A DNA stretch of 64,000 nt from an uncultured Pelagibacteraceae bacterium. GTDB taxonomy: Bacteria; Pseudomonadota; Alphaproteobacteria; Pelagibacterales; Pelagibacteraceae. Numbering within the stretch: the first letter of the stretch is position 1; every line of letters begins with the position of its first letter. The notes beneath the pieces are model-generated. The model worked only from the letters and a program-made list of their open reading frames with translations. It searched no databases and had not been told where the DNA came from. Of the stretch, positions 1-64,000 are shown one piece after another. The translations under genes and the position numbers were made by a program. Location: the NCBI GenBank assembly GCA_902537845.1, contig CACBDC010000001.1:1-64000 (forward strand), in the 5' to 3' direction.

Positions 1-2
1 TA

Positions 3-194
3 ACAGATATCCTTTACGTTACTTATGGCGCTGGACATGCTTTCGGCATTAATCTTGATAAATGTTTTAATGAGGTTCAAAATTCAAATATGAGCAAATT
101 AGGATTGGATGGAAGACCAATTTTTAATGAAAAAGGTAAAGTCATGAAAGGGCCTAACTATTTTAAACCTAATTTGAGTAAGTTTGTTGCATGA
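3..194 (+). CDS. MazG/HisE-like nucleotide pyrophosphohydrolase, C-terminal fragment
   Basis: The reading frame is open from the window edge and stops with TGA at 192-194. The visible 63 residues carry the tail pattern of the all-alpha NTP pyrophosphohydrolases of the phosphoribosyl-ATP pyrophosphatase-like group: a DILYVTYG helix, a SNMSKLG segment, and a closing KVMKGPNYFKPNL. Such enzymes remove pyrophosphate from nucleotides, but the substrate cannot be read from this fragment. The N-terminal metal-binding part lies outside the window. The stop overlaps the start of the next small ORF (ATGA), which suggests coupled translation. Confidence 0.7.
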   Translation, partial: TDILYVTYGAGHAFGINLDKCFNEVQNSNMSKLGLDGRPIFNEKGKVMKGPNYFKPNLSKFVA

Positions 195-274
195 TAAAAG
201 ACAACTATTATTGGATATTACTGGGTATTGCTGTAGGTATATTATTGTATTTAGGAGATAAATATATTTTCTAA
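191..274 (+). CDS. 27-residue single-span membrane peptide
   Basis: An ATG at 191 overlaps the TGA of the upstream pyrophosphohydrolase fragment in an ATGA arrangement and opens a 27-codon frame ending at 274. It encodes a charged start (MIKDNYYW), one hydrophobic span of about 16 residues, and a short DKYIF end. This is the layout of a small inner-membrane peptide translated by coupling to the gene before it. I do not recognise it. It meets the convergent methyltransferase gene end to end, with an overlap of about 4 bases. Confidence 0.4.
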   Translation: MIKDNYYWILLGIAVGILLYLGDKYIF

Positions 275-1017
275 AGTTTCGTGCCTTTAAAAATTTGGTT
301 AAATTTATCATCCTCAAGAAAATAATATTCAGTTGAAATATCGAAGTTATTGAATAAATTTTTATAGAACTCTTCAGTTCTAAAACTCCATTCATCTTCA
401 ACTTCTTTATTTGAAATGGCTTCTACCACAAAAATTTTACCTCCAGGTTTTACCTTTTTCTCTAATATTTGAAAAATATTCGAGGCTTTATTTTTTTTAA
501 ATCCACCAAAAACTGCAAACACAAATAATAAATCAAAATAATTTTCATATGTTTTATTATCTTTAAGATCATTAAAACTTAGAAATGTTTTATTCTTTGA
601 ATTCTGAAAATTTTTAAGAAAAAATTCATTATTTTCAACACCTATATAGTTACAATTAAATTTTTTAATGAAAAAATCAGAAAACCTTCCATACCCGCAT
701 CCAAAGTCTAACACGTTACTTCCTAACTCTATATTTCCATTTAAACATTTTAATAATATTTTTTCGTGTATATCGGTTATTTTTTTTTGCTCAGATAATG
801 AGATTTGATTGCCAAAAACAGATGAATTTCCCATTTTTGCAGATCTTTCATCCCAATTAGTTTCTTTAAAATATTTTTTTATTTCCCATATAATTCTTGG
901 AAATATTTTAAATGGATTTAAGATATATTTAACTAATTTTTTGCTAATTTTATTTTCTTCTTTTTTTTTTAAATCTGATAAAGACGTTTTAAAATTATCT
1001 AAAAGTATTTTTTTCAT
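271..1017 (-). CDS. class I SAM-dependent methyltransferase
   Basis: The 248-residue product has the SAM-binding motif I, NVLDFGCGYG, at residues 101-110. An acidic residue follows the next strand (IGVENN), and a post-I strand reads YFDLLFVFAVFGG. This is a class I (Rossmann) methyltransferase of the Methyltransf_25/11 type. The substrate is unknown. The first 90 residues are basic and helical with no signal peptide. The start codon is only 10 bp from the diverged tmRNA-tail repeat at 1028-1050, so its promoter must lie within or beyond that junction. It is an island gene of the kind often found near surface-polymer genes. Confidence 0.7.
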   Translation of the reverse strand: MKKILLDNFKTSLSDLKKKEENKISKKLVKYILNPFKIFPRIIWEIKKYFKETNWDERSAKMGNSSVFGNQISLSEQKKITDIHEKILLKCLNGNIELGSNVLDFGCGYGRFSDFFIKKFNCNYIGVENNEFFLKNFQNSKNKTFLSFNDLKDNKTYENYFDLLFVFAVFGGFKKNKASNIFQILEKKVKPGGKIFVVEAISNKEVEDEWSFRTEEFYKNLFNNFDISTEYYFLEDDKFNQIFKGTKL

Positions 1018-1027
1018 ATTCTGTTTA

Positions 1028-1096
1028 GGGACGTTCAGTTACCTGGTGCCGTGAACCTTTTAACATTATTCCTTATTATACGCCATTTGCAATTTT
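1028..1096 (+). repeat. diverged tmRNA-tail repeat (att-like remnant 1)
   Basis: The core reads GACGTTCAGTTACCTGG, three changes from the GCGTTCTGTTGCC core found in the other six copies. Downstream, positions about 1061-1096 match the copy at 5185 nearly base for base (AACATTATTCCTTATTAT, then CATTTGCAATT). On the minus strand this resembles a tmRNA coding-piece end with resume codon GCA AAT and a shortened tag frame. I read it as the oldest attachment-site remnant of the island. That is inference from similarity only. Confidence 0.6.
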
Positions 1097-1155
1097 ATTT
1101 ACAAAAAGATAAACTAACGTTACTTCATTTTTATCTATAAAATTAATAAAATTGT

Positions 1156-2184
1156 ATGAAAAAAATTGCAATAACTGGTGGTTCGGGTTTTTTCGGAGAG
1201 TATCTTATTAATTTCATGCTCTCAAAAAATATTGAGTGTTTATCTATTGATATTAATTCTCCTGACAAAAAAAATAATAAATTCTCATTTGAAAAAATAA
1301 ACATATGCGATCAAGAAAAACTATCAAATAGCCTGAATGATATTGACGCGATATTTCATTGTGTCGCGAACGTCCCTCTTGCAAAAAATAAAAAACTTTT
1401 TAAACATACAAATATTTTAGGAACAAAATCTATACTGGATGCAAGTTTAAGAAAAAAAATAAAAAAAGTAATAATACTCTCTTCAAGTGCAGTTTATGGA
1501 ATTCCAAAAAAAAATCCTGTAAATGAACAAAGTGAGACAATCCCTAAGGAAGATTACGGAAAAAGTAAACTTGAAGCTGAACAAGTATGTTATGATCCAA
1601 AGTATAAAGACTTAGATATTACAATAATTCGTCCCAGAACGATTATGGGACACGGACGTTTGGGTATATTTGAAATTTTATTTGACTGGGTAAGCAAAGG
1701 ATACAATGTTCCAGTTTTAAATAATGGAAAAAATATCTATCAGTTTATTCACGCAAAAGATTTGGCTAAAGCTTGTTTCATTTCCTCAAAATTAGAGGGT
1801 ATAAACTTGATTAATTGTGGTACAGAAAAATATTCAAGCATGTATGAGACTTTAAGTAATTTATGTAAATACGCAAACACAGGATCAAAAATTAAATCTT
1901 TACCTTTGGGGTTGATAGAGCCAATCATGAATGTATCTTCTTTTTTAAAGCTTTCACCTCTTGCTCCTTATCATTCATTAATGTATGGCAGATCGCTTTA
2001 TTTCGATAATAAAAAAATTAACGCTTTAGGATGGACATCAGAGTATTCCAACGATCAGATGTTTAGAGAAAGCTATGACTGGTATTTGGCTAATAAAGAT
2101 AATATAGGTTTACAAAATCAAAAAAGTGCTCATAAAAACAAAGTTCAGCAAAAAATTTTAAAACTTCTAAGATATTTATTATAA
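1156..2184 (+). CDS. NAD-dependent epimerase/dehydratase (extended SDR)
   Basis: The 342-residue product is an extended short-chain dehydrogenase/reductase. It has the dinucleotide motif GGSGFFG at residues 8-14, the SSSAVYG active-site strand near 109-115, and the catalytic pair Tyr134 and Lys138 (YGKSK). Family members epimerise, dehydrate or oxidise nucleotide sugars or 3-beta-hydroxysteroid-like substrates; which applies here is unknown. It starts a compact rightward operon with the GMC-type oxidoreductase (2 bp gap) and the UbiA-family prenyltransferase. Together these suggest a redox or epimerisation step on a polyprenyl-linked sugar or lipid. Confidence 0.75.
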   Translation: MKKIAITGGSGFFGEYLINFMLSKNIECLSIDINSPDKKNNKFSFEKINICDQEKLSNSLNDIDAIFHCVANVPLAKNKKLFKHTNILGTKSILDASLRKKIKKVIILSSSAVYGIPKKNPVNEQSETIPKEDYGKSKLEAEQVCYDPKYKDLDITIIRPRTIMGHGRLGIFEILFDWVSKGYNVPVLNNGKNIYQFIHAKDLAKACFISSKLEGINLINCGTEKYSSMYETLSNLCKYANTGSKIKSLPLGLIEPIMNVSSFLKLSPLAPYHSLMYGRSLYFDNKKINALGWTSEYSNDQMFRESYDWYLANKDNIGLQNQKSAHKNKVQQKILKLLRYLL

Positions 2185-2186
2185 AA

Positions 2187-3962
2187 ATGAAAACAGTAAT
2201 TCAAAATCTTGTTTTTTTTATAAACGACATTACAGATATAATAGTTAAAAAAGAGGGAATAAAAGATTTTAGTCGATCAAACAGAAGACAACTTTTAGCT
2301 CATTTTCTAAAGAGCCAGCAATTAATTAAATTTTTTTTTCTTGTTCATTTATTTTTTCTTAATATTTTCTCATTTTTAATAGGTTTAAAATCACTCAAAA
2401 GCCTCTCTTTGTCAAAAAGAGAAAAGTTATATAAAATATTTGAAAAGAGAAATTTAGTAAGATTTAAAAAAATTACAGAATTAATTACTGCTCTTGTTTT
2501 TTTAATAAAATACAATAATGAAAAATTAATAAATCAAAAGAAAAGCTCCTCTTTCCAAAACAAAAAATATTATGATAATATTGTGATAGGCTCTGGCCCG
2601 AGTGGAGCTGTTACAGTCAATAATTTGCTGAAAAATAAGTTTCAAACTTTATTAATCGAGCAAGGGTATAAAACATCAATTCCAAAAACTAAACATCCTG
2701 CAACAGAATTTTATCATAAGTGGAAATATTCAGGATTATCAGGAGCTGTAGGAAAATATGATTTACAATTTGCATCAGCTGAGTGTTATGGAGGAGGAAG
2801 CGAAATTAATAGTGGTCTATATCATGAAATTGACGAACTATTCATAAAAAAATTAATAAATAAAAATGATATTAAAAATTTAATTAAATCTAATGATGAA
2901 TGGAAGTCAATTACTTCATCAGATAATTTTGAAGCTCTGAGTCAGAGGGATAAAAATTTGACTAATTATTTTACAGACGGCTCCAAAGTTTTGGGCTGGA
3001 AATACGAGAGTATTAAAAAATTTTTTAAAACCAATGGCAGCGCTTTAAAACAATCAATGACGTCTACTCTTTTGAAAGAAGCTGAGAGATCTGGTTTAGA
3101 ATTGTTATTGGGTCATAAGGTAAAAAAAATTTTGAGAGATAAAGATAAATGGAAAATAACCTTTTCTAAAAGCCCAATGGAGATATCGTGTAAAAACCTT
3201 TTTTTGTGTTGTGGCACCCCATACACTTTGAACTTATTAAAAAAAAGCGGAATAATGTCCTGGACATATAATGATAATTTTCATTTTCATCCAATGATTA
3301 AAATTGTTGCAAAATTTCCACTAAAGGTAAATCACAATATAAATAAAAATGTTATCTCAGCACAAATTACTCAATTTTATCCAAACTATCTTTTTGGGAA
3401 TGCCGCAAGTGATATTCAATTTTTAAAGATTAGTGCAATAGGCAATAAACTATTTAGCAAAGATGTCGATAAAAATTCTGAACACATGGCTATTTTACAT
3501 GCAACTTTCACTAATGGAAAATGTAATTTTATTAAAATCCCATTTATAGATGAGCCAATAATCACTTTTAAAATTAATAAAGAAGAGGCTCAAACAGTGA
3601 AAGAAGGTTTACTTAATTTAATTAAATTTGCTTTCAAATCAGGTGCTGAATATGTTTACATTTTAGACGATTCAAAAACAAAATTAGAGAGTTTTGATGA
3701 AGAAAAAATTAAAAATATTTTGAAAAAAATTAAGTTAAGTTTTTCAGCAGTTCACTTGCTTGGTGGAATAAATTTTGGTGAAAAAAAAGAAAATTTATTT
3801 GACTCATTTGGAGAGTGTAAAATTAATAAATTTAAAAACCTATTCGTAAATGACTCATCGCTTATCTCAGAAAATTTACTTAAAAATCCGCAAGGAGCAA
3901 TCATGAGTTTAGCTCAAAGAAATATTGATCATTTTATAAGGGAACAAAAGAATGATAAGTGA
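2187..3962 (+). CDS. GMC-type FAD-dependent oxidoreductase with long N-terminal extension
   Basis: The 591-residue product carries an FAD-binding Rossmann motif, NIVIGSGPSGAV, at residues 131-142. A GMC-like middle region follows (ECYGGGSEINSGLY), and a C-terminal block (LFVNDSSLISENLLKNPQGAIMS) is typical of GMC oxidoreductase C domains. A 125-residue basic extension precedes the fold and includes a hydrophobic run at about 48-68 that could bind membrane. The family oxidises alcohol groups with FAD; the substrate here is unknown. The 3' end overlaps the UbiA gene by 11 bases, so the two are probably translated together. Confidence 0.75.
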   Translation: MKTVIQNLVFFINDITDIIVKKEGIKDFSRSNRRQLLAHFLKSQQLIKFFFLVHLFFLNIFSFLIGLKSLKSLSLSKREKLYKIFEKRNLVRFKKITELITALVFLIKYNNEKLINQKKSSSFQNKKYYDNIVIGSGPSGAVTVNNLLKNKFQTLLIEQGYKTSIPKTKHPATEFYHKWKYSGLSGAVGKYDLQFASAECYGGGSEINSGLYHEIDELFIKKLINKNDIKNLIKSNDEWKSITSSDNFEALSQRDKNLTNYFTDGSKVLGWKYESIKKFFKTNGSALKQSMTSTLLKEAERSGLELLLGHKVKKILRDKDKWKITFSKSPMEISCKNLFLCCGTPYTLNLLKKSGIMSWTYNDNFHFHPMIKIVAKFPLKVNHNINKNVISAQITQFYPNYLFGNAASDIQFLKISAIGNKLFSKDVDKNSEHMAILHATFTNGKCNFIKIPFIDEPIITFKINKEEAQTVKEGLLNLIKFAFKSGAEYVYILDDSKTKLESFDEEKIKNILKKIKLSFSAVHLLGGINFGEKKENLFDSFGECKINKFKNLFVNDSSLISENLLKNPQGAIMSLAQRNIDHFIREQKNDK

Positions 3963-4827
3963 ATTAAAATATCTAAGATTTAGTCATATCTTTAAAAATT
4001 TTTTAATTCTAGCACCAATTTTGGGATCACAAGGTTTAGAAAGTGAGTTTAATTATTTCTTATTTATAAATGGATTAATTTCTTTTTCTCTTCTTACACT
4101 AAGTTGTTATTTAATAAATGATTATACTGATAAAAAAACTGATAAAAAAAATGTTTTAAAAAAGAAAAAATATTTAGCTTTGAGTAAAAAAAAGGTTTTT
4201 TTAATTCTTAGTTTATTAATATTTTTATTTATTATCCACGGATTATATTTTTCAATTCTAAACAATATATTTCTCTTTTGTTATTTTTTAAATTTTATTC
4301 TTTATAATTTCTACCTTAAAAAATTTAAGATTATTGACTTATTGATGCTGAATAATTTTTATATGATAAGAATTTTGTATGGAGCTAAGTTATTTGTTAT
4401 CGATATAACATTTGGTTTTTTGATATTCTTTTATTTTTTATTCCTAGGTTTATCAACTGCTAAACGTTTAATACAAGTTTCTTCAAATAAACTCAAAAAA
4501 AATAATGTTATTTCTCCTTATTACATTGGAGATAAAATAATCTTAAAAAAAAATATTTTGTTTTCTTTTTTTACCACTCTTATAATCCTAGTTCTTTTTA
4601 TTTTAAATATTCGAAATATTATTTCTCTTGAAGATAAAATTTTTTTACCTTCATTCTTAAATTTTACGGAAACATTAATTTTGTTTAGCTTCTATGCCAT
4701 ATGGATAATGCGTTGTTATTATTTAATTAGTAAAAATAGAATTAAAATAGATATTTATAAATATTACATTGAAGACAAATTTAGTTATCTTTTATTATTA
4801 ATATTTCTTTTAATTTTTTTTTCATAA
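3952..4827 (+). CDS. UbiA-family polyprenyltransferase
   Basis: The 291-residue, strongly hydrophobic product has about eight or nine predicted membrane spans. The first aspartate-rich motif is NDYTDKKTD at residues 56-64. The second cytoplasmic loop has AKRLIQVSSNK, which resembles the KRLAE-type loop of decaprenyl-phosphate phosphoribosyltransferases more than ubiquinone enzymes. It should transfer a sugar phosphate or aromatic group to a polyprenyl carrier. With the upstream SDR and GMC oxidoreductase it recalls the prenyl-phosphoribose synthase, oxidase and reductase trio of DPA synthesis. That parallel is inference and the substrate is unproven. Confidence 0.7.
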   Translation: MISELKYLRFSHIFKNFLILAPILGSQGLESEFNYFLFINGLISFSLLTLSCYLINDYTDKKTDKKNVLKKKKYLALSKKKVFLILSLLIFLFIIHGLYFSILNNIFLFCYFLNFILYNFYLKKFKIIDLLMLNNFYMIRILYGAKLFVIDITFGFLIFFYFLFLGLSTAKRLIQVSSNKLKKNNVISPYYIGDKIILKKNILFSFFTTLIILVLFILNIRNIISLEDKIFLPSFLNFTETLILFSFYAIWIMRCYYLISKNRIKIDIYKYYIEDKFSYLLLLIFLLIFFS

Positions 4828-4830
4828 TTC

Positions 4831-5172
4831 GTGAGTAAAATTAATTCTATTTTTGTTTATGGGACACTGCAAATCGGGAAACAACATGAGAATATTTTGA
4901 GAGAATTAGGGGGAAATTGGCAAAAAGGATATGTATACGGTAAGTTGACTAATGTAAGTGCTGGTCCTGATTATGGTTACCCTTGCCTTAAATTAGATAA
5001 AAAAGGTGTAAAGATATACGGCATGGTTTTTGACTCAAAAAATTTAGAGAAAAAAATTGAAGAAATCGATAAGTTTGAAGGAAAAAATTACAAGAGAGTA
5101 GTTACAGAAATATATTTGGAAAATGGTTCAAAAATTCAAGCCTATTTGTATGAACTAAAGAAAAAAAATTGA
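4831..5172 (+). CDS. gamma-glutamylcyclotransferase (AIG2-like) family protein
   Basis: The 113-residue product has the family glycine motif VYGTLQIG near residues 9-16 and a matching acidic DKFEGKNYKR block near 80-89, where the catalytic glutamate lies. The length is typical of small AIG2/GGCT-like proteins, which cyclise gamma-glutamyl amines or peptides to 5-oxoproline. The start is GTG, three bases after the UbiA stop. It closes the four-gene unit between the tmRNA-tail repeats at 1028 and 5185. Confidence 0.7.
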   Translation: MSKINSIFVYGTLQIGKQHENILRELGGNWQKGYVYGKLTNVSAGPDYGYPCLKLDKKGVKIYGMVFDSKNLEKKIEEIDKFEGKNYKRVVTEIYLENGSKIQAYLYELKKKN

Positions 5173-5184
5173 AAAGATTAGAAA

Positions 5185-5250
5185 GGGGCGTTCTGTTGCC
5201 AGATACCCGGACTTTGTAACATTATTCCTTATTATCTACCATTTGCAATT
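5185..5250 (+). repeat. tmRNA-tail repeat with extended similarity (att-like remnant 2)
   Basis: It holds the exact 11-mer GCGTTCTGTTG at 5188-5198, followed by CCAGATACCCGGAC, close to the native CCAGGTGCCCCGGAC at the ssrA end. Similarity to the repeat at 1028 continues to about 5250 (AACATTATTCCTTATTAT and CATTTGCAATT). On the minus strand it again gives GCA AAT followed by a short frame to a stop, like a degenerate tmRNA tag. It separates the four-gene unit on the left from the protease/DUF2784 unit on the right. Confidence 0.7.
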
Positions 5251-5320
5251 GTTTAAAATCTAAAATTTTGATGAAAATTTCGGCAGAGGATCGGTAAGAT
5301 TTATGCTAGTTTCTTGGACT

Positions 5321-6418
5321 ATGAAAAAACTTTTAGGAATTGTAGTGTTAGGTTTGTTACTTACAAACTGTACTGTTAAATATAATGTGGTCGGTAAGTA
5401 CGAGGAATTTAACGAAGTATTCATCGGCACTGTTAATAGTGATTTAATGACAGGTACTGCAGTTATAGAAGTCGAGACTGTTCCTTCAAAAATGAAATGT
5501 AATGGTAATTCTAGAATTACATTTATACCTGCCTCAAATTATTTTATTCCAGGATACTGCGCAGGTCAGAAAGGAGTGGCCACTCTAATGTGTTCGTTAA
5601 CAGGGAGAGTTGAAGGAACATTTACAGCAACTTCTTGCACCAAAGGTTATGGAACTGGTTATGATAAAAAGGGTAGGATGTTTGCTTTCACATTCGGACA
5701 TAAAGAAGAAGAAGCAAAAGTTGAAATTGCAAAATTAATGGAGCAATCAAAAAGTAAACCAAAACTTCCAATTTACGAGCCAGAGAAAGTTAGAAAGAAA
5801 AAAGGTTACAGCACAGGAACTGGTTTTTTTATTTCAAATGATGGTCATATGATTACAAATTATCACGTTATAAGAAATGCTAAATCTGTGAAGGTTTCAA
5901 TTGAAGGCAAAGAAATAGATGCAAAAGTAATCTCTCAAGATAAAGCAAATGATATAGCGATAATTAAAGTTGATACTCCAGTTAAAAATTCAATACCAAT
6001 AATTAAATCAAATAAAACTGATGTTGGAGAAGAGGTATTTACTTTAGGATATCCATTAGTGGACGTGCAAGGAAAAGAACTTAAAGCTACTTTTGGTCGA
6101 GTTAATGCAATGTCAGGTTTACAAGATGATATTAGACTAATGCAAGTTGATGTTCCAATCCAACCAGGTAATTCTGGTGGTCCACTTATAAATGCTAAAG
6201 GGGAAGTTATTGGAATCGTTACTGCAACTTTAGACTCTATAGTTACATTGTATAAAAAAGGTGTCCTACCTCAAAACGTTAACTTTGCAGTTAAATCTGA
6301 TTACGCTTTTCCAATTATTAGCAATATTACCTCTGAAGGAAAATCAGGTAGCAAAAAAGATTTCTCCGAGTGGGTTAAAAAATATAGAGATAGCGTAAAA
6401 ATGGTTATTGCTAGATAA
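5321..6418 (+). CDS. trypsin-like serine protease, lipoprotein
   Basis: The ATG at 5321 gives a classic lipoprotein signal (MKKLLGIVVLGLLLTNC, lipobox cysteine at residue 17). An in-frame ATG at 5303 adds six residues that spoil the signal. An N-terminal domain of about 150 residues of unknown type with several cysteines precedes a trypsin-like fold. The triad is visible as His182 (NYHVI), Asp211 (ANDIAII) and Ser285 (PGNSGGPL). No PDZ domain follows, unlike DegP. It should act as a periplasmic, membrane-anchored endopeptidase. It is the first gene of the unit between the repeats at 5185 and 6795. Confidence 0.75.
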   Translation: MKKLLGIVVLGLLLTNCTVKYNVVGKYEEFNEVFIGTVNSDLMTGTAVIEVETVPSKMKCNGNSRITFIPASNYFIPGYCAGQKGVATLMCSLTGRVEGTFTATSCTKGYGTGYDKKGRMFAFTFGHKEEEAKVEIAKLMEQSKSKPKLPIYEPEKVRKKKGYSTGTGFFISNDGHMITNYHVIRNAKSVKVSIEGKEIDAKVISQDKANDIAIIKVDTPVKNSIPIIKSNKTDVGEEVFTLGYPLVDVQGKELKATFGRVNAMSGLQDDIRLMQVDVPIQPGNSGGPLINAKGEVIGIVTATLDSIVTLYKKGVLPQNVNFAVKSDYAFPIISNITSEGKSGSKKDFSEWVKKYRDSVKMVIAR

Positions 6419-6431
6419 ATCTTAAAATTGA

Positions 6432-6794
6432 GTGTACGAATTATTTGCAAATCTTACTTTAATTGTACATTTAATTTTTATTTTATTTGTTATTTTTGGT
6501 GGATTGCTTTTTTTTATTTTTTCAAAAATCATCTATATTCACCTCCCAGCATTATTATGGGGAATTTATATAGAACTAACTAATGCTGTTTGTCCACTAA
6601 CTTATCTCGAAAATTGGTTTTTATATAAAGGAGAGTTAACAACCTATTCTAATGATTTTATTAATAACTATTTTTTTCCAATAATCTATCCTGAGGGCTT
6701 AACTAATGAAATTCAAATATATCTTGGTATATTGCTTATAGTTATTAATATTTTAATTTACGGATTTATTTTTAAAAATTTTAAGAAAAAATAA
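6432..6794 (+). CDS. DUF2784-family membrane protein
   Basis: The 120-residue product has three to four hydrophobic spans and the family block LPALLWGIYIELTNAVCPLT with a following LENW, which marks DUF2784. Its biochemical role is not known. The start is GTG, 13 bases after the protease stop. The stop codon abuts the tmRNA-tail repeat at 6795, so this unit ends with almost no spacer. Confidence 0.65.
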   Translation: MYELFANLTLIVHLIFILFVIFGGLLFFIFSKIIYIHLPALLWGIYIELTNAVCPLTYLENWFLYKGELTTYSNDFINNYFFPIIYPEGLTNEIQIYLGILLIVINILIYGFIFKNFKKK

Positions 6795-6815
6795 GGAGCG
6801 TTCTGTTGCCAGGTG
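6795..6815 (+). repeat. tmRNA-tail repeat (att-like remnant 3)
   Basis: GGAGCGTTCTGTTGCCAGGT at 6795-6814 contains the shared 11-mer at 6798-6808. Similarity to ssrA ends after CCAGGTG, where the sequence turns into AATTATTTTTAAG. It lies within 1 bp of the DUF2784 stop codon and 25 bp before the next start codon. Confidence 0.75.
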
Positions 6816-6839
6816 AATTATTTTTAAGTATATTTAATT

Positions 6840-7037
6840 ATGTTTTTTGGATGGCTTAAAGGTATATTAGCTAATTTCTTAATTTGGCTGGGATTAACAT
6901 GCATTGTTTATGGAATGTATTTATTTGGCGATGAAAGAAATGGAACAGTTTCACTAATAATTGGAGTTATTGCTGGTACTGCTGGCTCATATTTTAGATA
7001 CGTTTCGAAACAAACTGTTAGAACTACAAAAAAATAA
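6840..7037 (+). CDS. 65-residue two-span membrane protein
   Basis: The frame MFFGWLKGILANFLIW starts with an amphipathic hydrophobic helix, has a short polar turn (GDERNGTVS) and a second glycine-rich span (IIGVIAGTAGSYF), and ends with a basic tail (VSKQTVRTTKK). I do not recognise it. It is the only gene in a 249-bp unit bounded by tmRNA-tail repeats at 6795 and 7044 and fills about 80 percent of that unit, which gives the unit a gene-cassette appearance. Confidence 0.55.
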   Translation: MFFGWLKGILANFLIWLGLTCIVYGMYLFGDERNGTVSLIIGVIAGTAGSYFRYVSKQTVRTTKK

Positions 7038-7043
7038 ATTTTA

Positions 7044-7063
7044 GGGGCGTTCTGTTGCCCGGC
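7044..7063 (+). repeat. tmRNA-tail repeat (att-like remnant 4)
   Basis: GGGGCGTTCTGTTGCCCGGC at 7044-7063 contains the shared 11-mer at 7047-7057. Only TTGCC to the right matches the tmRNA before divergence. It lies 6 bp after the stop of the 65-residue membrane protein. Confidence 0.75.
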
Positions 7064-7203
7064 AATAGATTAGAAATCGGCATATTTGCTCACTAATCAA
7101 AACTACTTCGTTGTAAACTTCGTTGAATGATATCTTTATTTTACCCAAAGTTTGCCTTTTGACTTCGTTGAAAAACTCTAAAAATTTAACTAGATTTATT
7201 CTA

Positions 7204-7578
7204 GTGAAAAAATTTTATATCATATTTATTTTATTTTTGTATTCAGAAATACTAGATGCAAAAACAACAAACTTAAGTTGCAAAGTTGATGGAAAAACTT
7301 ATTCAATAATTGTAGATGATGAAAACAAGAAAGTTACTTGGTTAGATAAAATAGTTGAAGCAAAGTTTTCTGCAACGACTGTAAATTTTATTGTTCATAA
7401 TGAGGAACACAAACCAGGGTCGGGTGTTTATGTAGTTATAAGTTATTCAATCAGCAGAGAAAATCTTGGAATTGTTCAAACAGTAAGTATGATTACGCCA
7501 ATATTAGATAGCAATGAAACTCTAGATAAAAAAACTGGAATTTGCGAAATTGGAAAAAAAATAGAGACCAAGTTTTAA
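7204..7578 (+). CDS. small exported protein of unknown function
   Basis: A GTG at 7204 gives a good signal peptide (VKKFYIIFILFLYSEILDA) followed by a mature domain of about 105 residues with two cysteines (NLSCKVDG and TGICEIG), possibly a disulfide. An upstream in-frame TTG at 7123 would add 27 residues ahead of the signal, so I prefer 7204. I do not recognise the family. It is the only gene of the 536-bp unit between repeats at 7044 and 7581. Three copies of ACTTCGTTG lie upstream, at 7105, 7117 and 7162. Confidence 0.5.
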   Translation: MKKFYIIFILFLYSEILDAKTTNLSCKVDGKTYSIIVDDENKKVTWLDKIVEAKFSATTVNFIVHNEEHKPGSGVYVVISYSISRENLGIVQTVSMITPILDSNETLDKKTGICEIGKKIETKF

Positions 7579-7580
7579 AG

Positions 7581-7632
7581 TGGCGTTCTGTTGCCAGGTG
7601 CCCTTAACCTTGTTTATTAAATCAGTTTAATA
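7581..7632 (+). repeat. tmRNA-tail repeat with stem-loop mimic (att-like remnant 5)
   Basis: It contains the shared 11-mer at 7583-7593 followed by CCAGGTGCCC, then a perfect 8-bp stem TTATTAAA/TTTAATAA at about 7613-7632. The native ssrA has an equivalent A/T-only hairpin after its tag stop codon. The hairpin lies over the stop codon of the leftward 82-residue gene and may act as its transcript end. Confidence 0.7.
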
Positions 7633-7875
7633 ACCACAATTAATACGTCTACTTGTTTTACCATATAATGGAATAGCTAATTGACAATTTTGTTCAACTA
7701 TTCTTTTAACTAAAGTACTAGTCACCATAGTTAAACGAAGTTCATTTCTTACATCCTCAACATCATCTTTGGTAGCCCAATGATTTCCAGCCAAAACATT
7801 ATTTGGTGTCCATATTTTAATGTTTAAAGAAACTAAACAGATTGCAATAATTGTTAAAATTATTTTTAAGTACAT
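7627..7875 (-). CDS. 82-residue exported or membrane-anchored protein
   Basis: It begins with an uncleaved or cleavable N-terminal hydrophobic segment (MYLKIILTIIAICLVSLNI), followed by a charged soluble part with two cysteines (EQNCQLAI and RINCGY). A strong ribosome-binding site, AAAGGAG, stands 5 bases before the ATG. It is the sole gene between repeats at 7581 and 7891 and runs leftward, unlike the cargo to its left. I do not recognise the family. Confidence 0.55.
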   Translation of the reverse strand: MYLKIILTIIAICLVSLNIKIWTPNNVLAGNHWATKDDVEDVRNELRLTMVTSTLVKRIVEQNCQLAIPLYGKTSRRINCGY

Positions 7876-7890
7876 TTGCTCCTTTCATTA

Positions 7891-7912
7891 GGGGCGTTCT
7901 GTTGTCCGTCCC
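7891..7912 (+). repeat. left attachment junction of the integrative element
   Basis: GGGGCGTTCTGTTGTCCG at 7891-7908 contains the shared 11-mer at 7894-7904. To its left the sequence is island; to its right it diverges at once into element DNA. Two GGTACATAGT arm repeats and then the integrase gene follow within 90 bp. It pairs with the junction at 15461, where the same 11-mer continues into intact ssrA. Confidence 0.8.
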
Positions 7913-7949
7913 AATTCAACTTATAACAGAATATAACACTTTTTGAATA

Positions 7950-7971
7950 GGTACATAGTAAGGTACATAGT
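7950..7971 (+). repeat. arm-type integrase binding repeats, left arm
   Basis: Two direct copies of GGTACATAGT lie at 7950-7959 and 7962-7971, 12 bp apart and 45 bp from the left core. The same decamer recurs three times beside the right core in the same orientation. Paired arm repeats on both sides of a core site are the usual recognition sites of the N-terminal domain of lambda-type integrases. The role is inferred from position. Confidence 0.65.
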
Positions 7972-7978
7972 CTTTTGG

Positions 7979-9208
7979 TCATTTCTTTGTAATCACTTTT
8001 AAATTTTTAGTAGATTTCTTTCTTTCAGGAAATACTTGATTGTGAATTTCTAATAAATGGTCATCTGACAATACTGAATAATGTTGGTTAATCATTTGAG
8101 GACTATTATTAGAGTGAAGTGCCAGAACATTAGTATCTACACCTTTCTTTCTTCTACCAGTAATAAATGAGTGTCTATAAACATAGATTGGTCTTTTTCT
8201 GCCGTCTTCTAACTCATACAAACCTAATTCATTAGATAATCTTACAAAGTTCTTTCTTATTCTTTCAAATAACTTTTCTCTATTTTCTACTTTAGGAAAA
8301 AACAAGTAATCAAGTTCATTACAATTTTGGTGTCTGTTTATAATTCTAGGATAAACATCATCTCGCCACCAATCTGCTAATGTAAATGTATGTTCTTGTT
8401 TTTTAGTTTGTAATAATCTCATTTTAATTACAGGTTTATCGCTGTGTGGGTCGTTTATAAAACCAATATGATTTCTTCTTACTCTTAAAAGTTCTAAACC
8501 AGGTCTAGCGCCACTACTACTATCACAAGTAGATAAGTAGTCTGCTGTTTCGTCATAAAAATTATCTTCAGTAATTCGCCATTCATCTTTAAATCTATTT
8601 CTAATTTGTTTTCTTTCTTTAGGTTGATAACCAACTCTCTTAATACCTTTGCCTGTTAATCTAGGAAATTCTGGTACTTGGTCAAATGGTACTTTGTTAT
8701 TCTTTAATGCTTTATTCATTTGATTACTTAAAATGATTTTATAATTTCTTTGTGTCGCTACTGCTTTGCCTTGTTCATTTAAGTTGTAAAATATTTCTGT
8801 AATAGCGTCATCAACTTCAGATGGATTTGTATAATCAATTCTTTCTAAAATAGTTTTCATCTCATTATTGAATTGACCTTGTTCTTTTTTATTTCTTTGA
8901 GGATTTACAAGTTCTCTACTTTTGAAATAAGGTAATGCTATATCTTTGTAATAACTTCTCTCAACTTTTTTGATTTTATTTTTATTCTTCTCAATTTCTG
9001 ATTTGAAATCAAAATTCTTAAATACTTTAATCGCTTCTTTTTCTGCTTGTCTTTCTTCAGAAACTTTTAGTGATTGAGTATGACAACCATTGTTGTTGTA
9101 TCCTTTACAAACCCAAAATCTTACATAGTAAAATTTACTTTTCTTTTCGTACTTGTAAATTTTCGCTGGTATTCTTTTGAGTTGTTTTTGTTTTTCTATC
9201 TTCGGCAT
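7979..9208 (-). CDS. tyrosine recombinase / phage-type integrase
   Basis: The 409-residue product has an N-terminal basic arm and SAM-like core-binding region followed by a tyrosine recombinase catalytic domain. Visible residues include the box I arginine in SSGARPGLELLRV, a lysine-rich beta hairpin (LLQTKKQEH), box II as VYRHSFITGRR, His in LALHSNNS, and the probable nucleophile Tyr in INQHYSVL. The first His of the HxxR motif is a Tyr here. The gene ends 8 bp from the arm repeats and faces the left junction, the standard position for an integrase acting on its own attachment site. Expected function: integration and excision at ssrA. Confidence 0.85.
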   Translation of the reverse strand: MPKIEKQKQLKRIPAKIYKYEKKSKFYYVRFWVCKGYNNNGCHTQSLKVSEERQAEKEAIKVFKNFDFKSEIEKNKNKIKKVERSYYKDIALPYFKSRELVNPQRNKKEQGQFNNEMKTILERIDYTNPSEVDDAITEIFYNLNEQGKAVATQRNYKIILSNQMNKALKNNKVPFDQVPEFPRLTGKGIKRVGYQPKERKQIRNRFKDEWRITEDNFYDETADYLSTCDSSSGARPGLELLRVRRNHIGFINDPHSDKPVIKMRLLQTKKQEHTFTLADWWRDDVYPRIINRHQNCNELDYLFFPKVENREKLFERIRKNFVRLSNELGLYELEDGRKRPIYVYRHSFITGRRKKGVDTNVLALHSNNSPQMINQHYSVLSDDHLLEIHNQVFPERKKSTKNLKVITKK

Positions 9209-9244
9209 TCTATTATTTCTTTTTCAAATTATGGTAGATGGATA

Positions 9245-9523
9245 TTAAACATAATCAATCTTAATACCTTGTTTGAGTAGGAATCTTTCTAAACTATTCA
9301 TCTGTTTGTCTTCAGTTTTTCTGATTTTATCAATTCTTCTCTGCCACCAATTGATTGTTGATTTAATCTTTCTCAATCGTGCTGTTGTCTTTTTACCTTT
9401 TTTGATTTTCTTTATTTCTTTTCTAACAATTGGAATCATACAATTTTTAAGTTCTGATAAAGTTCGTTCTTTTTCTGTTAGATAACTTTCTTTTTTTTGT
9501 ACAACTAATCTCATTGGTCTCAT
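9245..9523 (-). CDS. small basic protein of unknown function
   Basis: The 92-residue product is very rich in Lys and Arg (KEIKKIKKGKKTTARLRKIK) with a long predicted helix and a WWQRR element near the middle. It is the next gene upstream of the integrase in the leftward arm. The charge suggests nucleic-acid contact, and an excisionase or directionality role would fit the position, but no such family is recognisable. Confidence 0.5.
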   Translation of the reverse strand: MRPMRLVVQKKESYLTEKERTLSELKNCMIPIVRKEIKKIKKGKKTTARLRKIKSTINWWQRRIDKIRKTEDKQMNSLERFLLKQGIKIDYV

Positions 9524-9574
9524 AATTTAGTCTGCCTTTCTTTTGTTTGTTTCATAGTGTAAGTCTTCATAGAT

Positions 9575-9904
9575 TTAATTGATTGAACCACTAAACTTTT
9601 CTTTCTCTCTAAAAAGTTGTTGTAAGTATTCATTCTGAAACATACGAGATAGTTTCTGAATTGTTTGTTTCATCATTGGTCTTCTATCGTCAATTGTTTC
9701 GTCATCATCTTCACTATCATTGTCATAATAGTCAGATAAAAAACCGATAGCGTTCATAAGAATTATCGGTGTTTCTTCCCATTCACCTTTTCTTAAGTCA
9801 ATTGTGTTTTCACATTCTGATAATGTACGACCTGTTTCTTCTTCAACAATGTCTTGTATATGTTCAGCGCCAAACCAATTTTTATATTCGTATTCTTTAC
9901 TCAT
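9575..9904 (-). CDS. acidic protein of unknown function
   Basis: The 109-residue product is acidic, with a run of Asp/Glu (DNDSEDDDETIDDR) at about residues 61-74 and no signal or membrane segment. Its start codon overlaps the stop region of the 302-residue gene at 9904, so the two are translated together. I do not recognise it. It may bind the neighbouring protein or mimic DNA charge, but nothing in the sequence proves that. Confidence 0.5.
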   Translation of the reverse strand: MSKEYEYKNWFGAEHIQDIVEEETGRTLSECENTIDLRKGEWEETPIILMNAIGFLSDYYDNDSEDDDETIDDRRPMMKQTIQKLSRMFQNEYLQQLFREKEKFSGSIN

Positions 9905-10812
9905 TACTTACCTCCTGAAATTAGATTTGAATTTACAACTGAAAGATTGTCTTTACTGAAGTCTTCTCTCATAAATGTACTTGAAAGATGTTTAACAACA
10001 ATTTGTTTCGCTCTTTCTATTAAGTCTTCTTTAGTTTCATCTAGTTCTGATGTTAAAGAAAGTTCAATATCTTTAGAAAGATTGAAGTTGATGTGAATAT
10101 CCTCAAGTTTTGAATATTCTTTTTCTTTTTCAGAGAATGCTTCAGTAATCTTAAATTCATCATCAATTTTATCAAAACTCATATAACTCACAAATTTATT
10201 AGTTTGAGTTTCGTCTAAACCAGCGTGAAAATTTAAGAGAGTTTCTTTAACTCTTTGTGGATTTCCCCAATTGTATGTTTGTTTTTCATTTTCAATATGA
10301 AAACTTTTATCAACAATAATAACATCTTGTATTATTTCTGTAGCGTAAGTTAAGAAAATATTAACTATTTCGCTTTCTGGATTGTTGTTAAGTTCTTGTA
10401 GTTTAAAAAACACATCTATTTGTTTCTTAAATTGAATTGGATTATTAGTTTCAGAACTTATTGGTAATAATGAATATTCAAATTTATCTTTCCAAATTGT
10501 ATCTTTAACAAGTCCAACACAATCTTTCGCCACACCTTCAAATGAATAACTATCATCTGTATTATCTCGTTTCCAACCTCTTAAATTAAAGTTGTTAATT
10601 CTGTGTGTGATTAAACAACTAACTCTATCGTTGTGTTTAGAGTATCTTGGTAATGGATTTTGGATATATTTTTCTAATTGTAAATTACATTCAATAACTT
10701 TCTTATTGAGTTTGAAGTAATCGCCAGAGATATTAAATCTTGTGAAAAATATTAAATCACAATTATGTACTTTATCATCTCTTTTTCTTTTCATTAACTT
10801 TTCAATTTTCAT
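9904..10812 (-). CDS. 302-residue cytoplasmic protein of unknown function
   Basis: It starts with a basic stretch (MKIEKLMKRKRDDK), continues as a mixed alpha/beta protein without membrane segments, and ends with a charged helical region rich in Glu and Lys. No nucleotide-binding, nuclease or replication-initiator motif is evident. It ends in a one-base overlap with the acidic 109-residue gene. A TTATTTGTC site, the inverse of the operator-like repeat in the divergent control region, lies at 10902-10910, about 90 bp upstream of its start. Confidence 0.5.
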   Translation of the reverse strand: MKIEKLMKRKRDDKVHNCDLIFFTRFNISGDYFKLNKKVIECNLQLEKYIQNPLPRYSKHNDRVSCLITHRINNFNLRGWKRDNTDDSYSFEGVAKDCVGLVKDTIWKDKFEYSLLPISSETNNPIQFKKQIDVFFKLQELNNNPESEIVNIFLTYATEIIQDVIIVDKSFHIENEKQTYNWGNPQRVKETLLNFHAGLDETQTNKFVSYMSFDKIDDEFKITEAFSEKEKEYSKLEDIHINFNLSKDIELSLTSELDETKEDLIERAKQIVVKHLSSTFMREDFSKDNLSVVNSNLISGGK

Positions 10813-10901
10813 AGTTATTTTTCCTTTCTGTGTTTAATTAACTATGAGTACATACTATCAGAAACAAACTTGAAAATACCTGACACAGATAAGGTGACCT
10901 C

Positions 10902-10910
10902 TTATTTGTC
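10902..10910 (-). promoter_or_regulatory. operator-like site (inverse copy)
   Basis: TTATTTGTC is the exact reverse complement of GACAAATAA, which occurs twice in the divergent control region at 11612 and 11643. It stands between the 227-residue gene and the 302-residue gene, in the likely promoter zone of the latter. A shared regulator for both leftward transcripts is inferred. Confidence 0.4.
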
Positions 10911-10924
10911 CTATCTAATTTTAG

Positions 10925-11581
10925 TTATGAAGTGTATTGACCAGGAAAAATACCTTTAGAAACATTTTCTAGTATTCTTTTAGCGTGAAGATTATATCTT
11001 AATATAATTCTTTGAATTACATAGTAGTCCATTGTTTTTCTATCTAAAAATTTGACCGTTCTTTCATCTTTCATCAATGCTCTGCTTTTGTGAGTTTTCA
11101 TAATCTTCAATCTTTTCTCTCTTAACAATTTAGCGACCTCTAATAATCGTTTATTTTGTTTTCTTAATTTAAATGTTTCTAGGTAAATCTGTAATTCTAA
11201 AGGTCTTAATCGTTCATTTGTTTTAGTAGATGTTTTTGTTTGTAAAATATCTCTTATTTTCTCAATAGCGTATTCAGTAGGTGTATCATTAGGTATTTCT
11301 ATAAAGGTTGAAGTGTTTGATTGTCTTGCTGTTCTTACTTCTTTTACTTGTTCAATCTCTTTTTCAAATAAACTACTTCCGATTTTAGACCACCATTGAT
11401 TAAATTTGTATTTTGATACTAGATTGAGTTTCCAATGAGTGTATTTTGACTTATCTACTTTAAAATCGTTAGGAAATTCCAAACAAGTCTTCAAATAATC
11501 ATAATGTAATCTGTATTTCTGAATACGACTTTCAATAAGTTTGTCGTTTTTAATTCTTTTGAAAATATCAGTTCTCGCCAT
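10925..11581 (-). CDS. 227-class element protein with tryptophan-rich motif
   Basis: The ATG at 11581 gives 218 residues; an upstream TTG at 11608 would add nine. The protein is basic and helical. It has an N-terminal block DKSKYTHWKLNLVSKYKFNQWW near residues 50-70 with the pattern W-(n)-FNQWW-(n)-LF, and a basic C-terminal half (KLLREKRLKIMK). The FxxWW pattern looks familiar from mobile-element proteins, but I cannot name a family. Its leader contains two GACAAATAA sites. It is the first gene of the leftward arm and so may regulate or replicate the element, which is speculation. Confidence 0.5.
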   Translation of the reverse strand: MARTDIFKRIKNDKLIESRIQKYRLHYDYLKTCLEFPNDFKVDKSKYTHWKLNLVSKYKFNQWWSKIGSSLFEKEIEQVKEVRTARQSNTSTFIEIPNDTPTEYAIEKIRDILQTKTSTKTNERLRPLELQIYLETFKLRKQNKRLLEVAKLLREKRLKIMKTHKSRALMKDERTVKFLDRKTMDYYVIQRIILRYNLHAKRILENVSKGIFPGQYTS

Positions 11582-11611
11582 AACAATTATAGAGAAACCT
11601 ACTCTCAAAAT

Positions 11612-11669
11612 GACAAATAATCAACAATCCTATGTGTGATATGACAAATAAGAATGGTTTTTATTTGTG
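11612..11669. promoter_or_regulatory. divergent control region with GACAAATAA repeats
   Basis: The gap between the leftward 227-residue gene and the rightward serine recombinase holds GACAAATAA at 11612-11620 and 11643-11651. An inverted near-copy, TTATTTGTG, lies at 11661-11669 and forms an imperfect palindrome with the second. A further exact inverse copy lies at 10902. The arrangement is that of operators for a repressor governing both directions, as in a lysogeny-type switch. The 57-residue ribbon-helix-helix protein at 13491 is a candidate regulator. This is inference. Confidence 0.5.
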
Positions 11670-11747
11670 AAATGGTTGATTACCGTCGGTTTCCTGTTAG
11701 CGTATTCTAATCAAGTTCTCGGTTAGAACAAAACGAAAGGAGTTAAA

Positions 11748-12488
11748 ATGACCGTTTATTTCTATGGAAGAAATAGTGATAGTGAGAGTTTTGAAAAAGG
11801 AAGTTCAATAGAAACTCAATTATCAAAGTGTAAATCATACGCCAACATCAAAGATTTAAAGATTGATGTTGAAATAACAGAACAAGTATCTGGAACGACA
11901 AATTTTGAGAGGCGTGAGAAAGGTAGTGAGTTGTTAAGTCTTTTAAAAAAAGGTGACCATATAATTTGTTCTCATTTAGATAGATTTAGTAGAAACACAT
12001 TAAACTTACTAACTCTTGTTGAAAAATTTAAAAAACAAAAAGTTAGTCTTCACTTTGTAGATATTGGAAGTGAGGTGACAGGTACAGATGCTATGGGTAG
12101 TGTGTTCTTTAAACTTCTATCTGTATTCGCTGAATTTTACGCCAAACAAGTTAGTGAAAAATCAAAAGCGACTAAACAGCGTATGATTAAAGAAAACAAA
12201 TACACTGGAGGATTTAGACCTAAATTTGGTTATGATGTAGATGACAATGGTTATCTAGTTCCTTGTGAGAAAGAACAATCAATTATTAGATTGATGAAGA
12301 TTTTAAGGAAGAAAGGTAAGTCATATAAAAAGATTTCTGAAGTAGTGACCAAATCTACTCGTAAGAAATTTCCTCAATCTTGGGTTTTCAATATTCTTAA
12401 AAGAGAGAATACGATTCCACCAAATGATAGTGTGTTAATTCACAACATTTGTAATACAGAACTTCAACCAAATATGTGTGATGTTTAA
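11748..12488 (+). CDS. serine recombinase (resolvase/invertase family)
   Basis: The 246-residue product starts with the resolvase catalytic strand YFYGRNSDS, where Ser10 is the expected nucleophile next to Arg8. It continues with CSHLDRFSRN near residues 73-82, containing the conserved DRxxR, and FAEFYAKQVSEKSKATKQ, which marks the long E helix. A short recombinase-domain region and a C-terminal helix-turn-helix-like stretch follow. It lacks the large C-terminal zinc domain of serine integrases, so resolution or inversion is more likely than integration. A clear RBS, AAAGGAG, precedes the ATG. It leads an operon of exported proteins. Confidence 0.8.
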   Translation: MTVYFYGRNSDSESFEKGSSIETQLSKCKSYANIKDLKIDVEITEQVSGTTNFERREKGSELLSLLKKGDHIICSHLDRFSRNTLNLLTLVEKFKKQKVSLHFVDIGSEVTGTDAMGSVFFKLLSVFAEFYAKQVSEKSKATKQRMIKENKYTGGFRPKFGYDVDDNGYLVPCEKEQSIIRLMKILRKKGKSYKKISEVVTKSTRKKFPQSWVFNILKRENTIPPNDSVLIHNICNTELQPNMCDV

Positions 12489-12726
12489 GTTAATTAAAAT
12501 TACATTTATTGTTTTCTGTATTCTTACAACAACGGTAGCGTTTGGAAAATCTTCTCAATACTTTGAGAATACACTCGTACATATGTTTTCTTCCGAGTGT
12601 AATAAAAAGTGTAGAGAAGAAATCATCAAATCTGAAACTGACTTCGCTGTAATTTTATTATTAAAAGTAGTCAGTCAAAATCTTCAACAACAATTACTGA
12701 AGTTAGAAAGACAAGTTTATGATTAG
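12478..12726 (+). CDS. small exported protein of unknown function
   Basis: The 82-residue product has a signal peptide (MMFKLIKITFIVFCILTTTVAFG) and a mature region of about 59 residues. A cysteine pair CNKKC sits near residues 41-45 and a helical, slightly hydrophobic end follows (FAVILLLKVVSQNL). It overlaps the 3' end of the recombinase gene by 11 bases and the start of the next gene by 8 bases, so it belongs to the same operon. No family recognised. Confidence 0.5.
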   Translation: MMFKLIKITFIVFCILTTTVAFGKSSQYFENTLVHMFSSECNKKCREEIIKSETDFAVILLLKVVSQNLQQQLLKLERQVYD

Positions 12727-12961
12727 AAAAATTGTATTCTTTATTCTTTTTACTACTTCAGTAATCGCCAATGAAGACCATTGTACTTACAGAACAGAAC
12801 AAGTTAAAGAAAATGGAAAAATAGTTAAAGTTATTGAGTACAAAACTTGTACTGAAACTGAAAATCTAAACAAACAAAATTTTCTTAAAACTTTCCTTAC
12901 TTCACCTGAATACGAAAATTCAGTCATCTTTGTAGTAATGGCGATTTTAGAAAACATTTAG
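12719..12961 (+). CDS. small exported protein of unknown function
   Basis: The 80-residue product has a short signal peptide (MIRKIVFFILFTTSVIA) cut before NEDHC, then a beta-like segment with two cysteines (HCTYRTEQ and EYKTCTET), and a C-terminal hydrophobic helix (NSVIFVVMAILENI). It overlaps the gene before it by 8 bases and is followed 13 bases later by the lipoprotein. The size and layout match its upstream neighbour, though the sequences are not clearly homologous. Confidence 0.5.
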   Translation: MIRKIVFFILFTTSVIANEDHCTYRTEQVKENGKIVKVIEYKTCTETENLNKQNFLKTFLTSPEYENSVIFVVMAILENI

Positions 12962-12974
12962 AAAGGAGGTAAAA

Positions 12975-13421
12975 ATGAAATCAATATTAGTTTTATTAGT
13001 TGGTGTAATGTTAGTTGGTTGTTCTCAAACTAATTACGCCAAAAAGAAAACTACAATCTCAAATATGAGTGAGTTTTTAAAGGTAAATGAAAGTGTTTGT
13101 TCTCAATTTAAATCTACTTCTAAAAAGATTTATGGTTGTGGAACAGCGACTTCAAAGGATTTTGAACTATCTAAATCAAAAAGTTTGTTAAATGCCAAAA
13201 TCCTCGTAAGTGATAGTTTATCTAATTCTTTAATTAAATCTGAAAATCAAAAAATTAAAGAAGATACAAAGAATGGTATTGTTAGAGAATATACATCTAA
13301 CGAAACTAATCAAATATTTGAAACTAATCTAAACAATTACAGAATTGTCTATGATAAGACTTTTGTCCATTCTGGAAAGTATCGTAGTTATGTTGTGATT
13401 GAATATATTTTAGAAAGTTAA
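12975..13421 (+). CDS. LPP20-like lipoprotein
   Basis: The 148-residue product has a lipoprotein signal ending in the lipobox LVGCS, with the modified cysteine at residue 16. The mature part has YGCGTATSKDFELSKSKSLL followed by a long helix and closing strands (YRSYVVIEYILES), which resembles the LPP20/LPP-like lipoprotein fold of surface and secretion-associated proteins. RBS AAAGGAGG is strong. A stable hairpin follows at 13428. As the last gene of the recombinase operon it is a plausible cell-surface cargo, for example to alter phage or predator recognition, which is speculation. Confidence 0.55.
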   Translation: MKSILVLLVGVMLVGCSQTNYAKKKTTISNMSEFLKVNESVCSQFKSTSKKIYGCGTATSKDFELSKSKSLLNAKILVSDSLSNSLIKSENQKIKEDTKNGIVREYTSNETNQIFETNLNNYRIVYDKTFVHSGKYRSYVVIEYILES

Positions 13422-13427
13422 AGAAGT

Positions 13428-13456
13428 AGAGTGGTGGCGAAAGCGACCACCACTCT
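13428..13456 (+). terminator. stem-loop terminator between convergent operons
   Basis: A perfect 10-bp stem AGAGTGGTGG/CCACCACTCT encloses a 9-base loop (CGAAAGCGA), 7 bp after the lipoprotein stop. There is no long T-run on either side, so it may stop transcription weakly or protect the 3' end. It stands between the rightward exported-protein operon and the leftward small-gene operon. Confidence 0.6.
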
Positions 13457-13490
13457 TAATAACAAAATACTTAAAACATATTACTATTTA

Positions 13491-13664
13491 TCAAATACCG
13501 AGTTGTCGTTTAATAGAGTGTTCAATAACTGCCGACATTATCCAACCTTTTCTATTACACAAATCTTTAAATTGTTTTGATAAACTTTTATTGATTAAAT
13601 AATTTACTCTTACTTTTTCCACTTCTTCTTTTTTTATTTTTTCTGATTGTACTGACCAATTCAT
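13491..13664 (-). CDS. 57-residue ribbon-helix-helix DNA-binding protein
   Basis: An ATG at 13664 preceded by AAAGGA opens a 57-codon frame. After a charged N-terminus, KVRVNYLINKSLSKQFKDLC and GWIMSAVIEHSIKRQL give the beta strand, helix, turn, helix pattern of CopG/Arc-type repressors. Such proteins dimerise and bind short operators. It is the last gene of a leftward run of small genes and the only obvious regulator of the element, so the GACAAATAA sites are candidate targets. Family call is by pattern. Confidence 0.55.
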   Translation of the reverse strand: MNWSVQSEKIKKEEVEKVRVNYLINKSLSKQFKDLCNRKGWIMSAVIEHSIKRQLGI

Positions 13665-13725
13665 ATGGAGATTTCCTTTTCGTTTAAATGTTTTTATCTG
13701 AACCTAATATGTTGTCAGTATCTTG

Positions 13726-14112
13726 TTATTCTTTTACTTCGTACTTCAGTTTAATTTCATTAACTAAATCTGAAATAAACTTTCCAGTTTCTCTGATAGT
13801 ATAACTATCGCCATCTCTACCAGAAATCTTTTTAATAAAATCACTCGTAATATCTGTAAATTTGTAAAGACGATTTGCCTGTAGTAAATCCTCTAACTCA
13901 CTTCTCGCTTGTTCCACATTGTAGTGATTTTGTTGTTCTTTAAATTGTTTTGATTTCGCTATCGCTCTTATGTCATATAAACCACCAACATTGTGTTTAG
14001 ACATTTGTTCAATTTTCATATTATATTCTTTTTCTCTTTGTCGTTTCGCTTCAGCGTTCTCAATACCTTTTCTTCTCATCTGTTCTGCCGACATTCTTAT
14101 TAAATCTGTCAT
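13726..14112 (-). CDS. charged, helical protein of unknown function
   Basis: The 128-residue product is highly charged and mostly helical (EQMRRKGIENAEAKRQREKE), with no signal or membrane segment. A C-terminal region, FTDITSDFIKKISGRDGDSY, may be a small folded domain. The N-terminal half could form a coiled coil. It stands in the leftward small-gene operon of the element. No family recognised. Confidence 0.5.
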   Translation of the reverse strand: MTDLIRMSAEQMRRKGIENAEAKRQREKEYNMKIEQMSKHNVGGLYDIRAIAKSKQFKEQQNHYNVEQARSELEDLLQANRLYKFTDITSDFIKKISGRDGDSYTIRETGKFISDLVNEIKLKYEVKE

Positions 14113-14121
14113 TGTTTTTCC

Positions 14122-14235
14122 TTATAGTGTTTCAACAATCAATTCTAAAATTTGAATAATCTGAAGTTGTCTTTTTTCAGATGACTTTTCTCTTTTAACT
14201 TGTTGTAGTAATTGTTTTATTTTTTGTGAGTTCAT
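14122..14235 (-). CDS. 37-residue helical peptide
   Basis: A frame of 37 codons starts with ATG at 14235 and encodes MNSQKIKQLLQQVKREKSSE followed by an amphipathic leucine/isoleucine helix. It lies tightly between the 44-residue and 128-residue genes, with 8 and 9 bp gaps, which supports translation. A single helix of this kind could be a dimerising or accessory peptide. Unknown function. Confidence 0.4.
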   Translation of the reverse strand: MNSQKIKQLLQQVKREKSSEKRQLQIIQILELIVETL

Positions 14236-14243
14236 ACTTATAT

Positions 14244-14378
14244 TTATTCCTTTTCGTCTTTATCTTTTAATCTGTCTTCAAATTCTTCTTGTGTTTCATC
14301 ATCTAATTTATTGTTCCACGCCTTTACAATTTCTTGTGCTAGTTCTTTATTAGTTTTTATTTTCTCATCATTCGTCAT
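14244..14378 (-). CDS. 44-residue acidic peptide
   Basis: A 44-codon frame from ATG at 14378 encodes a very charged peptide with WNNKLDDETQEEFEDR in the middle and a KDKDEKE tail. Its start overlaps the stop of the 72-residue gene by 11 bases, as expected for an operon. No family recognised. Confidence 0.4.
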   Translation of the reverse strand: MTNDEKIKTNKELAQEIVKAWNNKLDDETQEEFEDRLKDKDEKE

Positions 14379-14586
14379 CAAATAACCTCGCTCTGTTTCT
14401 GTCCTCATTTATGTGTGTCATAACTGATTGATTGTGTCCTGTTTGTTCAATAAATTTCATAACTCGTTTTGTTAATCTTTTCGCTCTTAAATTCTGACTA
14501 TGATTTGAGTTAGTATTTTTTATAACCCATTCACTTAATCTTAAAACTTCCGCCAGATAGAAGTCGCTCATTCTCATCGCCCCCAT
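14368..14586 (-). CDS. 72-residue protein of unknown function, first gene of small-gene operon
   Basis: An AGGAGAG ribosome-binding site stands 5 bases before the ATG at 14586, which fixes the start. The product is mixed charged and helical (MSDFYLAEVLRLSEWVIKN, then RAKRLTKRVMKFIEQTG). It is the first gene after the 0.87-kb non-coding region, so the promoter of the operon 14586 to 13491 should lie within that region. Unknown function. Confidence 0.5.
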   Translation of the reverse strand: MGAMRMSDFYLAEVLRLSEWVIKNTNSNHSQNLRAKRLTKRVMKFIEQTGHNQSVMTHINEDRNRARLFDDE

Positions 14587-15378
14587 TTTTCTCTCCTCAT
14601 CTTAAGTAGTTTGACTTCGTCAAACGAAACTTCGTTTCGTACCTATTGTTGAAACTCATTAGAAATATATTCTGACGAGATGTTTTTAGATGTACTTCAC
14701 CTATCCGAAATAGGTGAAATATTACACATCTGACGCTGACGCCTTTGAGTGTCTTTAATCTGAAAACTTACTCTCGTAAGATTACTCGGGTTGTCCGAAT
14801 TTAAGTTTTACATCAACTTCATACAACGGTACTTGTATTAGTAGAAACTGATTAAATAATCTCTACTTTACTCTTTCAGTTTTATTTTATTAAAGTGAGA
14901 CCTTAACTGCTTATCTCACTATCATTATAAAAAAATTTGATTGTCGTACCAATCTCAATTTGAATTACGAAACCACAACTTTTACATTGTTTCGTATAGT
15001 CGTTATTGTCCTATAAAACTTGATATGTAAATTTTGTTGAACCGATATATTGTTCTCTTTAATCAACTCAACATATGTCATTTTTAACTATTTCTAAAAA
15101 TGTACTTATCTTTAAATATTTATAAGTATTAAGTTTTTGACTTACGAAAAAAATATGACGATTAGCGTAAAACTTCTATCTGTCATATCTAATCTTCATT
15201 TCTTCACATAACTTCACATATATTCTAATTGTTCATTAGTCATAGATGTGTGTATTTTTAAGTAGTTAGTCTTTTGAGTACATTTACTCACAAAATTTTT
15301 TAGACCTCTCCAGCGTCTTCTAAATCAGTTATTTTAAATTAAAGAGATTACTTAAAATGTTCTAAATTTTTTAGTCTA
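14587..15378. other. hairpin-rich non-coding region of the element
   Basis: No frame with a credible start and RBS is visible in about 0.8 kb. There are instead many short inverted repeats. TTTGAC-TTC-GTCAAA at 14610-14624 directly abuts a 7-bp stem-loop at 14624-14640. A perfect 9-bp stem with loop CCGAA lies at 14696-14718, a 5-bp stem at 14767-14780, an 8-bp stem TACGAAAC/GTTTCGTA at 14966-14996, and a 6-bp stem TGAGTA/TACTCA at 15275-15290. AACTTCACATA occurs twice near 15205-15220. The region could be a replication or transfer origin or encode a structured RNA; I cannot tell which. Confidence 0.5.
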
Positions 15379-15411
15379 GGTACATAGTCAGGTACATAGT
15401 CGGTACATAGT
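15379..15411 (+). repeat. arm-type integrase binding repeats, right arm
   Basis: Three direct copies of GGTACATAGT lie at 15379-15388, 15391-15400 and 15402-15411, with 12 and 11 bp periods, ending 51 bp before the right core. They match the two copies by the left core exactly and in the same orientation. This is the arm layout expected of an integrase attachment region. Confidence 0.65.
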
Positions 15412-15460
15412 AAAATATTTTTTGAAAAGTGAAGTGGTACAACGAATTGTACCACTCCTA

Positions 15461-15483
15461 GAGCGTTCTGTTGCCAGGTGCCC
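15461..15483 (+). repeat. right attachment junction, within the ssrA 3' end of the coding piece
   Basis: GAGCGTTCTGTTGCCAGGTG at 15461-15480 carries the shared 11-mer at 15463-15473 and runs without a break into the native tmRNA sequence CCCCGGACCCCG. The two bases before the core differ from the left junction (GA versus GG), as expected if the element supplies the final bases of a restored tmRNA end. Confidence 0.8.
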
Positions 15484-15716
15484 CGGACCCCGTTACTTAA
15501 TTAACAAAGTTAATTAAGCTGCAAGTGCAAATTTTTGATTTGCAATTATAAATTAGCCCGTTACGTCGGAACCATCTCGTACGAAAGAATAGCCTTTAGA
15601 CATCCGTCGATCCTGATTCACCCCCATAAGTTGTAAATGGTGGAGGTGGTGGGTACTGCCCCCACGTCCGTAATGTTTATTACGAAATTCGTTTATCGTC
15701 ATAGTTGGAAAACCAA
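15461..15716 (-). ncRNA. ssrA: circularly permuted two-piece tmRNA
   Basis: On the minus strand the acceptor piece comes first and ends in CACCTCCACCA at 15638. A 12-base spacer follows, then the 5' end of the coding piece at 15625 reads GGGGGTGAATCAGGATCGAC. GGGGGUG pairs over 7 bp with CACCUCC, including the G3-U pair used by alanyl-tRNA synthetase. A T-like arm GTGGG/CCCAC has loop GGCAGTA. The tag frame at 15543-15514 is GCA AAT CAA AAA TTT GCA CTT GCA GCT TAA, encoding ANQKFALAA. A perfect 10-bp A/T-rich hairpin starts at the stop codon. The permuted order is known for alphaproteobacterial tmRNA. It rescues stalled ribosomes, and its 3' coding end is the attachment site here. Confidence 0.9.
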
Positions 15717-15723
15717 CACTATT

Positions 15724-15751
15724 AATATAAAACTCTTTTACAGAGATTCAA
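15724..15751 (-). promoter_or_regulatory. ssrA promoter
   Basis: TTGAAT at 15751-15746 and TATATT at 15729-15724 are separated by 16 bp and point leftward into the acceptor piece. A start near 15716 would leave almost no leader. It lies in the space before the thyX start codon, so ssrA and thyX are transcribed divergently from overlapping promoter DNA. Confidence 0.5.
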
Positions 15752-15765
15752 TAAATTATTTCAAA

Positions 15766-16713
15766 ATGAAACTTACACCAGAACAAAAGCAAGAAATTGC
15801 AGATCAACAATCTCAAAAAAACAATACAAAAAGAGTTACTTCAGCGGAATTAGAAAAAATTCTTTATGAGGCCTTACCAGTTTTAGATCATGGTTTTGTC
15901 AGAGTAGTTGATTATATGGGGGATGATAGTTCTATAGTTCAGTCAGCTAGAGTTTCTTACGGTAAAGGAACAAAAAAAGTTTCAACTGACGAAGGTTTAA
16001 TAAAGTATTTAATGAGACACTGGCATTCAACACCATTTGAAATGTGTGAAATTAAATATCATGTTAAGCTTCCAATATTCATAGCTCGTCAATGGATTAG
16101 ACATAGAACAGCAAACGTTAATGAGTACTCAGCAAGATATTCTATTTTAGATAAAGAGTTTTATATTCCGACTAAAGATCAGTTATCAGCACAATCAACT
16201 TCTAATAGACAAGGAAGAGGTGATTTGATTACAGGAGAACAAGCCGATGAAGTTCTAAAAATTCTAAAAGATGATGCTACACGAACTTACGATAACTATG
16301 AAAAAATGCTTAATGAAAGATATGATGGATCAACAATACATGAAGGAAAAACTGGTTTAGCAAGAGAGCTTGCCAGAATGAATTTAACTTTAAACTCGTA
16401 TACGCAGTGGTACTGGAAAACAGATTTATTAAATTTATTAAACTTCTTATTTTTAAGAGCAGATAGCCATGCCCAATATGAAATAAGAGTTTACGCTGAA
16501 ACAATGTTAGATACTGTTAAAAAATGGGTGCCAATAACTCACGCAGCTTTCTTAGATTATAGAGTAGGCGCAGTGCACATTTCAGCAAAAGGCAAAAAAG
16601 TAATTCAGCAAATGGTTAAAGGAGAAGAGGTAACTTATGAAAGTTCAGGTTTATCTAAACGAGAATGGAATGAACTAATGACCTCATTTAACTTTAATGA
16701 AAAGATTGTTTAA
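15766..16713 (+). CDS. thyX: flavin-dependent thymidylate synthase
   Basis: ThyX makes dTMP from dUMP using FAD, NADPH and methylene-tetrahydrofolate. The signature RHRxxxxxxxS is present at Arg112-His-Arg114 and Ser122 ([13 protein letters not shown]). The frame is open upstream to 15637, but that would run through the tmRNA gene, and ATG at 15766 gives the usual N-terminus at 315 residues. It converges on the Mrp gene with a 20-bp overlap. It marks the first core gene to the right of the island. Confidence 0.92.
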
Positions 16714-17488
16714 TTTTTTCAGCTATGTTTTTAAACAATTTTGAAACTTCATGATCGGGATTAGAATGCGTTAAAGGCTCACCTTTATCAGCTGAAGATC
16801 TTAGATCTTGATGAATAGGTAAGCTACCTAAGAATTCTTTATTAAATTCTTTTGCAGTTTTTTCTACTCTACTTTCACCAAAAATTTTATATTCTTTACC
16901 ATCATCTCCTCTGAAGTAGCTCATATTATCTATAAGTCCTAAAATTTTAACTCCAGTTTTATCAAACATTTGAATTCCTCTTTTTACATCTAACAAAGCT
17001 AAATCTTGTGGAGTTGATACAATCACTGCTCCATCGACTTTAACTTGTTGTGCAAAAGTTAATTGTGTGTCACCTGTACCTGGTGGCATATCAACTATAA
17101 TTATGTCTCTGTCTTTCCATAAAACATTCTGAGTCATTGTTTTAATTGCACTAATAACCATAGGCCCTCGCCAAATCATTGGAGTTTGTTCATCAACTAA
17201 AAAACCCATAGACATACATTGCGCCTGATATTTTTCTAAAGGTATCATTGCTTTACCATCTTCACTTTTCGGTTTTTCATTTAAGTTAATTAATTTTGGA
17301 AGTGACGGACCATAAACGTCAGCATCAAGTATTCCAATTTTAAGTCCTAAATTTTGAAGAGCGAAAGCGAGATTAACTGCAACAGTAGATTTTCCTACAC
17401 CACCTTTAGCGCTAGAAACTAAGATAACAGACTTTGTTCCATTAATTGGAGTTTTAACAAATTGTTTTGGAGGCGGTTTTTGGCTCAT
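16694..17488 (-). CDS. Mrp/ApbC-type P-loop ATPase
   Basis: The 264-residue product has the deviant Walker A KGGVGKST near residues 28-35, [10 protein letters not shown], and the [11 protein letters not shown] switch region, which mark Mrp/NBP35 proteins that carry or assemble iron-sulfur clusters. It lacks the N-terminal MIP18/DUF59 domain. The CxxC seen in many Mrp proteins after NMSYF is replaced by RGDDGK, so cluster binding by the usual cysteines is not possible. I recall similar loss in other alphaproteobacterial members. Confidence 0.85.
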
Positions 17489-17571
17489 CTTTTTATAATA
17501 TTAATCAATTTAGACATAATAACGCTCTTACATAACTTGTTTTTGAAGCAAAAGTCACTATATAAAGTGTC

Positions 17572-18687
17572 ATGAGTTTCAAAGACAAGATATTAAAAAA
17601 CCAATCTCCTTGGGGGTCACCTCCTCCAGGCGGTGGCGGACGTATGCCAGGTGGAAATGGCTCAGGTTCAAGACAAGATCCACCAAATCTTGACGATATA
17701 ATTAAAAATTTTCAAAAAACAATAAACAAATTTTCTGGAGGAAAATCTGGCGGGTCGCGCCCAATATTAATTGGTCTATTAATTTTAGCTTTATTATATG
17801 TTGCAAGCGGTCTTTACAGAGTCTTACCAGATGAACAAGGAGTAGTTTTAAGATTTGGTAAATATGTACATACTACTCAGCCAGGATTGCATTATCATTT
17901 TCCAACACCTTTTGAGAGAGTCCTTACTCCTAAGGTTACAAAAGTAAATCGAGTTGATGTCGGTTTCAGACCAGCGAGCGACACAGGAAGATCTTCTGGA
18001 GTTGGAAATGTTCCAGAAGAAAGTTTGATGTTAACTGGAGATGAAAATATAGTCGATATAAACTATTCGGTATTCTGGGTGATTAAAGATGCACAAAAAT
18101 TTTTATTTAATATCCAAAGTCCAGTGGAAACAGTAAAAGCTGCCTCAGAAACAGCTATGAGAGAAGTTATAGCTAAAAATAGAATTCAAAGTATTTTAAC
18201 TGAAGGAAGATCCGGAATAGAAATTGAAGTTCAAGAAATTACTCAACAAATTTTAGATGAGTATGGTTCAGGAATACAAGTGACCCAAGTTCAAACTCAA
18301 CAAGCCGATCCACCAGAACAAGTCATAGATGCTTTTAGAGATGTACAAGCAGCAAGAGCAGATAGAGAAAGATCTAAAAACGAAGCTGAAGCATATGCTA
18401 ATGATGTAATTCCGAGAGCACGAGGGGAAGCAGAACAAGTTTTACAACAAGCAGAAGCTTATAAAAAAGAAGTAGTTGCAAAAGCTGAGGGTGAGGCGAG
18501 CAGGTTTTTAGCAATTTATAATGAATATAAAGATGCAAAACAAGTAACGCAGGAAAGAATGTATCTTGAAACTATGGAAAAAGTTTTAGCGGATATAGAT
18601 AAAGTAATTATAGATAAAGAATCAGGTTCAGGTGTTGTTCCTTATTTACCGCTTCCAGAACTAAAAAAATCAGGAGGTAATAATTAA
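17572..18687 (+). CDS. hflK: HflK subunit of the FtsH modulator complex
   Basis: The 371-residue product begins with a Gly/Pro-rich cytoplasmic tail (GSPPPGGGGRMPGGNGSGS), has one membrane span near residues 63-82, an SPFH/band-7 domain, and an Ala/Glu-rich coiled coil (ARADRERSKNEAEAYANDV). HflK and HflC form a membrane cage around the FtsH protease and limit its access to membrane proteins. The stop codon shares a base with the hflC start. First gene of the hflKC-DUF2065-degP-miaA run. Confidence 0.9.
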   Translation: MSFKDKILKNQSPWGSPPPGGGGRMPGGNGSGSRQDPPNLDDIIKNFQKTINKFSGGKSGGSRPILIGLLILALLYVASGLYRVLPDEQGVVLRFGKYVHTTQPGLHYHFPTPFERVLTPKVTKVNRVDVGFRPASDTGRSSGVGNVPEESLMLTGDENIVDINYSVFWVIKDAQKFLFNIQSPVETVKAASETAMREVIAKNRIQSILTEGRSGIEIEVQEITQQILDEYGSGIQVTQVQTQQADPPEQVIDAFRDVQAARADRERSKNEAEAYANDVIPRARGEAEQVLQQAEAYKKEVVAKAEGEASRFLAIYNEYKDAKQVTQERMYLETMEKVLADIDKVIIDKESGSGVVPYLPLPELKKSGGNN

Positions 18688-19562
18688 TGAAAGGAGTTAA
18701 ATTTATAGTTCCAACAATTATTATTATTGCAGTTACTGCTTTCCAATCTTTGTTTATCGTACAAGAAATAAGTCAAGCTATTGTTCTTCAGTTTGGTGAT
18801 CCAAAGAAAATCGTAACTAAAGCAGGGCTAAACTTTAAATTACCATTTATTCAAAACGTAGTTTACTTAGATAAAAGAATTTTAAATTTAGATAATGATC
18901 CTGAGGAAGTAATTGCAGCCGATCAAAAAAGATTAATAGTTGACGCATTCGCGAGATTTAAAATAGTTGATCCTCTAAAGTTTTATATTTCAGTAGGCAA
19001 TGAAAGGGTTGCAAGATCAAGATTATCTACGATTATAAATTCAAGAATAAGAGGTGTTTTAGGTACACAAGAACTAGCAACTTTATTGTCAACAGATAGA
19101 GCTAGACAAATGCAAATCATTCAGTCTCAAGTAAATGAGGAGGCAAAGAATTTTGGAATTACTATTGTTGATGTAAGAATTAAGAGAGCAGATTTGCCTC
19201 CAGCTAACAGTGAAGCAATCTATAAAAGGATGCAAACTGAGAGGGAGAGGGAAGCTAAAGAATTTAGAGCTCAAGGTGCTGAGATTGCGCAAAAAATACG
19301 ATCCACAGCAGATAAAGATGTAACTGTAATTTTAGCGCAGGCAAATAAAAAATCAGAAATCATGAAAGGTGAAGGTGATGGAGAAAGAAACAAAATATTT
19401 GCAAATGCTTTTGGAAGAGATCCTCAGTTCTTTGCTTTCTATAGAGCTATGCAAGCATATGAAAAAGCATTAATTGGAGGAGAAACATCGCTTGTATTAT
19501 CGCCCGATAGTGAATTTTTTAAATTCTTTGGTAAATCCGTAAAACCTGCTCTTAAAAAATAA
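18687..19562 (+). CDS. hflC: HflC subunit of the FtsH modulator complex
   Basis: The 291-residue product has an N-terminal membrane anchor (FIVPTIIIIAVTAFQSLFIV), then an SPFH domain opening with QAIVLQFGDPKK, and a coiled coil with MQTEREREAKEFRAQGAE, the usual HflC signature. It is the partner of HflK and is translated by overlap with it. Length and order match the family. Confidence 0.92.
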   Translation: MKGVKFIVPTIIIIAVTAFQSLFIVQEISQAIVLQFGDPKKIVTKAGLNFKLPFIQNVVYLDKRILNLDNDPEEVIAADQKRLIVDAFARFKIVDPLKFYISVGNERVARSRLSTIINSRIRGVLGTQELATLLSTDRARQMQIIQSQVNEEAKNFGITIVDVRIKRADLPPANSEAIYKRMQTEREREAKEFRAQGAEIAQKIRSTADKDVTVILAQANKKSEIMKGEGDGERNKIFANAFGRDPQFFAFYRAMQAYEKALIGGETSLVLSPDSEFFKFFGKSVKPALKK

Positions 19563-19577
19563 ATACAAATTATCATT

Positions 19578-19763
19578 GTGAAAGAGTTTGTAATTGCAAT
19601 AGGCTTAATACTTTTTCTAGAAGGTCTGCTTTTAGCCATTTTCCCGTCAAGAATTAAAAGTATGATAGAATTTATTAAGAACACACCTGAAAGTAAATTA
19701 AGATCACTGGGTACAGTTTTTTTAATTATAGGGTTTATAATAATTTGGTATATTAAAAGTTAG
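19578..19763 (+). CDS. DUF2065 small membrane protein
   Basis: The 61-residue product has two hydrophobic spans separated by a basic amphipathic loop (FPSRIKSMIEFIKNTPESKLRSLG), the layout of DUF2065, which commonly follows hflC. The start is GTG at 19578. Its stop codon is directly followed by the degP start. The function is unknown; conserved location suggests a link to membrane protein quality control. Confidence 0.75.
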   Translation: MKEFVIAIGLILFLEGLLLAIFPSRIKSMIEFIKNTPESKLRSLGTVFLIIGFIIIWYIKS

Positions 19764-21167
19764 ATGAATTCTTTAAAAAAAATATTATTTTTATTAGTTA
19801 TTCTAAATTTTTCTTTGGCTAATGCTAAGCCTGTTCCCGAGTCTTTTGCTGACTTAGCAGAAAAGTTAATGCCCTCTGTAGTAAATATTTCTACAACGCA
19901 AACAGTAAAAACAACAACAAATCAGTTCCCTTTTCAATTTCCTCCAGGATCGCCATTTGGAGAAATGTTTAAAGATTTTGAAAGGCCAACAGAAAGAAAA
20001 GCTGCATCTCTTGGTTCTGGCTTTGTAATAGATGAAGACGGAATTGTTATTACTAATAATCACGTTGTTGCTAATGCAGAGGATATCCTGGTTAGAGTCG
20101 GTGAAAAAGAATATGAAGCAAAAGTTATTGGAGCTGATCCATATATGGATATTGCAGTAATTAAAATGAAAACAAAAGATAAGTTTAAACCAGTGCTTTT
20201 TGGTGACTCTAGTAAAGCGAGAGTAGGTGATTGGGTTGTTGCGATTGGAAACCCTTTTGGTTTGGGCGGCACTGTAACATCAGGAATTATTTCCGCTAGA
20301 AATAGACAGATTGGATTAACACGATATGAAGATTTTATTCAAACAGACGCATCAATTAACCAAGGAAACTCAGGCGGACCTTTATTTAATTTAAAAGGTG
20401 AAGTGATCGGAATTAATACTGCGATAATAGCTCCAGGACAGTCAGGTTCGATTGGTATTGGTTTTGCTATTCCAGCTAATGCTGCTTCAAATGTCATTGA
20501 TCAGTTAATTAAGTTTGGAGAAACAAAAAGGGGTTGGTTGGGTGTTAGAATACAAGAGGTAAGCAAAGAGATTGCTGAAGTTGAGAAATTAAAAAAACCT
20601 GAAGGTGCATTAGTTGCAAGTGTTGGTAAAAATAGCCCTGCTGATAAAGCAGGAATTAAAGCAGGAGATATTATTTTAGAATTTGATGGCAAAAGAATTA
20701 GCACAATGAAAAAACTTCCAAATGTTGTAGCTAGTACTGAAGTGGGCAAAAGTGTTGAACTTAAAATTTGGAGAAATAAAAAGTTAATTTCTAAAAGATT
20801 AATTCTTGGTAGGCTTGAAACCTCTGAAGAATTTAAGGAAACGAAACCTCAAAAAGTAAAAAAAGATATTGATATTGAGAGTTTAAAAATAGCAGTAAGA
20901 GAAATTACAAATGAAGATATTTCTTCAAGAAATTTAAATAAAAAAACTACAGGAGTTATAATTACTGATATTTCAAATCGTAGCCCTTTGTATAATTTAT
21001 TAAGTGTTAATGACATTATTATCGAAGTTCAAAAAACTTCTGTAAAAAATTCTTCCGATCTTAAAAGAAAGGTTGAAGACATCTTTAAGAAAGGTGAGAA
21101 AACATTATTATTAACAATAATTAACAAAGAAAATCGAAGACGTTATTTAGGTGTTAAAATAAATTAG
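19764..21167 (+). CDS. degP: periplasmic serine protease/chaperone, DegP/DegQ type
   Basis: The 467-residue product has a signal peptide (cut near ANA at 19-21) and a trypsin-like domain with His100 (NNHVV), Asp129 (YMDIAV) and Ser203 (GNSGGPL). Two PDZ domains follow. It degrades or refolds misfolded periplasmic proteins. It follows hflKC and DUF2065 without a gap, so the operon combines membrane and periplasmic proteolysis. DegP and DegQ cannot be told apart from sequence reading alone. Confidence 0.9.
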   Translation: MNSLKKILFLLVILNFSLANAKPVPESFADLAEKLMPSVVNISTTQTVKTTTNQFPFQFPPGSPFGEMFKDFERPTERKAASLGSGFVIDEDGIVITNNHVVANAEDILVRVGEKEYEAKVIGADPYMDIAVIKMKTKDKFKPVLFGDSSKARVGDWVVAIGNPFGLGGTVTSGIISARNRQIGLTRYEDFIQTDASINQGNSGGPLFNLKGEVIGINTAIIAPGQSGSIGIGFAIPANAASNVIDQLIKFGETKRGWLGVRIQEVSKEIAEVEKLKKPEGALVASVGKNSPADKAGIKAGDIILEFDGKRISTMKKLPNVVASTEVGKSVELKIWRNKKLISKRLILGRLETSEEFKETKPQKVKKDIDIESLKIAVREITNEDISSRNLNKKTTGVIITDISNRSPLYNLLSVNDIIIEVQKTSVKNSSDLKRKVEDIFKKGEKTLLLTIINKENRRRYLGVKIN

Positions 21168-21168
21168 T

Positions 21169-22086
21169 TTGTCAAAAAAAATTATTCTCTTAGCCGGACC
21201 CACAGCCTCAGGAAAATCAAAACTAGCTTTACATTTAGCAAAAAAAATTAATGGAGAAGTAATTAATGCAGATAGTATGCAGATTTATAAAGAGTTTAAA
21301 ATCTTATCCTCAAGACCTTCTATAAGTGACATTCAAAAAATCAAACATCATTTGTACGGTATAATTTCTGTAAAGAAATACTTCTCAGCTGGGAATTGGC
21401 TAAAAGAAGTAAAAAAAAAAATTAATCTTTGTTTGAAGAAGAAAAAAATCCCTATTGTTGTTGGTGGCACTGGTCTATATTTTAATACAATTACTAAAGG
21501 AATAAGTAAAATTCCAGATATTGATCTCAAAACAAGAAATAAAGTTAGAGCTTTATATAGAAAACTTGGTTCAAAAAATTTTTTTGAAAAACTTTTAGTT
21601 CTTGATCCTAAAGTAAAAAATAAAATTTTACCAACAGACTCTCAAAGATTACAAAGAGCCTATGAAGTTAAAATTAAAACAAAGAAGTCATTATTTGATT
21701 GGATAGTTGAAACTAAATCTGATTTCTTAGATTTTAATGTTAAAAAAATTTATATAAATATATCTAGAGAGGAGCTCCTTTTAAAAATTTCAAAAAGAAC
21801 TCAGTCCATGTTTAAAAAAAATTGCATAGCAGAGGTAAAAAAATTTAATTCTCTTAAGATTAAAAAAAGCTTATCCGCTAATAAACTCATTGGTGTTCAA
21901 GAAATCAATCAATATATGAAAGGCACAATTACATTAGAACAATGTATAGAACTAATTAACATTAAAACAAGGCAGTACGCTAAAAGACAAAATACTTGGG
22001 CTAGGGGGCATATGAAGAATTGGAACAAGATTTATTCGAAAAATTTCTCCATTCTTCTAAAAAAAACATTAAAAGTGGCGAGCTAA
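21169..22086 (+). CDS. miaA: tRNA dimethylallyltransferase
   Basis: MiaA adds a dimethylallyl group to A37 of tRNAs reading codons that start with U. The P-loop AGPTASGKSK lies at residues 8-17, the DSMQIYKEF block near 36-44 binds substrate, and GGTGLYFNT follows at about 98-106. The start is TTG, one base after the degP stop. At 305 residues it is of normal length. A long A/T-biased codon pattern fits the core genome. Confidence 0.92.
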   Translation: MSKKIILLAGPTASGKSKLALHLAKKINGEVINADSMQIYKEFKILSSRPSISDIQKIKHHLYGIISVKKYFSAGNWLKEVKKKINLCLKKKKIPIVVGGTGLYFNTITKGISKIPDIDLKTRNKVRALYRKLGSKNFFEKLLVLDPKVKNKILPTDSQRLQRAYEVKIKTKKSLFDWIVETKSDFLDFNVKKIYINISREELLLKISKRTQSMFKKNCIAEVKKFNSLKIKKSLSANKLIGVQEINQYMKGTITLEQCIELINIKTRQYAKRQNTWARGHMKNWNKIYSKNFSILLKKTLKVAS

Positions 22087-22123
22087 AACTTGACGCAATC
22101 CATTTCTAGGCTAGATTGTATGA

Positions 22124-23889
22124 ATGCCAAAATTATTAAGTGGAGCAGAAATTGTTTTTAAAGCGCTAGAGGATCAAAAAGTAGAATATATTTTTGGTTA
22201 TCCTGGAGGCGCAGTATTACCAATTTACGATGAATTAAAAAATCATAAATCAATCAAACATATTTTAGCAAGACACGAACAAGGCGCAGGTCACTCAGCT
22301 GAAGGATATGCAAGATCAAGCGGTAAGCCTGGAGTTTTATTAGTTACATCTGGGCCAGGAGCAACTAATGCTGTAACAGCACTTACAGATGCTTACATGG
22401 ACTCAGTTCCTCTTGTTTGTATCTCAGGACAAGTGCCAACACACCTAATTGGAACTGATGCATTTCAAGAGTGCGACACTACAGGTATAACTAGACCGTG
22501 TACAAAACATAATTGGTTAGTGAAAGACGTAAATGATCTTTCAAGAGTTTTACATTTGGCATTCGAAGTAGCAACGACAGGAAGACCTGGACCAGTTTTA
22601 GTAGATATTCCAAAAGATATACAATTTAAAAAAGGTAAGTATAAATTTTTTAAGAATACACTTAAAAAGAAACTAAATGGAAAAGCTGCACGTAAAATAC
22701 CTAACACAGAATTAGATAAATTTATTGATCTGATAAAAAAATCATCGAAGCCTATATTTTACACAGGCGGAGGAGTAATAAACTCAGGACCAGAAGCAAG
22801 CAAATATTTAAGGGAATTAGTTTCGCTAACAGGTTTTCCAATTACTTCAACTTTGCAAGGATTAGGAGCTTATCCTGGAGATGATCCACAATTTTTAGGT
22901 ATGCTTGGAATGCACGGAACTTATGAAGCAAATAATGCGATGCATGATTGTGACTTAATGATAAATATTGGCGCAAGGTTTGACGATAGGATTACTGGTA
23001 AGGTTGATGAATTTTCACCAAGGTCAAAAAAAATTCATGTTGATATTGATCCATCATCTATTGGAAAAAATATAAAAGTAGATTTAGCTATTGTTAGTGA
23101 TGTAACAGAACTTTTAAAATCATTAATAAAAAGGTTTAAGGAAAAAAATAAAAACTTTGTAAATTCTAATAAACAAAAAACATCAAAATGGTGGGAACAA
23201 ATTGAAAAATGGAGAGAAAAAAAGTCATTGAACTTTATTAATAGTGATAAGATTATAAAACCTCAACACGCAGTACAAAGATTATATGAGTTAACAAAAA
23301 CTCAAGATACTTTTATCACTACTGAAGTTGGTCAACATCAAATGTGGGCGGCTCAACATTACAAATTTAATAAACCCAATAGATGGATGACGTCTGGAGG
23401 TCTTGGTACAATGGGTTATGGACTCCCGGCAGCTATCGGTGTTCAAATAGCAAATCCTGGAAAATTAGTTGTTGATATTGCTGGTGAGGCATCTGTCCTA
23501 ATGACAATGCAAGAAATGTCTACTGCGGTTCAATACAGATTACCAATAAAAATATTTATTTTAAATAATGAGTACATGGGCATGGTTAGACAATGGCAAG
23601 AGCTTCTACATGAAAAAAATTATTCTGAAAGTTATACAGCGGCGTTACCGGACTTTGTAAAACTAGCAGAGTCTTACGGTTGCGTTGGTATCAGAGCAAA
23701 AACACCTGATGAACTTGATGAAAAAATAAAAGAAATGATAAATATTGATAAACCAGTAATATTTGATTGTGTAGTAGACAAAGCAGAAAACTGTTTTCCA
23801 ATGATACCTTCAGGTAAGCCACACAATCAAATGTTATTAGGTCCCGAAGAAGAAGAAGAAATTTCCGATGAAGGGAAAATTTTAGTTTA

Positions 23890-23890
<1 letters not shown>
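22124..23890 (+). CDS. ilvI: acetolactate synthase large subunit
   Basis: This thiamin-diphosphate enzyme joins two pyruvates, or pyruvate and 2-oxobutyrate, in the first common step of valine, leucine and isoleucine synthesis. The N-terminal glutamate is in ARHEQGAGHSAEGYARSSG. The C-terminal ThDP motif reads GEAS(23 residues)LNN; Asp at the second position is more common, so Glu replaces a metal ligand conservatively. The stop overlaps the ilvH start. 588 residues, normal for the family. Confidence 0.93.
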
Positions 23891-25459
<1,569 letters not shown>

Positions 25460-25501
25460 CCCATTCTGAGTCTAAATAACAGAGTTAAACTACATAATTA
25501 T

Positions 25502-25529
25502 TTGCAAATTCTAGCTTTGATTGTAATAT
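25502..25529 (+). promoter_or_regulatory. possible leuA promoter
   Basis: TTGCAA at 25502 and TAATAT at 25524 are spaced 16 bp apart in the 102-bp gap between ilvC and leuA. No attenuator hairpin with a leucine-rich leader peptide is seen. In such AT-rich DNA this match is weak evidence. Confidence 0.3.
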
Positions 25530-25561
25530 AAGTTGCTATAAATTTTTATAATTATTTAGCT

Positions 25562-28166
<2,605 letters not shown>

Positions 28167-28184
28167 TTTATTTTTAATGAATAA

Positions 28185-29030
28185 ATGTCAGTTAGTAGAG
28201 ATGATTTTGGTATAGCTTTTCGTTCAGCCCTTTTACAAAGAGGTGCAACGCAAAAATTTTCAATTTTTTCACTCATAATTGTCGCAATAATAATTTTCTT
28301 TCTAGATATTTATGGTTTCACCGCAGTTAAAACAGCGAGAAGTTTTATTAACGATGTTGTCTACAGAGTAACTTATCTAGCTTCAGCACCAACAAGATTG
28401 TTCCCAGGAATAAACCAAGGTGTTGCTAGCCATTTCAATTTAAAAAAAGAAAATGAAGAATTAAGAAAAGTAATTGAGCGTTATAAATCGCTTGATCTTA
28501 ATTTAGAATATATATCTAATGAAAATAAAAATTTAAAAAAGGTTTTAAATACTGAAAATGTTGAGAGCGTTTCGAATATAGTTCTAGCTAAAGTTTTAGT
28601 AGATCGTAATAGTCCATTTTTAAAATCAATAATCATTAATAAAGGAAGCAAAGAAGGCATTATAAAAGGTATGCCAGTTACTCAAAATAAATATTTAATT
28701 GGGAGAATAGTTGAGACAAATTATTTATCATCAAGAGTATTATTACTTAATGATTTGAATAGTAGAATTCCAGTTACTTTTGACGAAAAAGGCACCCAAG
28801 CGATATTGACTGGAGGCGGAACACGTAAACCAACACTATCATATTTACCGGAAAATTATCAGTTTGTTGAAGATGTTACGGTTTTTGCTTCAGGAAAAGA
28901 TGGAATTTTTAGTGCAGGTACACCAATTGGAAAAACAAAAGATAATGGGGAAGTCGAGCTATTCGTTGATCCAAATCAATTGTCTTTTGTAACAGTAAAT
29001 CTAATTAAACCAACTAAGGAAGTTTTTTAA
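28185..29030 (+). CDS. mreC: rod-shape-determining protein MreC
   Basis: The 281-residue product has one N-terminal membrane span (FSLIIVAIIIFFLDIYGF), a periplasmic coiled coil (KKENEELRKVIERYKSLD) and the two beta domains of MreC. It links MreB inside the cell to penicillin-binding proteins outside. Its stop shares a base with the mreD start. Confidence 0.9.
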   Translation: MSVSRDDFGIAFRSALLQRGATQKFSIFSLIIVAIIIFFLDIYGFTAVKTARSFINDVVYRVTYLASAPTRLFPGINQGVASHFNLKKENEELRKVIERYKSLDLNLEYISNENKNLKKVLNTENVESVSNIVLAKVLVDRNSPFLKSIIINKGSKEGIIKGMPVTQNKYLIGRIVETNYLSSRVLLLNDLNSRIPVTFDEKGTQAILTGGGTRKPTLSYLPENYQFVEDVTVFASGKDGIFSAGTPIGKTKDNGEVELFVDPNQLSFVTVNLIKPTKEVF

Positions 29031-29542
29031 TGGCAAAAGGAAATATCATAAAAAAATTTTTTGCATCTGGCCCATTAATCTTATTGTATTACTTATCAAT
29101 AAGTGAACTTGATACAAATCTTGAAAAATTATTTGAAGTTTTTTCTTTAAATTTACAAATTATTATTATTTATTTTTGGATTATTAAACGTCCAAATCTA
29201 ATGGGAACAGGACATATCTTTTTTGCAGGACTTATAAATGATGTAGTCATGGGGTTTCCCTTAGGTATAAGCTCACTATCTTATTTAATTGTTTGTTTTG
29301 TTGGCAATTATGTAAGGAACAAAAGTGTTAATACGACGATAGCATCTGACTGGTTTACTTTCTTAATTGCTTTATTGTTTGCTAATTTACTTTTCTTTTC
29401 ACTATTAAATAATTTCTCCGATGTCGCCATTTCTTACTCAAAAATTGGTTACAACACTTTCTTTACTTTGTTTTTGTTTCCAGTTTTTTGGTTTTTATTT
29501 CATCTTTATCAATTAAGTTTTATAGGTTCTCAAGATGCTTAG
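29030..29542 (+). CDS. mreD: rod-shape-determining protein MreD
   Basis: The 170-residue product is a membrane protein with about five spans, and the position between mreC and mrdA identifies it. The GHIFFAGLINDVVMGFPLGI segment resembles the conserved central block of MreD. It overlaps mrdA by 8 bases. MreD is poorly conserved, so context carries much of the call. Confidence 0.85.
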   Translation: MAKGNIIKKFFASGPLILLYYLSISELDTNLEKLFEVFSLNLQIIIIYFWIIKRPNLMGTGHIFFAGLINDVVMGFPLGISSLSYLIVCFVGNYVRNKSVNTTIASDWFTFLIALLFANLLFFSLLNNFSDVAISYSKIGYNTFFTLFLFPVFWFLFHLYQLSFIGSQDA

Positions 29543-31469
29543 CCCAGGCTCAGGTAATACTGTTATAAAATCAAAGCTTATAGGCAGAAGAATGTTTTTA
29601 ATTACAGCTGCAAAAGCTGTGGTAATGGTTGGTCTAGTAGGTAGACTTATATCTCTCCAAATCAATCAATCTACAAAATACAAGTCTTTATCTGATAAAA
29701 ATAGATTTAGAGAATGGAAATTGGCTCCTGAAAGAGGAATTATAAAAGATTTTTTCAACACAGAAATTGCATCAAACGAGCCACTTTATCAAGTTCATTT
29801 AGTTCCAGAAAATGCGAAAGATATTGATAATTTATTTGTAAGACTAAAAGCAATCTTAAATATCACAGATAAAAAAGTATCTTATTTAAAAAGAGTTATA
29901 AAAAAACAAAAACCTTGGGAACCAGTAATAGTTTCTGAAAATTTAGATTGGTCTGATTTTTCAAGAATTAATTTATTTTTGCATGAACTTGAGGGCGTAG
30001 AACCCATAGTATCTGTTGCAAGAACTTATCCTGATAATTCTTCAGCTCATATTTTAGGCTATGTATCTCAAATTAGTGCTAAAGATTTGAAAACAAAAGA
30101 ATATCTTCAAGATCTAGCCGTGCCAGGTATGGCCATTGGAAAAACAGGTCTAGAGAGAAAATTAGATGAGAAGATAATTGGTAAACGTGGTTATCAGCGT
30201 TATGAAGTAAATGCTTATGGTAAAAGAATTAGAGAAATTAAAATTGACCAAGGTCAGGCAGGTAAAAGTTTTAAAACTACATTAGATTATGAAGTACAAA
30301 AATTCACTAATGAACTTTTAAAAGACAAAGCAGCGGCAGTATGTGTGATGGATGTCTACAATGGAGATATAGTATCTTTAGTTTCGTCTCCAACATTTGA
30401 ACCTAATGCATTTGTTCATGGTCTAGATAAAATTTATTGGAATAGTTTAATTAAAAATGAAAAGAAACCTTTAGCTAACAAAGCTTTGTCAGGATTATAT
30501 CCCCCTGGGTCTACAATTAAAACTTTGGTGGCTTTGAGCGCTTTAGAAAATAAAATTATAAGGCCTTTAGACACTTTTAGATGTAAAGGAAAGATAGAAC
30601 TCTACGGCGAAAAGTTTCACTGTTGGGAGAAAGATGGACATGGAATTGTAAATCTAAGAAAGGGCATTCAAAGATCCTGTGACGTTTATTTTTATGAAGT
30701 CGCGAGAAAACTCGGTGTTGATCGTTTATCAGAAACTGCAAAAAGATTCGGTTTAGGTAAGAAAGTTTTAGATGACTTTATTGAAGAAAGGTCAGGAGTA
30801 GTTCCAAATACCAAGTGGAAGAAAAAATTTATTGGACAAAACTGGTATTTAGGTGAAACTCTTCACTCAGGTATTGGCCAAGGATATTTTCAAAGCACAC
30901 CTTTACAATTATGTTTAATGACAGCTCAAATAGCTAATGGAGGTTTTGAAATTAAACCAAGAATAATATTTGATGAGAAAAATGACAATCTTAGAAAATA
31001 TTTGAAATATAAAAACGAAAATCCAAATGAACCTCTTCCAACTGAATTATTATTATCAAATTTTAATTTAAAACCTTTATTTAAAAACCAAGAACACATA
31101 AACTTGATAAAAGACGCCATGTTCTCCTCATCTAATGAACCTGGGGGGACTTCATATAGACACAGATTAGAAAATCCAAAATTTACTTTTGCAGGAAAAA
31201 CTGGATCATCTCAGATTAAAAGATTTACAGAGGCACAGCGAGAAGCTGAGGTTAAACAAGAAAGTTTACCATACAAAGACAGAGATCATGCATTGTTCGT
31301 GGCATTTGCACCCTATAAAGACCCTCAATATGCAATTAGTGTTTTAGTCGAGCATGGCGGCTCTGGCGGTAAAGCCGCAGCACCTATAGCAAAAAAAGTA
31401 ATCAAAAAAGTTCTTGAAAGACACGAATTAAGAAGAAAAGTAAATAATTTAATTGGAGAGTCAGTTTAA
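29535..31469 (+). CDS. mrdA: penicillin-binding protein 2, elongasome transpeptidase
   Basis: The 644-residue product has a short cytoplasmic tail, a membrane anchor near residues 20-41, a pedestal domain, and a transpeptidase domain with Ser326-x-x-Lys329 (PGSTIK), the SxN-type motif as Ser381-Cys-Asp383, and Lys555-Thr-Gly557. It crosslinks peptidoglycan during cell elongation together with RodA. It overlaps both neighbours slightly. Confidence 0.93.
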   Translation: MLSPGSGNTVIKSKLIGRRMFLITAAKAVVMVGLVGRLISLQINQSTKYKSLSDKNRFREWKLAPERGIIKDFFNTEIASNEPLYQVHLVPENAKDIDNLFVRLKAILNITDKKVSYLKRVIKKQKPWEPVIVSENLDWSDFSRINLFLHELEGVEPIVSVARTYPDNSSAHILGYVSQISAKDLKTKEYLQDLAVPGMAIGKTGLERKLDEKIIGKRGYQRYEVNAYGKRIREIKIDQGQAGKSFKTTLDYEVQKFTNELLKDKAAAVCVMDVYNGDIVSLVSSPTFEPNAFVHGLDKIYWNSLIKNEKKPLANKALSGLYPPGSTIKTLVALSALENKIIRPLDTFRCKGKIELYGEKFHCWEKDGHGIVNLRKGIQRSCDVYFYEVARKLGVDRLSETAKRFGLGKKVLDDFIEERSGVVPNTKWKKKFIGQNWYLGETLHSGIGQGYFQSTPLQLCLMTAQIANGGFEIKPRIIFDEKNDNLRKYLKYKNENPNEPLPTELLLSNFNLKPLFKNQEHINLIKDAMFSSSNEPGGTSYRHRLENPKFTFAGKTGSSQIKRFTEAQREAEVKQESLPYKDRDHALFVAFAPYKDPQYAISVLVEHGGSGGKAAAPIAKKVIKKVLERHELRRKVNNLIGESV

Positions 31470-32593
31470 TGTTAAAACCAAGATCAATTCAATCTTCATT
31501 GAATTTTAGAGATAAAATTTTATCAATTGATTACATTCTTGTATTTTCAATTTTAATTTTAGGAATAGTTAGTATGTTTGCTATGTATTCTACTGATGGC
31601 GGAGAATTTAAGTATCATACGAACAGTCATATTTTACGTTTTTTTGTATTTTTTGGAATGTTTTTTGTTGTATCTTTTATTAAGATAAGATTATGGCACG
31701 ATACAAGTTATTTAATTTATATTGGAATATTTATTTTACTCCTTGGAGTTAAATATTTTGGTTTAACGTCATCTGGATCTAAAAGATGGTTGGATCTCTA
31801 TTTTATGAATTTACAACCCTCTGAATTAATGAAAATTGGTTTAATCTTATTTCTTGCAAAATATTATCATCGAATTTCAATAGAGAGCATAAATAGTTTT
31901 AGATATTTAATTTTACCAATCACTGTTCTTATCGGACCTGTAATTTTAGTTGCAACTCAACCAGATCTAGGAACATCTATATTAATTGCAGCAGGAGGAA
32001 TAGTTGTAGCTTGGTTAGCTGGGGTTAGAGCAAAATTTTTTATTTATTCCGGAGTTGCTTTAATCGCTTTACTTCCAGTGGCAGTTTCATTTTTAAAACC
32101 CTATCAAAAATCAAGAATATTAACTTTTCTTAACCCGGAGAGAGATCCATTAGGTGCAGGATATCAAATAATACAGTCTAAAATTGCTATTGGTTCAGGA
32201 GGGTTATTTGGAAAAGGATTTCTTAATGGCTCTCAAAGTTACCTCGACTATTTACCAGAGAAACATACTGATTTCATATTCACCCTTTTTTCAGAAGAAT
32301 TTGGTTTCTTCGGATCATTATTTATCCTCCTTTTATATGCTGTAATAATTTCAAGAATTATTAAGATAGGAAACATCACTCGAAGTAATTTTGGCAAGCT
32401 ATATTGTTATAGTTTTGCCACAGCTTTCTTTACATATGTAGTAGTTAACATGATGATGGTCCTAGGATTATTGCCTATTGTTGGGTCTCCATTACCAATT
32501 ATGTCATATGGAGGCTCCTCAATGATGGCAATCATGTTTGGACTAGGAATTGTAATGTCTTGTAAGATTTATAAAGATGTTCCAGTAAATTAA
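31469..32593 (+). CDS. rodA: SEDS peptidoglycan glycosyltransferase RodA
   Basis: The 374-residue product has about ten membrane spans and SEDS-family blocks: LQPSELMKIGLILFLAKY, then TQPDLGTSILI with the key Asp of the glycosyltransferase, and the closing GSPLPIMSYGGSSMMA. It polymerises lipid II into glycan strands with PBP2 as partner. Last gene of the shape operon before a 70-bp gap. Confidence 0.93.
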   Translation: MLKPRSIQSSLNFRDKILSIDYILVFSILILGIVSMFAMYSTDGGEFKYHTNSHILRFFVFFGMFFVVSFIKIRLWHDTSYLIYIGIFILLLGVKYFGLTSSGSKRWLDLYFMNLQPSELMKIGLILFLAKYYHRISIESINSFRYLILPITVLIGPVILVATQPDLGTSILIAAGGIVVAWLAGVRAKFFIYSGVALIALLPVAVSFLKPYQKSRILTFLNPERDPLGAGYQIIQSKIAIGSGGLFGKGFLNGSQSYLDYLPEKHTDFIFTLFSEEFGFFGSLFILLLYAVIISRIIKIGNITRSNFGKLYCYSFATAFFTYVVVNMMMVLGLLPIVGSPLPIMSYGGSSMMAIMFGLGIVMSCKIYKDVPVN

Positions 32594-32662
32594 ATTCAAC
32601 CTAAAATGATCAAAAAAAACTTAAATATTGGCTTGTATAATTATTAAATAAGTGATTAGTTT

Positions 32663-33127
32663 ATGAAAAATTATATGTTTGGTGATAAAAAAATAAAGAT
32701 TAAAGACTCGGAAAGATCGCTTATAAGTGAAACTGTAAGCATCGAGGGGACAATCAATAGTTCAGGAGCTATCGATGTGGCTGGATTAGTTAAAGGTCCA
32801 GTTTACTCGAAAGAGCTTATCGTAAGAGATACTGGTTCTATAACTGGAACAATCGAAGCTGACGATGTAGAGATACATGGTCATTTAGATGGAAAAGTTT
32901 CTGCTCAAAACATAGTTATAGGTGCTACCGGCACAGTCAAAGGAGATATTGAGTTCGGCAACAATCTCCGAACTGAAAATGGCGCGGATATTGATGGTTA
33001 TATTAAGAAAACAAATAGTTCAAAATCTAAATTAACAGGAGACTTCTTATTCAAGAAAAAAGACAAAAAAGAAGCACCTGAAAATGAAGAAAGACCAGAC
33101 GTAGTTAACAAAGAAGCAATCGCCTAA
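32663..33127 (+). CDS. bactofilin
   Basis: The 154-residue product has the central bactofilin beta-helix with repeated glycine/valine strands (SGAIDVAGLVKGPVYSKE, then GHLDGKVSAQNIVIGATG), flanked by short polar tails. Bactofilins form non-nucleotide filaments at the membrane and help shape and localise wall synthesis. Its location after rodA fits the cluster. The C-terminal tail is charged and probably disordered. Confidence 0.88.
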   Translation: MKNYMFGDKKIKIKDSERSLISETVSIEGTINSSGAIDVAGLVKGPVYSKELIVRDTGSITGTIEADDVEIHGHLDGKVSAQNIVIGATGTVKGDIEFGNNLRTENGADIDGYIKKTNSSKSKLTGDFLFKKKDKKEAPENEERPDVVNKEAIA

Positions 33128-33173
33128 TCTACCGCACTACTATTTTTCATTACATTGCAATATAATTTTCATA

Positions 33174-34433
33174 ATGGAAAATTATAAATGTAAATCAGTT
33201 GGCATTGTAGGATCGGGAATTCAAGGGGTTTGCTCAGGACTACAACTAATTAAAAAAGGAATACCTGTAACAATTTTCGACAGACACGATCCTCTATCAA
33301 GTGAATTTAAAGCTGCCTCTTATGGAAACGCTGGTCATTTCTCACCTTATGCAGTTTTACAATTTAATCGTCCAGACGTTTTATATGATGTACCTAAAAT
33401 GTTAATTAGTTCTTACGGACCACTTGCTCTTAAATGGAATTACATTCCGAAAATGTTTAATTGGTTTATACATTATTTTAGAAATTGTAACTATAACTCG
33501 ATGATGCATACTGCTAAAAATATGCATCAAATTTTAAGTTTATCGAATGATGCCTATGAAGAAATCTTTCAAGAGATTGATACTACAGGGCTAGTTGAAA
33601 AAAAAGGCATTATCTATATTTGGACAAAAAAAAATTTAAAAAGTAGAAATTTAGAAATAAAAGTTCGTAAAGAGCTTGGCATCGAGCAAAAACTTTTAAC
33701 TCAAAGAGAAGTTTTAGATTTAGAACCTAATTTAAAACCAGTATTTGATGCTGGAGTAATCTATGAAAGTGCAATGCATGCAAGAGATCCTCATGGAATT
33801 CTTAAAAAAATATTTAAACTATTTTTAGAGCGTGGAGGTAAGTTTATTCAAACTAACATTAAAAATTTAGAACAAATAAATTATAACGAAACAGTCATAA
33901 GATCAGAAAATGAGGAATATAAATTTGAAAAAACTGTAGTAGCTTCAGGGGCTTTTTCAAAATTATTAACTGATCAGTTAGGTGAAAATATTCCACTGGA
34001 TACCGAAAGAGGGTATCATGTCCACTTTAAAGAAAAAGATCATTTAATTAGTCGTCCGGTAATCTTTTTAGATAGAGGCTTTGGGATGACTCCTATGAAC
34101 CAAGGATTGAGAGCCGTTGGAACAGTTGAATTAGGTGGTCTCAAAAACCCTCCATCTAAAAAAAGAATTGATTATATTATTCAATGCGCTAAAGAACTTT
34201 TACCCGACCTAGGTAATCACGATGATGAATGGCTAGGTTTTAGACCTACACTTCCTGATTTTCTACCAATTCTAGGTCCATCATTAAAAAATAAAAATAT
34301 TATCTATGCTTTTGGCCACCAGCATTTAGGCTGGACTTTGGGAGCAATAACAGGCAAGATTATTTCAAAAATAGTTGCTGGGGAAAAAACAAATCTTGAT
34401 TTAACTCCATACAGCTCAAAAAGATTTAATTAG
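33174..34433 (+). CDS. D-amino-acid dehydrogenase-like FAD oxidoreductase (DAO family)
   Basis: The 419-residue product has the FAD motif GIVGSGIQGVCSGLQL near residues 9-24 and a C-terminal block (WLGFRPTLPDFLPILGPS, then HQHLGWTLGAITGK), the DadA-type signature. The family removes amino groups from D-amino acids or related amines, feeding electrons to quinone. The substrate is not evident. It leads a run with an EamA-type transporter and a D-2-hydroxyacid dehydrogenase, suggesting uptake or export and oxidation of an amino or hydroxy acid. Confidence 0.8.
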   Translation: MENYKCKSVGIVGSGIQGVCSGLQLIKKGIPVTIFDRHDPLSSEFKAASYGNAGHFSPYAVLQFNRPDVLYDVPKMLISSYGPLALKWNYIPKMFNWFIHYFRNCNYNSMMHTAKNMHQILSLSNDAYEEIFQEIDTTGLVEKKGIIYIWTKKNLKSRNLEIKVRKELGIEQKLLTQREVLDLEPNLKPVFDAGVIYESAMHARDPHGILKKIFKLFLERGGKFIQTNIKNLEQINYNETVIRSENEEYKFEKTVVASGAFSKLLTDQLGENIPLDTERGYHVHFKEKDHLISRPVIFLDRGFGMTPMNQGLRAVGTVELGGLKNPPSKKRIDYIIQCAKELLPDLGNHDDEWLGFRPTLPDFLPILGPSLKNKNIIYAFGHQHLGWTLGAITGKIISKIVAGEKTNLDLTPYSSKRFN

Positions 34434-34440
34434 GAATTTC

Positions 34441-35331
34441 TTGTCAAAAAATTATTTAGCTTATTTTTTTTTAATTTTAGCAGCTTTATTTTGGTCAGGA
34501 AATTTTATTATTGGGAAATTTGCAACTTTATTTGAAGTTCCACCACTCACTCTCAATTTTTTAAGATGGGTTATGGTATGGTTTATATTGATACCATTTA
34601 CAATTAAAGAAATTCTAGCGAAGAGAAACTATATAAAAGAAAACTTTTTAGTAATAAGTTTTATGGGCATATTAACAATTAGCACTTTTAATTCGGTTGT
34701 TTATTTCGCTTTGAACTTTACACAAGTGATAAACGCAGTTTTAATGTTAGCTGCAATCCCTCCAATGATAATAATTTTTTCGTCAATTATGAATATTGAA
34801 AAAACAAATATATTTCAAATATCTGGATTAATTTTATCAATATTTGGTGTTGGAACAATTATTTCAAATGCAGACATTCAAAAAATAATTTCTTTAAGTT
34901 TTAATAAAGGTGATATTTGGATGTTAGTTTGCGTTTTAAGCTGGTCATTATATTCAACGTTACTTAAAAAAAGTAAGCTTAAATTATCTCAATTTTCTTT
35001 AATTCAATTAATGGTTACTGTGGGATTAGTTTTTTTGTTTCCTCAATTCCTATACGAACAATCAATTGGGTTAGATGTAAAAATAAACAAAGCTTTTGTA
35101 TTCATTTTAACTTACGTAGTTATCTTTCCCGCGATCGCGGCGTATTATTGTTGGCAGAAAGCTATTGAACTCATAGGACCCAATAGATCATCCATGTTTA
35201 TTCAGCTGATGCCACTTTTCAGTGCACTAATGGCAATAATAATTTTTGAGGAAAAATTTCAATTATTTCATTTTATTGGAGCAACTTTTATAATTTCTGG
35301 TATTTATTTATCAAACAGAAAAATCCAATGA
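34441..35331 (+). CDS. EamA/DMT-family transporter
   Basis: The 296-residue product has ten predicted membrane spans in two EamA repeats; the first begins LAALFWSGNFIIGKFATLF and the second GDIWMLVCVLSWSLYSTLL. Members export or import amino acids and metabolites. The start is TTG, 5 bases after the gene before it, and the stop overlaps the next start, so this is an operon. Substrate unknown. Confidence 0.85.
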   Translation: MSKNYLAYFFLILAALFWSGNFIIGKFATLFEVPPLTLNFLRWVMVWFILIPFTIKEILAKRNYIKENFLVISFMGILTISTFNSVVYFALNFTQVINAVLMLAAIPPMIIIFSSIMNIEKTNIFQISGLILSIFGVGTIISNADIQKIISLSFNKGDIWMLVCVLSWSLYSTLLKKSKLKLSQFSLIQLMVTVGLVFLFPQFLYEQSIGLDVKINKAFVFILTYVVIFPAIAAYYCWQKAIELIGPNRSSMFIQLMPLFSALMAIIIFEEKFQLFHFIGATFIISGIYLSNRKIQ

Positions 35332-36278
35332 TTAAAGTTGCTGTTATAGATGATTATCAAAATGCTTTTCAACAAATTGTTGAGATAGAAAAATATAAAA
35401 ATAAATTTGATTTTAAAGTTTTTAATCAACCTTTTACAGATGAAAAAGAAGCTAAAGTTGAATTAGAAAATTTTGAGGCCTTATTTATTATGAGAGAAAG
35501 AACTCCAATTAGCAAAGATCTGATAGAAAGTTTACCTAATTTAAAATACATTATGACCTCGGGAATGCGAAACAATGCTATTGATTTAGTTACAGCTAAG
35601 AAAAAAAATATAATTGTTTGTGGAACAGAAATTAATTCCAATCCTGCTGCAGAAATAACTTGGGCTTTAATTCTTGGGCTTTATAGAAATATGAAACAAG
35701 AAATCGATAATATGTTTCAAGGTTATTGGCAAACTACTATCGGTTTAGAGTTAAAAGGGAAGATGTTAGGTTTAATTGGCCTTGGAAAAATTGGAACACA
35801 AGTGGCTAACGTTGCAAAAGCTTTTGGCATGGAAGTTTGCGCATGGAGTGAAAATTTAAACTTATCCCATGCAAATGAAATAGGTGTTTTACCAATGAGT
35901 AAAGAAGATTTACTTAAAAATTCAGATATAATTTCGATCCATATAGTTTTAGGTGAAAGATATAAAAATCTGATAACAAAAAAAGAGTTAGGTATGATGA
36001 AAAAAACTGCTTTTCTAATTAATACCTCAAGGGGGCCAATAATTAATGAAAATGATTTAATTGAAGCTCTTAAAGATGAAGTTATAGCTGGGGCGGGCCT
36101 AGATGTTTTCCAAAAAGAACCTTTGCCTCAAGATCATAAATTAAGATTTCTTTCTAACGCTCTATTATTGCCACACATAGGATATGTCACTGCAGAAAAT
36201 TACACTAAATTCTATTTACAAATGATTGAAAACCTCGAGGGATGCCTAAAAAATAAACCCTTAAGGCAAATTTCATAA
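35328..36278 (+). CDS. D-isomer-specific 2-hydroxyacid dehydrogenase
   Basis: The 316-residue product has the NAD motif GLIGLGKIGTQVANVAKAFG near residues 144-163 and the catalytic Arg, Glu and His blocks of the family (INTSRGPIINENDL, DVFQKEPLP, LPHIGYVT). It reduces a 2-keto acid or oxidises a D-2-hydroxy acid. The specificity is open: phosphoglycerate, glyoxylate and others share this fold. It overlaps the EamA gene by 4 bases. Confidence 0.85.
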   Translation: MIKVAVIDDYQNAFQQIVEIEKYKNKFDFKVFNQPFTDEKEAKVELENFEALFIMRERTPISKDLIESLPNLKYIMTSGMRNNAIDLVTAKKKNIIVCGTEINSNPAAEITWALILGLYRNMKQEIDNMFQGYWQTTIGLELKGKMLGLIGLGKIGTQVANVAKAFGMEVCAWSENLNLSHANEIGVLPMSKEDLLKNSDIISIHIVLGERYKNLITKKELGMMKKTAFLINTSRGPIINENDLIEALKDEVIAGAGLDVFQKEPLPQDHKLRFLSNALLLPHIGYVTAENYTKFYLQMIENLEGCLKNKPLRQIS

Positions 36279-36388
36279 ATATACTCTTCAATTACAGGTT
36301 GTGTTTGATAAACTCATTTTGAGTGATTCGATTCGTTTAATTAAAAACAAATCTATGCTTAAACATAGATAAGTTAAGGAAAGGGAGT

Positions 36389-36790
36389 ATGAAAAAAATA
36401 TTTAGTTCTTTGGCAGTGCTATTTTTATTAAGTGGTTGTGCTGAGTCTCTTGCTCTGTTAGGTCCCGCCTCAACTTCTGTTACAGGGGGAAATATAGCAC
36501 ATTCGACTGTTTCTTCAGCTATGAGTTATGGAGTTAAAAAACAAACAGGCAAAAGCCCTATGGAACATGCAATGGCGTACGCAGAGGAAAAAAACCCCAA
36601 TAAAAAGAAAGAGCCTTGCCTATCCTTCCTTGAAAAAACTAATTTAGAAATTTGTACGATTATTAAAAAACAATTAAGTATAACAAAATCTAAAATACTA
36701 AAAATATCTAGGGACAAATCTATAAAAGACCTTACTTCGTCAATACAACCTAATATAGATAAAAAATTTAAAATTAAGCACCTAGATTAA
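36389..36790 (+). CDS. lipoprotein, copy A of a tandem pair
   Basis: The 133-residue product has a lipobox (LLSGCAES, cysteine at 17) and a shared core SYGVKKQTGKSPMEHAMAYA with copy B. A cysteine pair (EPCLSF and EICTII) is conserved in both copies. The remaining C-terminal part is basic and differs. RBS AAAGGGAG precedes the ATG. No family recognised; it appears to be a SAR11-type small lipoprotein. Confidence 0.65.
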   Translation: MKKIFSSLAVLFLLSGCAESLALLGPASTSVTGGNIAHSTVSSAMSYGVKKQTGKSPMEHAMAYAEEKNPNKKKEPCLSFLEKTNLEICTIIKKQLSITKSKILKISRDKSIKDLTSSIQPNIDKKFKIKHLD

Positions 36791-36922
36791 TTCATCAGAA
36801 AAGAAAACCTCAGGTAGAAATTTTAATTGACGACTATCTCAAGTTGTTCTCAATAAAAATTTGTAAAAAATATAATAAACTTTTTTTTACAACTGAATCA
36901 GATATACAAAACCAAATTATTT

Positions 36923-37333
36923 ATGAAAAAAACATTTTTTTTATTTTCGCTTATTTTATTGCTTAATGGATGCGCGGAGTCGGTCGCGTTGTTTGGCACA
37001 AGCACATCAAATGGAAGAATTATTCAATCTTCTTTAAATTCAGCCATAAGCTATGGGGTAAAAAAACAAACAGGCAAAACTCCTTTGGAACACGCCATTG
37101 CATATGCAGAGAAAAAAAATCCTGAGAAAACTAAAGAGACCTGTGTTTCTTTTATTGAAAGAACCAGATCTGAATTTTGTACAATTGTGAAAAAACAAAT
37201 TTCATCAACTAAAACGGCATTGTTAGATAAGAGAACTGAAATAACGCAAAAATTTCCTAAAATTAAAAAAGAGAAGGAAATATCATTAATTGAAAAGATA
37301 GCAAAAAAATCAATGATTTATAACAGAAGGTAA
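36923..37333 (+). CDS. lipoprotein, copy B of a tandem pair
   Basis: The 136-residue product matches copy A over the lipobox (LLNGCAESVALFG), SYGVKKQTGKTPLEHAIAYA, KNPEKTKETCVSF and EFCTIVKKQIS. The C-terminal 35 residues differ. The gene converges on the rhodanese gene with a 24-bp overlap. The pair arose by tandem duplication; the 132-bp gap between them carries no obvious signal. Confidence 0.65.
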   Translation: MKKTFFLFSLILLLNGCAESVALFGTSTSNGRIIQSSLNSAISYGVKKQTGKTPLEHAIAYAEKKNPEKTKETCVSFIERTRSEFCTIVKKQISSTKTALLDKRTEITQKFPKIKKEKEISLIEKIAKKSMIYNRR

Positions 37334-37678
37334 TCCTACGTTTTTCCAACCAGGATCTTGATCATTTCCACTGAAACCATCAGAAATATTTAAAGTATTA
37401 TAACCTTCATTCGTTAAAAGGTTAGCCGCTATTATTGATCTACCCCCAGCAGCACACATTATAAGAACTGGATTTTTTTTATTAATATTTTGTTTTACTT
37501 TTTCTACAAAACTTGGGTCTTGTGAGATCGTGATAAAGAAGGATTTAATACCAAGATCTTTTGTATCGGGCTTACCAATCGTATTCCATTCATCCTCTGT
37601 TCTTACATCTAATAAAACAGAGCTTGGATTATCTTCTATAAATTTTTTTATATCTGATGATTTAATTTGTTTGATCAT
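37310..37678 (-). CDS. rhodanese-like sulfurtransferase domain protein
   Basis: The 122-residue, single-domain rhodanese has LLDVRTEDEW near residues 22-31 and the active-site loop CAAGGRS with Cys75. It could transfer sulfane sulfur or act as a thiol phosphatase-like switch. It lies 43 bp downstream of metY on the same strand, so a role in sulfur handling and co-transcription are plausible. Confidence 0.8.
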   Translation of the reverse strand: MIKQIKSSDIKKFIEDNPSSVLLDVRTEDEWNTIGKPDTKDLGIKSFFITISQDPSFVEKVKQNINKKNPVLIMCAAGGRSIIAANLLTNEGYNTLNISDGFSGNDQDPGWKNVGLPSVINH

Positions 37679-37721
37679 TGAATGGTCCCAATATAAATAA
37701 TTGGGACCACTAAATCAATTA

Positions 37722-39014
37722 TTAAGCAGCTAAAGCTTGCTTAATATCTGCAATGATATCATCTGGATGTTCGATACCAATTGACAGTCTTACATAACCT
37801 GGTGTTACTCCTGCTGCTGCTAATGCTGCATCGTCTAACTGACTATGCGTTGTAGTAGCTGGGTGAATTGCTAAACTTCTAGCATCACCAATATTAGCAA
37901 CGTGATATAACATTTTTAAGTTATCGATAAATTTAGCACCAGCTTCTTTTGTGCCTAAATCCATTCCAACTAAAGAACCATATCCACCTTGCATATATTT
38001 TTTAGCTCTTTCTTTAATCTCACCTTGGTGATTAGTAGGGTAGATTACATTTTTAACTTTCTTTTGTGTTTCTAAGAAAGACACAACTTTTTCTGCATTA
38101 CTGCAATGTTGTTTCATTCTAAGAGCAACTGTTTCCAAACCTTGAATAATTTGGAAAGCATTAAATGGACTTAAAGGAGCACCCAAGTCTCTCAATAAAA
38201 CCACTCTTGCTCTGATTACAAAAGGAATGTTAGCACCTGTTAATTGAGGAACTGCATCTGCCCAAATGGCACCACCATAACTTTGATCAGGCTCGTTTAT
38301 TAATGGTTGTCTTTTTCTGTCTTTAATCCAGTCAAAGTTTCCACCATCAACAATTATTCCACCAATTGAAGTCCCGTGACCACCAATATACTTCGTCAAA
38401 GAGTGCATTACGATTGCGGCACCATGAGCCAAAGGTTTACAAATTACTGGTGAGGCTGTGTTATCGATAATTAAAGGAATACCTTTTTTTCTACCGATAT
38501 CTGAAACTTCCTTAATTGGGAACACACGAAGATAAGGATTTGGACAAGACTCACCGTAGTAAGCTCTTGTTTTATCATCAGTAACTTTTTCAAAGTTTTT
38601 AGGATCAGCAGGATCTGCAAATCTTACTTCAATACCTTGTTGTCTTAAAGTATTTTTGAATAAGTTTACTGTACCTCCGTACAAGTCAGTTGAAGCTACT
38701 ATATTATCTCCAGCCTGTGCCAAGTTTTGAATGCACATTGCTGATGCTGCTTGGCCTGATCCAACTGCAAGTGCTGCTACACCGCCTTCTAGTGCTGCTA
38801 CTCTTTTCTCAAGCACATCACATGTTGGGTTCATTATTCTTGTGTAAATATTACCGAACTCTTTTAAACCAAATAAATTTGCAGCGGTTTCTGCATTTTT
38901 AAATTGGTAAGAAGTTGTTTGGTAAATTGGAACTGCTACCGCTGTAGTAGCCGAGTCACTTCTGTAATCGCTACCATGCAAGCCGATAGTTTCCGGATGT
39001 TTAAAATCAGCCAT
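37722..39014 (-). CDS. metY: O-acetylhomoserine sulfhydrylase
   Basis: The 430-residue, PLP-dependent enzyme makes homocysteine (or methionine from methanethiol) directly from O-acetylhomoserine. PLP Lys208 is in HSLTKYIGGHG, and GSGQAASAM and DNTASPV line the cofactor site. Its 290-bp leader holds a SAM-II aptamer with terminator, a SAM-V aptamer over an RBS, and two short ORFs, the second overlapping the metY start. High SAM should stop both transcription and translation. Confidence 0.93.
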   Translation of the reverse strand: MADFKHPETIGLHGSDYRSDSATTAVAVPIYQTTSYQFKNAETAANLFGLKEFGNIYTRIMNPTCDVLEKRVAALEGGVAALAVGSGQAASAMCIQNLAQAGDNIVASTDLYGGTVNLFKNTLRQQGIEVRFADPADPKNFEKVTDDKTRAYYGESCPNPYLRVFPIKEVSDIGRKKGIPLIIDNTASPVICKPLAHGAAIVMHSLTKYIGGHGTSIGGIIVDGGNFDWIKDRKRQPLINEPDQSYGGAIWADAVPQLTGANIPFVIRARVVLLRDLGAPLSPFNAFQIIQGLETVALRMKQHCSNAEKVVSFLETQKKVKNVIYPTNHQGEIKERAKKYMQGGYGSLVGMDLGTKEAGAKFIDNLKMLYHVANIGDARSLAIHPATTTHSQLDDAALAAAGVTPGYVRLSIGIEHPDDIIADIKQALAA

Positions 39015-39054
39015 TGATTTTCCCCCTTACTGTTTCTCTTGTCGTTTCGTTCAT
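39007..39054 (-). CDS. 15-residue upstream ORF 2 in the metY leader
   Basis: The ATG at 39054 overlaps the stop of upstream ORF 1 (ATGA), and its TGA at 39009-39007 lies inside the first codons of metY. The peptide reads MNETTRETVRGKING. The frame passes through AAGGGGG, which is the metY ribosome-binding site. Coupled translation from the SAM-V site into metY would go through it. Its translation is inferred from the overlaps only. Confidence 0.45.
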   Translation of the reverse strand: MNETTRETVRGKING

Positions 39055-39104
39055 TTTTTCTCCGTCTTTCTGGAGAAGAATGAACGAGGTTTAATTCTGT
39101 TCAT
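39051..39104 (-). CDS. 17-residue upstream ORF 1 in the metY leader
   Basis: The ATG at 39104 stands 4 bases after AAGGAG, the RBS sequestered by the SAM-V aptamer. The peptide is MNRIKPRSFFSRKTEKK, and its stop overlaps upstream ORF 2 by 4 bases. It means the aptamer directly controls this short frame, not metY, unless translation is coupled. The peptide is basic and has no recognised family. Confidence 0.5.
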   Translation of the reverse strand: MNRIKPRSFFSRKTEKK

Positions 39105-39107
39105 CTT

Positions 39108-39162
39108 CTCCTTTTTAGTACTTCGGCGTATGCCAGGTGTACAATATGGTTCAAATACCCGG
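39108..39162 (-). promoter_or_regulatory. SAM-V riboswitch
   Basis: On the minus strand the segment reads GGGTATTTGAACCATATTGT, then ACACCTGGCATACGCCGAAG, then TACTAAAAAGGAG. This follows the SAM-V aptamer as I remember it (core ATTTGAAC, TATTGTAC, GCATA, AAGTACTAAAAA), and the last pairing strand merges with the AAGGAG ribosome-binding site. SAM binding should close the pseudoknot and hide that site, reducing translation. It forms the second half of a tandem with SAM-II. Confidence 0.88.
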
Positions 39163-39181
39163 TTTAATTTCAGATTGTTCC

Positions 39182-39210
39182 AAAAAAAAACCACCGGCTA
39201 AAGCGGTGGT
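39182..39210 (-). terminator. SAM-II-linked intrinsic terminator
   Basis: ACCACCG, loop CTTTAG, CGGTGGT and nine T residues form a strong leftward terminator between the two aptamers. CGCTTTAGC in its loop region is complementary to GCTAAAGCG at the end of SAM-II, which offers an antiterminator pairing when SAM is absent. SAM binding should free the terminator. Confidence 0.85.
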
Positions 39211-39223
39211 CGTTTGACTTGAA

Positions 39224-39275
39224 CGCTTTAGCTGGATTTGTATAGCGCCCGCAAGTTGTCTTAACTCAGCGCTTT
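39224..39275 (-). promoter_or_regulatory. SAM-II riboswitch
   Basis: On the minus strand AAAGCGCTGAGTTAAGAC, CAACTTGCGGGCGCTATAC and AAATCCAGCTAAAGCG follow the SAM-II H-type pseudoknot (GCGCUGAUUUAA, UUGCAAGCGC, AAAUGUAGCUAAA). It stands first after the promoter and overlaps in sequence with an antiterminator for the following hairpin. SAM-II riboswitches commonly control methionine genes in alphaproteobacteria. Confidence 0.88.
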
Positions 39276-39279
39276 AAAA

Positions 39280-39309
39280 TTTATATCAATTATTTCGGTA
39301 ATTTGTCAA
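39280..39309 (-). promoter_or_regulatory. metY promoter
   Basis: TTGACA at 39309-39304 and TATAAA at 39285-39280 are 18 bp apart and point leftward, with a transcription start just before the SAM-II aptamer. The -35 box is consensus. Confidence 0.6.
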
Positions 39310-39312
39310 TGC

Positions 39313-39708
39313 TTAATTTTTTAGGGTTTTAAGCTCTAATATATTACCGTGAGGATCTTTAACAAAAAAAGTTTCTTGCTGTTCTTTTTTGCCCTCAAAT
39401 CTTGTGTAAGGTGGGTCTAAATATTGAACGTTATTTTTTTCAAGATTTTCTTTTATTTTATCAAAAACGTGAGGTTCTAGATGAACTCCAAAATGAGGAA
39501 CTGGAACTTTACCCATATCAACATCGTGCCTCTCGTTTGGTAATTTCATATCGGTTTTATGAAGAGTTAATTCATTTCCCCAGAAATCAACGTCTATCCA
39601 CTTTCCTTCTTCACCATTACCTAACTTGCAACCTAAAATATCTGTATAAAATTTTGTGGCGGTGTTCAAATCCCCTGCAGGAATTGCTAAATGAAATGCA
39701 TTACTCAT
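39313..39708 (-). CDS. VOC (glyoxalase/dioxygenase) superfamily protein
   Basis: The 131-residue product has the paired beta-alpha-beta-beta-beta modules of the vicinal oxygen chelate fold. AFHLAIPAGDLNTATKFYTD opens it, with His5 as likely metal ligand, and FFVKDPHGNILELK with a closing Glu ends it. The reaction is unknown; lyases, dioxygenases and resistance proteins share this fold. It stands upstream of the metY promoter and reads leftward. Confidence 0.8.
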   Translation of the reverse strand: MSNAFHLAIPAGDLNTATKFYTDILGCKLGNGEEGKWIDVDFWGNELTLHKTDMKLPNERHDVDMGKVPVPHFGVHLEPHVFDKIKENLEKNNVQYLDPPYTRFEGKKEQQETFFVKDPHGNILELKTLKN

Positions 39709-39762
39709 GATCTTGATATATATAATACTTTTAATTATTCAAGTAGTCATTATATATAAACT

Positions 39763-40338
39763 ATGAACGAATACTTAGAATCAGTAAAAAAAAGAGACCC
39801 TGCGGCGAAATCGATATTAAGCATTATTCTTACTTACCCAGGTGTTAAAGCAGTTTTAATGCACAAAGTCTCAAATTTTTTTCACATAGCTGGTTTTCAT
39901 TTAATTGGTAGAATTATATCCCAAACTACAAGATTTTTTACAGGTATTGAAATTCACCCAGGCGCAAAAATCGGTAAAAATTTATTTATTGATCATGGTA
40001 TGGGAGTTGTTATTGGGGAAACCTCAGAGATCGGTAATAATGTAACCATCTACCATGCTGTGACTTTAGGTGGAAGTTCACCTAGTATAGATAGTGAAAG
40101 ACAACGTCATGAAAAAAGACATCCTACAGTGGGAAATGACGTTGTGATTGGTTCAGGAGCTCAAATAATTGGGCCTATAAAAATTGGCAACAACGCAAGA
40201 ATTGCTGCTAATGCAGTTGTTGTGAAAGATGTTCCAGAAAATGCAACGATGGTTGGTATCCCAGCTAAAGCAGTCAAATTAGAAAATAAAGGTAGCTTCA
40301 GACCTTACGGCGTTGATGATAAAGTAAAAGATGAGTAA
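39763..40338 (+). CDS. cysE: serine O-acetyltransferase
   Basis: The 191-residue product has the short N-terminal helical domain and left-handed beta-helix of CysE, with hexapeptide repeats and the loop [20 protein letters not shown] containing the catalytic histidines. The second [20 protein letters not shown] loop binds CoA. It makes O-acetylserine for cysteine synthesis, and it stands near metY in a sulfur cluster. It overlaps msrB by 8 bases. Confidence 0.9.
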
Positions 40339-40708
40339 AGATTGGGATCCAAAATTAACTCCTGAACAAAATTATGTTTTAAAACAAGAGGGAACAGAGT
40401 CCCCAGGTAGCAGTCCTTTAAATCAAGAAAAAAGAGAGGGCTCTTATCATTGTGTTGGTTGCGGTACAAAGCTGTTTGAATCTTCAACTAAATTTGAGAG
40501 CGGTTCTGGCTGGCCTTCCTTTTTTGAGTCTATCCCAGGTGTATTTGAAGAAAAAAAAGATATGCACATAGGTTACCCAAGAACTGAATATCATTGTAAA
40601 AAATGTGGAGGTCATCATGGCCATATTTTTGATGACGGCCCAAAACCAACGGGAAAACGATATTGCAACAATGGTGTATGTTTAGTCTTTAAACCAAAAA
40701 GCCAATAG
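40331..40708 (+). CDS. msrB: peptide-methionine (R)-S-oxide reductase
   Basis: The 125-residue product has the zinc CxxC pairs (CVGCG and CKKCG), the substrate block [10 protein letters not shown] near residues 56-65, and the catalytic RYCNNGVC near 113-120, where Cys115 is the attacking residue. It repairs the R form of methionine sulfoxide. Overlap with cysE suggests a joint operon of sulfur amino acid upkeep. Confidence 0.92.
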
Positions 40709-40823
40709 TTATACACAAACCAATTAAGTGTTTTAATACAACCAATCAAAAAATTATAATCTTACTTGCCATGTCCTCTAGACCAAGGCAACATAAGTTT
40801 GTTAGATTATCATTTCATCCACC

Positions 40824-41381
40824 ATGAAGAAGCAAATTATTTCCCTAATCACAATAATTTTCTCATTAATTTCATTTCACACACACGCATCAGAACAAAA
40901 TTGGAAACCAGCACAGGATGGAGACAAAATTATTTTAATAAGACATGCTTTAGCACCAGGAAGAGGTGATCCAAAAGGATTTAAAATTGACGATTGTAAA
41001 ACGCAGAGAAATCTTGACATGATTGGCATAAATCAGTCCAAAAAAATTGGCAAATTGTTTAAAGAAAACAAAATTAAAATTGATCAAGTTTTATCTAGTC
41101 AATGGTGTAGGTGCAAAGATACTGCTAAATACGCCTTTGGCAACTTTAAAGAATTTTCAGCATTAAACTCTACATTCAGTCCGCCTTACGATGAAAATGA
41201 AAAAAAACAAATCAAAGAACTTAAAAATTTTGTAAAAAACTGGCATGGAAGAGGAAAAAATTTGGTTTTAATTACTCATTACGTAGTTATTTTAGCTATG
41301 ACTGGAGAGACATCAAGTTCTGGTGAATTGATAATTACAGACAAAAATTTCAAAGTTTTATCGACTATTAATACTTTCTAA
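40824..41381 (+). CDS. exported histidine phosphatase family protein
   Basis: The 185-residue product has a signal peptide (ISLITIIFSLISFHTHA) and the histidine phosphatase core: LIRHALAPGRGDP near residues 40-52, where the His after Arg is the phosphate acceptor, SSQWCRCKDTA, and the distal His in LITHYVVI. It should be a periplasmic phosphatase or a lipid/sugar phosphate hydrolase. The substrate is unknown. Confidence 0.8.
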   Translation: MKKQIISLITIIFSLISFHTHASEQNWKPAQDGDKIILIRHALAPGRGDPKGFKIDDCKTQRNLDMIGINQSKKIGKLFKENKIKIDQVLSSQWCRCKDTAKYAFGNFKEFSALNSTFSPPYDENEKKQIKELKNFVKNWHGRGKNLVLITHYVVILAMTGETSSSGELIITDKNFKVLSTINTF

Positions 41382-41722
41382 AAAAATATTAAATATCCAA
41401 CAGCTACTAAAATTAAGTATTCAATGAATGTTTTTATCTTTAAGAGAGTGTTTTTATCCTGAAATTTATTATTGATAAATAAAGTTAGTCGAGCGAAAGC
41501 CAAGTGAACTAAGATAATACTAAGGGCTACTCCAAGTAGAGCATGATAAAAACTAAAATTTTTAAGACCATAATAGCAAGCAGCTATAAATGTGAACCAA
41601 GAAATATTTGTTACAAATAAAGTGATTAAAATACCCGATCCTTTTTTAAAAATACTTTGAGACTTAATGAAAGTATATGACCACAAAAGAGTGAATAAAA
41701 AACCTGCGTATTTAATTATCAT
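41378..41722 (-). CDS. four-span membrane protein of unknown function
   Basis: The 114-residue product is hydrophobic with four predicted spans and a basic loop near residues 85-95 (KFQDKNTLLKIK). It converges on the phosphatase gene with a 4-bp overlap and diverges from the ccdA-like gene at 41773. I do not recognise a family. Confidence 0.55.
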   Translation of the reverse strand: MIIKYAGFLFTLLWSYTFIKSQSIFKKGSGILITLFVTNISWFTFIAACYYGLKNFSFYHALLGVALSIILVHLAFARLTLFINNKFQDKNTLLKIKTFIEYLILVAVGYLIFF

Positions 41723-41772
41723 GAGCCAATATTGTAATTGCGGTAAAGTTCAAAGGCAAATATAAAGTTAAT

Positions 41773-42489
41773 ATGATCATTAAACTCGCGTTTGCATTTG
41801 GGGCTGGATTTATTAGTTTTCTTACACCTTGTGTACTTCCAATCATCCCGGGTTATATTTCTTATATTACTGGAAAAGATTTAGGAGAAATAGATAAAGA
41901 CAAATCAATAGTTTTTATGAAAACTGTTCTTTTTTCATTAGGTTTTTCATTTGTTTTTATAACACTTGGAGCTGCTGCTTCTGCAATAGGGAACGTACTT
42001 CTTTTCTTTTCAAATGAATTACGTATTGTTGCAGGACTAATAATTATTATTTTTTCTTTACAAATGTTAGGTTTTTTAAATTTTTCTTTTTTAAATACTG
42101 AAAAAAGAATTCAAACTGATTCAAGTTATAAAGATAATTATGCATTTCCTTTTATTGTTGGCGCTGCTTTTGCATTTGGCTGGACTCCTTGTATTGGCCC
42201 AGTTTTGGGATCTATAATTGCTTTATCTGCGACTGAAGCCACAATTAGTAAAGGAATATTATTATTATCATTTTATTCTTTAGGATTAGCTATCCCATTT
42301 ATATTGTCTGGATATTACATGAGTAGATTTTTAAATACTAAAAAAGGTTTTGGAAAATATTATGGAACCATTACAAAATCTGGCGGAGCTATTCTTTTAA
42401 TAACTGGTATCTTGATTACCACAAACTATATTCAAATCATAAGTTATTATATTTTGACGACCTTCCCAATTCTCGCTAAGCTTGGTTAA
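41773..42489 (+). CDS. ccdA: CcdA/DsbD-type thiol-disulfide membrane transporter
   Basis: The 238-residue product has six predicted spans and the two membrane cysteines of CcdA in Pro-containing motifs, LTPCVLPI near residues 17-24 and WTPCIGPV near 137-144. It carries reducing equivalents from cytoplasmic thioredoxin to the periplasm for cytochrome c maturation. It shares its stop region with the next gene start. Confidence 0.88.
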   Translation: MIIKLAFAFGAGFISFLTPCVLPIIPGYISYITGKDLGEIDKDKSIVFMKTVLFSLGFSFVFITLGAAASAIGNVLLFFSNELRIVAGLIIIIFSLQMLGFLNFSFLNTEKRIQTDSSYKDNYAFPFIVGAAFAFGWTPCIGPVLGSIIALSATEATISKGILLLSFYSLGLAIPFILSGYYMSRFLNTKKGFGKYYGTITKSGGAILLITGILITTNYIQIISYYILTTFPILAKLG

Positions 42490-43391
42490 TGAATGAAATT
42501 ACAATTTTAGGAATTTTTGTTGCTGATATAAGTTTTTCTGGACCAAAAATTCCATCAATTGGTGAAACTATTTTAGGAAAAAAATATAATGTCGGTCCAG
42601 GTGGAAAAGGTTGTAATCAAGCCATAGCGATAGCAAGACTTGGGGGAAAAACAAATTTTATAAGTAAAATTGGTAAAGACGCTTACGGAGAGTTAGCTCT
42701 TAAAACTCTCGAAAAAAATAAAATTTCTACTGAAAATATAATTCAAGACGTCACTCAACAAACTGGTGTAGCTGGAATTTTAGTCGATCAAAATACTGGT
42801 AAAAATGCTATTAATGTAATTGTAGGTGCACCAAGTTCTTTAAAGATAAGTGAAATTGAAAATCAAATTAATTTAATAAAAAGATCAAAAATTTTTTTAA
42901 CTCAATTAGAGGTTCCAAAAGATGTTACCTTACATTGTTTGAAAACTGCTAGAGAAAATGGATGTATTACTATTTTAAATCCCGCACCAGCATCTGAAAT
43001 TTCAAAAAAGTTTTATGATTATATCGATTTTTTTACACCCAATGAGACTGAGGCCGAATTTTATACAGGTATAAAGATTACTAACGACCAAGAGGCAAAA
43101 CAGGCAGCACATAAACTGATAAATTTAGGAATTAAAAAAGTAATAATTACTCTTGGAGAAAAAGGTTTGTTTTATTCTGATGGAAATGAGGAAATTTATT
43201 TAAAAGCTAACGTCGTTAAAGCCATTGATACTACCGGAGCAGGAGATGCTTTTAATGGAGGTTTAGCTTTTAGTTTATCTAGAGAAAAACCGATTAAAGC
43301 ATGTTTAGAGTTAGCGAATAAAGTCGCTGGGATTTCTACAACAAAACTTGGGGCTGGAGATGCTATGCCGTTTTTAGACGATGTAAGTTAA
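42489..43391 (+). CDS. rbsK: ribokinase-family (PfkB) sugar kinase
   Basis: The 300-residue product has the N-terminal PfkB motif GPGGKGCNQAIAIARLGG near residues 37-54 and the C-terminal signature DTTGAGDAFNGGLAF near 247-261 with the catalytic Asp. It most resembles ribokinase, which phosphorylates D-ribose. A nucleoside kinase is possible. The symbol is tentative. Confidence 0.78.
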   Translation: MNEITILGIFVADISFSGPKIPSIGETILGKKYNVGPGGKGCNQAIAIARLGGKTNFISKIGKDAYGELALKTLEKNKISTENIIQDVTQQTGVAGILVDQNTGKNAINVIVGAPSSLKISEIENQINLIKRSKIFLTQLEVPKDVTLHCLKTARENGCITILNPAPASEISKKFYDYIDFFTPNETEAEFYTGIKITNDQEAKQAAHKLINLGIKKVIITLGEKGLFYSDGNEEIYLKANVVKAIDTTGAGDAFNGGLAFSLSREKPIKACLELANKVAGISTTKLGAGDAMPFLDDVS

Positions 43392-43642
43392 GTTAAAAGT
43401 TTATCTAATTCTCCACTTCGATTAGCTTCTTGAAGTTTATCATTGCCACCAACGTAATGATCACCAATAAAAATTTGAGGAATAGTTCTTGCTCCATTTG
43501 TTCTTTGTAACATTTCTTTGGCGTTTGCTGGGTCTGCCCAAATATCAATTTCCTCTATTTCAACATTTTTTGTTTTTAATAAAGCTTTTGCAGCCGCACA
43601 ATAAGGGCAAGGATCTCCAGTATACATTGTGACTTTTTTCAT
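43388..43642 (-). CDS. grxC: glutaredoxin 3 type
   Basis: The 84-residue product has the dithiol active site CPYCAAAK at residues 12-19, the cis-Pro loop RTIPQIFI near 52-59, and the glutathione-binding GGNDKLQEA. It uses glutathione to reduce disulfides. The gene overlaps the kinase gene by 4 bp in convergent orientation. Confidence 0.92.
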   Translation of the reverse strand: MKKVTMYTGDPCPYCAAAKALLKTKNVEIEEIDIWADPANAKEMLQRTNGARTIPQIFIGDHYVGGNDKLQEANRSGELDKLLT

Positions 43643-43644
43643 AA

Positions 43645-43941
43645 TTAATATATATCAGTTATTTTTATTTTTTCTCGCAGTTTTTTTCTTCCCAATTGAA
43701 ACTTTTTCCTATGTTTGATGCTTGTATTATGCACTCTTTTTCTCCACAAACGAAATGAGCCTGGTTTTAAATTTTTTCTCATTATCTTTATGACTTGAGA
43801 CTCATTTTTACCAGTTTTCTCCTTAATCTCTTCAAAAGTAATTCTATCTGCCCAAGCAGCCCAAATAATCCAATTATCATCTTTTTTTTTAGGCTCAGGG
43901 TTTTTGACTCTAGTTTGAGGGATAAAACTTTTTTTCTTCAT
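43645..43941 (-). CDS. DUF2805/TIGR03643 family basic protein
   Basis: The 98-residue, basic product has IIWAAWADRITFEEIKEKTG and SQVIKIMRKNLKPGSFRLWR, the conserved block of TIGR03643 proteins, which resembles a helix-turn-helix. The role is unknown; DNA or RNA contact is plausible. It stands just upstream of grxC on the same strand with a 2-bp gap. Confidence 0.75.
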   Translation of the reverse strand: MKKKSFIPQTRVKNPEPKKKDDNWIIWAAWADRITFEEIKEKTGKNESQVIKIMRKNLKPGSFRLWRKRVHNTSIKHRKKFQLGRKKLREKIKITDIY

Positions 43942-43954
43942 AAAATTATATATA

Positions 43955-44581
43955 GTGACTTATCAAATGTTTCCAACAGACTATATAATATTTTTACAAA
44001 TCATTTTATTTTTATTCATTTCTCCTGGTCCGCCTAGAGTGGTAATAGTTTCACACACTTTAAATTATGGATTGAATAGATCTGTTTGGACTGCTTTTGG
44101 AGACATATCTGCAAATATTATCCAAGCTATTTTGGTAGTTTTTTTAATTGGTTCTTTTTTAAGCGATAACCCTCAAGTTCTTTATTACTTAAAATGGGCA
44201 GGAATATTTTATATTGTTTATTTAGCCTATGATACTTTTACCTCTAAAATTAGAAGTATTAATTCTAAAGACCAAAATTTAAAATCACCACTCTCGTTTT
44301 ATAAAGACGGATTGTTAGTTGCTGGTTTAAGCCCAAAAGCAATTTTATTCTTTGGAACAATTTTTCCAACTTTTATTAATTTTGGCACAAATATCATTTC
44401 ACAGTTTTTAATACTATTAATTACGTATGTAATTCTAGATTTTTTTACTTTAATGATTTATGGATTAGCAGCTGAAAAAATTTCAGTCTGGTTAAGAAGT
44501 AAACCGAAGCTTTTAAATACAATTTCTGCGTGTGTTCTGTTAATTTTAGCAGTGTACATTGCTGCGACACAGAATTTTTAA
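43955..44581 (+). CDS. LysE/RhtB-family amino acid exporter
   Basis: The 208-residue product has five or six spans and the N-terminal family motif ISPGPPRVVIVSHTLNYGL near residues 21-39. LysE proteins export amino acids such as lysine, homoserine or threonine. The start is GTG at 43955, 14 bp from the divergent TIGR03643 gene. The substrate is unknown. Confidence 0.82.
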   Translation: MTYQMFPTDYIIFLQIILFLFISPGPPRVVIVSHTLNYGLNRSVWTAFGDISANIIQAILVVFLIGSFLSDNPQVLYYLKWAGIFYIVYLAYDTFTSKIRSINSKDQNLKSPLSFYKDGLLVAGLSPKAILFFGTIFPTFINFGTNIISQFLILLITYVILDFFTLMIYGLAAEKISVWLRSKPKLLNTISACVLLILAVYIAATQNF

Positions 44582-44594
44582 TCTATTCTTACTG

Positions 44595-44665
44595 TTGTCA
44601 AAAACTCTATTTATTGTTTTAATTATTTAATTTTAATTAATTAATTAACAACAAGAAGGGAAATA
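44595..44665 (+). promoter_or_regulatory. promoter and shared leader of binding-protein gene 1
   Basis: TTGTCA at 44595 and TTTAAT at 44618 are 17 bp apart. The segment from 44634 to the start codon reads AATTAATTAATTAACAACAA followed by GAAGGGAAATA. The same leader, with one to three changes, precedes the binding-protein genes at 51541 and 61418. It includes the RBS GAAGGG. Confidence 0.6.
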
Positions 44666-45907
44666 ATGAATAAAATAGCAAAACTATTTGTTACATTTAT
44701 TTCAGCTATAACTTTAGCATTAGTATCATTCTCATCTTCTTTCGCAAAAGTAGAGGGAGAATACATAGTGTTAGGTTCTGCAATATCTCTTACAGGTAAA
44801 TACTCTTCAAATGGTGTTCATACTCAAAACGGTTACAACATGGCTGTTGAGAGAATTAACAAAATGGGTGGAGTAGAAGTACAAGGTAAGAAATATAAGT
44901 TTGAGATCATTTACTATGATGATGAGTCAAACCCAAAAAGAGCCGCTCAGTTAGCTGAAAGACTAATTAAACAAGATGGCGTTCATTACATGCTTGGACC
45001 ATACAGTTCAGGTTTAACGAAAGCCATTGCACCAGTAACCGAGAAATATAAAATTCCTATGGTTGAAGCGAATGGTGCATCTAGATCTTTATTTACCAAA
45101 GGATACAAATATTTGTTCGCGGTGTTATCACCAGCTAACCAATACCTTGAAGTAGCTATTGATTTAGCGGTAGAAAAAAACGGTGGTAAAGGAGTAAAAA
45201 TTGCTCAAGCATTTGAACAAGATGCTTTCTCTCAGGACGTGAGACTTGGTATTTTAGATGCAGCAAAAAGAACTGGATCTGAGATCATCATCGATGACAA
45301 ACTACCAAAAGAACTTAACGATATGGCAGCTACATTAGCTAAAGTAAAAGCTACTAAGCCAGATGTGCTTGTTGTATCAGGTCACACAAAAGGTGCATTG
45401 ACTGCAATCAGACAAATTTCTGAAATGAAAGTTGATGTTCCTATGTTAGCGATGACACACTGTGATGCTGCAAAACTTTCTAAACAACACGGAAAGAAAT
45501 CAGAATTCGCATTGTGTGCTTCTCAGTGGCACAAAAATTTATCTTACAAAGATAAATTCTTTGGCTCTGGTAAGAAATACGCTAAAGACTTCCAAAAAGA
45601 ATTTGGATATGACCCGCCATATCAATCAGCAGAGTCTTCTGCAGCATTGTTGGTATTTAAAGATGCGTTCGAAAGAGCAAATTCTTTTGACAGAGATGCA
45701 GTTAGAGATGCGCTAGTTGATACAGAAATGCAAACTTTCTATGGAAACATTAAATTTGGACCTGGTGGCCAAAACGTTGCTAAGCCAATGATATTGTTCC
45801 AAGTAAGATGTAAAGGCGATGATTGTGAGAATAGAGTAGTAGCTCCTACAAAATGGGCTTCTGATAAGTTCTATCATCCAATCCCGAAATGGTCTGAAAG
45901 AAGCTAA
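44666..45907 (+). CDS. Liv/HAAT-type ABC transporter substrate-binding protein
   Basis: The 413-residue product has a signal peptide (cut near SFA, residues 25-27) and a type I periplasmic binding fold opening with LGSAISLTGKYSSNGVHTQN. YYDDESNPKRAAQLAERLI is the usual second block. These proteins capture branched-chain amino acids, amides or urea in the periplasm. The permease and ATPase genes follow at 45976-49450, after a terminator that should leave this gene more abundant in mRNA. Confidence 0.88.
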   Translation: MNKIAKLFVTFISAITLALVSFSSSFAKVEGEYIVLGSAISLTGKYSSNGVHTQNGYNMAVERINKMGGVEVQGKKYKFEIIYYDDESNPKRAAQLAERLIKQDGVHYMLGPYSSGLTKAIAPVTEKYKIPMVEANGASRSLFTKGYKYLFAVLSPANQYLEVAIDLAVEKNGGKGVKIAQAFEQDAFSQDVRLGILDAAKRTGSEIIIDDKLPKELNDMAATLAKVKATKPDVLVVSGHTKGALTAIRQISEMKVDVPMLAMTHCDAAKLSKQHGKKSEFALCASQWHKNLSYKDKFFGSGKKYAKDFQKEFGYDPPYQSAESSAALLVFKDAFERANSFDRDAVRDALVDTEMQTFYGNIKFGPGGQNVAKPMILFQVRCKGDDCENRVVAPTKWASDKFYHPIPKWSERS

Positions 45908-45924
45908 TAACTTCTGAATAATTT

Positions 45925-45958
45925 GAAAAGCCCCTAGTTTTCTAGGGGCTTTTCTTTT
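45925..45958 (+). terminator. intrinsic terminator after binding-protein gene 1
   Basis: AAAAGCCCCTAG, loop TTTT, CTAGGGGCTTTT followed by CTTTT gives a 12-bp stem with a T-rich tail. It separates the binding protein from the permease genes and probably sets their unequal expression by partial read-through. Confidence 0.85.
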
Positions 45959-45975
45959 ATAAGTTTTAAAATTTT

Positions 45976-46869
45976 ATGGACTTTCTTATTTTTAAAGCTC
46001 CAATGTTAATGGTCCAGGCCTCACTGGACGGAATACTTTTAGGGATTTTATTTGCACTAATTGCTTATGGTATGGCTCTTCAATGGGGAGTAATGAATAT
46101 CATCAATATTGCACAAGGAGATTTAGTAATTCTTGGAGGATATATTGCATACACTATGTATCTTGCTGGAATTCATCCAGCATGGGGTGTTATTGTTTCT
46201 CCAATAATAATGTATTTTGTTGGTTGGGCACTTTATAAGCTAGTAATTAATAAGGTTGTTGATCGAGATTTATTTATTTCAATTTTAGCTACTTTTGGTA
46301 TCGCTATTGTATTTCAACAATTAATGAATTTTATTTTTGGAGCGGATGTAGTTGTGGCTCAGTCGGAGTATGGCACAACAATGTTATTTGATAATTCAGT
46401 GACTTTACCTAACTCAAAAATATTCTCCGCTTTTATAAGTGTTTTATATGCAATCGGTTTAGTTATTTATATGAAAAAATCTAAACTGGGACGAGCTATA
46501 AGAGCAACAGCTCAAAACGCAAGAGCAGCAAAAATTCTTGGTGTAGATACAGAAAAAGTTTATGCCGCAACATTTGGTATAAACGCTGCGTTATGTGGAA
46601 TTGCGGGAGCTTTAATTTCAATCACTCTTACACTCCATCCTTATGTAGGACTTCCTTATACAGTTAGATCTTTCATGATAGTAATCGTAGCAGGCCTTGG
46701 TAATTTACCTGCAGTAGCAGTCTCAGGAATGGGACTAGGACTATTTGAAGAATTTGCGGATTATATTTTAGGAACAGAATTTAGAATTGGCGCAGTATTT
46801 ATGCTGTTAGTTCTTATCTTAGTTTACAGAAGATTTAAGCTTTCAAAGAAAAGAGAATATTTAAAATAA
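45976..46869 (+). CDS. Liv-type ABC permease, LivH subunit (system 1)
   Basis: The 297-residue product has eight or so spans and the LivH family blocks YGMALQWGVMNIINIAQGDL near residues 31-50 and RAIRATAQNARAAKILGVD near 174-192, the EAA-like coupling loop. It forms the membrane channel with LivM. It is followed one base later by livM, and the ATPases come next. Confidence 0.88.
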   Translation: MDFLIFKAPMLMVQASLDGILLGILFALIAYGMALQWGVMNIINIAQGDLVILGGYIAYTMYLAGIHPAWGVIVSPIIMYFVGWALYKLVINKVVDRDLFISILATFGIAIVFQQLMNFIFGADVVVAQSEYGTTMLFDNSVTLPNSKIFSAFISVLYAIGLVIYMKKSKLGRAIRATAQNARAAKILGVDTEKVYAATFGINAALCGIAGALISITLTLHPYVGLPYTVRSFMIVIVAGLGNLPAVAVSGMGLGLFEEFADYILGTEFRIGAVFMLLVLILVYRRFKLSKKREYLK

Positions 46870-47934
46870 ATGAATAAATTAAAACAAAAAGATTTAATTT
46901 TATATTCTGGCCTAATTATTTTAGGTTTAGCAGCGCCATATTTATTTTCAGCGTTCAAAGTTCAGCTTACATATCTTTGTGTCTTAATCGTTCTAGCAAT
47001 GACTTGGAATTTACAAGGTGGAGAAATGGGCTACAATACGTTTGGAAACATTCTTTTCTATGGTCTCGGAATGTATTTAACAGCCTCTGTGCAAGTGGGT
47101 ATGTTTTTCCCATTAGCTGAATGGACAGAAAGTGGAGGAGAAAAAACATTCGTGCACACTACTTCACAATATTTCCAAGGAATAGGCGTCGGATTATTAG
47201 TTTCAGCTATTATACCAGCAATTGTTGCTGGTGCTATAGGTTATGCTATTTTAGGCTTAAGAGGTCATTACTTCGCTATTTGTACCTTAGGACTTGGAAT
47301 TGCAGCAGGTGAAATTGCTGGAGGAATAGAAATTATAGGAGCTGGTCAAGGCTTCACTACACCACCTTTTCCTGCAGAAATAGTTGATACTGAGGCTAGA
47401 GGAAAGTTTTTTTACTTTTTAAGTTTTGCATTATTAATTGGTACATTTGTTTTTGTAAAATACATTTACGGCTCCAGATTCAAATTAATTTTAAACGCGA
47501 TAAGGGATAATGAAGATAAAGCAGAGGCAATGGGCATCCAAACGATGAAGTATAAAATTACTGGTTGGATGTGTTCAGCATTTTTCTGCGGTCTTGCTGG
47601 CGGAATTATGGGAGGACTAATTGGATATATCGATTCTACTGACGTTGCTTTTGATGGAAGAGAAATGGGAGTATTCATGGTGCTTATGGCAATACTTGGT
47701 GGAAAAGGAACTTTATGGGGACCAGTTATTGGAGCAACTTTATTCCATTTCTTTAAAGAGGGTCTTTGGACTTTAATTTTAGGTTGGCAATATGTTGCGC
47801 TTGGAGTTCTAATTGTAGTTATCGTAATTTATTTCCCAGAAGGACTAATGGGTTGGTTGAGAGAAAAATATCCTGAAAGATTCGGTGAAGTTATAGACGA
47901 AAAAGATCGTAAGGCACAGGTGGAGTTAAAATGA
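46870..47934 (+). CDS. Liv-type ABC permease, LivM subunit (system 1)
   Basis: The 354-residue product has about nine spans, the ILGLRGHYFAICTLGLGIA motif in the middle and the coupling loop RFKLILNAIRDNEDKAEAMG near residues 202-221, both typical of LivM. It overlaps the ATPase gene by 4 bases, so stoichiometric translation is expected. Confidence 0.88.
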   Translation: MNKLKQKDLILYSGLIILGLAAPYLFSAFKVQLTYLCVLIVLAMTWNLQGGEMGYNTFGNILFYGLGMYLTASVQVGMFFPLAEWTESGGEKTFVHTTSQYFQGIGVGLLVSAIIPAIVAGAIGYAILGLRGHYFAICTLGLGIAAGEIAGGIEIIGAGQGFTTPPFPAEIVDTEARGKFFYFLSFALLIGTFVFVKYIYGSRFKLILNAIRDNEDKAEAMGIQTMKYKITGWMCSAFFCGLAGGIMGGLIGYIDSTDVAFDGREMGVFMVLMAILGGKGTLWGPVIGATLFHFFKEGLWTLILGWQYVALGVLIVVIVIYFPEGLMGWLREKYPERFGEVIDEKDRKAQVELK

Positions 47935-48665
47935 GTATTTTAGAGGTAAAAAATGTTAGTAAATCTTTTGGAGGAGTGCAAGCTAATGTAGATATTTCCG
48001 TATCTGTAGAACAAGGATCAATAGTTGGTTTAATTGGACCAAATGGATCTGGTAAAACAACTTTATTTAACTCAATAGTAGGAACTCATCCTATCGACAA
48101 TGGCTCAATTGTTTTTGATAACACAGAAGTTTCTGAAATGCCTGTTCCCGCAGTAGCTAAACTAGGTTTATTAAGAACATTTCAACAGACAAAAATATAT
48201 ACAAAATTAAACTGTGTTGAAAACATGTTAATCAGTCATAAAGCCAGTGACTCTGGTTTTATTTTTGCAAAAATACCTAATGAACTTACTGAAAAAGCAG
48301 AAAATCTTTTGAACTTTGTTGGTTTATATCAAAAAAGAAATTTGAGAGCAGGAGATCTTTCATTTGGGCAGCAAAAACTATTAGAGTTAGCAATGGCTTT
48401 AATGAATGAACCAAAAATGCTTTTGTTAGATGAGCCCACAGCTGGAATTAATCCAACTTTAATAAATGGAATTATAGATAGATTAATTAAAATAAACAAA
48501 GAATATGGAATAACTTTATTAGTTATTGAGCATAATATGAAAGTCATTATGAGCTTGGCACAAAAAATTTTCTGTTTAGCTCACGGCAAAATGTTAGCTG
48601 AAGGATCACCTGATCAAATCAAAAATGATAAGCGAGTTGTTGATGCTTATTTGGGAGCGCAGTAA
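47931..48665 (+). CDS. Liv-type ABC ATPase, LivG subunit (system 1)
   Basis: The 244-residue product has Walker A GPNGSGKT at residues 36-43, the signature LSFGQQKLLELAMAL, and Walker B MLLLDEP. It pairs with the LivF-like subunit to power import. The stop codon shares a base with the next start. Confidence 0.9.
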   Translation: MSILEVKNVSKSFGGVQANVDISVSVEQGSIVGLIGPNGSGKTTLFNSIVGTHPIDNGSIVFDNTEVSEMPVPAVAKLGLLRTFQQTKIYTKLNCVENMLISHKASDSGFIFAKIPNELTEKAENLLNFVGLYQKRNLRAGDLSFGQQKLLELAMALMNEPKMLLLDEPTAGINPTLINGIIDRLIKINKEYGITLLVIEHNMKVIMSLAQKIFCLAHGKMLAEGSPDQIKNDKRVVDAYLGAQ

Positions 48666-49450
48666 TGGCAAATCAATATGATGTTTTAGGTAAAGCACCT
48701 GGTTTAGAAGAGCTAAACAAACTATCTCCTAGCGATGTTCACCTTACTATTAGGGGCTTAAATGCTGGTTATGGTAAAATGGAAATTTTACACAACTTTG
48801 ATTTGACCGTAAGTAAAGGTCAGTCACTATGTCTAATTGGACCTAACGGAGCAGGGAAATCTACAATACTTCATTCTATTTATGGTTTTACAAATATTTT
48901 TGATGGAAAAATTGAGTTAGAAGGTGATGAAATAACCAAACTAACTCCAGCAGATAAATTAAGTAAAGTTGGTATTGCCTATATTTTGCAAGACAATTCA
49001 GTATTTCCAGATATGACTGTTGAGGAAAATCTTTTAATGGGTGGATATATAAAAGATAAACAAGACGAGGCCTATGAAGAAGCAGAAAGAATATTTCAAA
49101 AATATGAAAGATTAAGAAATAGAAGAAACCAACCTGCTAAAGTTTTATCAGGCGGTGAAAGAAGGCTTTTAGAAATTTCAAGAGCACTAGTAATGAAACC
49201 ATCGGTATTGTTAGTAGATGAACCATCAATTGGTTTAGAACCTAAATACATCAGTATGGTATTTGAAATTTTAGAGGACCTCCAAAAAGCAGAAAAGAAA
49301 ACAATTATTCTTGTAGAACAAAATGCTAAAAAAGGTTTAGAGTTTGCAGACATCGGCTATGTTTTAGTATCAGGTCAAACTGCAATAGCTGGAAAAGGTA
49401 ATGATCTACTCAAAAATCCAGACGTAGGAAGATTATTTCTTGGTGGTTAA
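48665..49450 (+). CDS. Liv-type ABC ATPase, LivF subunit (system 1)
   Basis: The 261-residue product has Walker A GPNGAGKS, the signature LSGGERRLLEISRAL and Walker B VLLVDEP. A 28-residue N-terminal extension (MANQYDVLGKAPGLEELNKL) precedes the domain and is absent from system 2. It overlaps azlC by one base. Confidence 0.9.
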   Translation: MANQYDVLGKAPGLEELNKLSPSDVHLTIRGLNAGYGKMEILHNFDLTVSKGQSLCLIGPNGAGKSTILHSIYGFTNIFDGKIELEGDEITKLTPADKLSKVGIAYILQDNSVFPDMTVEENLLMGGYIKDKQDEAYEEAERIFQKYERLRNRRNQPAKVLSGGERRLLEISRALVMKPSVLLVDEPSIGLEPKYISMVFEILEDLQKAEKKTIILVEQNAKKGLEFADIGYVLVSGQTAIAGKGNDLLKNPDVGRLFLGG

Positions 49451-50154
49451 TGATAAACCCCCAAATATTTTTGCAAGGACTTAAATCATTAAAAGGTTCC
49501 AAAAGTCCTGCCATTCCATTAGGAGCATGTTTTATTGCATTAGGAGCTTTATTAAAAGATGCTGGCTTTAATTTACAACAAAGTGCTGCCTCAAGTTTGT
49601 TTACTTACGCATTACCCGGACAATTAGTAATGGCAGAATCTTTACTGTTAGGCGCCTCAATAGTAAATATATTTATTGCTGTATGGTTGGTAAATTTTAG
49701 ACTTTATCCAATGACCGTATCATTATTTCCTTTACTAGATCATAAAGCTCAACCAAAATGGAAATATTATTTATCCTGTCATTTCTTAGCTGTAAGTTCT
49801 TGGTTGATCGCAAAAGATGGTTACAGAAAAATTAATAAAAAACATCGAATTGATTTTTGGATTGGAATAGGTATTGGAACTTGGTCTACAGCTATTTTAA
49901 TGACAATAATTGGTTATTTATCAGCAGATTATTTAAACAAAGATATGTTGATCGGCTTAGCGATTGTTAACCCAGTTTATTTTTTTTGTATGATGTTAGG
50001 CGCAATGAAAAATATTAATGTGTCAATCGCTGTAATAGGAGGAAGCATTTTTGGTCCTACAATTTATTTAATTTCAACCGAGTGGGCTCTTTTGTTTGCT
50101 GGTCTAATAGCAGGAACTATTGCTTTTCTATTTGGAGGTAAAAATGGCAAGTAG
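49450..50154 (+). CDS. azlC: AzlC-family branched-chain amino acid exporter, large subunit
   Basis: The 234-residue membrane protein has the family layout: SPAIPLGACFIALGALLKDA near residues 18-37, a conserved central NFRLYPMTVSLFPLL near 81-95, and several further spans. AzlC with AzlD exports branched-chain amino acids or analogues. It directly continues the Liv importer operon, so one transcript would encode both uptake and release. Confidence 0.82.
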   Translation: MINPQIFLQGLKSLKGSKSPAIPLGACFIALGALLKDAGFNLQQSAASSLFTYALPGQLVMAESLLLGASIVNIFIAVWLVNFRLYPMTVSLFPLLDHKAQPKWKYYLSCHFLAVSSWLIAKDGYRKINKKHRIDFWIGIGIGTWSTAILMTIIGYLSADYLNKDMLIGLAIVNPVYFFCMMLGAMKNINVSIAVIGGSIFGPTIYLISTEWALLFAGLIAGTIAFLFGGKNGK

Positions 50155-50470
50155 TCAGGTAATAATACTAGCAATTATCGCAACATCTTTGGCTACATTT
50201 ATATCCAGATTTATGGGTGCGCTTACTTCAGAAAAAGTTAGTGTGAAATCAAAGCTGTTTGAATGGTTTAATTGTGTGGCCTATTCGACCCTCGCAGCTT
50301 TATTAGGCAGGATGATTATTTTTCCAGCAGGTGTCCTTGCTGAAAGTGCATTAATCATAAGATTAATTGTTTTAGTAATATGTATTTTAGTATTTGTTTT
50401 AAGTAAGAAAAATTTAGTTATACCAACAATTTTATCAGCAATACTTTTAAGTTTTTTTAATTCATTATAA
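50144..50470 (+). CDS. azlD: AzlD-family small subunit of the branched-chain amino acid exporter
   Basis: The ATG at 50144 follows the RBS GGAGG by 5 bases and gives 108 residues; a longer frame from 50120 is unlikely. Four spans are predicted, with VIILAIIATSLATFISRFMG at the start and GRMIIFPAG in the middle, the AzlD pattern. It overlaps azlC by 11 bases. Confidence 0.8.
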   Translation: MASSQVIILAIIATSLATFISRFMGALTSEKVSVKSKLFEWFNCVAYSTLAALLGRMIIFPAGVLAESALIIRLIVLVICILVFVLSKKNLVIPTILSAILLSFFNSL

Positions 50471-50479
50471 AAATTAATT

Positions 50480-50548
50480 ATGATAAAATTACTTATGGAA
50501 CCAATATTTGCAGTCTTTATAATTTTGTGGATTGCCGGCCAATTATAG
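50480..50548 (+). CDS. possible 22-residue membrane peptide
   Basis: ATG at 50480 opens a frame of 22 codons ending in TAG (MIKLLMEPIFAVFIILWIAG), or 17 codons from the second ATG at 50495. It encodes one hydrophobic helix. It lies between azlD and the GlaH-like gene, with 9 and 6 bp gaps, so it could be read as part of the operon. There is no clear RBS. Weak call. Confidence 0.3.
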   Translation: MIKLLMEPIFAVFIILWIAGQL

Positions 50549-50554
50549 GGCCTT

Positions 50555-51451
50555 ATGAGTTATAAAATTGAAAATCATAATAAATCGAAAAGAGTTCGTG
50601 TAATAAAGTTTCAAGAATCAGATCTAGATAGATTGATATTTCCCTTTAAGAAACACACAATATTATCTTTAGAATATAAACCTTTCTCAAGATTTAGCTT
50701 AGCTAAAAGTTTAGACGAGGTATTTGAAAATAAACTTAGCCAAACTCTAATTAAAATTCTTAATGACAGAGCGACTGGTACTGTAATCGTTGAACCAGAA
50801 ATAAGTAATAAAAAATTCGATAAAGATTTTTTACTCAAATTATCAACTGGACTTGCTTATTTAGTGGGTAATCCAAACTTCGATTCGATGACTGATAAAT
50901 ATTACGCTAGATTTTTTGTTAAACACCAAGACACTAGCGACTCTTATTTGAGAAAAGCTTATACAAACTTAGATCTTCATACTGATGGGACTTATGTAAA
51001 AGAGAAAACAGATTGGTTAATTATGACAAAAATGGAAGAGCAAAATGTGAGTGGAGGAGAGAGTGTAATATTACATTTAGATGACTGGGAACATTTAGAT
51101 GAACTAAGTAATGATCCGATAGGACAACAAAATTTTATTTGGGGTTCTCCCAAAAGTAAAAATGTTGATTATAAAGTTGAGCATCCTGTATTTTCGAAAG
51201 ATAATGAAGGAAAGCCTACTATTTCATACATAGATCAATTTCCAGAACCCAAAAATATGGAGCAAGGTTTATTTTTACAGAAATTATCTGATGCATTAGA
51301 GGAAAGTAAAAATAAAGTTATCTTCCCTCTACCTGTCGGCTCTACAATTTTCTCCAATAACTATTTTTGGTTACATGGGAGAAAAGCATTCAATGAACAT
51401 ACTGGGTTGTCTAGAGAATTATTAAGAATTAGAGGAACTTTTTTCAATTAA
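50555..51451 (+). CDS. glaH: CsiD/GlaH-type glutarate 2-hydroxylase
   Basis: The 298-residue product is a 2-oxoglutarate- and iron-dependent oxygenase. Metal ligands His142 and Asp144 (LHTDGTY) and His274 (WLHGRKAF) are visible, and a C-terminal Arg (SRELLRIRG) should bind 2-oxoglutarate. The middle GGESVILHLDDWEHLD and the SYIDQF block match CsiD, which hydroxylates glutarate to L-2-hydroxyglutarate in lysine breakdown. The partner dehydrogenase (LhgO) is not in the window. The following tripartite transporter might import glutarate, which is inference. Confidence 0.82.
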   Translation: MSYKIENHNKSKRVRVIKFQESDLDRLIFPFKKHTILSLEYKPFSRFSLAKSLDEVFENKLSQTLIKILNDRATGTVIVEPEISNKKFDKDFLLKLSTGLAYLVGNPNFDSMTDKYYARFFVKHQDTSDSYLRKAYTNLDLHTDGTYVKEKTDWLIMTKMEEQNVSGGESVILHLDDWEHLDELSNDPIGQQNFIWGSPKSKNVDYKVEHPVFSKDNEGKPTISYIDQFPEPKNMEQGLFLQKLSDALEESKNKVIFPLPVGSTIFSNNYFWLHGRKAFNEHTGLSRELLRIRGTFFN

Positions 51452-51477
51452 ATTAGAATTATTTTTAATTAGAGCTG

Positions 51478-51540
51478 TTGACTCTAATCAGTCATTCATT
51501 TTTAATACGCACAATTAATTAATTAACAGAGGGAAATAAT
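51478..51540 (+). promoter_or_regulatory. promoter and shared leader of the tripartite binding-protein gene
   Basis: TTGACT at 51478 and TTTAAT at 51501 are 17 bp apart. From 51513 the leader reads AATTAATTAATTAACAGAGG followed by GAAATAAT and the start codon, nearly identical to the leaders of the two Liv-type binding proteins. The RBS is GAGGG. Confidence 0.6.
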
Positions 51541-52521
51541 ATGTTTAATAATTTGAAAAAATTAATTAGCTTAGTTTTCGCAACTGTTCTTTTAACTTCA
51601 ATCTCATCAACTAGCTTTGCAATCGATAAGTTACATTTCATTATTGGTGGTGGAGCAGGAGGTGGTTGGGATGGAACTGCTAGAGGAACTGGTGAAGCTT
51701 TAACTAAAGCTGGTTTTTTAAAAAGCGCTTCTTACGAAAATATGTCAGGTGGTGGCGGAGGAAAAGCTCTATCTTACATAATCAATTCGAAGCCTGAGGG
51801 AACTATTCTAGTTCAATCAACACCTCTAGTATTGAGATCAATCACTAGACACAAAGGCTACGTCAAAGGATCTGGCGTATTATCTTACAAAGATGTTAAG
51901 CCAATCGCAGGTGTAATAGGTGACTACGGTGCAATCGCAGTTGCTAAAAATTCACCATATAAAAACTTTAAAGATGTAGTTGATGCTTACAAAAAAAATC
52001 CTAAGTCAGTTAAAATGGCCGGTGGTTCTGTAAGAGGAAGCATGGACCATTTAATTGGCGCGCTTGCATTTCAAGAGGCTGGTGCAAATCCAAACGATGT
52101 AGTGTACATACCTTACGATGCCGGTGGTAAAGCTTTGGCTGGACTTCTATCAGGAGAAACTCAAATTCTTTCAACTGGTTTGGGAGAAGTAATGGGTGCT
52201 AGAGACCAAGTAAGAATTATTGGTATTACAGCTCCTGAAAGAGTAGGTGATGCTCCTGAAGTGCCAACTCTAAAAGAACAAGGATATGATGTTCAGTTTG
52301 TTAACTGGAGAGGTTTCTTTGCTCCTAAAAGCATGCCAAGTTCAGATGTAAAGAAGATCGAAAAAATGTTAGGCGATGTTCAGAAAACACCTGAATGGGA
52401 AACAGTAAGAAAAAGAAACGCATGGGTAAATATTTATAACCCGGGACGTAAGTTTGACAGTTTTTTAAAAGGTCAAACAAAAGAGATGACAAAGTTAATG
52501 AAAAAACTAGGCGTTATCTAG
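51541..52521 (+). CDS. tctC: tripartite tricarboxylate transporter substrate-binding protein, TctC-like
   Basis: The 326-residue product has a signal peptide (cut near SFA, residues 22-24) and a TctC/Bug-type fold with HFIIGGGAGGGWDGTARGTG near residues 29-48, the carboxylate-binding beginning. It captures di- or tricarboxylates for the TctAB permease. TctB and TctA follow directly. The substrate could be citrate-like, or glutarate given the neighbouring glaH. Confidence 0.88.
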   Translation: MFNNLKKLISLVFATVLLTSISSTSFAIDKLHFIIGGGAGGGWDGTARGTGEALTKAGFLKSASYENMSGGGGGKALSYIINSKPEGTILVQSTPLVLRSITRHKGYVKGSGVLSYKDVKPIAGVIGDYGAIAVAKNSPYKNFKDVVDAYKKNPKSVKMAGGSVRGSMDHLIGALAFQEAGANPNDVVYIPYDAGGKALAGLLSGETQILSTGLGEVMGARDQVRIIGITAPERVGDAPEVPTLKEQGYDVQFVNWRGFFAPKSMPSSDVKKIEKMLGDVQKTPEWETVRKRNAWVNIYNPGRKFDSFLKGQTKEMTKLMKKLGVI

Positions 52522-52544
52522 TTTATTAACTTAGAGGAAGAGCA

Positions 52545-53015
52545 GTGAAAATAAATTCAGTAAAAATTATTTCGCTGCTCTTCTTTGTTTTATCAGCATT
52601 TTATTTATATACTGCTCATCAAATACAAGTTTTCGCCTTTGATGAAAATGCTCCATTTAATGCTAAAACCTTTCCAATTTATTTAGGTTATGCAGGAATG
52701 TTTTTTTCTGGTTTAAAAATTGTTTTACCAGACCAAAAACCAATTGAAGTTGATCCAAAATATTTAGAATTTAGAAAGACAATTTTATTGGTACTAACTA
52801 TGATTGTTTACGGAGCTACGATACTAAAAGTTGGCTTCTTTTTATCGACCTCACTTTTTTTGGTCTTTTCATATTATTTTTTGGGAGAAAGAAGATGGAA
52901 GTACATAATAATTTTTTCTTTCCCGTTTGTTGCAATTTTTATGTATCTCTTACACGGAATATTGGCTGTTTATCTTAGAGATCCATTATTAAAATACATA
53001 GGAATAATGGGATGA
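52545..53015 (+). CDS. tctB: tripartite tricarboxylate transporter small membrane subunit, TctB-like
   Basis: The 156-residue product has four spans and the low-conservation layout of TctB (ISLLFFVLSAFYLYTAHQ at the start, FSFPFVAIFMYLLHGILAVY at the end). The start is GTG at 52545 after RBS AGAGGAAG. It overlaps the tctA start by 4 bases. Identification rests largely on position between tctC and tctA. Confidence 0.82.
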   Translation: MKINSVKIISLLFFVLSAFYLYTAHQIQVFAFDENAPFNAKTFPIYLGYAGMFFSGLKIVLPDQKPIEVDPKYLEFRKTILLVLTMIVYGATILKVGFFLSTSLFLVFSYYFLGERRWKYIIIFSFPFVAIFMYLLHGILAVYLRDPLLKYIGIMG

Positions 53016-54526
53016 TAGAAGGAATATTAATTGGTTTAAAAACTGCTTTATCTTTTCAAAACTTAATGATGGTTATGATTGGATGTTTTGCAGGAACTAT
53101 TATTGGAATGCTTCCTGGATTAGGCCCAATGACTGCAATTGCATTAATGATACCCATCACTTACGGCTTTGACCCTGCAACAGGTCTTATTTTAATGGCT
53201 GGTGTTTATTACGGAGCTGTATTTGGTGGCTCAACTTCCTCAATTTTAATTAATGCCCCTGGTGTTCCTGGAACAGTAGCAACTTCATTTGATGGTTATC
53301 CGATGGCTCAACAAGGAAAAGCGGGTAAAGCATTAGCTATTGCAGCTTACAGTTCTTTTGCAGGGGGAACAATCTCAGCAATTTTTTTATTAATTGCAGC
53401 ACCGAGTTTATCTAAAGTTAGCTTATCGTTTCGATCACCAGATTATTTTGGATTAATGATTTTAGGTTTAACCGCTGTAGCTGCTTTTTCTTCTAAGGGA
53501 AATTTTTTAAAAGCAATGATGATGTGCGTGTTAGGATTGATGTTAGCATCAGTCGGACAAGATACTTTATCTGATATTCCAAGATTTACATTTAATACAA
53601 TGAACTTATCAGATGGTATAAGTTTTGTTTTAGTTGTTATGGCAACATTTGCTATGAGTGAGGCATTAACAATCATAATAAAAGGAAATGATCCATCTAA
53701 AGCTGCAAAACAAATTTCATTAACAGATTTAGGGTCTATTAAAGTTAACAAAGAGGAGACAAAACAGATGGCTGCAACTATTCCTCGCTCCTCGATATTA
53801 GGATTTATTGTTGGTGTGTTACCTGGAGCAGGAGCAACTATTGCTTCATTCTTAGCTTATGGAATGGAAAGAAATTTTGTAAAAAGTGAAGAAAAAGAAA
53901 AATTTGGTAAAGGAAGTGTTCAAGGTTTATCTGCACCAGAAACTGCAAATAATGCTGCATGCTCAGGATCATTCGTTCCGCTACTAACGCTGGGAATCCC
54001 TGGAAGCGGAACTACAGCAGTTATGTTAGGAGCTTTATTAGGTTTTGGAATTCAGCCAGGACCAAGATTATATGAAACTAATCCAGATATTTTTTGGTCT
54101 GTAATTATGTCCATGTACATTGGAATGGTTGTTCTTTTAATTCTTAATCTTCCTTTAATTCCTTACATAGCGAGAATACTTGCTGTACCAAGAACTTTCC
54201 TAATACCAATGATTTTATTTTTTTCAGTAACTGGAATTTACTTAATGTCATTTAATAATTTTGATATTTTTTTAATGATAGGTATTGCAGTTATAGCCAC
54301 AATTTTAAGATTGTATGATTTTCCAATGCCACCACTTATACTAGCTTTTGTGTTAGGCGGTTTAATGGAAGAAAATTTAAGAAGATCACTCCTGATTAGT
54401 GACGGTTCTTGGTCTTTTCTATGGGACAGACCTTTGACAGTATGTATTATGATGACTATTTTTCTAATAGTTTGCTGGCAAATCTATAATAGTCTCAAGT
54501 CTATAAAAAAGACAGAAATATTGTAA
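53012..54526 (+). CDS. tctA: tripartite tricarboxylate transporter large membrane subunit, TctA-like
   Basis: The 504-residue product has about eleven spans and strong TctA motifs: GCFAGTIIGMLPGLGPMTAI near residues 24-43, GGSTSSILINAPGVPGT near 72-88, and the second half repeat GVLPGAGATIASFLAYG with TLGIPGSGTTAVMLGAL. It is the ion-driven carrier subunit. Confidence 0.92.
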   Translation: MIEGILIGLKTALSFQNLMMVMIGCFAGTIIGMLPGLGPMTAIALMIPITYGFDPATGLILMAGVYYGAVFGGSTSSILINAPGVPGTVATSFDGYPMAQQGKAGKALAIAAYSSFAGGTISAIFLLIAAPSLSKVSLSFRSPDYFGLMILGLTAVAAFSSKGNFLKAMMMCVLGLMLASVGQDTLSDIPRFTFNTMNLSDGISFVLVVMATFAMSEALTIIIKGNDPSKAAKQISLTDLGSIKVNKEETKQMAATIPRSSILGFIVGVLPGAGATIASFLAYGMERNFVKSEEKEKFGKGSVQGLSAPETANNAACSGSFVPLLTLGIPGSGTTAVMLGALLGFGIQPGPRLYETNPDIFWSVIMSMYIGMVVLLILNLPLIPYIARILAVPRTFLIPMILFFSVTGIYLMSFNNFDIFLMIGIAVIATILRLYDFPMPPLILAFVLGGLMEENLRRSLLISDGSWSFLWDRPLTVCIMMTIFLIVCWQIYNSLKSIKKTEIL

Positions 54527-54589
54527 AAATATCACTCTAAATGTCACTAAAATAGGGAAATTCACTGTTAAGATAAGACAATTTTGGGA

Positions 54590-54617
54590 TTGACCTCAAG
54601 AACTTTTATGTTAATTT
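54590..54617 (+). promoter_or_regulatory. possible promoter of the outer-membrane protein gene
   Basis: TTGACC at 54590 and TAATTT at 54612 are 16 bp apart in the 114-bp gap after tctA. Nothing else is seen in the gap. Confidence 0.35.
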
Positions 54618-54640
54618 TCTAGCATAAATTTTAAAAAACT

Positions 54641-55306
54641 ATGAATTTTATGAAAAAAACAGTTTTAGTGTTGATGATATCTATGCTTACTTTTGTAGGC
54701 AAAGCTTATGCAGAAATGACTTATGGAGTATCTGCAGCATTAACTAAAATTGAGGCGAGTGGTACAGAGACAGAAGGTGGAGAAAAAACAAATGCAAGTG
54801 CGCAAAACACTGTTATAGTTCCATCTTTGTTTGCTGAATACTCTTATTCGGACACTGTATCAATTGGATTAGACTTCATACCATTAAAAGCTGATGTAAG
54901 TAGCAAAACTAAGTCTAGAACAGATATTGAAACTTCTGTTTCTGGAACTGCAACAGCAACAACTACTTCAAGAACAAACAAAGCTCAAGCTGAACTAAGA
55001 AATCATTTAACTGCCTACGGTAATTTTATGGTAGGAGACGCTCTTTTTATTAAAGCTGGAGTTGCTTTTGTAGAATTAAATGCCCAAGAGTCACTTGGAA
55101 CAGGTTCTAAATATGGAAGCGAAGATATTTTTGGTGGAGTTATTGGTTTAGGTTTAAAACAAGGTAATGGTCGATTAGAATTAGTTTACACTGACTATGA
55201 AGATATTGCATTAACATCTTCTGTAGCAAGAAGTGGCGTATCAACTAATAACAAAATCGATGCAGATCTTGATACAATCCATCTAAAATACTCTTACTCT
55301 TTTTAG
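54641..55306 (+). CDS. outer-membrane beta-barrel protein
   Basis: The 221-residue product has a signal peptide ending near KAYA, alternating hydrophobic strands, and a C-terminal strand ending LKYSYSF with terminal Phe, the usual sorting signal for the outer membrane. A Thr/Ser/Ala-rich loop (SVSGTATATTTSRTNKAQAE) is probably exposed. An ATG three codons later gives a better-looking signal start (MKKTVLVLM). A strong terminator follows. The specific role is unknown. Confidence 0.75.
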   Translation: MNFMKKTVLVLMISMLTFVGKAYAEMTYGVSAALTKIEASGTETEGGEKTNASAQNTVIVPSLFAEYSYSDTVSIGLDFIPLKADVSSKTKSRTDIETSVSGTATATTTSRTNKAQAELRNHLTAYGNFMVGDALFIKAGVAFVELNAQESLGTGSKYGSEDIFGGVIGLGLKQGNGRLELVYTDYEDIALTSSVARSGVSTNNKIDADLDTIHLKYSYSF

Positions 55307-55333
55307 TTTAGTATAAGAAAATTTAAAAAAATT

Positions 55334-55366
55334 AACCCGCTCAAGATTTTGAGTGGGTTTTTTTTT
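55334..55366 (+). terminator. intrinsic terminator after the outer-membrane protein gene
   Basis: AACCCGCTCAA, a short loop, TTGAGTGGGTT with one G-T pair, then T9. It ends next to the stop codon of the leftward DoxX gene and may serve both directions. Confidence 0.85.
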
Positions 55367-55751
55367 ATAATCTAACGTATTTTTTTTCTCTGTCTACTGA
55401 CCATTCTTTTGTTCCATTAGCAACTATAAATAAAAAACCACCAGCTAATCCTAGATTTTTTAGAAACGCAATTGTTTGCATCTGGTCTATAAAGTCGTAA
55501 TGAAATACAAATGCGGTGACGATACAAAAGATAGCAAGAAGGCCTGCTGATATCCGAGCATAATAACCAATGATAACAAATAAAGGTAAAATTATCTCAA
55601 AGGCAATCGTTGGATATAATAAAAAACCAGGCACACCAAATCCCTCCATCCAACTCATTGTTCCATCTATACTAAAGATTTTGTTATATGCTGAAAGCAA
55701 AAATAGTGCAGAGATAAGAAGTCTACCTAGAAAGTCAATTAAGTTTGCCAT
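55365..55751 (-). CDS. DoxX-family membrane protein
   Basis: The 128-residue product has four spans with the DoxX opening FLGRLLISALFLLSAYNKIF near residues 6-25 and a central GVPGFLLYPTIAFEIILPLF. DoxX proteins occur with redox and thiol-stress systems, but no reaction can be assigned. It is a single gene between convergent and divergent neighbours. Confidence 0.82.
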   Translation of the reverse strand: MANLIDFLGRLLISALFLLSAYNKIFSIDGTMSWMEGFGVPGFLLYPTIAFEIILPLFVIIGYYARISAGLLAIFCIVTAFVFHYDFIDQMQTIAFLKNLGLAGGFLFIVANGTKEWSVDREKKYVRL

Positions 55752-55802
55752 ATGAATTTGTACTTAATTGAAACTAATGAGTCAAAAATTGAAGAGTTTA
55801 AA

Positions 55803-56882
55803 TTAGGCTTTTTTAGAAATAATCTTTAATATTATCGGCACAGTAAATAAAATCATTAATAACCTTATAATGTGATGAAAAGAAACGAATTCTGGGTCTA
55901 GGTCGAAGAAAATAGCGATGACAGCAACTTCATAAATTCCTCCAGGACAATATGATAATAATAAAGTAAAAAAATTTTTATCAATTACTAAACCAGCGGC
56001 TACTGCAGCAATTACACCTAAAATCACCAATAAGAAGGTCGCTACAAAACTGTGCAAAGCATTTCTACCTATCTCAGCAAATGTTTTTTCAGCAAATCTA
56101 CACCCCACAGAGGAACCTAAAATTAACAAACAGTAATCTATAATGTCAGGAGATATTTGATAACTTGCAAACTCAGTGATTTGCAATAAACCGCTTGCTA
56201 CTAAAGTTCCTGCCAAAAGAGCAGCAGGAATTTTTATCTTTTCAAAGAACAAAATTAAAATTACTGATGAAATAATTAAAATCATTAAGTGATATAAATT
56301 CTGATTTACAATCATTTCCTCAGAAATATTAACGCTATCTGCATCGTAAAAAGTATTCACGATAAATGGAAAAACTGTAATTATAATAATTAATCTTATT
56401 AAATGAGATGTAGCTACTTGGCTTAAATCTGTTTTTGCATCTTCAGCCAATATCATTAGTGGGCCTAATGCACCTGGTGCCGCTGAAAAAATAGAAGTTT
56501 TTTTCTCATATTTAGAAAACTTTTCTAAATATTTTGAAACGATTAGAACACTTAAAATTATATAAATTAACATAATTAAAGAGGTCCAGATCCAATCTTG
56601 CATTTGACTAAATAAATCTTTGTCTATGTAGTTACCAATATAAAGACCAAGAATTATTAATATTGAGGATAATATCAACCTTGGCATTTTGGTTTTAAGA
56701 CCCATTAATGAAGCTAAAGAAGTTATAAGCATTGGCCCCAAGAACCAGGCTAAAGGAATATTAAAATATTCAGCTATTATAGCACTTGGTATGGATATTA
56801 TGATGACAGATATAAACGGTATTGAAAATATCTGTTTAAAATTTTCTTTATTAAAAGGAATAGCTTGGTTATTCTGCATCAT
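55803..56882 (-). CDS. AbrB/AmpH-type (duplicated Abr) membrane protein
   Basis: The 359-residue product has about ten spans in two similar halves, each with a FNIPLAWFLGPM-type or IKIPAALLAGTLVASG-type block, the pattern of the AbrB membrane family. The family is often labelled ammonia monooxygenase or transcriptional regulator without evidence. A transport role is likely but unproven. Its ATG is 2 bp from the divergent ATG of the ProC-like gene. Confidence 0.75.
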   Translation of the reverse strand: MMQNNQAIPFNKENFKQIFSIPFISVIIISIPSAIIAEYFNIPLAWFLGPMLITSLASLMGLKTKMPRLILSSILIILGLYIGNYIDKDLFSQMQDWIWTSLIMLIYIILSVLIVSKYLEKFSKYEKKTSIFSAAPGALGPLMILAEDAKTDLSQVATSHLIRLIIIITVFPFIVNTFYDADSVNISEEMIVNQNLYHLMILIISSVILILFFEKIKIPAALLAGTLVASGLLQITEFASYQISPDIIDYCLLILGSSVGCRFAEKTFAEIGRNALHSFVATFLLVILGVIAAVAAGLVIDKNFFTLLLSYCPGGIYEVAVIAIFFDLDPEFVSFHHIIRLLMILFTVPIILKIISKKA

Positions 56883-56884
56883 TC

Positions 56885-57649
56885 ATGATTTTAGGATTTA
56901 TAGGAACTGGTAAAATTTCATCATCAATTATTTTTGGTATTTTTAAATCAAAGCTAAAAATTAAGAGAATTTATATATCTTCAAGAAATAGAAACATAGC
57001 TAAAAAACTATCAAAAAGTTATGGAAAAATAAAAGTATTGAATAATAATCAAGAAATTATAGATAAATCCTCAGTAGTATTATTGGGTGTTACACCTAAT
57101 GTTGGCAAAAAAATATTGCCTAAATTAAAATTTTCAAAAAATAAAAAAATAATAAGTCTTATTTCGACTATCAATTTGAATAAACTTAAAAAAATTACAA
57201 AGAATAGAAATATTGCAAGAGCTATACCTTTACCTCCAATCGAAATAAAAAAAGGACCAATTATTGTTTGTCCACCAAGTAAATTTGCTAAGAATATTTT
57301 TAAACATTTAGGGCAAGTTTTAGAAGTAAGAAATGAAAAACTTAGTTATAAGTTTTGGTCTACTGCCTCTTTAATGGCAACATACTATGAGATACTTAAT
57401 ACGAGTTCTAAATGGTTAAGTAAAAAAGGAATTAACAAAAAAATTGCTGATACTTACGTAGCTGAATTATTTTTAGCTTTAAGTCAAGACGCTTTAAATA
57501 AATCACCTCAAGGATTTAAAAAACTCGTAGCGGACTCACAGACCCCAAAAGGCCTAAATATGCAGTTTCTTAATGAATTGAAAAAAGGAAAATTCTTCAC
57601 TAAGTTCACCAAAGCTCTTGAAAATGTAAATAGAAGAGTAAGCAATTAA
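56885..57649 (+). CDS. pyrroline-5-carboxylate reductase-like protein
   Basis: The 254-residue product has an N-terminal Rossmann motif GFIGTGKISSSIIFGI near residues 4-19 and a C-terminal helical domain with ALSQDALNKSPQGFKKLVAD. It matches the ProC fold, which makes proline from pyrroline-5-carboxylate using NAD(P)H. Several active-site positions near the C-terminus differ from textbook ProC, so a related imine reductase is possible. It precedes a Liv-type importer operon with a 3-bp gap. Confidence 0.72.
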   Translation: MILGFIGTGKISSSIIFGIFKSKLKIKRIYISSRNRNIAKKLSKSYGKIKVLNNNQEIIDKSSVVLLGVTPNVGKKILPKLKFSKNKKIISLISTINLNKLKKITKNRNIARAIPLPPIEIKKGPIIVCPPSKFAKNIFKHLGQVLEVRNEKLSYKFWSTASLMATYYEILNTSSKWLSKKGINKKIADTYVAELFLALSQDALNKSPQGFKKLVADSQTPKGLNMQFLNELKKGKFFTKFTKALENVNRRVSN

Positions 57650-57652
57650 ATC

Positions 57653-58564
57653 ATGGAATATTTTATACAACAATTAGTTAACGGGATTACTTTAGGTTCG
57701 ATTTATGGACTAATCGCGATTGGTTACACTATGGTTTATGGAATAATTGGAATGATTAACTTTGCTCATGGAGATATTTTTATGATTGGAGCTTTTGTTG
57801 CTTTAATATCATTTATTATCTTCGGTCTAACCGGGGTTGCATTACCAATTATTTTACTTTTAGTTTTACTAATAGCTATGCTTTTCACGGCTTGCTATGG
57901 ATGGACAGTTGAAAAATTAGCTTACAAACCGTTAAGGGGTTCGTTTAGATTAGCTCCGCTTATATCTGCTTTAGGTATGTCGATTGTATTACAAAACTAT
58001 GTACAAGTTTCTCAAGGTGCAAGAGTAAAACCAATGCAGCCATTATTTTCGGGAGGATTAGAGTTTTTTAAGAATTCAGAATTTATTGTTACAGTTAGTT
58101 ATCTCCAAATTTTTATTGTTGTATTAACGATTATTTTAATGGGAATTTTTACATATTTAATCACAAAAACTGATTTAGGTAGAGCACAAAGAGCCTGCGA
58201 ACAAGATAGAACAATGACTGCTTTACTTGGAATTAATGTTGATAGAACAATTTCAATAACATTTATAATTGGATCTTCTTTAGCTTCAGTAGCAGGAATG
58301 ATGTTTGTACTTTATTATGGTGTTATTGATTTTTACATAGGATTTTTAGCTGGCATAAAAGCTTTTACTGCAGCAGTATTAGGCGGAATAGGATCGTTAC
58401 CTGGAGCAATGTTAGGTGGTTTGTTAATCGGACTTATAGAAACCTTCTGGGCTGGATATGTTTCACTTGAATATAAAGATGTTGCAGCTTTTAGTGTTTT
58501 AATTATAGTTTTAATTTTCTTTCCAACTGGATTTCTTGGAAAGCCTGACATCGAGAAAGTTTAA
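57653..58564 (+). CDS. livH: Liv-type ABC permease, LivH subunit (system 2)
   Basis: The 303-residue product has LivH blocks GLIAIGYTMVYGIIGMINFA near residues 19-38 followed by HGDIFM, and the coupling loop RAQRACEQDRTMTALLGINV near 178-197. It is closer to E. coli LivH than the system 1 subunit. The stop shares bases with the next start (TTTAATG). Confidence 0.9.
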   Translation: MEYFIQQLVNGITLGSIYGLIAIGYTMVYGIIGMINFAHGDIFMIGAFVALISFIIFGLTGVALPIILLLVLLIAMLFTACYGWTVEKLAYKPLRGSFRLAPLISALGMSIVLQNYVQVSQGARVKPMQPLFSGGLEFFKNSEFIVTVSYLQIFIVVLTIILMGIFTYLITKTDLGRAQRACEQDRTMTALLGINVDRTISITFIIGSSLASVAGMMFVLYYGVIDFYIGFLAGIKAFTAAVLGGIGSLPGAMLGGLLIGLIETFWAGYVSLEYKDVAAFSVLIIVLIFFPTGFLGKPDIEKV

Positions 58565-59832
58565 TGGAAAAGAAAGATATCATTCAGTCATTTAAAGATA
58601 GTTTATTTACAGGCTTAATTGCTTTAGCTCTGTTTGGTCCAATAGTAGGTTTAAGAACTGTATCAAAAGGTGAAGGGCTATTCATAACTCCACAATGGGG
58701 AGTAGTTTTTTTACTTGTTGGATTATGCATTTTAGGAAGATTTTTAATTAATATTAACTCTGCAAGAAGAACAGAATTTAAAATTTTTTCAACACTGTCA
58801 TCTAAGTTTTCTAGTGTTACCGAGGATAAAGCTAAACATTTTGCAATTACTGGTATTTTGTTTGCAGTAGTATTTCCATTTCTACCCTTTACTGACAGAT
58901 ACTTTATGGATGTAGCAATAATGATTTTAACTTATATCATGTTAGGATGGGGTTTAAACATTGTAGTTGGTTTAGCTGGTCTTCTTGATTTAGGTTATGT
59001 AGCTTTTTATGCAGTCGGTGCTTATTCTTACGCACTGATTGCTACAACTTTCGGTTGGTCTTTTTGGATTTGTTTACCTTTAGCTGGAGTGTTTGCAGCT
59101 TTTTTTGGAATTTTACTTGGCTTTCCTGTTTTAAGATTAAGAGGAGATTATCTTGCGATTGTTACTTTGGGGTTTGGAGAAATTATAAGAATTATCTTGA
59201 TCAATTGGTATGAAGTAACAAATGGTCCTGACGGTATCACTGGAATACCGCGACCATCTTTTTTTGGATTACCTTTTAAAAGATCTCCAGATGAGGGGGA
59301 AACAAGTTTTCATTTATTTTTCAATCTTGAATACTCAACAATGCATCGAATAATATTTTTATACTATTTAATTTTAGTATTAGCCTTAATAACTAATTAC
59401 TTTACGCTGAAGATAAGAAAACTTCCTGTTGGTAGAGCATGGGAAGCTTTAAGAGAAGATGAGATCGCTTGTAAATCTTTGGGCGTTAATCCCACGAATA
59501 CAAAACTAACTGCTTTTGCAATTGGAGCTATGTTTGGTGGTTTCGCTGGTTCATTTTTTGCGACGCGACAGGCATTTATAAGTCCAGAAAGTTTCACATT
59601 TATTGAATCTGCAATTATTGTTGCAATTGTTGTGTTAGGCGGCATGGGATCACAAACTGGAGTTGTCCTTGCATCAATTTTCTTAATTGGAATAACAGAA
59701 ATGTTTAGAGATTTAGAGCAATATAGAATGATCGCTTTTGGTGGAGCGATGGTTTTAATTATGGTGTTTAAACCAAAGGGAATATTAGCAAATAGAAAGC
59801 CAACTATTCTTATGCACGGAGATAAGAAATGA
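58564..59832 (+). CDS. livM: Liv-type ABC permease, LivM subunit (system 2)
   Basis: The 422-residue product has an N-terminal extension of about 85 residues before the LivM core, then LGWGLNIVVGLAGLLDLGYV, LRGDYLAIVTLGFGEIIRII and the coupling loop RAWEALREDEIACKSLGVNP. Extensions of this kind occur in E. coli LivM too. It overlaps livG by 4 bases. Confidence 0.9.
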   Translation: MEKKDIIQSFKDSLFTGLIALALFGPIVGLRTVSKGEGLFITPQWGVVFLLVGLCILGRFLININSARRTEFKIFSTLSSKFSSVTEDKAKHFAITGILFAVVFPFLPFTDRYFMDVAIMILTYIMLGWGLNIVVGLAGLLDLGYVAFYAVGAYSYALIATTFGWSFWICLPLAGVFAAFFGILLGFPVLRLRGDYLAIVTLGFGEIIRIILINWYEVTNGPDGITGIPRPSFFGLPFKRSPDEGETSFHLFFNLEYSTMHRIIFLYYLILVLALITNYFTLKIRKLPVGRAWEALREDEIACKSLGVNPTNTKLTAFAIGAMFGGFAGSFFATRQAFISPESFTFIESAIIVAIVVLGGMGSQTGVVLASIFLIGITEMFRDLEQYRMIAFGGAMVLIMVFKPKGILANRKPTILMHGDKK

Positions 59833-60620
59833 GCAATTTATTATCAGTAGAAAATTTAACAATGAAGTTCGGAGGATTGACAGCAATAGATGATTTAAGT
59901 TTTGATGCAAAAAATAATCAAATTACTTCCATTATTGGACCTAATGGCGCTGGAAAGACTACAGTATTTAATTGCTTAACAGGATTTTATAAACCTACTA
60001 ATGGTCAAATGTTTTTACACAAAGAGGATAGCAAAATTTCACTGAGAAAATACACAGATTTTAAAATAGCTTATGTTGCTAAAGTGGCCAGAACTTTTCA
60101 AAATATTAGACTGTTTCCAGCAATGTCCGTTCTTGAAAATTTATTAGTTGCTCAACACAATGAATTAATGGTTGCTTCGGGTTATTCTTTATTTGGTTTA
60201 CTTAATCTTAAAACATATAGAGATAAAGAACAGCTAGCAGTTGATAAAGCAAAATACTGGTTAGATATTATTGGCTTAACTCATAGAGCAGATGATAATG
60301 CAGGTGATCTACCTTATGGAGATCAAAGAAAATTAGAAATTGTTCGTGCGATGTGTATTGAACCAAGGTTATTGTGTCTAGATGAACCAGCAGCAGGATT
60401 AAATCCAAAAGAGTCAGCTGAACTAAATAAACTTTTAAAATTTATTAAAACAGAAAAACAAACAGGAATTTTATTAATTGAACATGATATGAGTGTGGTA
60501 ATGGGAATTTCCGACCATGTTGTTGTTTTAAATTATGGTAAAAAAATTTTTGAAGGAACTGCCGATCAAACTAAAAATAGCAAAGAGGTTATTGAAGCCT
60601 ACCTAGGAGTAGATGAATAA
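59829..60620 (+). CDS. livG: Liv-type ABC ATPase, LivG subunit (system 2)
   Basis: The 263-residue product has Walker A GPNGAGKT near residues 37-44, a signature variant LPYGDQRKLEIVRAM and Walker B LLCLDEPAAGLNP. The Tyr-Gly-Asp-Gln signature is usual for LivG. It shares a base with the livF start. Confidence 0.92.
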   Translation: MSNLLSVENLTMKFGGLTAIDDLSFDAKNNQITSIIGPNGAGKTTVFNCLTGFYKPTNGQMFLHKEDSKISLRKYTDFKIAYVAKVARTFQNIRLFPAMSVLENLLVAQHNELMVASGYSLFGLLNLKTYRDKEQLAVDKAKYWLDIIGLTHRADDNAGDLPYGDQRKLEIVRAMCIEPRLLCLDEPAAGLNPKESAELNKLLKFIKTEKQTGILLIEHDMSVVMGISDHVVVLNYGKKIFEGTADQTKNSKEVIEAYLGVDE

Positions 60621-61339
60621 TGCTTAAAATTTCCAATGTTGAAACTTTTTACGGCAAGATACAAGCTTTGAGAGGAGTTGATCTTGATGTGAATGATGGT
60701 GAAATTGTTTCTTTGATTGGCTCTAACGGAGCAGGTAAATCAACTTTACTTATGACTATTAGCGGGGTGAATAAAGCTAAAAGAGGAAATATAGTTTTTA
60801 ACGGTGAGAATATTGCGAACAGACAACCCCATAAAATTGTTGATATGGGTATTTGCCAAGTTCCTGAAGGAAGAAGAATATTTTCAAGATTAACTGTAGA
60901 AGAAAATTTAAGATTAGGTGCTCATGCCAATGAAAAAGGGAAGTATTTTGAAAATGACATTAAGGAAGTTTATGATTTATTTCCTGTATTAAGTGATAGA
61001 AAAACTCAAAGAGGCGGAACACTTTCTGGAGGAGAACAACAAATGTTGGCGATAGGAAGAGCGTTAATGAGCAAACCCAAAGTACTTTTATTAGATGAAC
61101 CCTCGTTAGGAATAGCTCCAAAACTAGTAAATCAAATATTTGTTTCAATAAAAAATATTAACAAAGAAAAAAACGTTACTATTTTTTTAGTTGAGCAAAA
61201 TGCTAAAAAGGCTTTAGAGCTTGCCGATAGAGCGTATGTTTTAGTAAACGGGAAGGTGACCATAAAGGGTTCTGGTCAAGAGTTACTCAAAAATAAAGAC
61301 ATACAAGCCGCTTATCTCGAAGGTGGGGCAAAAAATTAA
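60620..61339 (+). CDS. livF: Liv-type ABC ATPase, LivF subunit (system 2)
   Basis: The 239-residue product has Walker A GSNGAGKS near residues 34-41, signature LSGGEQQMLAIGRAL and Walker B VLLLDEPSLG. It completes the two-ATPase motor. The binding-protein gene follows after a 78-bp gap with its own leader. Confidence 0.92.
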   Translation: MLKISNVETFYGKIQALRGVDLDVNDGEIVSLIGSNGAGKSTLLMTISGVNKAKRGNIVFNGENIANRQPHKIVDMGICQVPEGRRIFSRLTVEENLRLGAHANEKGKYFENDIKEVYDLFPVLSDRKTQRGGTLSGGEQQMLAIGRALMSKPKVLLLDEPSLGIAPKLVNQIFVSIKNINKEKNVTIFLVEQNAKKALELADRAYVLVNGKVTIKGSGQELLKNKDIQAAYLEGGAKN

Positions 61340-61386
61340 CTTTTTTTCATATTTACAAGATTGTAATTAAGGTGTTCAATATCAAT

Positions 61387-61417
61387 AATTAATTAATTAA
61401 CAACAAAGGGAAATAAT
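61387..61417 (+). promoter_or_regulatory. shared leader of binding-protein gene 2
   Basis: AATTAATTAATTAACAACAA followed by AGGGAAATAAT and ATG is the same leader as at 44634 and 51513. A promoter upstream is less clear (TTGTAA and AATAAT, 17 bp apart). Confidence 0.55.
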
Positions 61418-62521
61418 ATGTTAAGAACGTTCAATAAACTTCTTTCATTAATTGCCGGAACATTAATGCTTGCAACAGTATCAGCTAAAGCTGACGTTGT
61501 TGTTGCTTCTGCTGGACCTATGTCAGGTCAGTACGCTTCATTTGGTGCTCAGTTAAAAGCTGGTGCTGAAATGTGGTTAAAGCACGTTAATAAAAAAGGT
61601 GGAATTAATGGTGAGAAAGTTAAATTAGAAATCGGAGACGATGCTTGCGATCCTAAACAAGCTGTTGCTGTAGCCAACAAATTTGCTGGTCAAGGTGTAG
61701 CTTATGTTGCAGGTCACTTCTGCTCTGGTTCTTCAATTCCAGCTTCTGCGGTTTATAATGAAGAGGGAATTATCCAAGTTTCACCAGCTTCAACAAATCC
61801 AGCGTTAACTGACAAAGGTGGTAAATATACTTTTAGAGTTTGTGGTCGAGATGATCAGCAAGGCGAAGTTGCTGGTAAATTCTTAGCTGAAAACTATAAA
61901 GGTAAAAAAGTAGCTATCCTTCATGATAAAACTGCTTACGGAAAAGGTTTAGCAGATGCGACTAGAAAAAATATGAAGAAAGCTGGCCTTAAAGACGCTA
62001 TGTACGAAGCTTATACAGCAGGTGAGAAAGACTATTCTGCTTTAGTTTCAAAATTAAAAGCTAACAACATTGATGCAGTATATCTTGGTGGTTACCACAC
62101 AGAAGGTGGTTTGATCGTAAGACAAATGAGAGATCAAGGTATGAAAACTAAATTAATCAGCGGTGACGCATTAGTTACAGCTGAGTATTGGGATATTACA
62201 GGAAATGCAGGTGAAGGCACGTTAATGACTTTCTCTCCAGATCCAAGAAATAACCCTGCTGCTGCAAGTGTTGTAAAAGAATTTAAAGCTGCTGGTATTG
62301 AGCCAGAAGGTTATGTTCTTTATTCGTACGCTGCGTTACAAGTATTCGAACAAGCTGCTAATCAAGCAGGAACAAACGATCCTGCTAAAGTTCTTAAAGT
62401 AATGAGAAAAGGTAAGTTTGATACTGTAATCGGTTCACTAAGCTTTGACAGAAAAGGTGACGTGAGCTTGCCAGGTTATGTATTTTATGAGTGGAGCAAA
62501 GGTAAATACAAAGAGCTGTAA
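61418..62521 (+). CDS. livK: branched-chain amino acid-type ABC substrate-binding protein (system 2)
   Basis: The 367-residue product has a signal peptide (cut near AKA, residues 23-25) and a type I binding fold beginning VVASAGPMSGQYASFGAQLK. GDDACDPKQAVAVANKFA and GHFCSGSSIPASAVYNE are the LivK/LivJ blocks that line the amino-acid site. It serves the LivHMGF proteins upstream. A strong terminator follows, so the mRNA for this abundant protein is short. Confidence 0.9.
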   Translation: MLRTFNKLLSLIAGTLMLATVSAKADVVVASAGPMSGQYASFGAQLKAGAEMWLKHVNKKGGINGEKVKLEIGDDACDPKQAVAVANKFAGQGVAYVAGHFCSGSSIPASAVYNEEGIIQVSPASTNPALTDKGGKYTFRVCGRDDQQGEVAGKFLAENYKGKKVAILHDKTAYGKGLADATRKNMKKAGLKDAMYEAYTAGEKDYSALVSKLKANNIDAVYLGGYHTEGGLIVRQMRDQGMKTKLISGDALVTAEYWDITGNAGEGTLMTFSPDPRNNPAAASVVKEFKAAGIEPEGYVLYSYAALQVFEQAANQAGTNDPAKVLKVMRKGKFDTVIGSLSFDRKGDVSLPGYVFYEWSKGKYKEL

Positions 62522-62542
62522 ACCAATTGCTTAACTAATTTT

Positions 62543-62567
62543 AAAGGGGGCTTAGGCCCCCTTTTTT
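62543..62567 (+). terminator. intrinsic terminator after livK
   Basis: AAAGGGGGC, loop TTAG, GCCCCCTTTTTT. The stem is compact and GC-rich in an AT-rich background. Confidence 0.9.
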
Positions 62568-62585
62568 ATTTATAGAAAGGAATTT

Positions 62586-62921
62586 ATGGAAATAACTTAT
62601 GATGATTTTAAGAAAGTGCAGATTAAAGTTGGCACTGTCTTAGAAGTAAAAGTAAATGAGAAAGCAAGAAAACCTTCATTAGTAGTTAAGGTAGATTTCG
62701 GAAAAGAGATAGGCATTAAACAATCTTCAGCGCAAATTACTCACTATTACACTCCTGAAAATTTAGTAGGTAAACAAGTTATTGGGGTTTGTAATTTTCC
62801 GGCAAAAAATATAGCTGGCGTTGTATCAGAAGTCTTAGTGCTTGGCGCAATTGAAAAGGACGGAAAAGTTGTCCTAGTGCACCCATCTCAGAAAACTGAT
62901 AATGGTCTAGATATTGCTTAA
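62586..62921 (+). CDS. csaA: CsaA-type tRNA-binding domain protein
   Basis: The 111-residue product is a single OB-fold tRNA-binding domain: DFKKVQIKVGTVLEVKVNEK at the start, then GVCNFPAKNIAGVVSEVLVLG, the usual dimer and tRNA-contact block. CsaA is linked to protein export and chaperoning. RBS AGAAAGGA precedes the ATG. It shares a base with the next start. Confidence 0.88.
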   Translation: MEITYDDFKKVQIKVGTVLEVKVNEKARKPSLVVKVDFGKEIGIKQSSAQITHYYTPENLVGKQVIGVCNFPAKNIAGVVSEVLVLGAIEKDGKVVLVHPSQKTDNGLDIA

Positions 62922-63358
62922 TGAGTTCTGAGACATTTAATTGGAGTTGTAAACACACTTGGTCTAGAAGTGCAAAGAATACATTTTGGTGTTTACTTGG
63001 ATGTTCTATAGGTGATTTTGGAACTATTTTATTTTTTCAACTAACTAAAATTCCCTTTCCTGTTTTAGCAATTATGGTTTTAGCTATTATCAACGGGATA
63101 ATTACAAGTATAATTTTAGAAACAATTATCTTATTAAGACAAAATTTTTCTTTAAAAATCGCTTTTAAAACAGCTGTTGGAATGAGTTTAATCTCAATGG
63201 TAAGCATGGAAATTGCTATGAATGCCACTGATTATTTTTTAACAGGTGGAGCTATTTTAACTTGGTGGGTTGTGCCAATAATGTTAGCTGTTGGTTTTGT
63301 TACGCCTTGGCCATATAATTATTGGAGACTGAAGAAATTTAACGAAGCTTGCCACTAA
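62921..63358 (+). CDS. DUF4396-family membrane protein
   Basis: The 145-residue product has four spans. SAKNTFWCLLGCSIGDFGTI near residues 17-36 and the C-terminal TWWVVPIMLAVGFVTPWPYN with WRLKK match the DUF4396 layout, where cysteine and glycine-rich first spans are typical. No role is known. It follows csaA with overlap and converges on cytochrome b561 with a 4-bp overlap. Confidence 0.68.
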   Translation: MSSETFNWSCKHTWSRSAKNTFWCLLGCSIGDFGTILFFQLTKIPFPVLAIMVLAIINGIITSIILETIILLRQNFSLKIAFKTAVGMSLISMVSMEIAMNATDYFLTGGAILTWWVVPIMLAVGFVTPWPYNYWRLKKFNEACH

Positions 63359-63885
63359 GTAATTTTTTTTAAGATTTTATCCTTAAAAATAAAATGATGA
63401 ACAATTACTGCAAGTATATGCAGACTTACAAGTGCTAATAATAAGTAATTAGCATAAATATGAACTTCATAATAAGTATCGGCTAAAACAAAATTATCTT
63501 TTTTAAATCCATATTTAAAAAATATAAAATTAAGTGTTTCTCCCATATAAAGTTTCTTAAGAATGCCAGAAATAGTTATAGTAAAAATACTTAAATAAAG
63601 TAAAAAATGGTTAGTTTTTCCAATAAAGACTTGCCCTTTGAAAAAACTTCTTGTTTCAGATGGACTTGCATTAAAAAATTTCCAAATAAGTCTAAACAAA
63701 GTTATATAGAAAATAGTTATGCCGATTAGGATATGTATATTTTCAAGCTCAATTCTTTCATCAGAAAATTCAAGTCCTACTAAATAAAAACCAAAAGGAA
63801 CTTGCACTAAAAGGACAATAAATGTAATCCAGTGGAACAATTTGGCCAATAGGCCGTACTGACTTTTGCTGTTAAAAAATTTCAT
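63355..63885 (-). CDS. cytochrome b561-family protein
   Basis: The 176-residue product has four spans and histidines placed for two haems: KLFHWITFIV near residues 16-25, ENIHILIGITIF near 49-60, and the C-terminal VHIYANYLLLALVSLHILAV with a following VHHF. Such proteins transfer electrons across the inner membrane, often from quinol to periplasmic partners. Confidence 0.82.
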   Translation of the reverse strand: MKFFNSKSQYGLLAKLFHWITFIVLLVQVPFGFYLVGLEFSDERIELENIHILIGITIFYITLFRLIWKFFNASPSETRSFFKGQVFIGKTNHFLLYLSIFTITISGILKKLYMGETLNFIFFKYGFKKDNFVLADTYYEVHIYANYLLLALVSLHILAVIVHHFIFKDKILKKIT

Positions 63886-63903
63886 TATAAATTTTAATTA
63901 ATT

Positions 63904-64000
63904 ATGTCGTACAAAAGAAAAATATTCAAACTAACTTTTTTTACAGTATTATTATTCTCTGTTTTTTATATCTTTAATTTTGTCACAGATAAAAAAGATG
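63904..64000 (+). CDS. membrane-anchored or exported protein, cut by the window end
   Basis: ATG at 63904 opens a frame with a basic start and a hydrophobic span (MSYKRKIFKLTFFTVLLFSV) that stays open to the end of the window, about 32 codons. It is divergent from the cytochrome b561 gene with an 18-bp gap. YceI proteins often sit beside cytochrome b561, but nothing visible here proves that identity. Confidence 0.5.
   Translation, partial: MSYKRKIFKLTFFTVLLFSVFYIFNFVTDKKD

Follow-up and report, generated by a model that had tools for sequence, protein, structure and literature searches.

A SAR11 cassette encoding a UbiA-fold protein, a GMC oxidoreductase and an extended SDR: a probable route to a remodelled lipid-linked pentofuranose

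The cassette and its boundaries

The window (the complete stretch of 64,000 nucleotides analysed, from a SAR11 genome) carries near its left end three close-packed, co-directional genes encoding an SDR (SDR-A), a GMC-type FAD oxidoreductase and a UbiA-fold protein, arranged as originally predicted. SDR-A and GMC are separated by 2 bp and GMC and UbiA overlap by 11 bp (ORF coordinates). Together with a GGACT gene they form a sharply bounded unit of 4.0 kb between tmRNA-derived repeats. The features are:

1025..1045, + strand: tmRNA-derived repeat, left edge of the cassette (repeat search)
1156..2184, + strand: SDR-A gene; 342 aa, extended SDR of the NAD-dependent epimerase/dehydratase family
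2187..3962, + strand: gene for the GMC-type FAD oxidoreductase; 591 aa
2187..2560, + strand: N-terminal (NT) domain of the GMC protein; approximately the first 124 residues, five-helix and partly hydrophobic
3952..4827, + strand: gene for the UbiA-fold protein; 291 aa, without a fused HAD phosphatase
4831..5172, + strand: GGACT gene (AIG2-like gamma-glutamyl cyclotransferase fold; PF06094, 50.9 bits), last gene of the cassette
5182..5202, + strand: tmRNA-derived repeat, right edge of the cassette (repeat search; 0 matches expected by chance)
6792..7908, + strand: four more copies of the repeat, at 6792, 7041, 7577 and 7888 (repeat search)
15423..15733, - strand: tmRNA gene (ARAGORN) with the source copy of the repeat at 15457-15477

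Genes for a phosphatase, a flippase or a GT-C enzyme are absent from the SAR11 cassette; on its upstream side the contig continues for 1.1 kb. The same gene set was found in further SAR11 genomes (in varying gene orders) and across phyla, so the grouping goes beyond chance. Homology to one of these loci, L038 (86% identical at the DNA level along 4.0 kb, with the reading frames intact), stops at the stop codon of the GGACT gene, and at locus L043 a different GGACT gene lies just upstream of the GMC gene. The repeat-bounded limits of the cassette support the expected acquisition as cargo; the GMC protein had no match in phages or viral contigs, and carriage by these was discarded. We consider it very improbable that the SAR11 copy is decaying mobile cargo without a current function: the module is present in 4 of the 297 sampled genomes of the order and the UbiA gene of locus L041 is split by a frame break, but the three genes are intact in the window, in L038 with its open frames, and in L039, L042 and L043.

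Families and active sites of the encoded proteins

With PF01040 the UbiA-fold protein stayed below the cut-off of 34.2 in the protein scan (32.9 bits) and reached 35.3 bits in the genome scan, and it matched NF006088 (E 1.2e-28). Its best solved structure was, by sequence, by profile and by fold, the DPPR synthase of M. tuberculosis (8j8j), with a profile match at E 6.4e-62 (next enzyme 3.4e-12) and a fold comparison giving a TM of 0.75 at E 3.4e-7 (next enzyme 7.4e-4). The conserved substrate-contact residues are: K15, Y53, N56, D60, K70, Y118, K123, Y137 and K171. In the mycobacterial enzyme Rv3806c, the 5'-phosphate or the lipid phosphate is bound by K28, Y70, Y157 (Y/F) and K191 (PMC10994848), which align with K15, Y53, Y137 and K171, positions where the canonical quinone UbiA of SAR11 has G, C, F and a gap. 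The Mg/ribose motif N..D..D (N73 and D77 in Rv3806c) is represented by N56, D60 and D64, invariant in 44 of 44 sequences. Within the cluster of basic residues for the pyrophosphate (R22, K87, R90 and K143 in Rv3806c), R9, K70 and K123 are kept and R90 is replaced by K73 in the window. Since the position of R90 is occupied by K, N or D in SAR11, and that of Q135 is not conserved, the donor could differ. On homology and residues the protein resembles a polyprenyl-phosphate phosphoribosyltransferase (PPPRS/DPPR-synthase type), and the original prediction of a phosphoribosyltransferase-like UbiA was correct.

That it acts in quinone, haem or aromatic prenylation like any ordinary prenyltransferase, with a superficial likeness to phosphoribosyltransferases, has in our estimate hardly any probability. 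The UbiA fold is shared and the module protein is the sole UbiA found in the (incomplete) source genome, but each of the six SAR11 relatives examined, among them three module carriers, encodes the canonical 4-hydroxybenzoate octaprenyltransferase in another gene (305-317 bits against a cut-off of 275), and it is the module protein alone that has the 5'-phosphate and lipid-phosphate residues, with DPPR synthase as its nearest structure in all three comparisons. The module protein gave no match to the quinone UbiA model TIGR01474. The role in quinone synthesis, named beforehand as the outcome that would speak against the prediction, was discarded on the basis of the separate canonical gene and these residues.

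The GMC protein has the hallmarks of its superfamily: GMC_oxred_N and GMC_oxred_C domains (PF00732, 23.1 bits and PF05199, 26.0 bits, both barely above the cut-offs), the FAD motif GxGxxG and the catalytic His/Asn. H523 and N567, the equivalents of the catalytic H447 and N485 of cholesterol oxidase, are invariant in 58 of 58 sequences. In the structural comparison suggested with the original prediction, which placed the UbiA-fold protein nearest to 8j8j, the predicted GMC structure (AF2, pLDDT 90) had its nearest PDB folds in fructose dehydrogenase and cholesterol oxidase, the fold matches showing 11-16% identity. Families and folds thus agree with the expectation that this is not a DprE1-type protein (FAD_binding_4/ALO). 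The subfamily has its own motifs (EINSGL[YF]H and FHFHPM), and the SAR11 sequences share only approximately 25-30% identity with the members from outside SAR11. The N-terminal extension of about 125 residues, which had been called unusual, is real, with five confident helices in the predicted structure (residues 2-22, 30-41, 45-66, 75-88 and 90-109), but other carriers share it: in Cyanobacteria, SAR86 and many further relatives a homologue is encoded by an ORF of its own, immediately upstream of GMC. A Pfam search with the NT domain returned no family; it may resemble the N-terminal region of long-chain alcohol oxidases. We propose, from these sequence features, that the GMC protein is a membrane-associated oxidase of polyprenyl-phosphate ribose.

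SDR-A scored 116 bits against PF01370 (NAD-dependent epimerase), contains the motifs TGxxGxxG and YxxxK and is 46% identical to its counterpart on the rhizobial symbiotic plasmid pNGR234a; we propose that it acts on the lipid-linked sugar as a reductase/epimerase. DprE2 belongs to the classical SDRs. The DprE1/DprE2 pair was discarded as the identity of GMC and SDR-A on the grounds of the GMC family and fold and the extended SDR type. The SAR11 SDR-A sequences do not form one clade in the tree, so that the history of the SDR is partly its own, and within SAR11 the SDR and GMC distances are poorly congruent (Spearman 0.11), for which reason we make no claim of strict co-inheritance of all three genes there. 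A true orthologue of SDR-B, the second SDR of most relatives, was not found in SAR11 (scores at the level of SDR-A alone), so SAR11 may have a shorter pathway or a different product; none was found either among 289 sampled Alphaproteobacteria, a sample without a positive control.

Linkage of the gene set across phyla

The GMC protein as the sole query recovered 75 loci, 48 of which had at least 5 kb on both flanks. In these well-flanked loci the GMC gene was found beside: UbiA (40/48), SDR-A (45/48), both UbiA and an SDR (37/48), SDR-B (39/48) and an SMR gene (10/48). The possibility that GMC and SDR genes mostly occur apart from UbiA, which had been named as an argument against a common pathway, is not borne out by these counts. 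Loci with UbiA belong to seven phyla; the exceptions are mostly Actinobacteria, some of which have GMC, SDR-A and SDR-B without an adjacent UbiA gene. Gene distances co-vary (Spearman 0.68 for UbiA/GMC and 0.62 for SDR/GMC, with 0 of 500 shuffles as high). Outside SAR11 there are two strongly conserved gene orders and most copies have a second SDR, often accompanied by an SMR flippase or by a HAD phosphatase in fused form; HAD-UbiA fusions occur in many relatives (in L051, PRK08238 at 644 bits). The complete set, including HAD-UbiA, the second SDR, the SMR protein and a 10-TM protein, is present on pNGR234a. These genes presumably carry y4n names, for which we found no literature among open-licence papers.

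The linkage bears on the reading that separate pathways merely share island cargo, with lipid-linked ribose as the product of UbiA and a compound resembling a sterol, a hopanoid or an alcohol as the substrate of GMC and SDR. Its recurrence in seven phyla on chromosomes, SAR11 islands and rhizobial plasmids, together with the HAD-UbiA fusions, the SMR flippase genes and the conserved gene order, makes this improbable, even though the best matches of the SDR include sterol-4-alpha-carboxylate 3-dehydrogenase and the GMC protein matches cholesterol oxidase.

Proteins of the DprE1 (ALO) type were not found in 32 of the 33 module-bearing genomes tested, and PF04030 had no match in the source genome. 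The Actinobacteria with the GMC and SDR set also have ALO-family proteins, two of which are encoded beside a UbiA gene. As to the proposed search for the set in other islands beside glycosyltransferases, the set recurs and polytopic proteins adjoin the SAR11 modules (380-605 aa; 380-658 aa when the pNGR234a copy is included), but these are GT-C-like by hydropathy alone and gave no match to GT-C Pfam families. Two SAR11 modules adjoin rRNA genes, as does the LPS island HVR2 (PMC2217521). What supports the predicted use in a surface glycan is context only: rRNA-linked surface islands, GT-C-like polytopic neighbours and SMR flippases in relatives.

Proposed pathway and comparison with known systems

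The SAR11 set probably places ribose on a membrane lipid and then remodels the sugar with enzymes unlike those of tuberculosis bacteria. Our main reading, to which we assign a probability of roughly two in three (0.68), is that the cassette supplies a surface glycan with its donor, an epimerised polyprenyl-phosphate pentofuranose, by a non-orthologous replacement of DprE1/DprE2. The core of the predicted independent route thus holds, given the PPPRS-like UbiA, the non-DprE1 GMC, the linkage and the rarity of DprE1-type proteins. Computation gave the families, the conserved active sites, the co-occurrence and the limits of the cassette; we infer the substrate and product, the oxidised position, the sequence of the steps and the roles of flippase and transferase as follows: i) the UbiA-fold enzyme would move 5-phosphoribose from PRPP onto undecaprenyl (polyprenyl) phosphate; ii) the 5'-phosphate would be cleaved off, in many relatives by the HAD domain of the fusion and in SAR11 by a host phosphatase; iii) the GMC protein, held at the membrane by its N-terminal helices, would oxidise the C2 or C3 hydroxyl of the lipid-linked ribose to a ketone; iv) SDR-A would reduce the ketone from the opposite face, giving the arabino-, xylo- or another epimer; and v) the donor would be flipped, in relatives by the SMR protein, and serve a GT-C enzyme as substrate. 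In SAR11 the pathway genes would travel as a 4-kb cargo cassette. Counting against this reading are the absence of phosphatase, flippase and GT-C genes from the SAR11 cassette, the changed R90 and Q135 positions of its UbiA protein, the low identity of GMC to members from outside SAR11, the scattered SAR11 SDR-A sequences, the lack of SDR-B in SAR11 and the Actinobacteria whose GMC and SDR genes have no UbiA gene beside them.

An unlikely variant keeps the UbiA step and has GMC and SDR produce a modified, non-epimeric donor (a keto- or carboxy-pentose, a sugar reduced at some other position, or the product of another lipid-linked sugar). Most relatives have two SDRs besides GMC, more than one epimerisation needs, and the ALO-family proteins in Actinobacteria alongside GMC and SDR suggest that the product is probably not simply arabinofuranose; in SAR11, however, a single oxidase is paired with a single SDR, as few enzymes as a DprE1/E2-like epimerisation can do with, and SDR-A is an epimerase-family protein with YxxxK. 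A bolder reading, clearly less probable than the main one, is that a third oxidase/reductase set of independent evolutionary origin (GMC with a membrane NT domain plus extended SDRs) epimerises or otherwise alters polyprenyl-phosphate ribofuranose across seven or more phyla, and would in SAR11 be a tmRNA-linked surface-switching cassette. The coexistence with ALO-family proteins in some Actinobacteria would then indicate a pentofuranose other than arabinose, possibly lyxofuranose, a type of product possibly not yet seen in bacterial glycans.

If the main reading is true, the gene set is a genomic marker for a route to lipid-linked pentofuranoses that is widespread beyond mycobacteria and has gone unrecognised, DprE1/DprE2 as a pair of drug targets have a counterpart unrelated to them, the genes on the legume-symbiosis plasmid pNGR234a can be assigned to a pathway, and a streamlined ocean bacterium gains surface-sugar chemistry as a 4-kb cassette. 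Cultured carriers ('Ca. Pelagibacter ubique' HTCC9565, Arthrospira, Planktothrix and Sinorhizobium fredii NGR234) make direct testing possible.

In the open-licence literature we found no description of this gene set, nor of a GMC oxidoreductase joined to UbiA glycan synthesis. A precedent for the pathway is provided by the three-component pentofuranose systems of O-antigens, with a HAD-UbiA PPPRS (ORF15), a MATE flippase (ORF14), a GT-C enzyme (GT136, ORF12) and an SDR epimerase (ORF13), in a paper that mentions no GMC (Kelly et al. 2024; PMC11127046). Shared features are the PRPP-type UbiA enzyme (often HAD-fused in relatives), the epimerase-type SDR, adjacent GT-C-like and flippase genes in relatives and the surface-glycan context, whereas the present set adds a GMC protein with NT domain and usually SDR-B, and has SMR instead of MATE. 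Of the components of those systems, the window cassette has the PPPRS, by homology and residues; no flippase is linked to it (SMR occurs in 10/48 relatives and pNGR234a), no GT-C gene was found up to the contig edge, and the SAR11 UbiA is not fused to a phosphoribose phosphatase (PRP/HAD), unlike that of many relatives.

With the mycobacterial DPA pathway (Rv3806c, Rv3807c, DprE1/DprE2, Rv3789) the set has in common the family of the first enzyme (8j8j), the logic of an FAD oxidase plus an NAD-dependent SDR and, in relatives, an SMR-type flippase, but its oxidase has the GMC fold and is not of the DprE1 (FAD_binding_4/ALO) family, its reductase is an extended SDR (PF01370) and not of the classical DprE2 type, and no Rv3807c-type phosphatase was seen. 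Cholesterol oxidase, fructose dehydrogenase and the pyranose oxidases, which oxidise sugar or membrane-lipid alcohols, share fold, FAD motif and catalytic His/Asn with the module GMC, which is a distinct subfamily with its own motifs and NT domain. Finally, the rhizobial operon for Nod-factor arabinosylation, noeC(N)HOP, whose noeC, noeH and noeO have been described as orthologous to DPA genes of mycobacteria (PMC5080398), shares the DPPR-synthase-type first step and, with the pNGR234a copy, the location on a symbiotic plasmid, whereas the pNGR234a set uses GMC, SDR-A, SDR-B and SMR.

The SDR-GMC-UbiA block as a cassette-like unit between tmRNA-derived repeats

The source genome (901 kb, 75% complete, with the window opening contig 1) has its closest relatives within SAR11 (Pelagibacteraceae). 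The original prediction of three tightly packed genes was confirmed, and a GGACT gene was found to begin 3 bp beyond the last of them. The relevant features are:

1025, 5182, 6792, 7041, 7577, 7888, and 15457 inside the tmRNA gene: copies of a tmRNA-derived repeat
1156-4827, + strand: extended SDR (342 aa; SDR-A), GMC-type flavoprotein (591 aa) and UbiA-fold protein (291 aa), tightly packed
4831-5172, + strand: GGACT gene
7979-9208: putative tyrosine-recombinase gene (no Pfam hit; RHSF...H..Y motif by eye)
11748-12488: serine recombinase/resolvase (PF00239, 101 bits)
15423-15733: tmRNA gene

The repeat is a piece of ~20 bp of the tmRNA gene, of which the window holds these seven copies in a single orientation and no others, and shuffled sequence zero. 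The copies partition the first 15.5 kb into the SDR-GMC-UbiA-GGACT block (between 1025 and 5182), a segment with HtrA-like and DUF2784 genes, one of small ORFs and an integrase element, which looks like repeated cargo insertion at the tmRNA gene and is reminiscent of tandem att-site accretion. The same block occurs with 86% identity in the related cell AG-901-E15, where it is alignable over exactly 1155-5170 between unrelated flanks and adjoins the tmRNA without the downstream elements of the window. Among 297 genomes sampled from the order, 4 carry the module. Flanked by repeats, with these sharp limits and this sparse distribution, the block behaves as a discrete, exchangeable cassette, which supports its proposed acquisition as cargo.

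The resolvase gene and the putative tyrosine-recombinase gene share one element. A 33-bp repeat, containing the motif AGGTACATAGT twice, lies beside the putative tyrosine-recombinase gene (7940-7972) and beside the tmRNA (15369-15401), and both copies are candidate recombinase-binding sites. In two SAR11 genomes (here and at locus L043, 7498-7896) a GGACT-fold gene sits immediately next to the module, and BLAST finds no match between the two genes.

Identity of the UbiA-fold protein and the flavoprotein

The reading of the UbiA-fold protein as phosphoribosyltransferase-like held at the level of sequence, profile and fold: its sole PDB match by sequence was the DPPR synthase of M. tuberculosis (Rv3806c, structure 8j8j; 2.8e-8), a profile of 44 module homologues matched 8j8j at 6.4e-62 versus 3.4e-12 for the next UbiA enzyme (E-values of the Python HMM search refer to small databases), and 8j8j ranked first in the fold search (TM 0.75). 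In Rv3806c, K28, Y70, Y157 and K191 contact the 5'-phosphate and the lipid phosphate, and the phosphoribose-binding sites are reported not to be conserved across the UbiA superfamily (PMC10994848). The aligned counterparts in the module protein of the window are K15, Y53, Y137 and K171; in the canonical SAR11 UbiA these positions read G, C, F and gap. That canonical UbiA is encoded elsewhere in the genomes of six relatives, three of them module carriers, which speaks against the module protein being a quinone enzyme. Since the SAR11 module proteins carry K, N or D in place of R90 in the pyrophosphate cluster of Rv3806c, there is some doubt about the donor. At locus L041 (9508-10345) the UbiA gene is broken by a frameshift or assembly error into overlapping frames of 102 and 182 aa; the rest of the module is intact and a polytopic 553-aa protein follows.

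The GMC protein scores barely above the Pfam family cut-offs, but AlphaFold2 models it with confidence over its whole length (pLDDT 90, pTM 0.92), with fructose dehydrogenase, cholesterol oxidase and choline oxidase as the nearest solved folds. H523 and N567, invariant among 58 relatives, correspond in the alignment to the catalytic residues H447 and N485 of cholesterol oxidase. The 125-residue extension, considered unusual, is a real domain (NT), predicted to have five helices, and is not peculiar to this protein: a homologue forms a separate ORF immediately upstream of the GMC gene in Cyanobacteria, SAR86 and others, and NT is fused to GMC in SAR11, many Verrucomicrobia and Marinimicrobia. 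This occurrence in fused and split form suggests that NT is a physical partner of GMC; it is probably a membrane anchor. Three SAR11 loci (L006, L007 and L008, of genomes G187, G099 and G195) carry other GMC-plus-small-partner systems, in which a separate hydrophobic ORF of ~100-130 aa precedes a distant GMC gene that adjoins an aminotransferase-like or SDR gene, with no UbiA.

Recurrence of the set in other bacteria

When one genome per species was scanned with no query but the GMC alignment, 75 loci came back, and linkage was counted in the 48 of them that have 5 kb or more of sequence on both sides of GMC. A UbiA resembling polyprenyl-phosphate phosphoribosyltransferase (PPPRS) lies beside GMC in 40 of these, so that the GMC and SDR genes are not mostly apart from UbiA; SDR-A was present in 45, a second SDR, the highly conserved SDR-B (its alignment, A6, averages 65% column identity), in 39, and an SMR transporter gene in 10. 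Loci with UbiA were found in Cyanobacteriota, Verrucomicrobiota, Planctomycetota, Acidobacteriota, Deferribacterota, Fidelibacterota and Pseudomonadota (SAR11, SAR86); the short-flanked loci of 26 further GMC genes from the source genome's order showed neither UbiA nor SDR-A. Gene orders are conserved: HAD-UbiA, GMC, SDR-B, SDR-A in Verrucomicrobia; NT, GMC, SDR-B, SDR-A, SMR, UbiA in Cyanobacteria; and SDR-A, GMC, UbiA or GMC, UbiA, SDR-A in SAR11. The SAR11 SDR-A proteins are not one clade, and SDR distance correlations inside SAR11 are weak.

Rhizobial symbiotic plasmids carry the whole set, among them pNGR234a of Sinorhizobium fredii NGR234:

L123 7495-15560 (pNGR234a 299625-307690): HAD-UbiA (PPPRS-PRP), SDR-B, 10-TM 658-aa protein, GMC, 125-aa NT-like protein, SMR, SDR-A

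The 125-aa protein falls below the NT profile threshold, and its equivalence to NT therefore rests on position and size. SDR-B is present on further rhizobial plasmids. The function of the pNGR234a set is apparently undescribed in the open-licence papers searched.

Proposed pathway and comparison with known systems

In the general route established by Kelly et al. 2024 (PMC11127046), HAD-UbiA converts PRPP to polyprenyl-phosphate ribofuranose, SDR or DprE1/E2 homologues epimerise the lipid-linked ribofuranose, and a flippase exports the lipid-linked pentofuranose, which is then used by a GT-C. The module fits a variant of this route, in which epimerisation would differ in being carried out by GMC with NT, oxidising the lipid-linked ribose, and SDR-A, re-reducing it, with SDR-B adding a further step in most relatives. 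The phosphatase, flippase and GT-C are missing from the SAR11 set. As Nod factors are still arabinosylated, at a reduced level, when noeN, the proposed phosphatase gene, is deleted (PMC5080398), it is plausible that the SAR11 phosphatase is encoded away from the module. Polytopic proteins of 380-605 aa adjoin the module in other SAR11 loci. In two SAR11 loci the module adjoins rRNA genes, the known location of HVR2, a surface-polysaccharide island (PMC2217521).

The DprE1-type oxidase family ALO (PF04030) had no match in the source genome (75% complete). Nor was it found in 32 of the 33 genomes in which UbiA adjoins GMC, many of which are incomplete MAGs. It was found in all five Actinobacteria-type genomes that have GMC, SDR-A and SDR-B but no adjoining UbiA, in two of them near a UbiA gene. 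This coexistence leads to the suggestion that, should the ALO proteins be genuine DprE1 enzymes, the product of the GMC set in those genomes is probably not arabinofuranose. As originally proposed, the module oxidase is not of the family of DprE1: it is a GMC protein, whereas DprE1 belongs to FAD_binding_4/ALO. The reductases differ likewise, DprE2 being a classical SDR and the module enzyme an extended one.
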